A stretch of 44,297 nt of DNA, taken from contig DIST01000030.1 in NCBI GenBank assembly GCA_002421645.1, positions 1 through 44,297 on the forward strand, written 5' to 3'. Shown here piece after piece: positions 1-44,297 of the stretch. Position 1 is the stretch's first letter. Each line of letters begins with the position of its first letter. Source of the stretch: Flavobacterium sp. UBA6203. GTDB taxonomy: Bacteria > Bacteroidota > Bacteroidia > Flavobacteriales > Flavobacteriaceae. The translations under genes were made by a program, and so were the position numbers. The notes beneath the pieces are model-generated. The model was not told the origin of the DNA and did no database searches. It saw nothing but the letters and a program-made list of their open reading frames with translations.

Positions 1-771
1 TTAGCAGAGTCTAAAGTTAAAGTAGCATTTGTCGAAAAAGTAATACTTCCTCCTAGAGGTACTGCTCCACATCCACCAATAGTATTTACAGTGTACGAAA
101 AAGGACTAGTAGGAGTTCCACTAATAGTAACTGTATTTCCGGAAGTTGTAGCTGTTACGCCAGTTGGTAATCCTATTACATTCAAGCTAGTTACACCTCC
201 AAAAGTATATTGAATAGGAGTGATAGCATTTCCAGAGCAAATATCTTGATTGTTATTAGCAGAGTCTAAAGTTAAAGTAGCATTTGTCGAAAAAGTAATA
301 CTTCCTCCTAGAGGTACTGCTCCACATCCACCAATAGTATTTACAGTGTACGAAAAAGGACTAGTAGGAGTTCCGCTAATAGTAACTGTATTTCCAGAAG
401 TTGTAGCAGTAACGCCAGTTGGTAATCCTATTACGTTCACGCTAGTTACGCCACCACCAAAAGTATATTGAATAGGAGTGATAGCATTTCCAGAGCAAAT
501 ATCTTGATTGTTATTAGCAGAGTCTAAAGTTAAAGTAGCATTTGTTGAAAAAGTAATACTTCCCAATAAACGTACTATTCCACATCCACCAATTGTGTCT
601 ACAGTGTATGAAAAAGGACTAGTAGGAATTCCACTAATAGTAACTGTATTTCCGGAAGTTGTAGCTGTTACACCAGTTGGCAATCCAATTACATTAACAT
701 TTGTTGCTCCTCCGCCAAAAGTATATTGAATAGGAGTGATAGCATTTCCAGAGCAAATATCTTGATTGTTA
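1..771 (-). repeat. Tandem 255/258-bp coding repeats (three copies plus start of a fourth)
   Basis: Copies begin at 1, 256, 514 and 772, each starting ttagcagagtctaaagttaa. The first period is 255 bases and the next two are 258, the difference being one Gly codon. Copies 1 and 2 are identical over about the first 115 bases and then differ mainly at single positions. Copy 3 differs more, around 561-590 and 690-715. The fourth copy keeps only about 25 bases before diverging. Each copy encodes one Ig/PKD-like domain, so whole-domain duplication in frame is the likely origin. More copies may continue upstream of position 1. Confidence 0.95.
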
Positions 772-1718
772 TTAGCAGAGTCTAAAGTTAAAGTAGTGCC
801 AATAATATTAATTACAACAGTATCAGTTATGTTTGTTGAACAAGAATTGGTAGCAGTTAATGTTAAAATTATACTACTCCCACTTGTTGCAGTTGCAGGC
901 ACAGTATACGAGGTTGACAAATTGTTTGATGCTGAAAAACTTCCAGATGCAGCACTCCAAGAAACACTAGTTTGACCTTGGGCAGTTCCAGATAAATTTA
1001 TTGTTTGTCCAGCACAAGCTGAAACAGGAGTAGTCCCTGCTTCAACAGTAAAAGGTTGAACAGGTGCAATACACCCATTATTAACATAGGTTGCCGTTCC
1101 TGATGGAGTGAAATTTACAGTTGATCCATTTAAATCGGCTACAGTACCACCAACGGTTCCAAATATGTTAACTAAATTAGCTCTTTGATAAGTTACACTG
1201 TCAGAACATCCTGTACCAAAAGTAACAGCTAAAGTTCTAGTTGCAGCAGGTAAATTATAATTTCCAAAATGACCTGCATTTGCATTAGCAGGAGTATTTT
1301 GAAAAATCATGTAAATGGTTGAGGTTAATGCCCCAAATGAATTTAATGTTGTGTCTAAATTTGGACTTGTAACAACAATTACAGTAGAATTAGCAGGTAG
1401 AACACCTCCAGTCGGTTCTAAAATTTGGCCACAACCACCCGCCGCTAAAATAGCGGCATTAAGTTGATTAACTTTTGAGGCTGTAGCGGCATTTTGAACT
1501 AATCCAAGCCATGTTTGAGCGGGCCAGTTGATGCTTAATGTGCTTGTATTTAGTGGTGTTGCTCCAATTCTCATTCGAAACATTTCATTATATGCTTCAT
1601 CAGCTCCATTATCACATGCATCAACTAAAATACTCTCAATTTCAAAGCATTGTGAAAAACTTTTATTGGATATTATGAATAAGCTAATTGATAATGTTAA
1701 AACCTTTAAAAAATTCAT
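1..1718 (-). CDS. Large secreted repeat (Ig/PKD-like) surface protein, 3' part outside window
   Basis: The reading frame is open from the ATG at 1718 down to the window edge, giving about 572 visible residues. It starts with a signal peptide (MNFLKVLTLSISLFIISNKS, then FSQ). A ~200-residue N-terminal domain follows, with an acidic ILVDACDNGADEAYNEMF stretch of a kind I associate with Flavobacterium adhesins. After an Ig-like segment come at least three near-identical 85-86-residue beta-rich repeats, each with a CSGNAITPIQYTFGG-type opening and a TVNTIGGCG-type close, so two Cys per repeat. This suggests a long cell-surface stalk or adhesin. The C-terminus, where a T9SS or gliding-motility CTD would be, is not visible. 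A -7 promoter motif lies at 1750-1757. The family assignment is general; no specific function can be given. Confidence 0.85.
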   Translation of the reverse strand, partial: MNFLKVLTLSISLFIISNKSFSQCFEIESILVDACDNGADEAYNEMFRMRIGATPLNTSTLSINWPAQTWLGLVQNAATASKVNQLNAAILAAGGCGQILEPTGGVLPANSTVIVVTSPNLDTTLNSFGALTSTIYMIFQNTPANANAGHFGNYNLPAATRTLAVTFGTGCSDSVTYQRANLVNIFGTVGGTVADLNGSTVNFTPSGTATYVNNGCIAPVQPFTVEAGTTPVSACAGQTINLSGTAQGQTSVSWSAASGSFSASNNLSTSYTVPATATSGSSIILTLTATNSCSTNITDTVVINIIGTTLTLDSANNNQDICSGNAITPIQYTFGGGATNVNVIGLPTGVTATTSGNTVTISGIPTSPFSYTVDTIGGCGIVRLLGSITFSTNATLTLDSANNNQDICSGNAITPIQYTFGGGVTSVNVIGLPTGVTATTSGNTVTISGTPTSPFSYTVNTIGGCGAVPLGGSITFSTNATLTLDSANNNQDICSGNAITPIQYTFGGVTSLNVIGLPTGVTATTSGNTVTISGTPTSPFSYTVNTIGGCGAVPLGGSITFSTNATLTLDSA

Positions 1719-1749
1719 ACTGTAAATTGCTTTATTTGAAAAGCGGTTG

Positions 1750-1757
1750 CAAAGTTA
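1750..1757 (-). promoter_or_regulatory. Bacteroidota -7 promoter element for the repeat surface protein
   Basis: The minus strand reads TAACTTTG here, matching TAnnTTTG, about 31 bases upstream of the ATG at 1718. No clear -33 TTG was fixed, so the call rests on the -7 box and position. Confidence 0.5.
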
Positions 1758-1801
1758 CAAAAAACCGAAAGTTTAATATTATGAAATAATTAATATTCAA
1801 T

Positions 1802-1840
1802 AAAAAAGGAAGGTGTGAAAAAATCACACCTTCCTTTTTT
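1802..1840. terminator. Bidirectional intrinsic terminator
   Basis: A perfect 17-bp inverted repeat (aaaaaaggaaggtgtga, 1802-1818, against 1824-1840) has a 5-base A loop and A/T flanks on both sides. It contains the first bases of the stop codon of the DUF4136 gene, which ends at 1839, and serves that minus-strand gene. Confidence 0.85.
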
Positions 1841-2354
1841 ATTTTGGAGGATATTGTTCTAAAATTCTAGTAACAAACTCCTTTATTCTTGCATCTTTTT
1901 TTTCAGTATCTTTTGTGAGATATCCTGAACCTTCACCTTGCCAAACCAATTCTCTTGTTTTGGCATCAATAATATCAATAAAAAGGGTACCTTCAGGACT
2001 GGTCATAACATTTGTATAACCCATTCCCCAGTACGGATTCCAACCCCAACCAAATCCATAATTTTGATAAACATCAACACGCTCACGTTCTTTTGTGAAA
2101 ATACTAATCAAAATATCAGGGTTTTCAGACTTAGTAAATCCCTTAGAAATCATTACCTCTTCAATAGAATTTAGAATTCTCTTTTTATCTAAATCGGAAA
2201 TTTCAACTTTATCTATACCACTTTTTAAGTAAGCAAAGGTCTTATAGTTAGTAAAATTCGCTTTTTTATCATAATCCGCATTTACTCTGACAGAACTACA
2301 AGAAGCTAAAAAAAATACTAAAAAAAATACGGTAAGAAATTTTAAAGTTTTCAT
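1839..2354 (-). CDS. DUF4136 family lipoprotein
   Basis: This is a 171-aa protein with a lipoprotein signal peptide whose lipobox LASC puts the lipidated Cys at residue 19. The mature part fits the DUF4136 pattern: an N-terminal NADYDKKANFTNYKTFAYL segment, a middle region (PDILISIF) of alternating strands, a Trp/Gly/Tyr-rich loop (YGFGWGWNPYWGMGY), and a C-terminal half with GTLFIDIIDAKTRELVWQG. DUF4136 lipoproteins are common in Bacteroidota and have no assigned biochemical function. The gene stands alone and ends inside a bidirectional terminator. The family call is firm; a role in the envelope is inferred from the signal peptide only. Confidence 0.9.
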   Translation of the reverse strand: MKTLKFLTVFFLVFFLASCSSVRVNADYDKKANFTNYKTFAYLKSGIDKVEISDLDKKRILNSIEEVMISKGFTKSENPDILISIFTKERERVDVYQNYGFGWGWNPYWGMGYTNVMTSPEGTLFIDIIDAKTRELVWQGEGSGYLTKDTEKKDARIKEFVTRILEQYPPK

Positions 2355-2419
2355 AATAATTAGTTTTAAGTTTTTGATTTCAGGAATTAGAATCTTAACT
2401 TGAAACTCGAAACCTGAAA

Positions 2420-4405
2420 CTATAATAAATTTTCATCTACTAAATTAGGGATGGTAACTTTTAATAAAGGTTGCGTCTCCATGGCTCTTTTTATTGCAAA
2501 AATAGCGCCTTCATTTCTTGCCCAACTTCTTCGTGAAATTCCGTTATTAACATCCCAGAAAAGCATTGACTCTAAACGTCTTGATGCTTCTTTACTTCCA
2601 TCAAGAACCATACCAAATCCGCCATTAATTACTTCTCCCCAGCCAACACCGCCACCATTGTGAATAGAAACCCAAGTGGCACCTCGGAAACTATCTCCAA
2701 TTACGTTATGAATCGCCATATCAGAAGTAAATCTTGAACCATCATATATGTTAGAAGTTTCTCTGTAAGGAGAATCGGTTCCTGAAACATCGTGGTGGTC
2801 GCGACCTAAAATCACATAGCCAATCTCACCACGAGCAATCGCTTGATTAAATGCTTCTGCAATTTTAATTCGTCCTTCGGCATCAGCGTATAAAATACGA
2901 GCTTGTGAACCTACAACCAATTTATTTTCTTGCGCACCTTTAATCCATTGAATGTTATCTGCCATTTGTTGTTGAATTTCCTCTGGCGAATTTTTCATCA
3001 TTTCTTCCAAAACATCGCAAGCTATTTTATCGGTCTTAGCTAGATCTTCTGGATTTCCTGAAGCACAAACCCAACGGAATGGTCCAAATCCATAATCAAA
3101 ACACATTGGTCCCATAATATCTTGAACATAACTTGGGTATTTAAATTCTCTACCTAAAGTTGGGTGGTCATTCATCACATTAGCTCCAGCTCTTGAAGAT
3201 TCTAATAAAAAGGCATTTCCATAATCAAAGAAATAGGTTCCTTTAGCAGTATGTTTGTTAATTGCTTCAGCATGACGACGAAGTGTTTTTCTAACTTCTT
3301 CTTTGAAACGCTCAGGTTCGTTAGCCATCATTTCATTTGATTCTTCAAAGGTAAATCCGATAGGGTAGTAGCCACCCGCCCAAGGATTGTGTAAAGAAGT
3401 TTGATCAGAACCTAAATCGATATGTAAATTTTCTTGGTCAAATCGCTCCCATACATCAACCACATTTCCTAAATAAGCAATCGAAACTACTTCTTGATTT
3501 TCTAATGCTTTTTTAACTCTAGGAACTAATTCGTCAATGTTATCAACTATCTCATTAATCCATCCTTGTGAATGGCGAATATGTGTGATTTTTGGATTTA
3601 CTTCGGCACAAACAGTTACACAACCTGCAATATTTCCTGCTTTTGGCTGAGCACCACTCATTCCTCCTAATCCAGAAGTTACGAATAATCCGCCTTTTGG
3701 TGATTTTTTAATTTTTCTAAATCCGTTTAAAACAGTGATGGTTGTTCCATGTACAATTCCTTGCGGACCAATATACATATAACTTCCAGCTGTCATTTGT
3801 CCGTATTGTGAAACACCTAATGCGTTCATTTTTTCCCAATCGTCTGGTTTGGAGTAATTTGGGATAACCATTCCGTTAGTAACTACAACTCTTGGTGCTT
3901 CTTTATGCGATGGGAATAATCCCATTGGGTGACCTGAATACATGACTAACGTTTGTTCGTCTGTCATTTCGGCCAAATATTTCATGGTTAAGCGATATTG
4001 AGCCCAGTTTTGAAAAACAGCTCCATTACCACCATAAGTTATTAATTCATGAGGATGTTGGGCTACAGCATAATCCAAGTTATTTTGAATCATTAGCATA
4101 ATCGCTTTTGCTTGTTCGCTTTTGCCAGGATATTCTGAAATAGGACGCGCATACATTTTATAATCAGGACGTAGGCGATACATATAAATTCTGCCGTAAG
4201 TCTCTAATTCGGCTTTGAATTCGGGAATTAAAGTAGCGTGATGCTCGGGTTCAAAATAACGAAGTGCGTTTTTTAAAGCTAATTTTTTTTCTTCTTCTGT
4301 TAAAATTTCTTTCCTTTTTGGAGCGTGATTAATTTCGGCTTCATAAGGTTTTGGATTCGGTAAAACCGATGGAATTCCCTCTAATATTTGTTCTTGAAAT
4401 GTCAT
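2420..4405 (-). CDS. hutU: Urocanate hydratase (urocanase), long UROC1-like form
   Basis: The 661-aa protein covers the whole urocanase family. It should convert urocanate to 4-imidazolone-5-propionate in histidine degradation, using tightly bound NAD+ in the cytoplasm. Visible family blocks are YGGNGAVFQNWAQ, VTSGLGGMSGAQPKA, DLGSDQTSLHNPWAGGYYP, FGPFRWVCASGNPEDL, ILGRDHHDVSGTDSPYRET and HNGGGVGWGEVINGGFG. The short bacterial form has a FQGLPxRICW signature with the reactive Cys. Here the matching segment reads GSQARILYAD, with Leu505 in the Cys position, as I recall for the long animal-type enzymes. No other hut gene is within this window, so the rest of the pathway must be elsewhere. Family call is very secure. 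Confidence 0.97.
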   Translation of the reverse strand: MTFQEQILEGIPSVLPNPKPYEAEINHAPKRKEILTEEEKKLALKNALRYFEPEHHATLIPEFKAELETYGRIYMYRLRPDYKMYARPISEYPGKSEQAKAIMLMIQNNLDYAVAQHPHELITYGGNGAVFQNWAQYRLTMKYLAEMTDEQTLVMYSGHPMGLFPSHKEAPRVVVTNGMVIPNYSKPDDWEKMNALGVSQYGQMTAGSYMYIGPQGIVHGTTITVLNGFRKIKKSPKGGLFVTSGLGGMSGAQPKAGNIAGCVTVCAEVNPKITHIRHSQGWINEIVDNIDELVPRVKKALENQEVVSIAYLGNVVDVWERFDQENLHIDLGSDQTSLHNPWAGGYYPIGFTFEESNEMMANEPERFKEEVRKTLRRHAEAINKHTAKGTYFFDYGNAFLLESSRAGANVMNDHPTLGREFKYPSYVQDIMGPMCFDYGFGPFRWVCASGNPEDLAKTDKIACDVLEEMMKNSPEEIQQQMADNIQWIKGAQENKLVVGSQARILYADAEGRIKIAEAFNQAIARGEIGYVILGRDHHDVSGTDSPYRETSNIYDGSRFTSDMAIHNVIGDSFRGATWVSIHNGGGVGWGEVINGGFGMVLDGSKEASRRLESMLFWDVNNGISRRSWARNEGAIFAIKRAMETQPLLKVTIPNLVDENLL

Positions 4406-4467
4406 TATAATTAATTTTAGATGTTAAGATTTTGGATATTAGATTGGATTATCTAAATATCTTTAAT

Positions 4468-4653
4468 CTATTTATCTTGTTTTTTGTTTGTTCCAGTTTT
4501 TTTATCAAAACCATAGGGGCAATGGCGACACCCACTTTTACAACAATACCCTCTTTTTAAATGGTATTTTTCTGTAAAGCATTTGTATCCTTCAGGGGTG
4601 TAATAGAAATCTTCCCCTTCTTTTAAATTATTCGGATTGATATCATTATTCAT
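4468..4653 (-). CDS. Small Cys-rich DUF5522 family protein
   Basis: This is a 61-residue protein starting MNNDINPNNLKEGEDFYY. Its core, YYTPEGYKCFTEKYHLKRG followed by YCCKSGCRHCPYGF, matches the DUF5522 pattern, with four Cys and one His clustered as a likely metal site. I chose the ATG at 4653 because the open frame further upstream (to 4773) does not look like the family and runs antisense through the divergent neighbour. Function is unknown; zinc or Fe-S binding is inferred from residue spacing only. The start lies 28 bases from the start of the divergent gene at 4682. Confidence 0.85.
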   Translation of the reverse strand: MNNDINPNNLKEGEDFYYTPEGYKCFTEKYHLKRGYCCKSGCRHCPYGFDKKTGTNKKQDK

Positions 4654-4667
4654 AGCTACAAATTTAG

Positions 4668-4675
4668 GAACTTTG
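4668..4675 (+). promoter_or_regulatory. Possible -7 element just upstream of the HEXXH gene
   Basis: GAACTTTG differs from TAnnTTTG only at the first base and ends six bases before the ATG at 4682. If used, it would give a leaderless or nearly leaderless transcript. The call is weak because the space between the divergent genes is only 28 bases. Confidence 0.3.
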
Positions 4676-4681
4676 CATGAA

Positions 4682-5008
4682 ATGATAGTATTAGTTTTTA
4701 AATATTTAATTCCGAAAGGATTTCGTGGATTTACAGTTTTTCCATTTGTATTTTTATTGAATAAAAAAGACAAAGTAAATCGGGTAGTATTAAATCACGA
4801 AAAAATTCACATTCGACAACAAGTAGAACTTTTAGTTGTGTTCTTTTTTGTTTGGTATGGAATTGAATTTTTAGTTCGAATGATTCAATGTAAAAACAGG
4901 AGAGAAGCTTATTATAATATTTCATTTGAGCGAGAAGCTTATGCAAATGAAAAAGACCTCGACTATTTAAAGAAGAGGTCTTTTTGGAGTTTTTTAAAAT
5001 GGGGTTGA
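4682..5008 (+). CDS. Tiny membrane-associated HEXXH protein (putative zinc peptidase-like)
   Basis: I place the start at 4682 (MIVLVFKYLIPKGFRG), giving 108 residues. The frame is open 45 bases further up, but that part overlaps the divergent gene. His39-Glu-Lys-Ile-His43 forms a HEXXH motif followed by RQQ. A hydrophobic helix (about residues 50-66) comes next, then a conserved-looking block NISFEREAYANE (79-90) whose Glu residues could supply a third zinc ligand. Small proteins with this layout (HEKIH...EREAYANE) are widespread in Flavobacteriaceae and, as far as I know, uncharacterised. The motif recalls M56/M48 gluzincins, but the protein is far shorter than those, so catalysis is unproven. 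Its 3' end abuts the convergent gene with no gap. Confidence 0.8.
   Translation: MIVLVFKYLIPKGFRGFTVFPFVFLLNKKDKVNRVVLNHEKIHIRQQVELLVVFFFVWYGIEFLVRMIQCKNRREAYYNISFEREAYANEKDLDYLKKRSFWSFLKWG
4950..4985. terminator. Bidirectional terminator hairpin lying inside a coding sequence
   Basis: The perfect 11-bp arms aaaaagacctc (4950-4960) and gaggtcttttt (4975-4985) flank a 14-base loop. The whole hairpin is inside the last 20 codons of the HEXXH gene. It lies 24 bases past the stop of the convergent T9SS gene, so it is well placed to end that minus-strand transcript. Confidence 0.65.
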
Positions 5009-8000
5009 TTAGTAAATTGCTTTTTTGTTTATTATTGTACCATTTGTTAACGTAACTTGAATTAGCAATCCAGTATTGTTTTTGTGAATGCTAGTCAGAG
5101 GAACTTCATAACTGTTAACATTTGGATAATAAGCTAAGTGTCTTCCTAAAACATCAAATACTCTTACTGATTGAATTGTATTTTTTGTAGATTTTACTGT
5201 TAAAGCATCTGATGAAATCACCCATAAGTTAGCTTCATCAGCAATCAAATCGTCATTGCTTAAGGTTTCATTAGTATATCGAAGTACAAAACGATTTGAA
5301 AAATTTCCTGCATTAGAACTAAAATTATATGGGGTTTCTCTTAAATTATGAATAGTGTTATTCTCCATGTCTTCTAAATAGATTTCTTGGTTTTCATTAG
5401 TAAAGAAACCATCTACAGCCCCAATTCCAATTGTGTAATTCCCATTTTGAGGAACTTTTATTCCTAAAGGAACTCGGTCTTCAGAGTCAAAAGGCAATGT
5501 TCTTCCTTGAATTTTCATAATTTCATTTCCAATGTTAGAATATATGTTGAAATTAAGCTTTTCACTTCCAATAGCATCAAATAAGCGATCTTTAAAGTTT
5601 GTTGCTCCTTCTTTATAAGCTATTAAACTTCTTACAGAATTACCATTAGACTCAATTAGGTCAACCCATATGCTGCCAGATTCATTTGAGCTCCTGAAAA
5701 ATTGACTGTTATCAAAGCTATTACTTCTCATTGTATTGTTGAATGTAATATTTTCTGTAGCCGATGTTGCTAAATTATTCATCAAAACAAAGAACCCTTG
5801 TCCGGCACCAATAAAACCTCCAAACGTTCCTGGACCAGTTGAAGCTCCAGAGCTGTTGTAAGTTATATAATCTGCAGACGTGTAATTGTATGCGTAGTCA
5901 TTATAAAAAGGATCAGTATTTGCCGAATTTGGAAGTGTTCCGTGAGTCCAAATGTTTATAAAACCATTAATATTAGTATTTAAAGTTAAAAAATCTATTG
6001 CATTAATAGCCGATGGATAAGGATTTCCAATCAAATTCCAATTGTCATCATATTCGGTGGCTAGAGTGCCTGAGGCTGCTGTATAATTTGCACCAACATA
6101 CCCTCCTCTAGTAATAGGTGTTGTTAAAGTGCCATTATTTGGAGTGCCTGCAAATACGGCATTAAATGGTGTAATAGTTGAAGTGAAATTATCAGGACCT
6201 CTAACTATATAACCTTTTCCTAAAACCATATTCTCATTAGCGCCTGTCCAGTTCCCAAATCCATTTGTATTTGACGGAATAGTAGGAATCCATTTGTATT
6301 TGTAACCCGTGGTTCCTGGTGAAACATTATTTATGCTAAAATTTGAAACAGGTGATGACCAATAAACATAATCTAATTTTCTAATATTAGCCGTTCTTGT
6401 CATATGCATAGTTCCTTGATTTACATCATTGTTGATTTGAAGTAAACTAGCACTATTTTGTAAGATTAAATCTCCTGAGGTATTAATGTTAATCCAATCT
6501 GTAATAGTTAAGTCATTATTTGTTGTTACAGTTAAATTGGCATTGTTTTGAATAGTAAGGTTTAGTCCTAAACCATTATAATTTGTCCCAGAAATAATAG
6601 GGTCATTTGCTGTGTCTGGAATAACAACACAATCCAAAGCTGTTGGAATACCAACGGGTGTCCAATTGTTTGCTACATTCCAATCCGTATTTACAGAACC
6701 ATTCCATGTTTTAGCCCCATTTACTGTTACGGTTGTTGTATCTGTTTCTTTTATGGTTCTGCCATCACATAATGTGTAAGTTATTTCAGCGGTATATGTT
6801 GTGGTGGCTGTAGGACATACATTCAAAATATCAGTAGTTCCTATTACAGGACCCGATGCAGTAGCTCCTTCATACCAAGCAATTGAAGCAATAGAAGTTC
6901 CATTCGGTACAAATCGCCAAGCTTCATTTGCTGTTGTCCAATCTGGATCTAATCCATTTCGTCCAGGAGCAACTGTTGCAATGGTAGCATCTGCATTTTG
7001 AATACCAATAATAGCATCTCCATCATTAAATGAACAATAATTTTTTTCTTTAATGTATACTTCAATAATATTCGAATTTTCATATAAAACCATCATACCG
7101 CTATAAGGAGTAGAAGTACAAGAATACATGGAAACGCCACTCCAAGAAACCGCTAATGCTTTACATCCAGTGCTAAGTGTTATTAATTCCCAACCAATCT
7201 CACCGCCTAAAACAGATAGTGAAGAACCTGGTGGTAAAACGTCTAAAAATGCACCAAATATTGCATTAGCTTTTAAACTTCCGGCCGTACTTGGTAAATT
7301 GGCTCCAATTGAGTATCCTCCAGATTGATTAGCTAAAGCATCTTGTCCAAAAACAATCATTCCATTAGGATGAATTACACAACTGGTGTAAGTATTACCA
7401 TAGAAACAAAAATTAAAAGGAAGCCCAATTACTGGCGAAAATTTATCATCATCTTGTAATCCTGTTGAATTGGCAAGACCAGTAAATGGAATTGGAGGAT
7501 TATAAGCGATTGGCTCTACTATATAACTTGTAGTATTGCCTAAATCCAAATAGGTGGCTTCTAAATCAACACAAGTTGTAGTTGCAGTACAATTAAATGG
7601 AGCTGGGTCTGCACCACTTAAACCTAATCCGCCTGAAACCACATTTGGACATCCCGTTACTACATCACTCACTGCCATAGTTACAAAAACTCCTGCTGAT
7701 GAAATACTAGATTGCCCACTATTAGTACAAGTTACAATCAATTGCCATTCTACATTGCCAGAGGCTGGAGCTATTGCGTTGTAGTTAGAATAACTACTAG
7801 TTGCACTGCCTGCATTTGTCCAAGTATTTCCTGCATCTAAACTATATTGCCATTGATAACTCATGTTTAAAGCTTGTGTAAAGCCAGTGGCTATTACAGT
7901 GTAGGAAGACCCTGGCCAACCTGTGTTAGGGGTTGTTGTGACACTTCCTCCTGTAGGTGTTCCAGAGCAAGCAGGATAACAAACACCACTATAGCTAATC

Positions 8001-9979
8001 GAAAGATTAAAACCGCTACTAACAAGGGAACCATCAGAATAAAACTGAAGGGTTAATGTTTGTCCAGCGGTACCTGTATAGGAAATTGTTCCAGTTCCTG
8101 TGTAAGAAGTTAATAATGTTCCTGCGGTTCCTATTCCATTGTAAATTCGTATATAATCTAGTCCGCTTTCTGTAGAATAGTTACCATTAATTGTTATGGT
8201 TGCACCCAGTCCTGCTTCTAAAACAGTATATCCTGTTGAATTACTTGCATAATCTCCTGTTGAGCCACCATTATCATATAGTGTAATGTTGTTTCCGCAA
8301 GAAACAGTGTTATTTCCTGTAGTAGGTACTGTTAGGGTGTTTACAACGGTAAAAGTACTATTGGTTGACGTGGCAGACTGTCCACTAATGGTACATGTTG
8401 TAATAAGTTGCCAAGCCACTGTTGTTCCTATTGTTAATGGTGCTGTGGCAGTATAATTAGAATAAGTACTTGATGAACTTCCAACATTTACCCATCCTGC
8501 ACCATTAGTGTTTGATTGCCATTGATAAGTTATTCCAGTAGCATTTGTAAATCCTGTTGCAGAAACAGTGTAAGTGCTACCAGGAGCTCCCGATGTAGGG
8601 GTAGTTGTTACGCTACCCGCAGCAGGTGTTCCGCTACAAGAAGGTTTTGCAATACAAGAAATATTTAAAGCAAAACCATTACAATTTGTTGAGCCATCAG
8701 AATAAAAACGAACGGTTAAAGGTCCTGTTGTTGATGTAATTGTAGGAACCGTAAATGTAGTACAAGTAGTTCCAGTTCCGTGTGCTGATCCTCCCCAAAG
8801 AATAGTGCCGCCGGTGCCTACACCATCATATATTGTTAAATAGTCGTATCCTGCTTCCGATGTTATAGAACCGCTTAAACGTATTAAATTTCCAGCGGTA
8901 GGGTTTAAAACCGTATATCCATCTGATGAATTTACATAAACTCCTCCACTTCCTCCACTATCGTACAAAGTTCCCGAGCATAAGGTAAAAGAATTATTTC
9001 CAGTAGAAGGAACAGTAAGGGGTGTTGTTACAGTAAAAGTATCTGTTGTAGAAAACGAATTTACACTACTATTAGTACATCTTACTCGTAATCTCCAAAT
9101 AACAGTTCCAGATGCTGGGGCAGTTGCAGTATAATTAGCATAAGTACTTGAAGCAGTTCCTTGATTTGTCCAAGTTGCTCCACCATCAGTACTGTATTGC
9201 CATAAATAGGTAATGCCTGATCCTAAAGTATAACCTGTAGCTGATACGGTGTAGCTAGATCCACCGACACCTGAAGAAGGAGAAACAGTAGTTGTACCCG
9301 CTACAGGAGTGCCTGTGCATGCGGGTATTGTATAAGTAAAACGAATCTCTCCACGTGCTCCACTTCCACCAGCTTGACTACCGCCTCCACCGCGTTCACC
9401 ACCACCACCACCAGCTCCTGGTGTATTTCCGGCGTTACCTGCTCCATTTGTACTTCCAGTACCTCCAGTTCCCCCGTTAGGAGCGCTTCCTCCATTACCT
9501 CCTGACAAACCACCAACTATCCCTGGGTTTCCAATTGTATTTATTGTACCACCACTACCAGTACCTCCAGTACCAGCAATGCCCGAATTTCTTGCGCCGC
9601 CAGCTCCTCCACCAGCAGTAATTAATCCGCCAAAGTTTATTGTTGAGTCTCCACCAGGGCCTCCTGTTGCAGCCCCTGCAGCTCCACCACCTCCACCAGT
9701 TCCTATTGTAAAAGTGTAGTTTGTAAGTGGAGTTACTGTTATTGTCTTAGAAACATATGCGCCAGAGCCTCCTCCGGAACCTCCTTGATTATTTGCGTTT
9801 GACCCACCTCCACCACCTCCAGCACCCCAGATTTCTACTGTTGCTGATGTAACACCTGCTGGAACTGTCCATGAACCCGATGTTGTGTAAGTATCTGTAG
9901 TTTGAGAAAAAGAAATTGTTGTAAATACAAAAAATAGAAAAACCAAAAAGTTTTTCCAGTAGGGGGAAAATGCTTTCAT
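5009..9979 (-). CDS. T9SS-exported glycine-rich/CUB-like multidomain surface protein
   Basis: The protein has 1656 residues. A signal peptide (about 1-26, ending SFSQ) is followed by a SGSWTVPAGVTSATVEIWGA segment and a ~150-residue glycine-rich region. Then come alternating Ig-like units that open CSGTP.. (at least three) and CUB-like units (YDSGGSGG... LTIYDGVGTGGT, and a second copy). Next is a ~300-residue beta-rich region with the NGMIVFGQDA and EVYIKEKNYCSFNDGDAIIG segments. Residues ~1090-1656 are a module shared with the next two T9SS proteins, ending in a type A sorting domain (VRVFDVLGRHLAYY). Export by the gliding/T9SS machinery to the cell surface is expected. The ligand and true role (adhesion or matrix) cannot be read from sequence. 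Confidence 0.9.
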   Translation of the reverse strand: MKAFSPYWKNFLVFLFFVFTTISFSQTTDTYTTSGSWTVPAGVTSATVEIWGAGGGGGGSNANNQGGSGGGSGAYVSKTITVTPLTNYTFTIGTGGGGGAAGAATGGPGGDSTINFGGLITAGGGAGGARNSGIAGTGGTGSGGTINTIGNPGIVGGLSGGNGGSAPNGGTGGTGSTNGAGNAGNTPGAGGGGGERGGGGSQAGGSGARGEIRFTYTIPACTGTPVAGTTTVSPSSGVGGSSYTVSATGYTLGSGITYLWQYSTDGGATWTNQGTASSTYANYTATAPASGTVIWRLRVRCTNSSVNSFSTTDTFTVTTPLTVPSTGNNSFTLCSGTLYDSGGSGGVYVNSSDGYTVLNPTAGNLIRLSGSITSEAGYDYLTIYDGVGTGGTILWGGSAHGTGTTCTTFTVPTITSTTGPLTVRFYSDGSTNCNGFALNISCIAKPSCSGTPAAGSVTTTPTSGAPGSTYTVSATGFTNATGITYQWQSNTNGAGWVNVGSSSSTYSNYTATAPLTIGTTVAWQLITTCTISGQSATSTNSTFTVVNTLTVPTTGNNTVSCGNNITLYDNGGSTGDYASNSTGYTVLEAGLGATITINGNYSTESGLDYIRIYNGIGTAGTLLTSYTGTGTISYTGTAGQTLTLQFYSDGSLVSSGFNLSISYSGVCYPACSGTPTGGSVTTTPNTGWPGSSYTVIATGFTQALNMSYQWQYSLDAGNTWTNAGSATSSYSNYNAIAPASGNVEWQLIVTCTNSGQSSISSAGVFVTMAVSDVVTGCPNVVSGGLGLSGADPAPFNCTATTTCVDLEATYLDLGNTTSYIVEPIAYNPPIPFTGLANSTGLQDDDKFSPVIGLPFNFCFYGNTYTSCVIHPNGMIVFGQDALANQSGGYSIGANLPSTAGSLKANAIFGAFLDVLPPGSSLSVLGGEIGWELITLSTGCKALAVSWSGVSMYSCTSTPYSGMMVLYENSNIIEVYIKEKNYCSFNDGDAIIGIQNADATIATVAPGRNGLDPDWTTANEAWRFVPNGTSIASIAWYEGATASGPVIGTTDILNVCPTATTTYTAEITYTLCDGRTIKETDTTTVTVNGAKTWNGSVNTDWNVANNWTPVGIPTALDCVVIPDTANDPIISGTNYNGLGLNLTIQNNANLTVTTNNDLTITDWININTSGDLILQNSASLLQINNDVNQGTMHMTRTANIRKLDYVYWSSPVSNFSINNVSPGTTGYKYKWIPTIPSNTNGFGNWTGANENMVLGKGYIVRGPDNFTSTITPFNAVFAGTPNNGTLTTPITRGGYVGANYTAASGTLATEYDDNWNLIGNPYPSAINAIDFLTLNTNINGFINIWTHGTLPNSANTDPFYNDYAYNYTSADYITYNSSGASTGPGTFGGFIGAGQGFFVLMNNLATSATENITFNNTMRSNSFDNSQFFRSSNESGSIWVDLIESNGNSVRSLIAYKEGATNFKDRLFDAIGSEKLNFNIYSNIGNEIMKIQGRTLPFDSEDRVPLGIKVPQNGNYTIGIGAVDGFFTNENQEIYLEDMENNTIHNLRETPYNFSSNAGNFSNRFVLRYTNETLSNDDLIADEANLWVISSDALTVKSTKNTIQSVRVFDVLGRHLAYYPNVNSYEVPLTSIHKNNTGLLIQVTLTNGTIINKKAIY

Positions 9980-10014
9980 TTTTGTTGTGTTAAAAAATTA
10001 TGTAGAATTTTATA

Positions 10015-10022
10015 CAAAGTTA
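10015..10022 (-). promoter_or_regulatory. -7 promoter element for the 1656-aa T9SS protein
   Basis: The minus strand reads TAACTTTG, a full match to TAnnTTTG, about 35 bases upstream of the ATG at 9979. Confidence 0.5.
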
Positions 10023-10127
10023 TTTTTTTTTGTTAATTACACAACTTTTATTCAATTAATTGTTAAAAAACATCTTGAATGTTAATAACTTTTTTTAGCA
10101 TAAAGAGAATTGCTGATTTTTTGATAA

Positions 10128-10164
10128 AAAAAAAGCTCATTCATTTAAAGAATGAGCTTTTTTT
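10128..10164 (-). terminator. Intrinsic terminator of the 2081-aa T9SS gene
   Basis: The 15-bp perfect arms aaaaaaagctcattc (10128-10142) and gaatgagcttttttt (10150-10164) enclose a 7-base loop, 20 bases past the stop at 10185. Poly-T lies on both strands. Confidence 0.85.
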
Positions 10165-10184
10165 AAAATAGTTAACTAATGCAA

Positions 10185-13100
10185 TTAGAAAATTACTTTA
10201 TAAGTTTTTGATTTTCCATTAGCTAATGTTACTTCAACTAATATTGGACTTTGCATTTTAGTAATGTTCTTAGAAACAAATGAATCACTATTAACATTGT
10301 TAAATGTTCCTAATACTTTACCTAATAAATCATGAATACGAACCGATTTAATAACCTGATTTGGAGCATTAACATAAATATTATCATTTGAGTAAACAGT
10401 TACTTGATTTAGAGAAAAGTCTTCATTACTCAAGGTTTCATTGTTAAATTTCAAAACAAAACGATTTTCATATCTACCTGGTGTAGCTGTAAATGTATAA
10501 GGAGCTAAACGTAAGTTATGCGTTATGCCTAATGCCAAATCTTCTAAATAAATATTCTGTGTAGATTCAGTAAATAAGCCATCAACTGCATTAATAACAA
10601 TAGTATGGATGCCGTTTTGTGATATTGCTACTCCCAAAGGAATTTGATCATTTTGGTCAAAAGGCAAACTTCTTCCTTGGATAGATAATCCTTGATTTTC
10701 TGATAAAGAATAAAGTTCAAAATTTACCTTGATACCTCTGTTTATAGCATCAAATTTATCATCTAAATCGTTTGTTGCTCCTGTGGCATAACCAATCAAA
10801 TTATCTGAAGAAACTAAATTTGGAGCAATCATTTTCAACCAAATTCTGTGACGCTCTATCTCGTTATCCTGAGAACTAGAGTTTGATGTTCTAAAAAATT
10901 GATCGTTTCTATTTGTATTCCCTCTCATGGTATTATTAAATACAACATTTTCTGAAGTAGAACCCGTATCACGCATTAATACAAAAAATCCTTGACCTGC
11001 ACCAATCTTACCATCAAATCCATATTGAGTACCTCCCAGACTATTATAGCGTAAATAATCATTTGGATTATAATTTAATTGATAGTCTTGATAAAAAGGA
11101 TCTGCTATAGCTGCTGGTGTGTTCCCATGCGTCCACAAATCTAAAAAGTTATTAATTTGGGTGGCATTAGCAGATAAGAATGTAATAGCATCAATAGAAG
11201 AAGGATATGGATTTCCTATTAAATTCCAATTGTCATCATTTGATGTGATTGGAGTTGATGTAGGTCCTGCAGTTGGCCCTCCTGTATATGTGCTTCTTGT
11301 GATGGCTCTTGTGATCGTACCATTATTAGGAACTCCAATAAAATTAGCCGTTAATGTTGAGTTCGTGCTAGGCCATCCATTAGGAGATCTAACAATATAA
11401 CCTCTTCCTATTGTCATCGTTTCATTTCCATTGACCCAATTTCCAAATTGCGGAACGTAAGCGGTAGAGGTCGTAGGCTCCCATTTCCAAATCAAACCTG
11501 TAGGAGTTAAAGGTGAAATTGAACTTGAAGCAAAACCAGCTACCGGTGAAGACCAATAAACGTAATCCAAGGCTCTTAAGGATGCATTACGTTTCATCGA
11601 AATAGTACCAATATTGGCTACATTATTTATTTGAATTAAACTTCCTGTATTTTCAATGTTAAATACACTGCTTGCTCCTCTAACCTCCACAAAATCGGTT
11701 ATTGTTAGCGTGTTTGAAGGGTGAATAGTTAAATTACCTCCGTTTATAACCTGTAGCGTTTTTCCATAACCATTATAATTTGTTCCTAATACATTAGAAG
11801 TATTAGCTGCTGGTGGAATAATAACACAGTTTGTAGCGTCAGGAACTCCAACAGGTGACCAGTTGTTTGGATTGTTCCAATCTCCATTTGTTCCACCTTT
11901 CCACACTTTTGATTTGTTGTCAATTGTTACCAAACTACTTGCCGAACAACCATTATTTAATACAGCTGTTGCAGTAAATGAATATGTGGTTTGTTCTAAT
12001 TGTGCCATGGTTGGCTTAATATAAACGGTAACGGCAGGTGTTCCAACAGTATAACTACTTGTACATGCTGCGTCTAAGTATGCATCAACAGGTAGCACAC
12101 TTGTCCAATTAAATGAGGTGTTTAGTGGTTTTGTTCCAAATAATTGAATGTCATCAACAGCTGCACCATCAAACCAATCTTGTGCATAATAGCGAATGCG
12201 AACTCTAATATTAGGGCTGTTAATATAAGCACTCATGTCATAACTAAATTCTTTAAAATCAGTACCATAACCTTGGTCTGTAACCATGTTGCCTCCGCTT
12301 AAACTAGTCCAAGCACCACCATTATCAGATACTTCAACTTGCATAAACTCAAACGTCGGGTTGTTGTTGTCTGGGTAATATCTTGAAAAATACATTCTGA
12401 ATTTAAGTGTCAAATCTAAAAACGTATTTGTGTTTACAGATGGAGAAACTAATGCGTTATGAACTGTAATTCCATTTGTTCCAATATCTGAAGTTACCAA
12501 TGCAAAATGATTAGTTCCAAAATTTGAAGAAATTGCTGGATACCATGAAGCTCCATTTGGAATATAAGTACTAGTTTTCTTTTGCCATGCTGTTTGTGAA
12601 TTATAAGCAGTGCTAGTGATATGGTCATTTGTAAAAACACCAAGTCCACTTCCTTCAAAATCTTCATCTATTAGATAAACCATTTCTGTGTCACCACCAG
12701 CTGTAATCGATACTATATTGTTTTCACCACATACTTCAGGTACTGATGGTGTAAATGTAATCGTTGGTAGAGGACTAATTTTAGCAATAACCTCTGTTCG
12801 AACTAATGATTCACAACTTCCATTAAAAGCGGTAACCCAATAGGATGTTGTTGTCCCAATGGCTGGGGTTGTCCAGTTTCCTGTAACGGTTGTTGCTAAT
12901 AAAGAACCTCCTGTTTCGGCACTATACCATCTATATTCAGTTGTTCCAGGGGTTCCAGTAACAGATACATTAACAATACCTGGACCACAAATTTCACCAT
13001 CTGTAACTGTAACAATGTTCGCTTCACACATTTCAACTACAGTGAATAAGTAATCCTCAGTTTCTCCATATTCTGTGAAAGTAACATTATCTCCTCCGCA

Positions 13101-16100
13101 TCCGTCATTTATGAATTGACTGTAAGAGGTAAATTGTGTACAACTGTCAAAGTGGTTTGCGCCATCACCATAGTATTCATAAGAAGGGTTATCACAGCCT
13201 CCTCCAAATGGATTATAATTTCCATATGCATTATAAGTTCTAATTCTAACTCTATAATCGCCAGGAGTTGCTCCTGAAGGGATGATAAAACCAAAAGTAT
13301 TAGTAATCATAGCAACACCCGCAGAGGTATAAACTAATTCTCCAGCATCGGTAAAGTCTCCATCTTTATTCCAGTCAACCCATGCTTTCCATGTACCACG
13401 AGAATTACTTTCAAACGAAATGTTAACTCCGCCACCTTGTGCTTGTCTTGGTTTAGTTACCAAACCTGTCCAATCTTGATAACCTCCAGGGGCTGGGGTA
13501 GTAGTAAATCCAGTATTTAAATTGTAAAGATTACCATTCAGCATTCCTAAGAAGCTTATATCGTCAATGTAACGATTGGATTGCCCTGTAAGTGTAGTTG
13601 CATTACAATAGGTTGGGGTGGTGCTTCCTGTAGTTAAGTTATTTGTTAATGGAGTTACGCTATATAAAGGACCTCCACTACAAAGATTATTCATAGAATA
13701 AACATAGAAATAATAGGTAGTAGATGGATTTAATCCTCCAGCAGTAAAAGTAGTATTACTATCGGTATCAACAACTGTATATCCTACCCCTGCATTACCT
13801 CCTATTGTATATGTAGTCCCATTTGCAATAGCTGGAGCAATACTTGAGGTACTTACTACAACTAAGTATGAGTTTGGAGCAGGTGTCGCAGCTGTAAAAC
13901 TTCCGTTAATAGCAGTTCCTGAAGGAGTTCCTGCACTAAGTACTAACGAAGTAGGTGCTGCAGTAGGAGTTGTACATGCTGGTGGTGCTATAATATTTAA
14001 ACTGTAATCTTCCATTTGGAAATAACCAGTAGTAGCACATGGATTAAGTATTGTGTTAAAACTGTTTACTACTCTAAATTTAATAGTTCCAATTGTTGCA
14101 GTAAGCGGTATTGTAATATTTAAATTAAAAGTTGCAGTAGCTGTAGTATAATTTCCTAGATTGTAAGGACCTCCGTCATCCGAAAAATCACCATTATTAT
14201 TCCAATCAAAGTAAACGTATTGGTAGAATGTGTTTGTTCCGCCTGCTCCTGTAGAGGTTACCGAAATATTGTAAGTACTTCCGGCAGTTACGTTTCCAGA
14301 AATACTAGAAAAATCTTGATAATCTGGTCCAGCAGTAATTGTAGCGGATGAATTATTGTTAATCCCCGCAAAAGTAACATTAGAAATTGGATAAGTATTA
14401 TTAGTACTCGTAGGTACACATACACATGGCACACTTGCCGTTGTAAAAGTCCAAGTAGCTGGAGTTCCACTAGTTGCTCCACATGCGTTTCTTGGAACAA
14501 CTTGCCAATAATAAATAGTACTTGCGCTTAATGTTCCTAAAGTGTATGAGTTGGTTGTAACATTTGCAATTGCTGTTCCTGGTAAACTTCCGGCACCAAA
14601 ATATATGTCATATGATGTTGCTCCTGCAACAGTATTCCAAGTTAAACTTGTTAATGGAGATCCGCCAGCATAACAAATACCTGTAGCAGCATTTGCCGGA
14701 GCAGGTGTTCCTGCAATAGCACTTAAAGAAGGTGTTATTGTTACCGTAACACTACCCGAACCAGGACTCCAGCATCCTGTAGTGTTGTTTTGAGCTCTTA
14801 AATAATACGTGCCTGAAGTAGTAGCAATAAATGTTGCCCCGCTGTCAGTTGTACTTGTACCTAAAGCTGTCGTTTGCCAGTACCATGTTTCTCCTGCAGG
14901 TGGTGTTCCTGTTCTTGTAAGGGTAACACCAGGTGGATTACATTGTGGGGAATTACTGGTAGGATTTCCCGGGTTTGCAGGCAAAGGGTTTACTGTAAAA
15001 GTGGCCACAGATGTTGCGCTACCTCCAGGTGTTGTAACTTGAATAGTTCCCGTTGTTCCTGTTCCTACTGTTACTGTTACTGTTGTTGCAGTGTTACCTG
15101 TTATGGTGGCTGCTGTGCCGCCAATTGTTACGGCAGTAGCACCTGTTAAATTTGTACCATTAATGACTAATGATGAGCCTACACATCCACTTGTTGCTCC
15201 TAAACTTGTTATAGTTGGAGGGGAAGTGTGAGTTACGCAAATGGTAAAAGCGTTATTAGTATTTACACCCCAGTAATCATAAACTTGAATATAATATGTA
15301 TTACCGATAGTCAAACCAGTTAATGTTCTTGTTTCTATTCCTCCATCACCTGTTGCGTCAATACACGCACCACCAATCGGTGTTGTTGCAGAGCCACAAG
15401 CGGAAATAACGCCTAACACAGGGTCTATGCCTACTGCGCCATCAACTGTTATCACATGTGTACTTGCTACTGCTACAAAGCTATACCATACAGCTTCTTC
15501 AGTTCCTATTGTACAATCTCCTGTTTCATTGTTATCTGTGGCTCCTAATGTAGAACCGGTAGTGGTTGTACAAGTTGTGTTTGAAGTTATTGAAATTGCG
15601 CCAGAACAAATGTCATTTGCTGGTGCAGGTATAAATGGTCTTAATGCAAGCAAAATTCCAGCATTACTTTGAGAGCTGCTTATCGTAATGGTTCCATTAC
15701 CCGTAGCTCCTATTGTTGGTTTTAATAAACTTGCTGCTCCAATAGCGGGAGAAGAATTGGAAACATCATATAATTCAGTTAATGTACCTGGAGAGGTTGT
15801 GCTCCAAGGGGCATTAAATGTTACAGCTCCAAGATCTGCAATAGCTAACATTATAATTTGTGTGTTTGCTGTTACAGTTGTAATGCTTGTTGCTGTTACA
15901 GTTGTACTTGCAGCTGGGTTTAAAGTTCCAGGTGCTACATCAAAAGGATTTGTATTGTCTACCCCTGAATAAGCAATTATTGCACCAACATTAAAATCAC
16001 TTGTTCCTGTATTATTGGACACATTAAATGTGTAATTTGCAGGTTCAGTTCCCGTAGCAATTTTGTATAGAATACATCCCCTTCTTCTGTTAGAACTTAA

Positions 16101-16430
16101 ATTACGAGCATCAATCAACGTCCAACCAGCTAAGTTTGCATTATTTCCACCAAGACTGTTATTGTCTGAAGTGGCAATGTTTAATATCATAATATCCCCC
16201 GTTACAACACCAGTTGGTTTTGTAATTGTGATAGTGTTACTATTGCTACTTGTTGCTGTTGTTGCAGTACCTCTCTGGGCAATTTGTGAAAATAAGTTGT
16301 TAGAGTAACTAATTAATGTTAAAAGAACTAAAAACAAACTTTTGAAGTTCGATTTACTTTGTTTTAAAAATAAAGTACATGCGTGCTCTTTAACGCAAGA
16401 TAATAGCAAGGTTGCGTAATTCTGCTTCAT
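10185..16430 (-). CDS. Giant T9SS-exported multidomain protein with GEVED domains
   Basis: This protein has 2081 residues. The n-region before the hydrophobic core (FKSLFLVLLTLISYSNNLFSQ) is unusually long, about 28 residues, with no internal Met to shorten it. An N-terminal ~210-aa domain is followed by a PPC-like segment (about 275-400), an IPT/TIG-like segment, Ig-like and FN3-like units, and a GEVED-type domain near 740 (YVYFDWNNNGDFSDDGG). A second GEVED-type domain near 1010 has WKAWVDWNKDGDFTDAGE and closes with GETEDYLF. A MAM-like region near 1280-1420 precedes the ~575-residue C-terminal module (about 1507-2081) shared with its two neighbours and ending in a type A sorting domain (VRIHDLLGKVLG). 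It is probably a cell-surface or secreted adhesin; ligand unknown. Confidence 0.9.
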   Translation of the reverse strand: MKQNYATLLLSCVKEHACTLFLKQSKSNFKSLFLVLLTLISYSNNLFSQIAQRGTATTATSSNSNTITITKPTGVVTGDIMILNIATSDNNSLGGNNANLAGWTLIDARNLSSNRRRGCILYKIATGTEPANYTFNVSNNTGTSDFNVGAIIAYSGVDNTNPFDVAPGTLNPAASTTVTATSITTVTANTQIIMLAIADLGAVTFNAPWSTTSPGTLTELYDVSNSSPAIGAASLLKPTIGATGNGTITISSSQSNAGILLALRPFIPAPANDICSGAISITSNTTCTTTTGSTLGATDNNETGDCTIGTEEAVWYSFVAVASTHVITVDGAVGIDPVLGVISACGSATTPIGGACIDATGDGGIETRTLTGLTIGNTYYIQVYDYWGVNTNNAFTICVTHTSPPTITSLGATSGCVGSSLVINGTNLTGATAVTIGGTAATITGNTATTVTVTVGTGTTGTIQVTTPGGSATSVATFTVNPLPANPGNPTSNSPQCNPPGVTLTRTGTPPAGETWYWQTTALGTSTTDSGATFIATTSGTYYLRAQNNTTGCWSPGSGSVTVTITPSLSAIAGTPAPANAATGICYAGGSPLTSLTWNTVAGATSYDIYFGAGSLPGTAIANVTTNSYTLGTLSASTIYYWQVVPRNACGATSGTPATWTFTTASVPCVCVPTSTNNTYPISNVTFAGINNNSSATITAGPDYQDFSSISGNVTAGSTYNISVTSTGAGGTNTFYQYVYFDWNNNGDFSDDGGPYNLGNYTTATATFNLNITIPLTATIGTIKFRVVNSFNTILNPCATTGYFQMEDYSLNIIAPPACTTPTAAPTSLVLSAGTPSGTAINGSFTAATPAPNSYLVVVSTSSIAPAIANGTTYTIGGNAGVGYTVVDTDSNTTFTAGGLNPSTTYYFYVYSMNNLCSGGPLYSVTPLTNNLTTGSTTPTYCNATTLTGQSNRYIDDISFLGMLNGNLYNLNTGFTTTPAPGGYQDWTGLVTKPRQAQGGGVNISFESNSRGTWKAWVDWNKDGDFTDAGELVYTSAGVAMITNTFGFIIPSGATPGDYRVRIRTYNAYGNYNPFGGGCDNPSYEYYGDGANHFDSCTQFTSYSQFINDGCGGDNVTFTEYGETEDYLFTVVEMCEANIVTVTDGEICGPGIVNVSVTGTPGTTEYRWYSAETGGSLLATTVTGNWTTPAIGTTTSYWVTAFNGSCESLVRTEVIAKISPLPTITFTPSVPEVCGENNIVSITAGGDTEMVYLIDEDFEGSGLGVFTNDHITSTAYNSQTAWQKKTSTYIPNGASWYPAISSNFGTNHFALVTSDIGTNGITVHNALVSPSVNTNTFLDLTLKFRMYFSRYYPDNNNPTFEFMQVEVSDNGGAWTSLSGGNMVTDQGYGTDFKEFSYDMSAYINSPNIRVRIRYYAQDWFDGAAVDDIQLFGTKPLNTSFNWTSVLPVDAYLDAACTSSYTVGTPAVTVYIKPTMAQLEQTTYSFTATAVLNNGCSASSLVTIDNKSKVWKGGTNGDWNNPNNWSPVGVPDATNCVIIPPAANTSNVLGTNYNGYGKTLQVINGGNLTIHPSNTLTITDFVEVRGASSVFNIENTGSLIQINNVANIGTISMKRNASLRALDYVYWSSPVAGFASSSISPLTPTGLIWKWEPTTSTAYVPQFGNWVNGNETMTIGRGYIVRSPNGWPSTNSTLTANFIGVPNNGTITRAITRSTYTGGPTAGPTSTPITSNDDNWNLIGNPYPSSIDAITFLSANATQINNFLDLWTHGNTPAAIADPFYQDYQLNYNPNDYLRYNSLGGTQYGFDGKIGAGQGFFVLMRDTGSTSENVVFNNTMRGNTNRNDQFFRTSNSSSQDNEIERHRIWLKMIAPNLVSSDNLIGYATGATNDLDDKFDAINRGIKVNFELYSLSENQGLSIQGRSLPFDQNDQIPLGVAISQNGIHTIVINAVDGLFTESTQNIYLEDLALGITHNLRLAPYTFTATPGRYENRFVLKFNNETLSNEDFSLNQVTVYSNDNIYVNAPNQVIKSVRIHDLLGKVLGTFNNVNSDSFVSKNITKMQSPILVEVTLANGKSKTYKVIF

Positions 16431-16486
16431 AAATGTAGGGGGTATAATTTTTAAAATAACCTCAATTTAAATAGTTGATAGTAAAC

Positions 16487-16505
16487 CAAATATAGCACAA
16501 AAGTA
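16487..16505 (-). promoter_or_regulatory. Two candidate -7 elements for the 2081-aa T9SS gene
   Basis: On the minus strand TATATTTG (16494-16487) and TACTTTTG (16505-16498) both match TAnnTTTG, about 57-70 bases upstream of the ATG at 16430. Which one is used cannot be decided from sequence. Confidence 0.45.
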
Positions 16506-16691
16506 TCTATATTTTATTAAAATTTACAACAATTTTAAAATTCATTTCGATAAACGAACTAAAATTGATTAAAAAATCGATAAAAAACATAAAAAACCGA
16601 TAAAACACATTGTTTCTTTTGTGAGTTTATTAAGAGTTGTTTTTGACTCACTTTAAAAACATGTTTTTAAATCCTTAAAAAAGGGTATAAA

Positions 16692-16718
16692 AAAACCGCT
16701 AAAGTATTTAGCGGTTTT
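16692..16718 (-). terminator. Intrinsic terminator of the 692-aa T9SS gene
   Basis: The 12-bp perfect arms aaaaccgctaaa (16692-16703) and tttagcggtttt (16707-16718) have a 3-base loop. On the minus strand a T run follows. It lies 20 bases past the stop at 16739. Confidence 0.85.
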
Positions 16719-16738
16719 AAGGGGGAAAATACTATAAT

Positions 16739-18817
16739 TTAGTAAATTAATTTAGTCGTAACTTTAATGTTGTTTTCTAAAAGCACTTGAACAATCAAAG
16801 CGGAGTTAGTTTTAACAACTGCATTAGTATTAAAAGTAGTACTGTTGATATTTTTATTTTGAGAAATTAATCTTCCGGTTACATCATATACCAGTACTTC
16901 TTTTATAGTTGTTTTTGCATTTACCGTGATGCCTTCATTTGCAAATACAACAATGTTTTGTTCAGATATAAAGTCTTCATTACTTAAAGTTTGATTTCTA
17001 AACTTCAATACAAATCGATTGTCAAATTTTCCAGTAGTTGAACTAAAAGAATAAGGAGCAACTTTTAAATCATGTGTAATTCCTAATTCTAAATCCTGAA
17101 TGTAAATGTCTTGGTTTTCTGCAAAAATTCCATCAACATCAGTTAATCCAAACGTATGCGTACCTGCTAAATTTGTAGTGTATCCTAATGGAACTTCATC
17201 TGTGTCAGCAAATGGTAAAGCTTTTCCTTGAATATTAAAATATCTTGAATCAATTAAGCTGTATAATTCAAATCCAGATTTTAATTTAGATTCAGCGTCA
17301 AATATGCGATCAATTTCATTAGTTGCATCTGTTACATATCCAATTAAAGCACTACTTGCAATTTCATTTGGAGCTACTAAATTCAACCAAATTCTGTGTT
17401 TTTCTTCTGGAGTTTCAGTATCATCATTTGATTCTGATGTAGCCAATCTAAAAAATTGATTATTAGATACTGCTTTTCCTCTCATGCTGTTTGTGAAGAT
17501 AGCATTCGTAGTAGTTGAATTGGTATCTTTTCTCATTTTTACAAAGAATCCCTGCCCCGAACCAATTAAACCTCTAACGCCACTTTTCGATGTTCCTGTA
17601 GCATTCATTTTTACATAATCATTTGCTGAATAATTATAAGCAAATGTTCCATAAAAAGGAGAATTACTATTTCCAATACGTGTATTATGTGTCCAAACGT
17701 GCACATATCCATCAATATCAGTATTACCATCTAAGAATTTTTTTACATCAATTGCAGATGGATAAGGGTTTCCAATTAAGTTCCAATTATCATCATCTTC
17801 TGTTCCAACTCCACTACTTGTAGCGTAGTTAGCTCCCGAATACGTTCCTCTGTAAATAGGAGTAGTAATAGTACCATTATTTGGTTTTCCTACAAAAGTA
17901 GCTGTGTAGGTTTGGGCTGTAGTTGAAGAAAAATCATTCGGACCTCTTACTATATAACCTTTACCTGCAATCATGGTTTCATTGTTGGCTCCTGCCCAGT
18001 TTCCGTAACCGTTTAAGTTGTTTGCTACTGTTGGAACCCATTTGTAGATTAAGCTTGAGTTTGGAGATACACTTGAAATATTAAAATTTTCAACTGGCGA
18101 TGACCAATATACATAATCCATTTTTGTAATAGTAGTAGAACGTTTTTTAATGATATTACCTACGTTAGCTACGTTATCAATTTGGATTAAACTCGAATTG
18201 TTTTCAATTAAAAACTGTGCGTTTGAACCTACTTCAACTTTACCTTTTACCGTAACTAAACCTTCATTATTGATGGTTAAATTTCCTGTATTAGAAATGG
18301 TAATGGTTTTTGCTTCAGCATTTTTATTTGTAATTAGACATGCCACATTATTGTTGATAATAACATCACAATTAATAGAGGGAACTCCATTTGGCGACCA
18401 GTTTGAAGCATTGTCCCAACTTGAACTTTGCGATCCAACCCATGTTTTAGTACAAGTTTGGCAATTGTTGTTTTTAGTAACTCCCCAAAATGTAGGGTTG
18501 TTTTGAATAGCTCCTCTTACGCAGTAAGTAGATTCATCAGTACATGAATAAATAACACCGCCACCGTTTAAGTTTCCATAAACGATTAGTTCTACATTGT
18601 TTAATGATAACCAACCACCATTAAGGTTTAAATCGCCGTTAATAATAATAGTTTGAGTAGGACCATTACCACAATTACCGTTTCCTAGGCCATTAAATGC
18701 AGTTGGAAATGTCGTAAAATAGCTAGATAATGAATAACTACCATTGTGAGTGTAAGGGTTTTGAGAAAATATAAATAGGGGGAAAATTAAGAAATAAAAT
18801 AAAATGTTTTTTGTCAT
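16739..18817 (-). CDS. T9SS-exported protein, minimal member of the three-paralogue set
   Basis: The protein has 692 residues. A signal peptide (about 1-19, ending FIFSQ) precedes a short ~100-residue N-terminal part with NGDLNLNGGWLSLNN-like strands suggestive of a parallel beta fold. From residue 124 (KTWVGSQSSSWDNASNW) to the end it is the same ~570-residue module found at the C-termini of the two T9SS genes downstream. Landmarks shared by all three are DYVYWSSPV, GKGYIVRGP/GRGYIVRSP, DDNWNLIGNPYPS, GQGFFV and a final sorting domain (VLVYDVTGRLISQ). Because it is almost only the module, it may best show what the module does alone. No ligand or enzyme motif is apparent. Confidence 0.9.
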   Translation of the reverse strand: MTKNILFYFLIFPLFIFSQNPYTHNGSYSLSSYFTTFPTAFNGLGNGNCGNGPTQTIIINGDLNLNGGWLSLNNVELIVYGNLNGGGVIYSCTDESTYCVRGAIQNNPTFWGVTKNNNCQTCTKTWVGSQSSSWDNASNWSPNGVPSINCDVIINNNVACLITNKNAEAKTITISNTGNLTINNEGLVTVKGKVEVGSNAQFLIENNSSLIQIDNVANVGNIIKKRSTTITKMDYVYWSSPVENFNISSVSPNSSLIYKWVPTVANNLNGYGNWAGANNETMIAGKGYIVRGPNDFSSTTAQTYTATFVGKPNNGTITTPIYRGTYSGANYATSSGVGTEDDDNWNLIGNPYPSAIDVKKFLDGNTDIDGYVHVWTHNTRIGNSNSPFYGTFAYNYSANDYVKMNATGTSKSGVRGLIGSGQGFFVKMRKDTNSTTTNAIFTNSMRGKAVSNNQFFRLATSESNDDTETPEEKHRIWLNLVAPNEIASSALIGYVTDATNEIDRIFDAESKLKSGFELYSLIDSRYFNIQGKALPFADTDEVPLGYTTNLAGTHTFGLTDVDGIFAENQDIYIQDLELGITHDLKVAPYSFSSTTGKFDNRFVLKFRNQTLSNEDFISEQNIVVFANEGITVNAKTTIKEVLVYDVTGRLISQNKNINSTTFNTNAVVKTNSALIVQVLLENNIKVTTKLIY

Positions 18818-18905
18818 GTTTTTCTAAAATTGTATTTATATCAGTTATTCTCTTTTGAATTACGCTTATGTTAAAAAATTGTACAGTTATTTTAAAATTC
18901 GATTG

Positions 18906-18913
18906 CAAATGTA
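18906..18913 (-). promoter_or_regulatory. -7 promoter element for the 692-aa T9SS gene
   Basis: The minus strand reads TACATTTG, a full TAnnTTTG match, about 90 bases upstream of the ATG at 18817. Confidence 0.45.
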
Positions 18914-19278
18914 AATTGTTGATTTCTAAAATACTATGGGTTTTCACTTTTTTTTTAAAGAGTCTTTTTTAAATCGATTGAATTTTGCTTAAATAACTGA
19001 AAATCAAATACTTATTTTTTATTATAGGATTTTATACTTTCATTTTTTTACCTATTAAAAATTAATTATTATCAATTAAAACATTGATTTAATGTGTTTT
19101 TTGTATCAAAACATATAAATCATTATTTTATTCGTAAAAATGCTGTTTTTTTAAGTAGAGGATATATTTTTTTAACTTACAGGTAAATAAAGTACTTTTT
19201 TTATCTTTTTTTAACATGTATTTTAACATTAAAAAATATCAAAAAACGCACAAAGTTTATTATTTGATAATAATAAGA

Positions 19279-19286
19279 TAAATTTG
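19279..19286 (+). promoter_or_regulatory. -7 promoter element for the PLP-dependent enzyme gene
   Basis: TAAATTTG matches TAnnTTTG and lies 22 bases upstream of the GTG start at 19309, implying a leader of under 20 bases. Confidence 0.5.
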
Positions 19287-19308
19287 ACTCTCAAAAAATC
19301 ATTAAAAA

Positions 19309-20211
19309 GTGAATCAAAAAATCAATTTGATAAGGGAAAAAGAGATAACGCTTTATATCAAAAGAGAGGATTTATTGCATCCTATTATTTCTGGAAATAA
19401 GTTTAGAAAGTTAAAATACAATTTGGAGGAAGCGAAACAGCAGAACAAAAAAACGCTTTTAACTTTTGGGGGTGCTTTTTCAAATCATATCTTAGCTGTA
19501 GCCGGTGCGGGTGCAGAATTTGGTTTTAACACAATCGGAGTAATTAGAGGCGAGGAATTAGAAAATAATATAAATGATAATCCTACTTTATCCCAAGCAA
19601 AAGATTTTGGAATGCAATTCCATTTTGTAAGTAGAGATTTGTATCGAGAAAAAGAAACGCATTCTTTTATTTTGCAACTGCAAGATAAATATGGAGATTT
19701 TTATTTTCTTCCCGAAGGCGGTACAAATTTTTTAGCAATTAAAGGATGTGAAGAAATTTTAACGGTTGAAGATAAAACTTTTTTTACTCATGTGGTTTGT
19801 TCTACAGGAACTGGTGGAACTTTCTCAGGTCTTGTGAATTCTTCTACAGAAAACCAACAACTTATTGGATTTTCTTCTCTAAAAGGTGCTTTTTTATCTG
19901 ATGTTATTCGTAATTTTGTAACCAAATCAAATTGGATTATCAATGATGATTATCATTTTGGTGGATATGGAAAAGTAAATTGCGAATTAATTCAGTTTTT
20001 GAATGCATTTTACAAGCAAACAAAAATTCCTCTCGATCCCATATATACAGGAAAGATGGTATATGGCGTAATGGACTTGATTGAGAAAGATTTTTTTCCG
20101 CCTAATGCTAAAATTCTGATGATTCATACGGGTGGTTTACAAGGTGTTAAAGGAATGAATTTGGCGCTACAAAAAAAGAATAAAGAAATAATCTGTTATG
20201 ATGAAATGTAA
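19309..20211 (+). CDS. PLP-dependent ACC deaminase / D-cysteine desulfhydrase-like enzyme
   Basis: This 300-aa fold-type II PLP enzyme begins at GTG; the family N-terminus (YIKREDLLHPIISGNKFRKL) leaves little room for another start. Lys31 in SGNKFRKLKYN is the expected Schiff-base lysine. FGGAFSNHILAVAGAGAEFG is the substrate/PLP-phosphate side block, and CSTGTGGTFSGL binds the cofactor phosphate. Family members either deaminate 1-aminocyclopropane-1-carboxylate or release H2S from D-cysteine. The two activities cannot be separated confidently here, and Flavobacterium homologues are usually annotated with both names. The gene has its own -7 element and no obvious operon partner. Soluble and cytoplasmic. 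Confidence 0.88.
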   Translation: MNQKINLIREKEITLYIKREDLLHPIISGNKFRKLKYNLEEAKQQNKKTLLTFGGAFSNHILAVAGAGAEFGFNTIGVIRGEELENNINDNPTLSQAKDFGMQFHFVSRDLYREKETHSFILQLQDKYGDFYFLPEGGTNFLAIKGCEEILTVEDKTFFTHVVCSTGTGGTFSGLVNSSTENQQLIGFSSLKGAFLSDVIRNFVTKSNWIINDDYHFGGYGKVNCELIQFLNAFYKQTKIPLDPIYTGKMVYGVMDLIEKDFFPPNAKILMIHTGGLQGVKGMNLALQKKNKEIICYDEM

Positions 20212-20341
20212 GCTTTTTAATGGCTTAATGATTTCTAAAAAAAAGTATACTCCTGTCTGCCATCATAATTATTGCTTGATTTATTAGGGGATATAATGAG
20301 GGTAATTTCGATAAATTTAAATGGTATAGAAACACAAACAA

Positions 20342-21184
20342 ATGAAAAGTAAATTCGTCATTTTTATTTTAGCACTATTAGTAATAAGTTGTAAAAGTAC
20401 TAATCCTGTTGTTAGAACAACTAAAAAGAAGCCAGTTGTACATTCAAAATCAACTGCTACAAAAGGTCTTACTAAAAATCCCAATTCAAAAACTTCAGAT
20501 AATAATGCTCAAGTTTCTTTAGAAGCAACTTCAAATATTAAAACGTATGCCGAAGAGATTCAAAATTACGTTGAAAACTTTAAAGAAATCGCTATGAATA
20601 ACATGAAGAATCATGGAATTCCAGCAAGTATTACTTTGGCTCAAGGAATTTTAGAATCGGGAGCAGGAAAAGGCAAGTTGGCACAATCTGCCAACAATCA
20701 TTTTGGGATAAAATGCCACACAGGATGGACGGGAGATAGTGTTCGTCATGATGATGATGCAGAGCAAGAATGTTTCAGAAAATATGAACATCCTTCAGAA
20801 TCTTACAGAGATCATTCTTTGTTTTTAACTTCTAGAACACGATATGCAAATTTGTTCAAATTAGACAAAGGAGATTACGAATCTTGGGCAAGAGGTTTAA
20901 AAGCAGCAGGATATGCTACGGATGTTAAATACCCCGATAAATTAATTGGATTAATTGAGCGTTTTGAATTGTATAAATATGATAACCAAGTACTGAGTCG
21001 CGACTTTAAACCTACTAAAAAAGAAGTTGTAGCAGCTCAAGGTGGCAACTACTATACTGTTCAGCAAGGAGACACCTTGTATGCATTGTCAAAAAAATTT
21101 AATCTTACTGTAGACGATTTAAAAAAGTTAAATAATATGTCTGATACTACTATTTCAATCGGACAACAAATTAAAATTAAATAA
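20342..21184 (+). CDS. GH73 N-acetylglucosaminidase lipoprotein with C-terminal LysM
   Basis: The protein has 280 residues with a lipoprotein signal (lipobox VISC, Cys17) and a Ser/Thr/Lys-rich linker. A GH73/FlgJ-type glucosaminidase domain covers about residues 70-215. The catalytic Glu is likely Glu105 in [16 protein letters not shown], followed by NNHFGIKC and the [18 protein letters not shown] block. A single LysM (about 236-280, [17 protein letters not shown]) gives peptidoglycan binding. It should cleave the glycan strand in the periplasm during cell-wall growth or separation. Its stop codon overlaps the hemL start (TAATG), so the two genes are probably co-transcribed and translationally coupled, an odd functional pairing. 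Confidence 0.92.
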
Positions 21185-22470
21185 TGTTATATAAAAGAAG
21201 TAGTGAATTATTTGTTGAAGCTAGCAAAGTAATTCCAGGAGGTGTTAATTCACCTGTTAGAGCTTTCAAAGGAGTGGGAGGTACTCCGATTTTTGTGAAA
21301 GAAGCTAAAGGAGCTTATTTGTATGATGAAGATGGAAACCGTTTAATTGATTATATTAATTCATGGGGACCAATGATTTTAGGTCATGCTTACGAGCCAG
21401 TAGTTAATGCAGTGGTTGAAAAAGCAAAAAAAGGAACATCATTTGGAATGCCAACAGAGTTAGAAACTCAAATTGCAAAATTAGCAGTTTCTATGGTTCC
21501 AAATATCGATAAAATTCGTTTTGTAAATTCGGGTACAGAAGCTTGTATGAGTGCCATTCGTTTAGCACGTGGTTATACAAAACGAGATAAAATTATTAAA
21601 TTTTCGGGTTGCTATCATGGACACTCAGATTCTTTTTTAATCGCAGCGGGAAGTGGTTTGAGTACATTTGGTGTGCCTAATTCTCCCGGAGTTACAGAAG
21701 GTACTGCAAAAGATACATTATTAGCCGCTTACAATGATATTGATAATGTTAAAGCTCTTTTTAAAGCTAACGAAAATCAAATTGCAGCGATTATTATTGA
21801 GCCTGTTGCTGGTAATATGGGATGTATTCCTCCAGCAAAAGGATTTCTAGAAGCGCTTAGAGATGTTTGTACTGCTAATGGAGCGTTGCTTATTTTTGAT
21901 GAAGTAATGACCGGATTTCGATTAGCAAAAGGAGGAGCACAACAATTATTCGGAATTCAAGCAGATATTGTGTGTTTTGGAAAAGTAATAGGTGGAGGAT
22001 TGCCTGTAGGAGCTTTTGCTGCAAGAGAGGAAATTATGAATTATTTGGCACCACTTGGTCCTGTATATCAAGCAGGAACTTTATCTGGAAATCCGTTAGC
22101 CATGGCTGCTGGCTATGAAATGCTAAAAGTTTTAAATGAAGATGAAACCATTTTTTCTAGATTAGAGGAAAAAACAGCTTATTTAGAGAATGGAATTAGA
22201 AGAGTCTTAAAAGAAGCCAATGTGATGTTTACAATAAATAGAGTAGGATCAATGATTTCAGTTCATTTTGATGCTAACCCTGTTTATGATTTTAATACTG
22301 CTAAAAATGGTGATAATGAAACTTTTAAGATTTTTTTTCACGGATTATTGAAACGTGGGGTTTATATCGCACCTTCTGCTTATGAAACTTGGTTTATAAC
22401 AGATGCACTGTCTTATGAAGATTTAGATTTTACGATAAATGCTATAGCAGATACAGCTAAAGAATTATAA
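21184..22470 (+). CDS. hemL: Glutamate-1-semialdehyde 2,1-aminomutase
   Basis: The 428-aa protein has normal family length. It converts glutamate-1-semialdehyde to 5-aminolevulinate in the C5 haem pathway, using PLP in the cytosol. Visible blocks are [18 protein letters not shown] at the N-terminus, [18 protein letters not shown] for PLP-phosphate binding, [11 protein letters not shown] for the PLP-ring Asp, and [15 protein letters not shown] with the Schiff-base Lys267. The ATG overlaps the stop of the GH73 gene by one base. A strong terminator follows directly. No other hem gene is in the window. Confidence 0.97.
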
Positions 22471-22471
22471 T

Positions 22472-22501
22472 AAAAAAAGTCCCAAGATTGGGACTTTTTT
22501 T
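22472..22501. terminator. Bidirectional terminator between hemL and the small exported protein
   Basis: The 13-bp perfect arms aaaaaaagtccca (22472-22484) and tgggacttttttt (22489-22501) enclose the loop agat. The hairpin's end supplies bases of the minus-strand gene's stop codon (22500-22502), so one structure ends both convergent genes. Confidence 0.88.
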
Positions 22502-22832
22502 ATTTAATTAAATTCTCATAAAGAGCTTTATTATTTTTAAGTTTTCTAAACACATCAGGTGAAAAAGTACCTTCAAGTTTACTTTTTATGGTTTCATAAA
22601 TTTGATTTCTTTCTTTTTCAGTAAAAGCTTTAGATAAGGCTTGATGTTTATATACAAGCAAGTCAAAAATTCCATTTTCAATAGAACCTTCTAAAGGAAT
22701 TTCTTTAGCTAATGCATTTAATTCTAATTTTGCTAATGTTTTTGGGTCATTATCATTTGATTTCCCTTCTTGTGCAAATGCAATTGTACTGAAAGAAAAT
22801 AGTAATAATAAAGAAAAAATTATTTTTTTCAT
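22500..22832 (-). CDS. Small exported helical protein of unknown function
   Basis: This 110-residue protein has a clean signal peptide (MKKIIFSLLLLFSFSTIAFA, cleavage before QEG). The mature ~90 residues are charged and probably all-helical, with ALAKEIPLEGSIENGIFDLL and a KAFTEKERNQIYETIKSKLE segment. I do not recognise a named family. The acidic/basic helical make-up and position beside a second small exported protein with an LTPEQ pattern suggest a periplasmic role. A -7 element at 22859-22866 suggests its own promoter. Confidence 0.8.
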   Translation of the reverse strand: MKKIIFSLLLLFSFSTIAFAQEGKSNDNDPKTLAKLELNALAKEIPLEGSIENGIFDLLVYKHQALSKAFTEKERNQIYETIKSKLEGTFSPDVFRKLKNNKALYENLIK

Positions 22833-22858
22833 AATTGTAAATTTTTATTTTGGTTCGT

Positions 22859-22866
22859 CAAATCTA
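22859..22866 (-). promoter_or_regulatory. -7 promoter element for the 110-aa exported protein
   Basis: The minus strand reads TAGATTTG, matching TAnnTTTG, about 27 bases upstream of the ATG at 22832. Confidence 0.45.
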
Positions 22867-22906
22867 AATTAAATTTGAGATTAAAACAAAAGAATACAGA
22901 AAATAT

Positions 22907-23338
22907 TTAGTTAGCTTGTGATGTTCTTTTTCTTTTTTGCATTCGTTCTTCAACTTTTTCTTTTTTATCATCGCGTTTTTCTTCCCATTTTTTATATTGT
23001 TCAGGAGTTAATATTTCTTTCATTTTGGCTTTCATTTCAATTTGATTGTTAAGCATCTCATTTTTAATTGCATACTTTTCATCAGCAGTTGGTTTTTCTC
23101 CATTTTCTCGCTTTGATTTCATTTCTTCAATTTTCGTTACCCTTTTTTTAGCTTGCTCTAATAAAAGTGCTTTTACATCTTTTTGTTGTTTAGCATCTAA
23201 ATCTAAGTCCAATGTCATTCTTTTGACTTGAAGTTCGGTTTGTTGTTCTGGAGTTAACTTTTCTCTTCCCTGTTTTCTGTCTTGTGCAAAGGTTAATGTT
23301 GTCATCACTAAAGCAATTGCTAAAATTAATTTTTTCAT
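22907..23338 (-). CDS. Spy/CpxP-like periplasmic helical protein
   Basis: The protein has 143 residues with a signal peptide (MKKLILAIALVMTTLTFAQ). The mature part is highly charged and helical, with two LTPEQ motifs (KLTPEQQTELQVKRMTLDLD near residue 28 and EILTPEQYKKWEEKRDDK near 108). This arrangement is typical of Spy/CpxP-like periplasmic chaperones and of the Bacteroidota proteins annotated DUF4890. It ends in a Lys/Arg/Glu-rich tail. It may help protect envelope proteins or sense envelope stress, but this is inferred from the LTxxQ pattern only. No clear -7 element was found upstream. Confidence 0.82.
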   Translation of the reverse strand: MKKLILAIALVMTTLTFAQDRKQGREKLTPEQQTELQVKRMTLDLDLDAKQQKDVKALLLEQAKKRVTKIEEMKSKRENGEKPTADEKYAIKNEMLNNQIEMKAKMKEILTPEQYKKWEEKRDDKKEKVEERMQKRKRTSQAN

Positions 23339-23409
23339 CTTTTCGTTTTTTTAATTGTTTGATGATAAGACGCTAAAAAAATAAAAAGGTTTAATGGATT
23401 GTAAAAAAA

Positions 23410-23440
23410 AAGCGGAACTTTTTTTAAAAAAGTTCCGCTT
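23410..23440 (-). terminator. Intrinsic terminator of lysS
   Basis: The arms aagcggaac plus a T run (23410-23425) and an A run plus gttccgctt (23426-23440) form a long near-perfect hairpin. On the minus strand a run of T follows (23409 downwards). It lies 23 bases past the lysS stop. Confidence 0.8.
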
Positions 23441-23462
23441 CAAATTGTTAATTGTTAAAAAT

Positions 23463-25160
23463 TTATTTTCCTAAATATTCAGCAATTTTATTTTCGCCGT
23501 CAACTACTACTCGCATCAAGCCATGTTTGCTTAATCCTTTACTAGCAGCATCCCATTTTTTTCCGCTTAAATCGGCTTTTGTCTTTAAATCACCTATCGA
23601 AATTCCTTCGTTAGCTTTTAGAATTTCAATGATGTGTTTTTCGTCTTCTGTTAATTCCGGACCTTTTTTCTCTGGTCGCATTTGCGGGAAGAACAATACT
23701 TCTTGAATCGATTGGTTGTTTGTTAAGAACATGATTAAACGGTCCATTCCAATTCCTAAACCAGAAGTTGGAGGCATTCCATATTCTAAAGCTCTTAAGA
23801 AATCTTCATCGATAATTCCGTTTGCTTCGTCATCACCTTTAGCGGCTAACTCCATTTGAGCAACAAAACGCTCTCTTTGATCAATTGGATCATTTAATTC
23901 TGAGTACGCGTTTGCGATTTCTTTTCCACAAACCATCAACTCAAAACGCTCTGTTAAGTCTGGATTATCTCGGTGCGATTTACATAAAGGCGACATTTCT
24001 TTTGGATAATCCGTAATGAACGTTGGCTGAATGAAGTTACCTTCACATTTCTCGCCAAAAATTTCATCAATTAATTTTCCTTTACCCATGGTATCGTTCA
24101 CTTCGATTCCCATAGATTTTGCTGCTTCGCGTAATTCATCTTCCGATTTTCCAGTGATGTCAAAACCTGTGAATTGTTTGATAGCATCTGTCATCGTAAC
24201 TCTTGCGTAAGGTGCTTTAAAATCTACTTGGTGTTCTCCAAAAGTAGCTTTTGTGGTTCCGTTTACTTGAGTAGCACAATATTCTAATAAATTTTCAGTC
24301 ATTTCCATCATCCAGTTGTAGTCTTTGTAAGCTACATAAATTTCCATTGCGGTAAATTCTGGATTGTGCGTTCTGTCCATTCCTTCGTTACGGAAGTTTT
24401 TCGAAAATTCGTAAACACCATCAAAACCACCAACGATTAATCTTTTCAAATATAATTCGTTAGCAATTCGCATGTATAATGGAATATCTAAACTATTATG
24501 ATGTGTAATAAATGGACGAGCAGCCGCTCCACCAGGAATCGATTGTAAAACCGGAGTTTCTACTTCCATATAACCTGCTTCATTGAAAAACGTTCTCATG
24601 GCAGTGAACAATTTGGTTCTCTTCATGAAAACTTCTTTCACATGAGGATTAACCACTAAATCTACGTAACGCATACGGTAACGCAATTCTGGGTCGGTAA
24701 ATGCGTCAAACACATGACCTTCTTCGTCAGTTTTTGGTAATGGTAGCGGTTTTAACGTTTTGCTCAACATTTTAAAATCATCCACACGAACACACATGGC
24801 GCCTACTTTTGTCATGAATAATTCACCTTCAATTCCAATAAAATCACCTAAATCGGTTAATTTTTTAAAAACTTGATTGTAAAGCGTTTTATCTTCACCT
24901 TCGCAAAGTACATCACGATTAAAATACAACTGAATTCTTCCTTCGCTGTCTTGTAATTCAGCAAACGAAGCTTTTCCTTGATCACGAACACTCATCAAAC
25001 GTCCAGCCAAAATAACCTTCTTACCTTCTTCAAAATTTTCCTTCACTTGCTTTGAAGTGTGATTCACCGGAAATAAATCCGCTGGATAAGGGTTAATTCC
25101 AAGTTCGCGTAAAGCGTTTAGTTTGTCTCTTCTAATGATTTCTTGTTCCGAAAGTTGCAT
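23463..25160 (-). CDS. lysS: Lysyl-tRNA synthetase, class II, with C-terminal extension
   Basis: The 565-residue protein has the class II LysRS order. An OB-fold anticodon-binding domain (about 55-150, KVILAGRLMSVRDQGKASFA) is followed by the catalytic core. Motif 1 is around ETPVLQSIPGGAAARPF, motif 2 around NFRNEGMDRTHNPEFTAMEIY, and motif 3 is GMPPTSGLGIGMDRLIM. A usual bacterial LysRS ends just after the FFPQMRP block. Here about 62 more residues follow (504-565, starting TEDEKHIIEILKANEG), resembling a small winged-helix-like domain, which I recall from other Bacteroidota LysRS. It charges tRNA-Lys in the cytoplasm. It has its own -7 element and terminator. Confidence 0.97.
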   Translation of the reverse strand: MQLSEQEIIRRDKLNALRELGINPYPADLFPVNHTSKQVKENFEEGKKVILAGRLMSVRDQGKASFAELQDSEGRIQLYFNRDVLCEGEDKTLYNQVFKKLTDLGDFIGIEGELFMTKVGAMCVRVDDFKMLSKTLKPLPLPKTDEEGHVFDAFTDPELRYRMRYVDLVVNPHVKEVFMKRTKLFTAMRTFFNEAGYMEVETPVLQSIPGGAAARPFITHHNSLDIPLYMRIANELYLKRLIVGGFDGVYEFSKNFRNEGMDRTHNPEFTAMEIYVAYKDYNWMMEMTENLLEYCATQVNGTTKATFGEHQVDFKAPYARVTMTDAIKQFTGFDITGKSEDELREAAKSMGIEVNDTMGKGKLIDEIFGEKCEGNFIQPTFITDYPKEMSPLCKSHRDNPDLTERFELMVCGKEIANAYSELNDPIDQRERFVAQMELAAKGDDEANGIIDEDFLRALEYGMPPTSGLGIGMDRLIMFLTNNQSIQEVLFFPQMRPEKKGPELTEDEKHIIEILKANEGISIGDLKTKADLSGKKWDAASKGLSKHGLMRVVVDGENKIAEYLGK

Positions 25161-25179
25161 AGTATTGTATTTAAGCGTG

Positions 25180-25187
25180 CAAAGATA
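25180..25187 (-). promoter_or_regulatory. -7 promoter element for lysS
   Basis: The minus strand reads TATCTTTG, the most typical form of TAnnTTTG, 20 bases upstream of the ATG at 25160. Confidence 0.6.
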
Positions 25188-25196
25188 ATTTATTTT

Positions 25197-25276
25197 GTTT
25201 CAAGTTCAAAAGTTTCAGGTTTCAAGTTTTTCTGAAAAATCCCATCACCCATCACCAATTACCCATCACCATTTTT
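25197..25276. repeat. Short intergenic repeats upstream of lysS and lipB
   Basis: About 25197-25231 carries repeated tttcaagtt/gtttcaggttt words. The reverse complement resembles 2398-2423 (acttgaaac..gaaacctgaaac), upstream of the DUF4136/hutU junction. Next to it (about 25241-25276) is a run of imperfect direct repeats of cccatcacc/accaatt. Both look like low-complexity intergenic filler repeats rather than a mobile element. Confidence 0.5.
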
Positions 25277-25289
25277 CAATAACTATTCG

Positions 25290-25297
25290 TATCTTTG
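25290..25297 (+). promoter_or_regulatory. -7 promoter element upstream of the decayed ORF and lipB
   Basis: TATCTTTG matches TAnnTTTG. It lies ~125 bases before the lipB ATG, leaving an unusually long leader that contains the ORF remnant. Confidence 0.5.
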
Positions 25298-25309
25298 CTT
25301 CACTTTTCA

Positions 25310-25426
25310 AAACACAATTTCGGTTATCATGAAATCGCCACTAAAGACGAGTTTGCACAAGCAAACACATATGACGAGAAAGGCGATACCATTTGACCTT
25401 TAAAAAACAATAAAAGCTACAAATGA
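25310..25426 (+). pseudogene. Remnant of a short ORF overlapping the lipB start
   Basis: One frame reads a protein-like string (NFGYHEIATKDEFAQANTYD then EKGDTI), meets TGA at 25394-25396, and continues PLKNNKSYK to a TGA at 25424-25426. A single G-for-A change in the first TGA (to TGG, Trp) would join both parts. The final TGA overlaps the lipB ATG as ATGA, the usual sign of coupled genes. No ATG exists in this frame between the promoter and the TGA; the frame is closed upstream by TAA at 25280. I do not recognise the protein. It could be a decayed gene once co-translated with lipB, or chance. Confidence 0.4.
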
Positions 25427-26118
25427 ATAAAAAAGTCCAACTTCAAGATTTAGGAAATAAAGATTACAAAGACACTTGGGATTATCAAGAAGAATTATTC
25501 AAAGAAATTGTAGATATCAAAGTTCAAAATAGGAGAGAGGAAACTGCAATTGCTACACCAAATTATTTTTTATACGTAGAACATCCACATGTTTATACCT
25601 TAGGAAAAAGTGGTGACATGTCTAATTTATTACTTTCCGAAAAACAATTAGAAGCAAAAGGAGCTACGTTTTACAAAATCAATAGAGGAGGAGATATCAC
25701 CTACCACGGACCAGGACAAATCGTAGGTTATCCCATCTTGGATTTAGAAAACTTTTTCACCGATATTCATAAATACTTACGATTCTTAGAGGAAGCCATT
25801 ATTCTAACGCTAGCTGAATATGGTTTACACGCAACTCGTAGCGAAGGAGAAACCGGAGTTTGGTTTGATGTGGGATCGCCATTCGCAAGAAAAATTTGTG
25901 CTATGGGAGTGCGAGCATCACGTTGGGTAACCATGCACGGCTTCGCATTAAACGTAAATGCTGATTTGGGTTACTTCGATAACATCATCCCATGTGGAAT
26001 AAAAGGAAAAGCCGTAACATCCATGCACGTAGAATTAAGAAGAGAAGTAGATGAGCAAGAAGTAAAAGAAAAAATCCTAAAACATTTTCAAAATTTGTTT
26101 GAAGCTGAAATAGTATAG
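25423..26118 (+). CDS. lipB: Octanoyltransferase (lipoate-protein ligase B)
   Basis: The 231-residue protein moves an octanoyl group from octanoyl-ACP to the lipoyl domains of 2-oxoacid dehydrogenases and GcvH, the first step of lipoate synthesis, in the cytosol. Seen are EHPHVYTLGKSGDMSNLL (53-70), the signature RGGDITYHGPGQ (88-99), Lys157 in FARKICAMG and the catalytic Cys191 in IIPCGIKGKAVTSM. Lys plus Cys are the known acyl-transfer pair. Length is typical. It is preceded by the apparent ORF remnant and a -7 element. lipA is not in the window. Confidence 0.96.
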   Translation: MNKKVQLQDLGNKDYKDTWDYQEELFKEIVDIKVQNRREETAIATPNYFLYVEHPHVYTLGKSGDMSNLLLSEKQLEAKGATFYKINRGGDITYHGPGQIVGYPILDLENFFTDIHKYLRFLEEAIILTLAEYGLHATRSEGETGVWFDVGSPFARKICAMGVRASRWVTMHGFALNVNADLGYFDNIIPCGIKGKAVTSMHVELRREVDEQEVKEKILKHFQNLFEAEIV

Positions 26119-26182
26119 TTCAAGTATGGATACTTAATAGATACTCCATACATACCTTATGGTTGTGGTACCCCATTGAACT
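26117..26182. other. Structured spacer between convergent lipB and rnhB (possible three-way junction)
   Basis: An outer stem agttcaa (26117-26123) pairs with ttgaact (26176-26182). Inside it, gtatgga (26124-26130) pairs with tccatac (26145-26151), and tacc (26153-26156) with ggta (26167-26170). The outer stem begins inside the lipB stop codon. There is no T run directly after it in either direction typical of an intrinsic terminator. It may act as a transcript end or be a palindromic element; which is unknown. Confidence 0.5.
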
Positions 26183-26193
26183 AAAATTTTAAT

Positions 26194-26853
26194 TTATAGT
26201 TCTAAACTCAATTGTTCTGGTAATAATCGAAAACTCATTCGGTGGTATTTACACGGACCATATTTCTTAATGGCTTCTCTGTGGTCTTTCGTTGGATAAC
26301 CTTTGTTTTTCTTCCAATTATACATCGGAAATTCTTCATGAATTTTATACATATACTCATCTCTGTAAGTTTTGGATAAAACTGAAGCGGCTGCTATACT
26401 CAAGTATTTACTATCACCTTTAATAATACTTGTTGAAGGAATTGATTTTAAAAGTTCAGTTTCCTCGATTGTAAAAATCTTTCCTGTTTTTTGTTTCATG
26501 CCCAATTTCCCATTCAAAGGACGATTTCCATCTACAATAATATAGTTAGGAGTTGGATTTAACTGCAAAATACACTCTTGCATAGCTTTCATAGAGGCAT
26601 TCAAGATGTTTATTTCGTCAATTTCATTTGGAAAAATATGAGTAACGGCAAAAGAAGTTGCTTTGTTTTCAATTTCGGGTTTTAGTTTTTCTCTAGTTTT
26701 TTCTGAAAGTTGTTTAGAGTCATTAAGCAAATCTAGCTCAAAATTATCAGGAAGTAAAATAGCAGCAGCTGTTACGGGTCCAGCCAAACATCCTCTTCCT
26801 GCTTCATCTGTTCCACATTCTAATATTAAATTACTGTAACTTTTGCTTAACAT
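26194..26853 (-). CDS. rnhB: Ribonuclease HII
   Basis: The 219-residue protein starts at the ATG at 26853; an in-frame TTG 15 bases upstream is less likely because MLSKSYSN fits the family N-terminus. It cuts RNA-DNA hybrids and single ribonucleotides in DNA. The catalytic DE pair is Asp16-Glu17 in [14 protein letters not shown]. The third Asp is in [10 protein letters not shown] and the fourth in [17 protein letters not shown]. The C-terminal [23 protein letters not shown] block is standard for RNase HII. It converges with lipB. A -7 element TATTTTTG lies just 13 bases upstream, so the leader is very short. Confidence 0.96.
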
Positions 26854-26865
26854 TCTTTTTTTTGA

Positions 26866-26873
26866 CAAAAATA
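26866..26873 (-). promoter_or_regulatory. -7 promoter element for rnhB
   Basis: The minus strand reads TATTTTTG, matching TAnnTTTG, and ends 13 bases before the ATG at 26853. A transcript from here would have a leader of only a few bases. Confidence 0.45.
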
Positions 26874-26977
26874 CAACTTTAAGCGCAACCTTTTTGCGAA
26901 TTTTTCATCTTTAATAAGAGAATCTTCCGTAAAATGTTTTTTTAAAACTAAAACTTTAACATAAATAAATTAGTAAT

Positions 26978-27029
26978 ATTCCGAAGTATTATTTGTTTAT
27001 TTAAGAAATAATTAAGAAGTTTGCGGAAT
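26978..27029 (+). promoter_or_regulatory. Nested inverted repeats upstream of the SusC gene
   Basis: The outer arms attccg (26978-26983) and cggaat (27024-27029) enclose inner arms attattt and aaataat. The right half also contains gaagtttg (27016-27023), one base off TAnnTTTG, about 28 bases before the ATG. This could be an operator over the promoter of the uptake operon; it is a pattern only. Confidence 0.35.
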
Positions 27030-27051
27030 AACTAACTCAAATAAATTTAAT

Positions 27052-30000
27052 ATGAGATCGAAGTTCAAATGGATTTTTACGCTTTTAGTAGCGTTTACAA
27101 TGCAGTTTTCGTTCGCGCAAGAGAAAACTGTTACGGGTGTGGTTTCTGACGAACTAGGCCCAATTGCAGGTGCTAACGTTGTTGTTGATGGAACAACTCG
27201 TGGTACTACGACAGATTTTGATGGTAACTATACTATCAAAGCTAAACAAGGAGAAGTTTTAGTAATTTCTTACACAGGAAAAAAAGCTGTTAGAATTACT
27301 ATTGCTGCTGCAAGTTCTTACAATGTGTCTTTAAAAGACGATGTTGTTGAAGGTAAAGAAGTAATTGTTACGGCTTTAGGTATTAAAAAAGAAGAAAAAG
27401 CGGTAACGTATGCAGCTCAGTCTGTAAAAGGATCTTCTATGACAGAAGCTAGAGAGTCTAACTTAGTTAATGCTCTTTCTGGTAAAATCGCAGGGGTTCA
27501 AGTTACTAACTCTTCTGGAGCTGTAGGTTCTTCTTCAAGAATTGTATTGAGAGGGGCTTCTACTATTACGGGTAACAACCAAGCTTTGTTTGTTATTGAT
27601 GGTGTTCCATTTGATAACACAAACTATGGTAATGCTAGTTCAGGTGGAGGTAGAGATTTACCTAATGGTGCAGCGAGTATTAATCCTGATGATATTGAGT
27701 CAGTTACTGTATTAAAAGGGCCTACTGCTGCTGCTTTATACGGTATCCGTGCTAGTAAAGGGGTTATCTTAATTACTACTAAATCGGGTAAAAAGAAAGA
27801 TAAATTTGAAGTTTCTTTCAACTCAAACATTACTTTCTCTAATCCATTATTGTTGCCAAATTATCAAAACTCTTATGGTCAAGGAGCTACTTCTGATTTC
27901 TTTCAATACGTTGATGGTGCTGGAGGTGGATACAATGACGGAGTTGATGAAAGTTGGGGTCCTGCTTTAGATAGAGGTTTATCTTTTGTACAATGGGATT
28001 CTTATAAAAACGGAGGTTTGCCAACTCCATGGATTTCTCATCCTAATAACGTTAAAAATTTCTATGATACAGGTGTAGCTCAGTCTAATAGTATTACATT
28101 AATTAGCGGTGGAGAAAACAACAACTTCAGATTATCTATTGGTAATTCTGATGAAAAAGGTATGATTCCTTTTACTGATTTCAAAAAATTCAACGTTGGT
28201 TTCAACGGAAACATGAAATTAGGTGAAAAATTAACTGCAGGTGCAAATGTGACTTTCTTCAACAACAAAAGTAATAACTTACCTCCTGTAGGTTATAGCT
28301 CATCTAACGTTGTTCAACAGTTCATTTGGTCTGCAAGAAACGTTAATTTCCCAGATTTAAAAAATTGGAGAAACTTACCATTAGCTCCTGTAGGGACAGC
28401 TTCTGAAGGAACTCCATTAAACTGGAATAACGTTTTCCAAAACAACCCTTACTGGGTATTAGAAACTAATAGAAATACTTTTGATCAAGACAGAGTAACA
28501 GGGTCTACTTACTTAAATTACAAATTCAATGATAAATTATCAATCAATGGTAAATTAAGTTTAGATCACTACTCTCAAAGAGAAACAGTTAGAGCTGATG
28601 TTGGTTCTAACGAGTATAAAGATGGATACTATGCTGAAGTAGCAAGAAGATATTCAGAAATCAATGCTGAAACAATTTTAACATACCAAACGGATTTAAC
28701 TTCTGATTTAAAATTATCTTTAAACGGAGGTATGAATACTTTAAAAAGAGTTAGAAATACAGTAATTGGTGAATTGTCAGGAGGTTTAGAGTTACCAGGA
28801 TTGTTTACTTTATCAAATGTTAAATCTGGAACTACTCCATCTATTGATAGTGATTCTTTTGATCAAAGAATTAACAGTGTTCTTGGTTTTGGTCAATTAT
28901 CATATAAAAATTATGCTTTCTTAGATTTTTCAGGAAGAAATGATTGGTCAAGTGTTTTACCAGTAAAAAATAATTCATTCTTCTACCCAGCGGTATCAGG
29001 ATCTTTTATTTTGTCAGAAGTTTTAGGTCTTCAAAATGCTAAAGTTAACTATGTTAAATTAAGAGCAGGTTGGTCTAAAGTTGGAGGTACTGGTCCATTA
29101 GGTGAGTATTCAACTAATAGAACTTTTACATTAGCAAATAATAACTTTGGAACCCAATCTTCTGTGCCTAATACACAATGGAATCCAAACATCAAACCTG
29201 AGTCAACTGTAGGTACTGAGTTTGGAGTAGATGTTAATGCTTATGGAAATAGAGTTCGTTTATCGGCAACTTATTATTCTCAAACATCTTCTGATTTGAT
29301 TTTACCTCTTCAAGTTGAAGCGTCTTCAGGTTTTACATCTTCTTGGGAGAATGCAGGTGAAATGACAAATAAAGGTATTGAGTTACAGTTAGGTTTAACA
29401 CCAATTAAGACAGATAACTTCTCTTTTGATGTTGATTTAAACTTTGCTAAGAACAGAAATGAGGTTACTAGTTTAGGTGGTGCGGATTCATATACTCTTG
29501 GTGATCAATGGGGTATGCAGTTACAAGCAATTCCAGGTCAAGCTTATGGTGCAATTGTTGGTTTCCCATATGCAAGAACTGAATCTGGTGACATTATTTA
29601 TGAAAATGGATTACCAAAAGTTAACAATTCGCAATTAGAAATTTTAGGAAATATTACTCCAGATTGGACTGGTGGTGCTAACTTTACATTCAAATACAAA
29701 AACTTTGATTTAAGCACTTTAGTTGATGCTAAAATTGGTGGAGATATCTTCTCAATGACATATATGTGGGGTAGATATGCGGGTACTTTAGAGGAAACTT
29801 TAATTGGTCGTGAGACAGGTGTTGTAGGTAATGGTGTTGTTTCTGACGGAGCTGGAGGATATGTTCCAAATAATGTTGTCGTTGATGCCAAAACATTCAA
29901 CCAATACGCTTATAACTATTCTAACTTTACTGAAAGTGGTGTTTTTGATGCTAGTTACGTAAAATTACGTCAAATTGTTTTTGGATATTCTTTACCTAAA

Positions 30001-30195
30001 AATTGGTTAAAAGGAACTTTTATTCAAGATTTCAAAGTATCAGTAGTAGGTAGAAACTTAGCTTTATTATACAAAAAAGCACCTCATATCGATCCAGAAT
30101 CTGCATTCAGTAATGCTAATGGTGAGCAAGGTCAAGAATTTGGTCAATTACCATCAGCAAGAACTTACGGATTTAATATTAATGTTAAATTTTAA
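27052..30195 (+). CDS. SusC/RagA-family TonB-linked outer membrane transporter
   Basis: The 1047-residue protein has a signal peptide (to FSFAQ, about 23), then a carboxypeptidase-D regulatory-like domain (about 24-100, VTGVVSDELGPIAGANVVVD). A TonB-box-like VIVTALGIKKEEKAV follows, then the plug domain (LVNALSGKIAGVQV, RIVLRGASTITG, ALFVIDGVPFDN). A ~22-stranded barrel should form the rest, ending with GFNINVKF. Family members import ligands captured by the partner SusD lipoprotein, powered by TonB. It lies 11 bases upstream of the SusD gene. There is no N-terminal STN domain, so no anti-sigma signalling is expected through this protein. The ligand is unknown; there is no nearby glycosidase or peptidase. 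Confidence 0.96.
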   Translation: MRSKFKWIFTLLVAFTMQFSFAQEKTVTGVVSDELGPIAGANVVVDGTTRGTTTDFDGNYTIKAKQGEVLVISYTGKKAVRITIAAASSYNVSLKDDVVEGKEVIVTALGIKKEEKAVTYAAQSVKGSSMTEARESNLVNALSGKIAGVQVTNSSGAVGSSSRIVLRGASTITGNNQALFVIDGVPFDNTNYGNASSGGGRDLPNGAASINPDDIESVTVLKGPTAAALYGIRASKGVILITTKSGKKKDKFEVSFNSNITFSNPLLLPNYQNSYGQGATSDFFQYVDGAGGGYNDGVDESWGPALDRGLSFVQWDSYKNGGLPTPWISHPNNVKNFYDTGVAQSNSITLISGGENNNFRLSIGNSDEKGMIPFTDFKKFNVGFNGNMKLGEKLTAGANVTFFNNKSNNLPPVGYSSSNVVQQFIWSARNVNFPDLKNWRNLPLAPVGTASEGTPLNWNNVFQNNPYWVLETNRNTFDQDRVTGSTYLNYKFNDKLSINGKLSLDHYSQRETVRADVGSNEYKDGYYAEVARRYSEINAETILTYQTDLTSDLKLSLNGGMNTLKRVRNTVIGELSGGLELPGLFTLSNVKSGTTPSIDSDSFDQRINSVLGFGQLSYKNYAFLDFSGRNDWSSVLPVKNNSFFYPAVSGSFILSEVLGLQNAKVNYVKLRAGWSKVGGTGPLGEYSTNRTFTLANNNFGTQSSVPNTQWNPNIKPESTVGTEFGVDVNAYGNRVRLSATYYSQTSSDLILPLQVEASSGFTSSWENAGEMTNKGIELQLGLTPIKTDNFSFDVDLNFAKNRNEVTSLGGADSYTLGDQWGMQLQAIPGQAYGAIVGFPYARTESGDIIYENGLPKVNNSQLEILGNITPDWTGGANFTFKYKNFDLSTLVDAKIGGDIFSMTYMWGRYAGTLEETLIGRETGVVGNGVVSDGAGGYVPNNVVVDAKTFNQYAYNYSNFTESGVFDASYVKLRQIVFGYSLPKNWLKGTFIQDFKVSVVGRNLALLYKKAPHIDPESAFSNANGEQGQEFGQLPSARTYGFNINVKF

Positions 30196-30206
30196 TAAAA
30201 TTAAAT

Positions 30207-31625
30207 ATGAAAAGAATAATTTATTTATTTATTGCATCAATGGCATTTGTTGCTGTTAGTTGTGATAAGGATTTTGAAGAGATTAATACCTCTCCAAACA
30301 GTCCTTCTTCAACTGATCCAAACTTGCTATTGTCAACTGCTATTACTGCTACGCAAAATACTATGTATAATGCGCAGGTTGGTGGTGATATGGGATTATG
30401 TTGGGCTCAACATTGGTCAAAAGTTCAGTACAATGATGAGGAAAAATACATTCCTAGAAGAGCTCTTATGAATGCTGTTTGGACTAACTTATATGCAGGT
30501 GTAATTGCGGAGTCTAAATCAGCTTATGATTTAGCTGGTGAGGCTGGAAATACTAATTTACAAGGTGTTTCTTTAGTTTTACAAGCGAATGCATTTCAAA
30601 TATTAACAGATGTTTATGGTCCAGTACCTTTTTCTGAGGCAGTTGTTCCAGGAAATGTTAGACCAAAACATGATTCTCAAGAAGAGGTTTATGATGGTAT
30701 CTTAGACTTATTAGATAGAGCAGAGGTATTATTTGCTTCTGGTACGGGAGATTTCACTTCATCTGCTGATTTAGTATATGGTGGTGATGTTACTAAATGG
30801 AGAAAATTTGCTGCTTCTCTTAAATTGAAAGCTTTAATGAGAATTTCTAAAAAGAGAAATGTTTCAGCAGACGTACAAAGTTTAGTTGCTTCTGGTTTAT
30901 TAATGTCTTCAAACAGTGATTCTGCTGAGTTAGCTTATACAGCATCGCAGCCTGATGCAAACCCAATTTACGAAACAATTGTTTATGGTAACAGAAACGA
31001 GTATAAAGTAAGTTCTGTTTTAGTATCAACTTTGAATTCATTAATTGACCCAAGATTGCCTATCTTCGCTCAAACAAACAATGCAAGTTTATACGTTGGT
31101 AATACTCCTGGTGTTGAAAATCCTGGTAACTACAATGGTTTTTCTTCTCCTGGAAACAAATACTTAGATCCAACTTTACCTGGTGTTTTCTTATCTTATG
31201 CACAAGTTCAATTTTACTTGGCTGAAGCTGCAAATGAAGGAATTATACCTGGTGGTGTTACTCAAGCTAAAGTGCATTATGTTAACGGTATTGAGGCTAA
31301 CTTCCAATTTAATGGTTTAGGTTCAGCTGCAGTCTATACTACTAATCCAAGTGTTGATTTTTCAACTCAGTCAGAGGCTAGAGAAAAAATTGGTACTCAA
31401 ATGTGGTTAGCTTTATATGGTCAAGGTATTGAAGCATGGACAGAATGGAGACGTACTGGATATCCAGCTTTATCTCCTGTTGCTAATGCTGCAATTGCTC
31501 AAATTCCTAGTAGATTCTATTTTTCAACAGATTCTCAAAATTACAATCAAGTAAACTATGCCGCTGCTAGTGCTACATTAAGTAATGGAGATACTATGTT
31601 GTCAGATGTTTGGTGGATGAACTAA
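30207..31625 (+). CDS. SusD/RagB-family surface lipoprotein (SusD-like group 2)
   Basis: The 472-residue lipoprotein has its lipobox before Cys19 (FVAVSCDKDFEEIN), with acidic residues after the Cys as in surface-exposure signals. The mature part starts INTSPNSPSSTDPNLLLSTA, followed by TPR-like helices (ILTDVYGPVPFSEAVVPG, KWRKFAASLKLKALMRIS) and a C-terminal WLALYGQGIEAWTEWRRTGYP block typical of the SusD-like 2 family. It should cap the SusC barrel at the cell surface and bind the ligand. It lies between SusC and two further lipoproteins with short gaps, so the four are probably one operon. Confidence 0.94.
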   Translation: MKRIIYLFIASMAFVAVSCDKDFEEINTSPNSPSSTDPNLLLSTAITATQNTMYNAQVGGDMGLCWAQHWSKVQYNDEEKYIPRRALMNAVWTNLYAGVIAESKSAYDLAGEAGNTNLQGVSLVLQANAFQILTDVYGPVPFSEAVVPGNVRPKHDSQEEVYDGILDLLDRAEVLFASGTGDFTSSADLVYGGDVTKWRKFAASLKLKALMRISKKRNVSADVQSLVASGLLMSSNSDSAELAYTASQPDANPIYETIVYGNRNEYKVSSVLVSTLNSLIDPRLPIFAQTNNASLYVGNTPGVENPGNYNGFSSPGNKYLDPTLPGVFLSYAQVQFYLAEAANEGIIPGGVTQAKVHYVNGIEANFQFNGLGSAAVYTTNPSVDFSTQSEAREKIGTQMWLALYGQGIEAWTEWRRTGYPALSPVANAAIAQIPSRFYFSTDSQNYNQVNYAAASATLSNGDTMLSDVWWMN

Positions 31626-31636
31626 AAAAAATGATT

Positions 31637-32575
31637 ATGAAAAAAATATTTAAATTATCTTTATTTACTTTCTTGGCATTAGGTTTATTCTCTTGCGAAG
31701 AAGATAGTGATACCTTAACTGGAAATAAAGTTGAGGGTGGTTTACTTGAAAATGTTACCGGAGCTATAACTTATGCTCAAGGTGCACTTGATACTGAATC
31801 AAAATCTGTTTCTCTTTCTGCTTTTCAAGGAAATGAGAAAATTGAAAGTGTTGATGTATACAAGCAATATTTCGGTAAAATTAATGCTGGAACTCCAACA
31901 GAAGAAATGATTTCTTCTAATAAAGTTTTAATGCAAAATATTAGTTTTCCATTAGCAAGTCAACATGAAACAATTTCTTTTGATTTTGGATATTCTGCAT
32001 TAGCTTCTGGTATTATTTTTAATGGTAGTGCTATGTCTACAACAGACGATATTGCTTTGCAAATTGGTGATTACTGGGAGTTAACCTATGTTGCTAAATT
32101 AACTGATGGTACTTCAGCACATTTAAGTGCTAAGAAAACTAAAGTTACTGTTGCTTGTGGATCTTTCTTAGCTGGTAGTTATACTTGTGTTACTACTCGT
32201 TTAGATAATCCTGCTTTAGTGATTGTTTGGCCATTTGAGACTATTACTGCTACTGGTGACGGTGCTTATATTACCTCTACTACTGGTCGTTTCTATTCTC
32301 CTGGTGCAGACCCTGGTACAGGTGCTGGAACAACTACTGGAACAACAGTTCTTGCTGTTGATGCAGGATTTAATTTTAGTGATGTTTGTGGTTCCTTAAC
32401 AGTTACTTCTACAAATTTGGGGAATGCCTATACTAATGCTGTAGCGCAGTCCGCTGCGCAGAAAGCTGCAAGTTTTGTTGATCCAGTAACTGGAGTAATT
32501 ACTATAGAATATTCTATTGGTTTTAGTGGCAATACAGTATTTCAACCGCACAGAAATGTTTATACACCAAACTAA
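31637..32575 (+). CDS. SusE-like surface lipoprotein of unknown ligand
   Basis: I chose the ATG at 31637, giving 312 residues, because it directly starts a standard lipoprotein signal (MKKIFKLSLFTFLALGLFSC, Cys20). An ATG two codons earlier is possible. The CEEDSD stretch after the Cys fits a Bacteroidota surface-export signal. The mature part is beta-rich and Ser/Thr-rich. A first half (about 40-175) resembles the small Ig-like domains that open SusE-type proteins, and a second domain starts near the Cys pair VACGSFLAGSYTCV. It presumably aids ligand capture by the SusC/SusD pair. No specific family is recognised. Confidence 0.85.
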   Translation: MKKIFKLSLFTFLALGLFSCEEDSDTLTGNKVEGGLLENVTGAITYAQGALDTESKSVSLSAFQGNEKIESVDVYKQYFGKINAGTPTEEMISSNKVLMQNISFPLASQHETISFDFGYSALASGIIFNGSAMSTTDDIALQIGDYWELTYVAKLTDGTSAHLSAKKTKVTVACGSFLAGSYTCVTTRLDNPALVIVWPFETITATGDGAYITSTTGRFYSPGADPGTGAGTTTGTTVLAVDAGFNFSDVCGSLTVTSTNLGNAYTNAVAQSAAQKAASFVDPVTGVITIEYSIGFSGNTVFQPHRNVYTPN

Positions 32576-32587
32576 TTTTTTAAAATT

Positions 32588-33586
32588 ATGAAAAAAAATA
32601 AAATTAATATTTTTGCATTGTTCTTAGTTTTTGCAAGTGGTTTATTAACAACTTCTTGTAATGAAGATGATGCAACAGGTGACTCTGTTATTGAAGTAAA
32701 TGACGGAAGTGCTTCTGTATCAGCCGTTTCTCCATATTTAAATGTTAACTCTGTGAGTACTTTCAACGAAGGAGGACATGATAAAACTATAGAATATGCT
32801 GTAAATTTAGTAGCTGCACAACCAGTTGATACTTATGTAACGGTTTCTTTAATTTCTGGAACAGCAACTGAAGATGAAGATTTTGAATTCGATCATCAAG
32901 TTTACATTCCAGCTTGGAGTACTTCTGGTGTTGGTACTGTAACAATCATTGGAGACAGTGAAGATGAAGGTACTGAAACTTTTGCATTAAAAGTTGGTAG
33001 TGAGTTTGATGCTAATATCAAATTGGCTACTACTAATTTATCTTTTAATATTACAGATTACGGTGATTTAGCTTTAGAGTTCGCATGGAACAGAAATATT
33101 CCGGGTTATCCTTTTGGATTGTGTGATATAGGTTACGATGTTGACGTTTATATTTTAGACGAAAACGGTGACGATATTACTGGATATGATGCTGCGACTA
33201 GTGCTTGTCCTGAGGAATATACTGTAAGTTTAGGAGATGTAGAAGATGGCGTTTATACAATCTATATGAATGTATATGATGACGGTACACTTGCTTCTGC
33301 TGGTATTCCAACTTTTGAAATTCCAATGACTATTAATTACTCTAGATATAATTCACCATTTGCAGGAACTTTTGTTCAAGATGCTGGTGATGCAGTAGAT
33401 TCTGATTTTGGAAGTACTGCAAACTATGATCAAGAGTTTATTTATGTTGCTACATTAACTGTAGAAAATGGAATTTTTACTTTCTCTAAAAATGGTCAGT
33501 TTGTTGCTTCTGGTAGAGCAGCAGCTCCTAGAGTAAATATTACTAAACCAGTTAAAAATATTCAAAGAGGTAATTTTTTTAACTAA
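32588..33586 (+). CDS. Calx-beta-like surface lipoprotein
   Basis: The 332-residue lipoprotein has Cys24 after LLTTS, followed by NEDDATGD. Residues about 50-155 show a Calx-beta-like pattern (VSLISGTATEDEDFEFDH, then TVTIIGDSEDEGTETFALKV), a beta-sandwich often binding calcium. The second half is beta-rich with two Cys (FGLCDIGYD, SACPEEYTV) and many Asp residues. It is last in the SusC operon, 12 bases after the previous gene and just before a strong terminator. It probably lies on the cell surface as an accessory binding or tethering protein; ligand unknown. Confidence 0.86.
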   Translation: MKKNKINIFALFLVFASGLLTTSCNEDDATGDSVIEVNDGSASVSAVSPYLNVNSVSTFNEGGHDKTIEYAVNLVAAQPVDTYVTVSLISGTATEDEDFEFDHQVYIPAWSTSGVGTVTIIGDSEDEGTETFALKVGSEFDANIKLATTNLSFNITDYGDLALEFAWNRNIPGYPFGLCDIGYDVDVYILDENGDDITGYDAATSACPEEYTVSLGDVEDGVYTIYMNVYDDGTLASAGIPTFEIPMTINYSRYNSPFAGTFVQDAGDAVDSDFGSTANYDQEFIYVATLTVENGIFTFSKNGQFVASGRAAAPRVNITKPVKNIQRGNFFN

Positions 33587-33603
33587 TTAAAAGTATTTCT
33601 TTT

Positions 33604-33629
33604 AAAAGCCCCTTTTAGGGGCTTTTTTT
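33604..33629 (+). terminator. Intrinsic terminator of the SusC operon
   Basis: Arms aaaagcccc (33604-33612) and ggggctttt (33618-33626) with loop tttta are followed by a T run. Confidence 0.92.
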
Positions 33630-33646
33630 ATTCCCTATTTTCTCAT

Positions 33647-33654
33647 TACATTTG
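33647..33654 (+). promoter_or_regulatory. -7 promoter element for the porin gene
   Basis: TACATTTG matches TAnnTTTG and lies 17 bases upstream of the ATG at 33671. Confidence 0.55.
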
Positions 33655-33670
33655 CTAATATTTTAATGTA

Positions 33671-35566
33671 ATGAAGATTTACTTATCTATTTTATTTTTG
33701 TTTCTTTCTTCTTTTATTTTTTCACAAGTTGTTGATGAGGGTGATTTAGAAAAGAGACTACAACAAGGCAATGAAATTAAGCCTTCTATTAAACTCTATA
33801 AAATTTATTCTTTAGAGAAGGATACTACTTATGTGGATACTTCTTTGTCAATAAAAAATGAGTATAAATATAATTTTCTTAGAAAAGATATTTTTGGATT
33901 GATTCCTTTTGCTAATGAAGGGCATACTTACAATGTTTTAAATTTTGGACTTATCCAAAAGAGTATATTGCCAAGTTTTGGATTTTCAGCAAAACACTTT
34001 AATTATTTACAAGCTTCTGATATTAAATATTATTCTGTTCCTACACCGCTAACAGAGTTATACTATAAAACAGTGATGGAGCAAGGTCAGTCATTAGATG
34101 CTTTTCTAACAGTTAATACTAAGCCAAATTTTAATTTTTCTATTGCTTATAAAGGTTTGCGATCTAATGGGAAATACATTAATAACATATCTAGTTCGGG
34201 TAATTTTAGATTTACAACAAGTTATTTTACAAAAAACAAACGGTATTTTTTAAATGCTCATTTTACCGCTCAAGATATAGCAAATCAAGAAAATGGAGGT
34301 ATAATTGATACTAAATTATTCGAGCAAAGTAATCCGCCAAATGATCAGCGTGATAGACTTGATGTATATTTTAAAGACGCAACCTCACTATTGAAAGGAA
34401 ACCGTTTGTTTCTAGATCATTCTTTTTTCCTAAATGAGAACAATCCTAATAGTTTAGTTTTTACTCACACTTTTAGTACTGAATATAAGTTTTTTGAATT
34501 TACTCAGTCAAGTGCAAGTACTCGTTTTGGCGATGCATTTTCAAATAGTATTAATAATAAAACCCGTTTTAATAATTTTTACAATAAAATAGGGCTTGGC
34601 TATAAAACTAAAAATTTTGGAAGTTTAAATTTTTACATTGACGATAACAACTACAATTATTATTATAACAGTTTAGTTTATGATCGCTTAGGGAATATTG
34701 TAGTTCCAAATGCTATCTCTGATAGAATAAATATGTTAGGTGGAAATTATACTTATTTCACAAGCAAGTTAACTGCAAAAATTGAATTGGCTCAAACGAT
34801 TTCTAATCAGTCAATTTCAAATGTACATGCAATACTTAATTATACACCTAATGATAATATTAAACTTGAATTTAAATATCAAAAATTAAACAGTTTACCT
34901 AACTTAAATTATACATTATATCAAAGTAGATATGTAGATTATAATTGGTTGAATAATTTTAAAAATGAAAAACTTAACCAATTTTCTTTTTCTGCCTTTA
35001 CAAAATGGTTAAATACTAGTGTACAATATAAAGTTTTAAACGATCATTTGTATTTTGATAATATAACTGATGATATAACCCAACTTTCTGTTAAACCTAT
35101 CCAATATGGCAAAACCATTAATTATTTGTCTGTAAATGCTAATAAAGATATTAAGTTTTGGAAATTAGGTTTAGATGTCACAGTCTTATACCAAAAAGTA
35201 GATCAAGCTTTTGATATAGTTAATGTTCCAGAACTTACTACACGTAGCACTTTATACTTTTCAGATCATGTTTTTAAGAAAGCAATGTTGTTGCAAACTG
35301 GAGTTACATTTCAATATTTCTCTAAATATTATGGAAACGATTATAATCCATTAATTGGCGAATTTTATGTTCAAAATGAAACAAAGTTTGGTAGTTTTCC
35401 AATGTTTGATTTTTTCATAAATGCTAGAATTAAACAAACTAGAATTTATCTAAAAGCAGAACATTTTAATTCTTCTTTTACCGGTTATAATTATTATTCC
35501 GCTCCAAATTATCCATATCGAGATTTTATGGTTCGTTTCGGTTTAGAATGGAATTTCTTTAAATAA
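33671..35566 (+). CDS. Putative outer-membrane porin (Porin_10-type)
   Basis: The 631-residue protein has a signal peptide (to SFIFSQ, about 19). A short N-terminal part (KPSIKLYKIYSLEKDTTYVD) leads into alternating aromatic beta strands throughout, ending FMVRFGLEWNFFK with a terminal aromatic residue, as expected of an outer-membrane barrel. The segment FGLIPFANEGHTYNVLNFGL and the NQENGGIIDT block are consistent with the Bacteroidota putative porin family. It lies after the SusC terminator with its own -7 element, so it need not serve the same ligand. Substrate unknown. Confidence 0.85.
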   Translation: MKIYLSILFLFLSSFIFSQVVDEGDLEKRLQQGNEIKPSIKLYKIYSLEKDTTYVDTSLSIKNEYKYNFLRKDIFGLIPFANEGHTYNVLNFGLIQKSILPSFGFSAKHFNYLQASDIKYYSVPTPLTELYYKTVMEQGQSLDAFLTVNTKPNFNFSIAYKGLRSNGKYINNISSSGNFRFTTSYFTKNKRYFLNAHFTAQDIANQENGGIIDTKLFEQSNPPNDQRDRLDVYFKDATSLLKGNRLFLDHSFFLNENNPNSLVFTHTFSTEYKFFEFTQSSASTRFGDAFSNSINNKTRFNNFYNKIGLGYKTKNFGSLNFYIDDNNYNYYYNSLVYDRLGNIVVPNAISDRINMLGGNYTYFTSKLTAKIELAQTISNQSISNVHAILNYTPNDNIKLEFKYQKLNSLPNLNYTLYQSRYVDYNWLNNFKNEKLNQFSFSAFTKWLNTSVQYKVLNDHLYFDNITDDITQLSVKPIQYGKTINYLSVNANKDIKFWKLGLDVTVLYQKVDQAFDIVNVPELTTRSTLYFSDHVFKKAMLLQTGVTFQYFSKYYGNDYNPLIGEFYVQNETKFGSFPMFDFFINARIKQTRIYLKAEHFNSSFTGYNYYSAPNYPYRDFMVRFGLEWNFFK

Positions 35567-35609
35567 TAAGAAGCCTTTTGTCTTGGTTTTTTATTTCTAA
35601 AATTCACAC

Positions 35610-35617
35610 TATCTTTG
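35610..35617 (+). promoter_or_regulatory. -7 promoter element for the CBS-domain PLP enzyme
   Basis: TATCTTTG matches TAnnTTTG, 22 bases upstream of the ATG at 35639. It shows that an in-frame TTG at 35615 is part of the promoter, not a start codon. Confidence 0.6.
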
Positions 35618-35638
35618 CAAAATAATTCAAAATTTCAG

Positions 35639-37000
35639 ATGAAATACGCAAAAAATATATTAGAAACTATTGGGAATACACCTTTAGTAAAATTAAATAA
35701 AGTAACTGCTGAAGTTGATGCTTTAGTATTGGCTAAAGTAGAAACATTCAATCCAGGAAATTCCGTTAAGGATAGAATGGCAGTAAAAATGATTGAAGAT
35801 GCAGAAGCAGATGGAAGATTAAAACCAGGAGGAACTATTATTGAAGGAACTTCAGGAAATACTGGAATGGGTTTAGCCTTGGCAGCAATCGTAAAAGGGT
35901 ACAAATGTATTTTTGTGATTTCAGATAAGCAATCAAAAGAAAAATCGGATATTCTTCGTGCAGTTGGAGCAAAAGTAATCGTTTGTCCAACCGATGTAGA
36001 ACCAACCGATCCGCGTTCATATTATTCAGTGTCAAAGAAATTAGGAGAGGAAATTCCAAATTCTTGGTACGTAAATCAATACGATAATCCAAGTAACGCT
36101 ATTGCACATTACGAACAAACGGGTCCAGAAATTTGGGAACAAACTGAAGGAAAGATTACTCATTTTGTTGTAGGTGTTGGAACTGGAGGAACGATTTCTG
36201 GAACTGCTAAATATTTAAAAGAGAAAAATCCAAACATCAAAATTTGGGGAATTGATACGTATGGTTCTGTTTTTAAAAAATACCACGAAACTGGAATTTT
36301 TGATGAGAACGAAATCTACTCTTACATCACAGAAGGAATCGGTGAAGATATTTTACCTAAAAACGTTGACTTTTCATTAATCGACGGATTTACTAAAGTT
36401 ACCGATAAAGATGCAGCTGTTTATACCAGAAAAATTGCTTTAGAAGAAGGAATTTTTGTTGGAAACTCTGCTGGAGCCGCTGTAAAGGGTTTATTGCAGT
36501 TAAAAGAGCACTTTGGTCCAGAAGATGTAGTTGTGGTCTTATTTCACGATTCTGGAAGCCGTTATGTTGGAAAGATGTTTAACGATGATTGGATGCGCGA
36601 AAGAGGTTTCTTAGAAGAAGAAATCACAAAAGCAGAAGATTTAATCAAAGAACACATCGAAAAACCATTAGTAATTGTTCGTACTGAAGAATTAGTTTCG
36701 CACGCTATCGAAAGAATGAGAAAATATAAAATCTCTCAAATTCCAGTAGTTGATGTAAATGGTTTTGTAGGTTCTGTTGATGAATCAGATTTATTCCAAA
36801 GTTTCATTTCAGATAAAAATACTGCGGAACGACCAATTCGCGAAGTAATGGGGAAACCATTTCCAATTGTAAAAATTGGAACACCAGTTGAGGAAGTTTC
36901 TAAATTAATCACTAAAGATAACCAAGCGGTTTTAATTGATTTAGGAAATGGTAAACATCACATTATTACGAAATATGATATTATTGGTTCAATAAAATAA
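35639..37000 (+). CDS. Cystathionine beta-synthase-like PLP enzyme with CBS domains
   Basis: The true start is the ATG at 35639 (MKYAKNILETIGNTPLVKLN), giving 453 residues. The cysteine synthase/CBS catalytic fold fills about 1-330, with Schiff-base Lys44 in NPGNSVKDR, the GTSGNTG loop (70-76) and GVGTGGTISGTAKYL. Two CBS domains follow (about 335-453), with VSHAIERMRKYKISQIPVVD near the start of the pair. It should condense serine or O-acetylserine with homocysteine or sulfide. Which activity is physiological is unclear; the CBS-domain tail favours a cystathionine beta-synthase role with ligand control. Soluble and cytoplasmic. Confidence 0.93.
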   Translation: MKYAKNILETIGNTPLVKLNKVTAEVDALVLAKVETFNPGNSVKDRMAVKMIEDAEADGRLKPGGTIIEGTSGNTGMGLALAAIVKGYKCIFVISDKQSKEKSDILRAVGAKVIVCPTDVEPTDPRSYYSVSKKLGEEIPNSWYVNQYDNPSNAIAHYEQTGPEIWEQTEGKITHFVVGVGTGGTISGTAKYLKEKNPNIKIWGIDTYGSVFKKYHETGIFDENEIYSYITEGIGEDILPKNVDFSLIDGFTKVTDKDAAVYTRKIALEEGIFVGNSAGAAVKGLLQLKEHFGPEDVVVVLFHDSGSRYVGKMFNDDWMRERGFLEEEITKAEDLIKEHIEKPLVIVRTEELVSHAIERMRKYKISQIPVVDVNGFVGSVDESDLFQSFISDKNTAERPIREVMGKPFPIVKIGTPVEEVSKLITKDNQAVLIDLGNGKHHIITKYDIIGSIK

Positions 37001-37023
37001 GAATTGGATATTTGTTTTTGATT

Positions 37024-37056
37024 AACCTGTAAATTAATTTTTGCAGGTTTTTTTAT
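37024..37056 (+). terminator. Intrinsic terminator of the CBS-domain PLP enzyme gene
   Basis: Arms aacctgtaaa (37024-37033) and tttgcaggtt (37040-37049), with one G-U pair, are followed by T-rich sequence. Confidence 0.75.
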
Positions 37057-37061
37057 TTTTA

Positions 37062-37069
37062 TACCTTTG
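37062..37069 (+). promoter_or_regulatory. -7 promoter element for the DUF2851 gene
   Basis: TACCTTTG matches TAnnTTTG, 27 bases upstream of the ATG at 37096. Confidence 0.5.
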
Positions 37070-37095
37070 TTTTTCAATTATATACGCCATACAGA

Positions 37096-38364
37096 ATGAA
37101 AGAAGATTTTTTGCACCACGTGTGGCAATTCAAGAAATTTGATATTGCCAATATAAAAACTACAAAAGGAGAATCGATTCAAATTCTCAATTCGGGTCAA
37201 TATTTACAACTTGCGGGACCTGATTTTTTCAATGCGCAACTTATTATCGGAAATCAAAAATGGGCTGGAAATGTTGAAATTCATCTCAAGTCATCGGATT
37301 GGTATGTGCACAATCACGAGAAAGATTCGAATTACGATTCGGTGATTTTACATGTCGTTTGGGAACATGATGTGCCTATTTTTAGAAAAAATAATTCCGA
37401 AATTCCAACGTTAGAACTCAAGGAATATGTCTCGCTTTCGGATTTGCATAAATATCAATCGTTAGTAAGTCAGAAATCTTGGATTTATTGTGAAAATGAG
37501 TTACGAAATGTAGATGATTTTATTTTTAATAATTGGCAAGAACGTTTGTTTTTTGATCGTTTAGAAAGAAAATCGCAATTGATTTTTGAGTTAGCGGAAA
37601 CTTCTAATCAAGATTGGGAAGCGGTTTTGTTTTGTCTTTTGGCTAAAAATTTTGGTTTAAATACGAATGGCGAAATGTTTTACAAAGTTGCTAAATCGAT
37701 TCTATTTTCCGTAGTTCGAAAAGAATCTTATTCTCTAGAATCACTAGAAGCTTTATTGTTAGGTCAAGCAAATTTACTTTCTCATGATTTTCAAGATAGT
37801 TATGCAAAAGAACTGCAAAAATCCTATGCTTACTTAGTTCAGAAATATCAATTACAAGAAAAAGTAGCTGGCTCGGTGGAATTTTTCAAGCATCGTCCTG
37901 ATAATTTTCCTACTATTCGATTGGCGCAATTGGCTAATTTGTATTTTCATCGAAAGAATATATTTTCTTTGGTTATGAATAGTACATCCATAAATGAATT
38001 ATATCAAATTTTTAATATAGGTGTCAGTAAATATTGGGAAATGCATTATAATTTTGATAAAGAAAGTTCGAAAAAGATGAAAAAGCTTTCTAAATCATTC
38101 ATCGATTTATTGGTTATAAATACAATCATTCCGCTTCGATTTGCTTATGCCAGAAGTCAGCAAAAAGAGATTACTCAAGAATTAATTGATTTGGCGACTT
38201 TAATTCCAGCGGAACAAAATGCGATTATTGAAAAGTTTAAGAAATTCGGATTACAGATAAATAATGTCTATGAATCTCAAGCCTTATTAGAGTTAAAAAA
38301 GAATTATTGCGATAGTAAAAAGTGTATGGATTGTGCAATTGGTCATTTTATTCTAAAAAAATAA
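37096..38364 (+). CDS. DUF2851 family protein
   Basis: The 422-residue protein has the DUF2851 N-terminus, MKEDFLHHVWQFKKFD, and core LAGPDFFNAQLIIG..KWAGNVEIHLKSSDW, with VILHVVWEHDVPI. The rest is mainly helical, with a closing CDSKKCMDCAIGHFIL motif whose three Cys and a His may bind metal. The family is widespread in Bacteroidota and has no proven function. The N-terminal part has been compared by some to nuclease-like folds, but I see no clear catalytic set. No signal peptide, so cytoplasmic. It sits alone with its own promoter. Confidence 0.92.
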   Translation: MKEDFLHHVWQFKKFDIANIKTTKGESIQILNSGQYLQLAGPDFFNAQLIIGNQKWAGNVEIHLKSSDWYVHNHEKDSNYDSVILHVVWEHDVPIFRKNNSEIPTLELKEYVSLSDLHKYQSLVSQKSWIYCENELRNVDDFIFNNWQERLFFDRLERKSQLIFELAETSNQDWEAVLFCLLAKNFGLNTNGEMFYKVAKSILFSVVRKESYSLESLEALLLGQANLLSHDFQDSYAKELQKSYAYLVQKYQLQEKVAGSVEFFKHRPDNFPTIRLAQLANLYFHRKNIFSLVMNSTSINELYQIFNIGVSKYWEMHYNFDKESSKKMKKLSKSFIDLLVINTIIPLRFAYARSQQKEITQELIDLATLIPAEQNAIIEKFKKFGLQINNVYESQALLELKKNYCDSKKCMDCAIGHFILKK

Positions 38365-38367
38365 TCG

Positions 38368-38375
38368 TATTTTTG
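38368..38375 (+). promoter_or_regulatory. -7 promoter element for the PspC-domain gene
   Basis: TATTTTTG matches TAnnTTTG, 17 bases upstream of the ATG at 38393. Confidence 0.45.
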
Positions 38376-38392
38376 AAAAAAAATATTTAAAA

Positions 38393-38614
38393 ATGGTTCA
38401 AAACCTATTACATTTTTTTGAAAAACACGGATTTTTTGTTGCCACACGCTTCGCTGATAGATTAGGGATGCGCGCAACAAATGTTCGCTTGTTTTTTATC
38501 TATATTTCTTTTATAACAGTAGGTTTAGGATTTGGATTGTATCTTACTTTGGCTTTTCTTTTAAAGTTAAAAGATATGATAAAAACTAAAAGAAGTTCAG
38601 TTTTTGACTTATAA
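38393..38614 (+). CDS. Short PspC-domain membrane protein
   Basis: The 73-residue protein reads HGFFVATRFADRLGMRATNV followed by one hydrophobic span (about 31-56, LFFIYISFITVGLGFGLYLTLA) and a Lys-rich tail. This is the PspC-type pattern (ADRLG..VRxxF...TxGxGxxxYL), reduced to the core. PspC proteins act at the inner membrane in phage-shock/envelope stress responses in other bacteria. Here the context gives no psp partners, so the role is open. Confidence 0.85.
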   Translation: MVQNLLHFFEKHGFFVATRFADRLGMRATNVRLFFIYISFITVGLGFGLYLTLAFLLKLKDMIKTKRSSVFDL

Positions 38615-38659
38615 AATTTCATTAAGTGTAAGTTTTATTTGAATTTTAGATACTTTTAT

Positions 38660-38667
38660 TATCTTTG
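38660..38667 (+). promoter_or_regulatory. -7 promoter element for the NSS symporter operon
   Basis: TATCTTTG matches TAnnTTTG, 25 bases upstream of the ATG at 38693. Confidence 0.6.
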
Positions 38668-38692
38668 AAAAATTAACAACCAATAAAATTAT

Positions 38693-40513
38693 ATGACAGC
38701 AAAAGTAGAATCATGGGGTTCACGCGTTGGACTTATCTTAGCCATGGCTGGAAACGCTGTAGGATTGGGTAATTTTTTAAGATTTCCAGTTCAAGCAGTG
38801 CAAAATGGAGGAGGTGCATTTATTATACCTTATTTGATTTGTTTTTTAATAATGGGAATTCCATTATTGTTGATTGAATGGTCAACAGGTCGTTTTGGTG
38901 GGAAATTTGGTAATCATAGTACACCTTATATTTTAGATACAATGGCTAAAGGTCGTATTTGGAAATATATTGGAGTATTTGGAATTTTTACCAATATTGC
39001 CGTTGCGGCTTATTATTGTTACATTGAATCTTGGACAATGTCTTATGTGTATCATTCGATTGTTGGTACATTTGACGGAATGAGCCAAGCTAATGTTGCA
39101 GGATTTTTCAATTCTTATGTCGATATTTCTCATTCTACAACCGGAATTCCATATGAAGCAGTAATTTTTTATGTGATTTGTTTACTTTTAAATACTTGGA
39201 TTTTGTCTAAAGGTTTAGGTGGAATTGAAAAAGTAGCAAAAATTGGTATGCCATTGTTAATTTTATTTGGTGTAATTTTAGCAGTAAGAGGTATTACTTT
39301 AGGAACTAGTGGAGCATCAGATATTTTTCCAAATGCAAATGCTTGGGATGGTTTAAATTTCTTATGGACACCACAATTTGACTCTTTAGCTAATCCAAAA
39401 GTATGGTTAGCTGCTGCTGGACAAATTTTCTTTACACTTTCTGTAGGAATGGGAACCATTCATTGTTATGCTGCTTATTTAAAGGAAAGAGACGATGTGG
39501 CCTTGAATGCTGTTTCTGCTGGATTCATGAATGAATTCGTTGAAGTGGTTTTAGGATCTTTAATTGTTATTCCAATCGCAGCAGGATATTTAGGATTAGA
39601 TTGGGTTATTCAAAATGCTGGTTTTGGTATGGCTTTTCAAACAATGCCTTATTTATTCCAACAATGGGGAGGTCTTTTAGCTGTTTTGGCTGGAGTATTT
39701 TGGTTTGGACTTTTATTCTTTGCAGGAATTACCTCTTCATTAGCTATGGGAACTCCATGGATGGGCTTTATGTCGGATGAGTTTGGTTGGTCAAAAAATA
39801 AAGGAGCTTGGTCTTTTGGAGCATTAGCTTTAATTATGGGATTGCCTACAGTTATTTTCTATAATCAAGGTGTTTTTGATCAATATGATTATTGGGCTGG
39901 GACTGTGAGTTTAGTTGTATTTGCATTCCTAGAAACCGTATTGTTTTCTTATATTTTTGGTATCAATAGAGGTTGGGATGAAATCAATAAAGGGGCAGAT
40001 ATCAAATTACCTAAATTCTTTAAATATGTAATTTTAATTATTACTCCTTTATTATTAGGTGCTGTTTTGGTTTCAAGTATTCCTGATTGGGTTAATCAAG
40101 TTCAAAATAATGATACACAAAATAAAGAGTGGTTTGCGGAGAATTATTTTGCTGAAAATTTTGAAGGTTCTGGTAAGGTATCAGGTATAGTTATTGAAGT
40201 AAAATCAGATTATGTTAAATTTGAATTTGAAAGCGAAAGAAAGAAATTTGATAAAGTATCAAATCAAGTTCTTGTTGAAAAATTCAATGATACAAAAGAA
40301 TATAAATTTGATTCAAGTTTAAATCAAGAAGCTATTGTAAAAGTGGGGGATGTTATTAAACCTGGTGATGCAATTGCTAAAGGAGATTTTACAAACAATA
40401 CTTTATATAAGTTTATCGGAAGAATGCTATTGTTAACGCTTTTTATATTTATTTCAATAATTGTTTACGTTGCTTATAAGAAACGTGTTAAAGAAGGGAG
40501 GGCTACATTATGA
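38693..40513 (+). CDS. Sodium-dependent transporter, NSS/SNF family, with a soluble insertion
   Basis: The 606-residue inner-membrane protein opens with the NSS signature WGSRVGLILAMAGNAVGLGNFLRFP (TM1, split here as WGSRVGLILAMAGNAVGLGN and then FLRFP), which holds Na+ and substrate contacts. GGGAFIIPYLICFLIMGIPL follows (TM2). Further spans run to about 465 (FKYVILIITPLLLGAVLVSS). An unusual ~95-residue hydrophilic stretch (about 477-570) then precedes the last span (LLLTLFIFISIIVYVAYKK). Within it, VKVGDVIKPGDAIAKGD resembles a biotinyl/lipoyl-like beta hairpin. NSS proteins import amino acids with Na+; the substrate is unknown. The stop overlaps the next gene's ATG (ATGA). Confidence 0.94.
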   Translation: MTAKVESWGSRVGLILAMAGNAVGLGNFLRFPVQAVQNGGGAFIIPYLICFLIMGIPLLLIEWSTGRFGGKFGNHSTPYILDTMAKGRIWKYIGVFGIFTNIAVAAYYCYIESWTMSYVYHSIVGTFDGMSQANVAGFFNSYVDISHSTTGIPYEAVIFYVICLLLNTWILSKGLGGIEKVAKIGMPLLILFGVILAVRGITLGTSGASDIFPNANAWDGLNFLWTPQFDSLANPKVWLAAAGQIFFTLSVGMGTIHCYAAYLKERDDVALNAVSAGFMNEFVEVVLGSLIVIPIAAGYLGLDWVIQNAGFGMAFQTMPYLFQQWGGLLAVLAGVFWFGLLFFAGITSSLAMGTPWMGFMSDEFGWSKNKGAWSFGALALIMGLPTVIFYNQGVFDQYDYWAGTVSLVVFAFLETVLFSYIFGINRGWDEINKGADIKLPKFFKYVILIITPLLLGAVLVSSIPDWVNQVQNNDTQNKEWFAENYFAENFEGSGKVSGIVIEVKSDYVKFEFESERKKFDKVSNQVLVEKFNDTKEYKFDSSLNQEAIVKVGDVIKPGDAIAKGDFTNNTLYKFIGRMLLLTLFIFISIIVYVAYKKRVKEGRATL

Positions 40514-40665
40514 ATTCAGCAGCATTAATAACTATGGTTTTGGCGCAAGGAATTGTGATTTGTTTAACAGGGTTCTTTTTTTATAAAGTCTTAACAACGC
40601 CTCCTGCTCAAGAGCCAGATTCTTTTTCTGAAAATGATGAAGAGTCAGTAAGAAAAAACGATTAA
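40510..40665 (+). CDS. 51-aa single-span protein, probable small subunit of the NSS symporter
   Basis: The frame from ATG at 40510 encodes MNSAALITMVLAQGIVICLT plus a hydrophobic GFFFYKVLTTPP segment, then an acidic tail (EPDSFSENDEESVRKND). The single membrane helix is about residues 5-28. The start overlaps the symporter stop as ATGA, the mark of translational coupling. MetS-like small subunits of this size accompany NSS transporters such as the methionine/alanine importer MetPS of Corynebacterium, and similar genes are annotated next to NSS genes elsewhere. Subunit role is inferred from size, topology and overlap. Confidence 0.8.
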   Translation: MNSAALITMVLAQGIVICLTGFFFYKVLTTPPAQEPDSFSENDEESVRKND

Positions 40666-40675
40666 TTTTTTAAAA

Positions 40676-41554
40676 ATGAATAAATTAAAATCCTACTTCC
40701 TGTTTTCAAGAGAACACAGAAGTGGGATTTTTTTGTTGTTTGCAATTATCATTTTAGTGCAATTAGGTTATTTTTTTCTAAACGATAATTTTATTTCTAC
40801 CAATAATACTTCTGAAGATAAAGCATGGTTATCAGTGCAAAATGAAATTGATAGTTTAAAAAATACTCAAGCTACCAAAAAAGATACGATTTATCCATTT
40901 AATCCCAATTACATTACCGATTATAAAGGCTATAAATTAGGAATGTCAATTCAGGAAATTGATCGTTTGCATGCTTATCGAAAAAAAGGGAAGTTTGTAA
41001 ATTCTGCAGAAGAGTTTCAGCAGGTTACTCAAGTTTCAAATGCATTTCTTTCTAAGATTAGTCCGTACTTTAAATTTCCAGATTGGGTAAAAAATAAAAC
41101 CAATGGTACTTCAGAGAAGTTCCACAAGTTTTTGCCTAAAGAAAAAGAGAAGATTGTTCAAAAAGATATCAATAGTGCAACAAGAGAAGATTTAATTGCG
41201 GTTTATGGTATTGGAGAAAAATTAGCAGATAAAATTCTGCAAGAGAAAGAAAAGTTAGGATGCTTTGTTAGTATGGAGCAATTTCAGTATATGTGGGGAA
41301 TTAGTCCAGAAGCTTTAGCTGATTTAGAGAAACGATTTGTTGTAAAAACTCAAAATGGAATAAAGAAAATTGCAATCAACGATTTGTCACAGAAAGAATT
41401 GGCTAAATTTCCCTTTTTCAATTATGCATTAGCTAGAGAAATCGTCATCTATAGAACTATGAATAATGGTATTAAGAATATTGATGATTTAACAAAAATT
41501 AAGGGAATGCCTAATGAAAAAATAAAAATAATCGCTTTATATTTGGATTTTTAA
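40676..41554 (+). CDS. Helix-hairpin-helix (ComEA-like) membrane-anchored protein
   Basis: The 292-residue protein has one N-terminal membrane span (about 17-35, SGIFLLFAIIILVQLGYFFL). An Asn/Ser/Lys linker follows, then HhH-type repeats: a degenerate one near residue 85 (YKLGMSIQEIDRLHAYRKKG), a canonical one near 165 (DINSATREDLIAVYGIGEKL ADKIL), and another near 235 (AINDLSQKELAKFPFFNYAL). Such repeats bind DNA non-specifically in ComEA. Competence is not indicated by neighbours here, so the role (DNA binding at the envelope) is only inferred. It starts 10 bases after the small NSS gene and may be read through from it. Confidence 0.88.
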   Translation: MNKLKSYFLFSREHRSGIFLLFAIIILVQLGYFFLNDNFISTNNTSEDKAWLSVQNEIDSLKNTQATKKDTIYPFNPNYITDYKGYKLGMSIQEIDRLHAYRKKGKFVNSAEEFQQVTQVSNAFLSKISPYFKFPDWVKNKTNGTSEKFHKFLPKEKEKIVQKDINSATREDLIAVYGIGEKLADKILQEKEKLGCFVSMEQFQYMWGISPEALADLEKRFVVKTQNGIKKIAINDLSQKELAKFPFFNYALAREIVIYRTMNNGIKNIDDLTKIKGMPNEKIKIIALYLDF

Positions 41555-41593
41555 AAATATTACCAATAAAACAACCTATACAATTACAGATTT

Positions 41594-42763
41594 ATGAATT
41601 CAATGTATTTCACAGAAGAACACGAATTATTCAGACAAAGTTTTAGAGATTTTTTACATAAAGAAGTGGTACCTCACATTGAAAAATGGGAAAAAACAGG
41701 AACTATTGAGCGTTTTATTTGGGAGAAATTCGGTGAAATGGGCTTCTTTGGATTGAATTATCCAGAAGCTTATGGTGGAATGGGTTTGGATTTATTTTAT
41801 ACAGTTATTTTTTTAGAAGAGCTTCAAAAAGTGAAGTCGTCTGGTTTTGCTGCTGCAATGTGGGCTCATGCTTATTTAGCCATGACTCATTTAAATGCAG
41901 AAGGCGATGGAAGAATCAAACAAGAATATTTAGCGCCAAGTATTGCTGGAAAAAAAATTGGAGCATTATGTATTACCGAACCATTTGGAGGTAGTGATGT
42001 AGCTGGAATGCGAACAACTGCTGTGAGAAAGGGTGATAAATTTATAATAAATGGTTCTAAAACGTTTATAACAAATGGCGTTTATGCGGATTACTATGTG
42101 TTAGCAGCTAAAACTAATCCAGAATTAGGGAATAAAGGAATTAGTATCTTTTTGGTGGATGCAAAAACACCAGGTATCTCAGCAACTAAGCTAGATAAAT
42201 TAGGGTGGAGAGCATCAGATACAGCAGAGCTTGCATTTGACAATCTGGAAATTCCATTAGAAAACTTAATGGGTGAAGAAGGAAAAGGTTTCCCGTATAT
42301 CATGCAACATTTTGCTTTAGAACGTTTAATTATGGCTATCAATGCTCACGCAAGAGCAGAATATGCAATTGAGTACACTATTGAATATATGTCACAACGT
42401 GAAGCTTTCGGAAGTACAATTAATAAATTCCAAGCTTTAAGACATACAATGGTAGAACATGCAACAGAAGTGGAACATTGTAAAATATTTAATTATGCTG
42501 CTGTAGCAAGATTAAATAAAGGAGAATATGTGGTTAAAGAAGCAACCATGGCAAAATTAAAATCGACTAAAGTTGCAGATTTAGCAATTTATGATTGTTT
42601 GCAAATGTTAGGCGGTTATGGATACATGGAAGAATATCCTCTAGCTCGTTTGTTAAGAGATAGTCGTTTAGGACCAATTGGTGGAGGAACTTCTGAAATT
42701 TTAAAAGAAATTTTATCAAAAATGATAATTGATAATCAAAATTACCAGCCGGCTGTAAAATAG
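41594..42763 (+). CDS. Acyl-CoA dehydrogenase (LCAD/IVD-type active site)
   Basis: The 389-residue FAD enzyme should oxidise acyl-CoA to the 2-enoyl-CoA, passing electrons to ETF. Family blocks are EEHELFRQSFRDFL, GLNYPEAYGGMGLD, ALCITEPFGGSDVAGMRTTA and the C-terminal LLRDSRLGPIGGGTSEILKE. In the common MCAD-like layout the catalytic Glu sits in the YEGTxxI position; here that site is IGGGTSEI, with Gly. The loop residue Glu243 in FALERLIMA matches the ERL Glu used by long-chain and isovaleryl-CoA dehydrogenases, so it is the likely base. Chain preference cannot be called. No beta-oxidation partner is adjacent. Confidence 0.94.
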   Translation: MNSMYFTEEHELFRQSFRDFLHKEVVPHIEKWEKTGTIERFIWEKFGEMGFFGLNYPEAYGGMGLDLFYTVIFLEELQKVKSSGFAAAMWAHAYLAMTHLNAEGDGRIKQEYLAPSIAGKKIGALCITEPFGGSDVAGMRTTAVRKGDKFIINGSKTFITNGVYADYYVLAAKTNPELGNKGISIFLVDAKTPGISATKLDKLGWRASDTAELAFDNLEIPLENLMGEEGKGFPYIMQHFALERLIMAINAHARAEYAIEYTIEYMSQREAFGSTINKFQALRHTMVEHATEVEHCKIFNYAAVARLNKGEYVVKEATMAKLKSTKVADLAIYDCLQMLGGYGYMEEYPLARLLRDSRLGPIGGGTSEILKEILSKMIIDNQNYQPAVK

Positions 42764-42845
42764 TAGGTTAGAATAATAAATATAAGTTGTGCATTTTTGA
42801 TTAATTTTAATGTACGATTTCATCAAAATTTAATTCAAAATAATT

Positions 42846-43298
42846 ATGAAATTTTTTTTTATTACTTTTCTTTTAATTAGTGGTATGTCTTCAGCTCAAT
42901 CATTAACAATTGTGAATTCATCAAACGTAAGAGTTCAATATGATGTAGGAGTTGCTGAATTGAATTGCGCTCATTCTGTGAGTCTCTCAGGACTGTTAAT
43001 TAATGCTTATACAATAGAGCTTGAAAGGATTACATTTATGGATTTTGGCTCCCAAATTTGGTTAGATAATTCTTTTCAAGTTAGTCCAGCATATTGTGAT
43101 TCAAATTATGGTTTGCCAGATTTTAGTATTGTGAAATTTAAGTACCTTGGTCCTCGAGGTAATATCTTAGCAGATGGATATGTAACATTAAATAATCCAG
43201 ATAATTGTATTCCTGATCAGACTTCTTGGTCTAACAGGTTTTTTTCGGTAACAATGGTAAGGGATTTTCAAGGCAATATAGTGGTGGAATTTAATTAA
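42846..43298 (+). CDS. Small secreted protein of unknown function
   Basis: The 150-residue protein has a signal peptide (MKFFFITFLLISGMSSAQ, about 18). The mature ~132 residues are beta-rich, with three Cys (ELNCAHSV, AYCDSNYG, DNCIPDQT) and few charged clusters. No known family is recognised. It has no T9SS sorting domain or lipobox, so it is probably periplasmic or released. No clear -7 element was seen upstream. Confidence 0.75.
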   Translation: MKFFFITFLLISGMSSAQSLTIVNSSNVRVQYDVGVAELNCAHSVSLSGLLINAYTIELERITFMDFGSQIWLDNSFQVSPAYCDSNYGLPDFSIVKFKYLGPRGNILADGYVTLNNPDNCIPDQTSWSNRFFSVTMVRDFQGNIVVEFN

Positions 43299-43325
43299 TT
43301 ATTTGTATTTTTAAAAAAAAGAATG

Positions 43326-43333
43326 TATATTTG
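43326..43333 (+). promoter_or_regulatory. -7 promoter element for rpsU
   Basis: TATATTTG matches TAnnTTTG. A TTTG at 43302-43305 lies 20 bases upstream, fitting the -33 element spacing. The start of transcription should be near 43337, so the leader would be about 27 bases. Confidence 0.6.
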
Positions 43334-43347
43334 CACCTCTTAACGAG

Positions 43348-43355
43348 AGGAGGTG
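43348..43355 (+). promoter_or_regulatory. Strong Shine-Dalgarno of rpsU, the only one seen in this window
   Basis: AGGAGGTG is an eight-base complement of the 16S rRNA 3' tail, with GGAGG ending 10 bases before the ATG at 43364. It overlaps two possible small hairpins: cctct (43336-43340) with agagg (43346-43350), and cacctc (43334-43339) with gaggtg (43350-43355). In Flavobacterium johnsoniae bS21 covers the anti-SD, so this site may allow translation mainly by bS21-lacking ribosomes. Confidence 0.75.
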
Positions 43356-43363
43356 TCTATATT

Positions 43364-43558
43364 ATGTTAATTATACCAATTAAAGACGGAGAAAATATCG
43401 ATAGAGCATTAAAGCGCTATAAAAGAAAATTTGATAAAACAGGAACTGTTCGTCAGTTACGTGCACGTCAAGCTTTCATTAAGCCATCTGTTTTAAACAG
43501 AGCTAAAATTCAAAAAGCAGCTTATATTCAAGGATTGAGAGACTCATTAGAAAGTTAA
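43364..43558 (+). CDS. rpsU: 30S ribosomal protein bS21
   Basis: The 64-residue protein starts MLIIPIKDGENIDRALKRYK, with KFDKTGTVRQLRARQAFIKP and a basic helical tail. I chose the ATG at 43364 because it directly follows the SD site and matches the family N-terminus; the frame is open 33 bases further up. In Bacteroidota bS21 is part of the pocket that sequesters the 16S anti-SD. It has its own promoter, and a terminator lies 21 bases after the stop. In related genomes rpsU and a xerC/D-type gene precede hpf, tRNAs and tuf, which would lie past the window edge. Confidence 0.97.
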   Translation: MLIIPIKDGENIDRALKRYKRKFDKTGTVRQLRARQAFIKPSVLNRAKIQKAAYIQGLRDSLES

Positions 43559-43579
43559 TATTTTTGAATAAACTATACT

Positions 43580-43624
43580 AACCGCTAAATAATAAAGTGT
43601 AACTTTGTTTTTAGCGGTTTTTTT
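43580..43624 (+). terminator. rpsU terminator whose loop carries the next gene's promoter
   Basis: Arms aaccgctaaa (43580-43589) and tttagcggtt (43610-43619) are perfect, with a 20-base loop and a T run to 43624. The ATG of the recombinase follows at 43625. The loop contains TAACTTTG (43600-43607). Confidence 0.8.
43600..43607 (+). promoter_or_regulatory. -7 promoter element for the recombinase, inside the terminator loop
   Basis: TAACTTTG matches TAnnTTTG and ends 17 bases before the ATG at 43625. Transcription would start in the 3' arm of the hairpin, so the new transcript would not carry the complete terminator. No convincing -33 element was found at the usual spacing. Confidence 0.5.
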
Positions 43625-44297
43625 ATGACTTCAAATCTACAGGCATATCAAGATTATTTGGTTAAAGAGAAGAATTATTCTCCTTTGACAGTTCGTGCAT
43701 ATTTAGATGATATTTTATCTTTTGAGAATTATTTAAAGCAACAGTCAGTTTCTTTGGAAGAAGTTGTTTATCCGAATATTAGAAATTGGATAGTTATTTT
43801 GGTGGAACAAAATATGTCGACTACTTCTGTTAATCGAAAAATCTCAGCATTAAAATCCTTTTATAAATTTTTACTAAAAGTTAAGCAAATTTCTGTAAAT
43901 CCACTTCTTAAGCATAAATCGTTAAAAACGGCTAAAAAAGTTCAAATTCCATTTTCAGAAAATGAAATGAAAGATGTTTTTTTAGAAAATGAATATTCAG
44001 ATAATTTTGAAGGGATCCGAAATCGATTTGTTTTAGAACTTTTTTATACTACTGGAATCAGAAGGGCAGAATTGATAAATCTTAAGTTAAATAGTATTAG
44101 TGAAATGCAAAAAACAATTCGGGTTATTGGGAAAAGAAACAAAGAACGAATTATTCCAATGTTGGATTGCACTTTGGATTTATATAGAATTTATAAAAAG
44201 AAAAGAAATAATTTAGAGCAAATTAATGATAAAGAGATGTTAATTTTGTCTAAAACTGGTCATAAAGTGAGTGAATCGTTTGTGTATCGATTAATAA
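43625..44297 (+). CDS. XerC/XerD-type tyrosine recombinase (3' end outside window)
   Basis: The first ~224 residues are visible. The N-terminal SAM-like core-binding domain (about 1-90) shows MTSNLQAYQDYLVKEKNYSP and LTVRAYLDDI, and NRKISALKSFYKFLLK. The catalytic domain begins near 115, with the first active-site Arg146 in TTGIRRAELINL and Lys170 in VIGKRNKERIIP. The HxxR and Tyr parts lie beyond the edge. XerC/D resolve chromosome dimers at dif. The close link to rpsU is usual in Flavobacteriaceae and points to the housekeeping copy rather than a phage or transposon integrase. XerC versus XerD cannot be settled from this part. Confidence 0.92.
   Translation, partial: MTSNLQAYQDYLVKEKNYSPLTVRAYLDDILSFENYLKQQSVSLEEVVYPNIRNWIVILVEQNMSTTSVNRKISALKSFYKFLLKVKQISVNPLLKHKSLKTAKKVQIPFSENEMKDVFLENEYSDNFEGIRNRFVLELFYTTGIRRAELINLKLNSISEMQKTIRVIGKRNKERIIPMLDCTLDLYRIYKKKRNNLEQINDKEMLILSKTGHKVSESFVYRLI

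What the first reader, a model, noticed from the sequence alone, without database searches (positions are those of the whole stretch)
43326..43364. rpsU leader: lone perfect Shine-Dalgarno, likely bS21 autoregulation switch
The sequence shows AGGAGGTG 10 bases from the rpsU ATG, while I found no comparable SD before any other start in this window. It is established for Flavobacterium johnsoniae that bS21, with neighbouring proteins, sequesters the 16S anti-SD. I infer that low bS21 exposes the anti-SD and favours rpsU translation. Two mutually exclusive short hairpins overlap the SD, which could add a second layer.
Basis: partly seen in the sequence, partly recalled or inferred. Interest (0 to 1): 0.8.

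Follow-up and report, generated by a model that had tools for sequence, protein, structure and literature searches.

The report
Ribosomal protein S21's self-control signal
The gene for ribosomal protein bS21 carries an unusually strong ribosome-binding signal that lets bS21-poor ribosomes make more bS21; this feedback was already shown by experiment in a related Flavobacterium, and the extra RNA hairpin proposed here is probably mostly not transcribed.

Summary
rpsU (43364-43558) has an 11-bp SD, GAGAGGAGGTG (43345-43355), predicted at -19.7 kcal/mol against the 16S tail: the strongest before any of 1501 ATG triplets on both strands. The proposed mechanism is already published: bS21-lacking Flavobacterium johnsoniae ribosomes have a freed anti-SD and preferentially translate rpsU (McNutt 2023, PMC9976891).

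Two points weaken. (1) Hairpins: a TAnnTTTG box (43326-43333) predicts transcription from 43338, so the first four bases of the hairpin arm are untranscribed; the transcribed leader folds at only -0.7 kcal/mol and the arm is not conserved. (2) 'Lone': ATG 40510, overlapping a transporter's stop, has a second strong SD-like site (-16.5) before a conserved 51-aa ORF; synonymous codons in relatives look selected for it.

A side result I did not find in print: many Flavobacteriaceae have extra bS21 genes. All 40 fetched copies form one clade, lack the SD, keep Tyr54, and several lie beside a sigma-70 or cold-shock gene. None was seen in 81 genomes of the window's genus.

The parts
43302..43305 (+). 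TTTG, possible -33 promoter element (consensus recalled)
   Evidence: 20 nt before the -7 box in the window; but a TTG 16-24 nt upstream is seen in only 24 of 81 leaders, so weak
43326..43333 (+). TATATTTG, -7 promoter box (TAnnTTTG)
   Evidence: Box present in 81 of 81 Flavobacterium-type leaders at a distance that predicts a 24-27 nt leader; position -12 to -5 from the start as in PMC9723704
43338..43363 (+). predicted 5' UTR, 26 nt, +1 at 43338
   Evidence: Inferred from the -7 box; F. johnsoniae's predicted leader is 25 nt in PMC9976891. No 5' end was mapped here
43345..43355 (+). extended SD GAGAGGAGGTG
   Evidence: -19.7 kcal/mol, first of 1501 ATG triplets; nine of its eleven columns invariant in 81 leaders
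43334..43355 (+). DNA inverted repeat read as a hairpin (arms 43334-43341 and 43348-43355); upper arm starts 4 nt before the predicted +1
   Evidence: -10.5 kcal/mol if read from 43334, -0.7 for the predicted leader; the four bases after the -7 box are CACC in only 22 of 81
43364..43558 (+). rpsU, bS21, 64 aa, with Tyr54
   Evidence: PF01165, TIGR00030, residue 54 = Y
43580..43619 (+). terminator-like hairpin after rpsU, followed by a T run, with a TAACTTTG box (43600-43607) inside it
   Evidence: Fold -17.6 kcal/mol; sequence
40492..40501 (+). second SD-like site AGAAGGGAGG, inside the last codons of the transporter gene
   Evidence: -16.5 kcal/mol before ATG 40510; synonymous Gly codon GGG in 11 of 12 correctly spaced cases, 0 of 6 others
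40510..40665 (+). 51-aa ORF whose ATG overlaps the transporter's TGA stop
   Evidence: Translation; homologues after the same transporter in relatives; no Pfam or NCBIfam match over cut-off

Best explanation
This is the ordinary Flavobacterium rpsU autoregulatory leader. A TAnnTTTG promoter makes an mRNA with a leader of about 26 nt that begins just upstream of an 11-bp SD. Mature 30S subunits hold the 16S 3' tail in a pocket of bS21, bS18 and bS6 and use this SD poorly. Subunits that lack bS21 have a free anti-SD and initiate faster on rpsU, so bS21 is replenished and the loop closes. Shown here by sequence: the SD, its conservation, the promoter box, Tyr54. Shown by others in F. johnsoniae: the translational response. 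Inferred: that this organism does the same, and the exact transcription start.
For: 11-bp pairing at -19.7 kcal/mol, first of 1501 ATG triplets; 81 of 81 leaders keep it; 103 of 110 family type-1 bS21 genes have -13 or stronger; anti-SD tail intact in 8 of 8 Flavobacterium genomes searched; Tyr54 in the window and in 80 of 80 Flavobacterium-type loci. Published: rpsU'-gfp rises 3- to more than 4-fold on bS21 mutation or depletion, and initiation on rpsU mRNA is about 10-fold faster on C-terminal-deletion ribosomes at 20 C (PMC9976891).
Against: No measurement in this organism. The genome-wide rank of the SD could not be tested. Seven of 110 family type-1 genes lack the SD, all in genomes under 2 Mb. 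[quoted passage not shown] A second strong SD-like site lies in the same window.
Confidence: 0.92

Rival explanations
1. The leader is also an RNA switch: two mutually exclusive hairpins hide or expose the SD and add a second layer of control.
For: Read from 43334 the strand folds at -10.5 kcal/mol. With G-U pairs and the four bases upstream of the predicted +1, helix length is slightly above shuffles (family 4.88 against 4.51; Flavobacterium 4.67 against 4.51; Flavobacterium Watson-Crick only 3.67 against 3.47).
Against: Predicted +1 is 43338, so the strong arm is mostly not in the RNA. The transcribed part pairs no better than shuffles in Watson-Crick pairs (27 distinct of 81: 2.26 against 2.66; 98 distinct of 103: 3.06 against 3.22) and the arm's first bases vary (CAGC 34, CACC 22 of 81). 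No Rfam match at gathering thresholds.
Confidence: 0.05
2. The SD simply makes rpsU a highly translated gene, without feedback.
For: No data on this organism; wild-type ribosomes do bind rpsU mRNA stably in published toeprints.
Against: In F. johnsoniae a strong SD placed before tuf'-gfp gave somewhat lower output in wild type and more when bS21 was mutated or depleted. SDs otherwise occur less often than chance there. In the family sample the SD is confined to type-1 bS21 genes: 0 of 40 paralogues have it.
Confidence: 0.04

Closest known systems
bS21 (rpsU) autoregulation by bS21-lacking ribosomes, Flavobacterium johnsoniae (McNutt et al. 2023, PMC9976891; abstract, sections 28, 32 and 34 and passages seen)
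   Same: Same gene, same extended SD, same predicted leader length within 1 nt, same Tyr54, same 16S tail in the genus
   Different: Shown here by sequence only; the paper finds that most Flavobacteriales have a single gene with an exceptional SD, whereas this window has a second strong SD-like site
Anti-SD sequestration in the Bacteroidetes ribosome (Jha et al. 2021, PMC7797042; not held; known to me through PMC9976891 and PMC8710568 passages)
   Same: Provides the pocket (bS21, bS18, bS6) on which the switch rests; the window's bS21 has Tyr54
   Different: bS18 and bS6 of this organism were not examined
Termination-reinitiation at overlapping gene pairs (PMC6728339; passages seen), for the site at 40492-40513
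   Same: ATGA overlap with an SD-like motif at the end of the upstream gene
   Different: That paper concludes Bacteroidetes do not use SDs for reinitiation; this junction looks like an exception
bS21 paralogues in Francisella tularensis (PMC9578407; search listings and mentions in other papers only), for the SD-less paralogues
   Same: Several bS21 homologues in one genome, possibly interchangeable in the ribosome
   Different: The Flavobacteriaceae copies differ in SD use and in neighbours; no function was tested

Membership tests
rpsU autoregulation by anti-SD release (McNutt 2023) | rpsU SD with pairing energy below -13 kcal/mol | tested here: met
   -19.7 kcal/mol, with ViennaRNA and a 12-base tail rather than the paper's free_scan
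rpsU autoregulation by anti-SD release (McNutt 2023) | rpsU has the strongest SD of the genome's ribosomal genes | not tested
   Own assembly not held. In the window it is first of 1501 ATG triplets
rpsU autoregulation by anti-SD release (McNutt 2023) | Intact CCUCC anti-SD in 16S rRNA | tested here: inconclusive
   Intact in 8 of 8 Flavobacterium genomes; not readable for this organism, and none found in G001
rpsU autoregulation by anti-SD release (McNutt 2023) | Tyr54 in bS21 | tested here: met
   Residue 54 is Tyr
rpsU autoregulation by anti-SD release (McNutt 2023) | rpsU translation rises when bS21 is lacking | not testable with these tools
   Published for F. johnsoniae only
RNA hairpin switch in the leader | Both hairpin arms lie in the transcript | tested here: not met
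   Predicted +1 at 43338; arm starts at 43334. A prediction, not a mapped 5' end
RNA hairpin switch in the leader | Pairing conserved or above chance in relatives | tested here: not met
   Transcribed part 2.26 against 2.66 in shuffles (27 distinct of 81) and 3.06 against 3.22 (98 distinct of 103), Watson-Crick pairs

The most novel reading that the evidence does not exclude
The pool of bS21-free, SD-reading ribosomes has more than one client and, in many Flavobacteriaceae, more than one controller. In the window's lineage the 51-aa ORF at 40510, whose start overlaps the stop of a sodium-symporter-family transporter, is a second SD-dependent gene. In about a third of the other genera sampled, an SD-less bS21 paralogue that keeps Tyr54, often beside a sigma-70 or cold-shock gene, can fill the same pocket and so turn down the SD-bearing copy, exchanging one ribosome type for another. 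The two parts are independent; the probability is for at least one being right.
Probability: 0.35. Interest if true: 0.7.

Novelty: already known. Interest (0 to 1): 0.35.

Why it matters
The rpsU switch is among the clearest cases of specialised ribosomes in bacteria, so finding its parts in another Flavobacterium-type genome is useful but expected. The side results would matter more if true: SD-less bS21 paralogues would be a natural test of ribosome exchange under the published model, and a second, apparently selected SD would break the view that these ribosomes serve rpsU alone.

Tried and rejected
Hairpin layer: judged unsupported on predicted start site, folding and conservation. My first pairing script used a wrong SD pattern, scored only 14 of 81 and 39 of 103 leaders and then crashed. 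It was redone; only the box, leader-length and energy counts are used.

Genome-wide uniqueness of the SD in the window's own genome could not be tested. A core-motif search of the nearest genome does not single out rpsU (20 sites against 16 control). 16S tails of seven genomes whose rpsU lacks the SD and of two with only the paralogue: 0 of 9 found, so loss of the anti-SD there is untested. A long 16S pattern gave 0 of 120; a shorter one worked. Phage origin of the paralogues: the window's bS21 matches 7 of 50,697 phage records, none annotated; not followed, and the paralogues themselves were not searched there.

Rows dropped: G004 (bS21 hit without a listed place); L299, L301-L305 and L308 from the transporter junctions (fragments, repeats or distant hits); L300 was but not. 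The tree rests on 64 columns and its bootstrap had not settled.

Full report
What is there. The ORF at 43364-43558 encodes bS21 (PF01165). Upstream, GAGAGGAGGTG (43345-43355) can pair over 11 bp, one of them G-U, with the 16S tail CACCUCCUUUCU at -19.7 kcal/mol (ViennaRNA duplexfold). The tail was read from relatives because the window's own assembly is not held and the nearest genome, G001 (30% of sampled 31-letter words shared), gave no 16S. It was the same in the 8 of 10 Flavobacteriaceae genomes that matched and in 43 rRNA copies of 8 of 8 Flavobacterium genomes.

More than chance. Of 1501 ATG triplets on both strands the rpsU start has the strongest upstream pairing, and 5 of 1501 reach -13, rpsU included. 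The best of 26 other ATG-started ORFs of at least 100 aa reaches -6.0. In 81 of 81 Flavobacterium-type leaders (the window and the 80 loci kept from 548 confirmed hits) the pairing is -18.3 or stronger. The columns -19, -18, -16 to -14 and -12 to -9 are invariant. These 80 loci are the closest matches to the query, so not an unbiased sample. The wider sample is 120 family genomes, of which 115 gave a bS21 hit. I fetched loci from 114 of them, 150 in all; one hit, G004, had no listed place.

Promoter and start. TATATTTG (43326-43333) fits TAnnTTTG. In F. psychrophilum that box lies at -12 to -5 from mapped starts (PMC9723704, passages), so +1 is predicted at 43338 and the leader at 26 nt. The predicted leader is 24-27 nt in 81 of 81 (25 nt in 69). 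PMC9976891 used a predicted start 25 nt upstream of the F. johnsoniae ATG. A -33-like TTTG (43302-43305) is present in the window, but a TTG at 16-24 nt before the box is found in only 24 of 81 leaders, so that element is weak evidence.

Hairpins. Read from 43334 the strand folds at -10.5 kcal/mol; read from the predicted +1 the leader folds at -0.7. The four bases after the -7 box are CAGC in 34 and CACC in 22 of 81. The transcribed part pairs with the SD no better than shuffles in Watson-Crick pairs (27 distinct of 81: mean 2.26 against 2.66; 98 distinct of 103 family leaders: 3.06 against 3.22). Against my reading: once the four untranscribed bases are added, some values are slightly above shuffles (Flavobacterium Watson-Crick 3.67 against 3.47; with G-U, Flavobacterium 4.67 and family 4.88, each against 4.51). 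I judge the hairpin layer unsupported; a mapped 5' end would settle it.

Mechanism and prior work. bS21 mutation or depletion raises rpsU'-gfp 3- to more than 4-fold, and C-terminal-deletion ribosomes initiate about 10-fold faster on rpsU mRNA at 20 C. About 80% of Flavobacteriales have an rpsU SD stronger than -13 that also ranks first among ribosomal genes. The structural paper behind it (PMC7797042) is not held. The finding is a further instance of a known switch.

'Lone' is not exact. ATG 40510 overlaps the stop of the transporter gene 38693-40513 (PF00209). It is preceded by AGAAGGGAGG (40492-40501, -16.5 kcal/mol) and begins a 51-aa ORF. Homologous small ORFs follow the same transporter in relatives. 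Of 38 junctions scanned (window plus 37 loci), 18 have a Gly-Arg pair within the last residues of the transporter. Where that pair lies 4-12 nt before the small ORF's ATG the Gly codon is GGG in 11 of 12; at other spacings it is GGG in 0 of 6 (Fisher p = 4e-4, not corrected for kinship). GGG is 12.9% of Gly codons in the same transporter genes and 4.9% in the window; AGG is 5 of 319 Arg codons in the window. Against this: 17 of 24 overlapping junctions do not reach -13, the sample is small and related, and the transporter is found in only 8 of 61 genus genomes, 4 of 60 family genomes and, at E 1e-60, 63 of 295 class genomes. PMC6728339 (passages) concludes that Bacteroidetes do not use SDs for reinitiation.

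SD-less bS21 paralogues. Of the 150 family loci, 110 are type 1 (the window's kind), 36 type 2 and 4 type 3. Types 2 and 3 form one clade of 40 (support 99/95; 64 columns only). None of the 40 has an SD of -13 or stronger, against 103 of 110 type-1 genes. Tyr54 is in 40 of 40, and in 106 of 110 type-1 proteins. 32 genomes have both types 1 and 2; 4 have type 2 without a type-1 hit (G067, G023, G054, G092, of which G054 and G092 are 99% complete). The match list was cut, so extra copies are undercounted. I read 20 contexts. Of the 17 type-2 ones, 10 have a 287-aa sigma-70-like gene directly upstream (two checked by Pfam; the others by their like first residues). Of the 3 type-3 ones, 2 have a cold-shock gene upstream (both checked). 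In the window's genus 75 of 81 genomes gave a bS21 hit, one each; none exceeds 70% identity to type 2 apart from one 22-residue fragment, so the window's organism probably lacks the paralogue. In 148 genomes of the order the only hits at 84% or more are three, all of the same family. PMC9976891 lists taxa with extra bS21 copies and names no Bacteroidota. I searched for such paralogues in print and opened passages of only some listed papers, so absence from print is not shown.

Losses. Seven of 110 type-1 genes have no SD at -13. All seven are in genomes under 2 Mb, some of them incomplete, though other small genomes keep it.

Verdict. Observation real, mechanism known, hairpin layer unsupported, 'lone' overstated. 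Interest in the finding itself is modest; the side results are the part worth following.

Noticed in passing
L161-L162, L164-L200 and L240, contexts L261-L280 (Flavobacteriaceae genomes): SD-less bS21 paralogues: 40 of 40 lack the SD, keep Tyr54 and form one clade; 10 of 17 type-2 contexts have a sigma-70-like gene directly upstream and 2 of 3 type-3 contexts a cold-shock gene.
   Followed up: partly
window 40492-40665: Second strong SD-like site (-16.5 kcal/mol) at an ATGA overlap between a transporter gene and a conserved 51-aa ORF; the Gly codon is GGG in 11 of 12 correctly spaced cases and 0 of 6 others.
   Followed up: partly
window 43580-43625: The terminator-like hairpin after rpsU contains a TAACTTTG promoter-like box (43600-43607), and the next gene (integrase family, ATG 43625) starts right after its T run. 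A TAnnTTTG lies within 110 nt after rpsU in 76 of 80 Flavobacterium-type loci; no shuffle control was run.
   Followed up: partly
L111, L140, L147, L159, L229, L231, L239: Type-1 rpsU without a strong SD, all seven in genomes under 2 Mb; 16S tails were not found for them, so whether the anti-SD is also lost is open.
   Followed up: partly
L210, L213, L230, L232, L233, directly before rpsU: An ATG stands immediately before the SD (ATGAARGGAGGTG), 20 nt from and out of frame with the rpsU start: a possible short upstream ORF that contains the SD.
   Followed up: no
window 38318-38418: ARAGORN's only tRNA call in the window is a 101-base tRNA-Phe with anticodon AAA, odd in length and anticodon; possibly a false call.
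   Followed up: no
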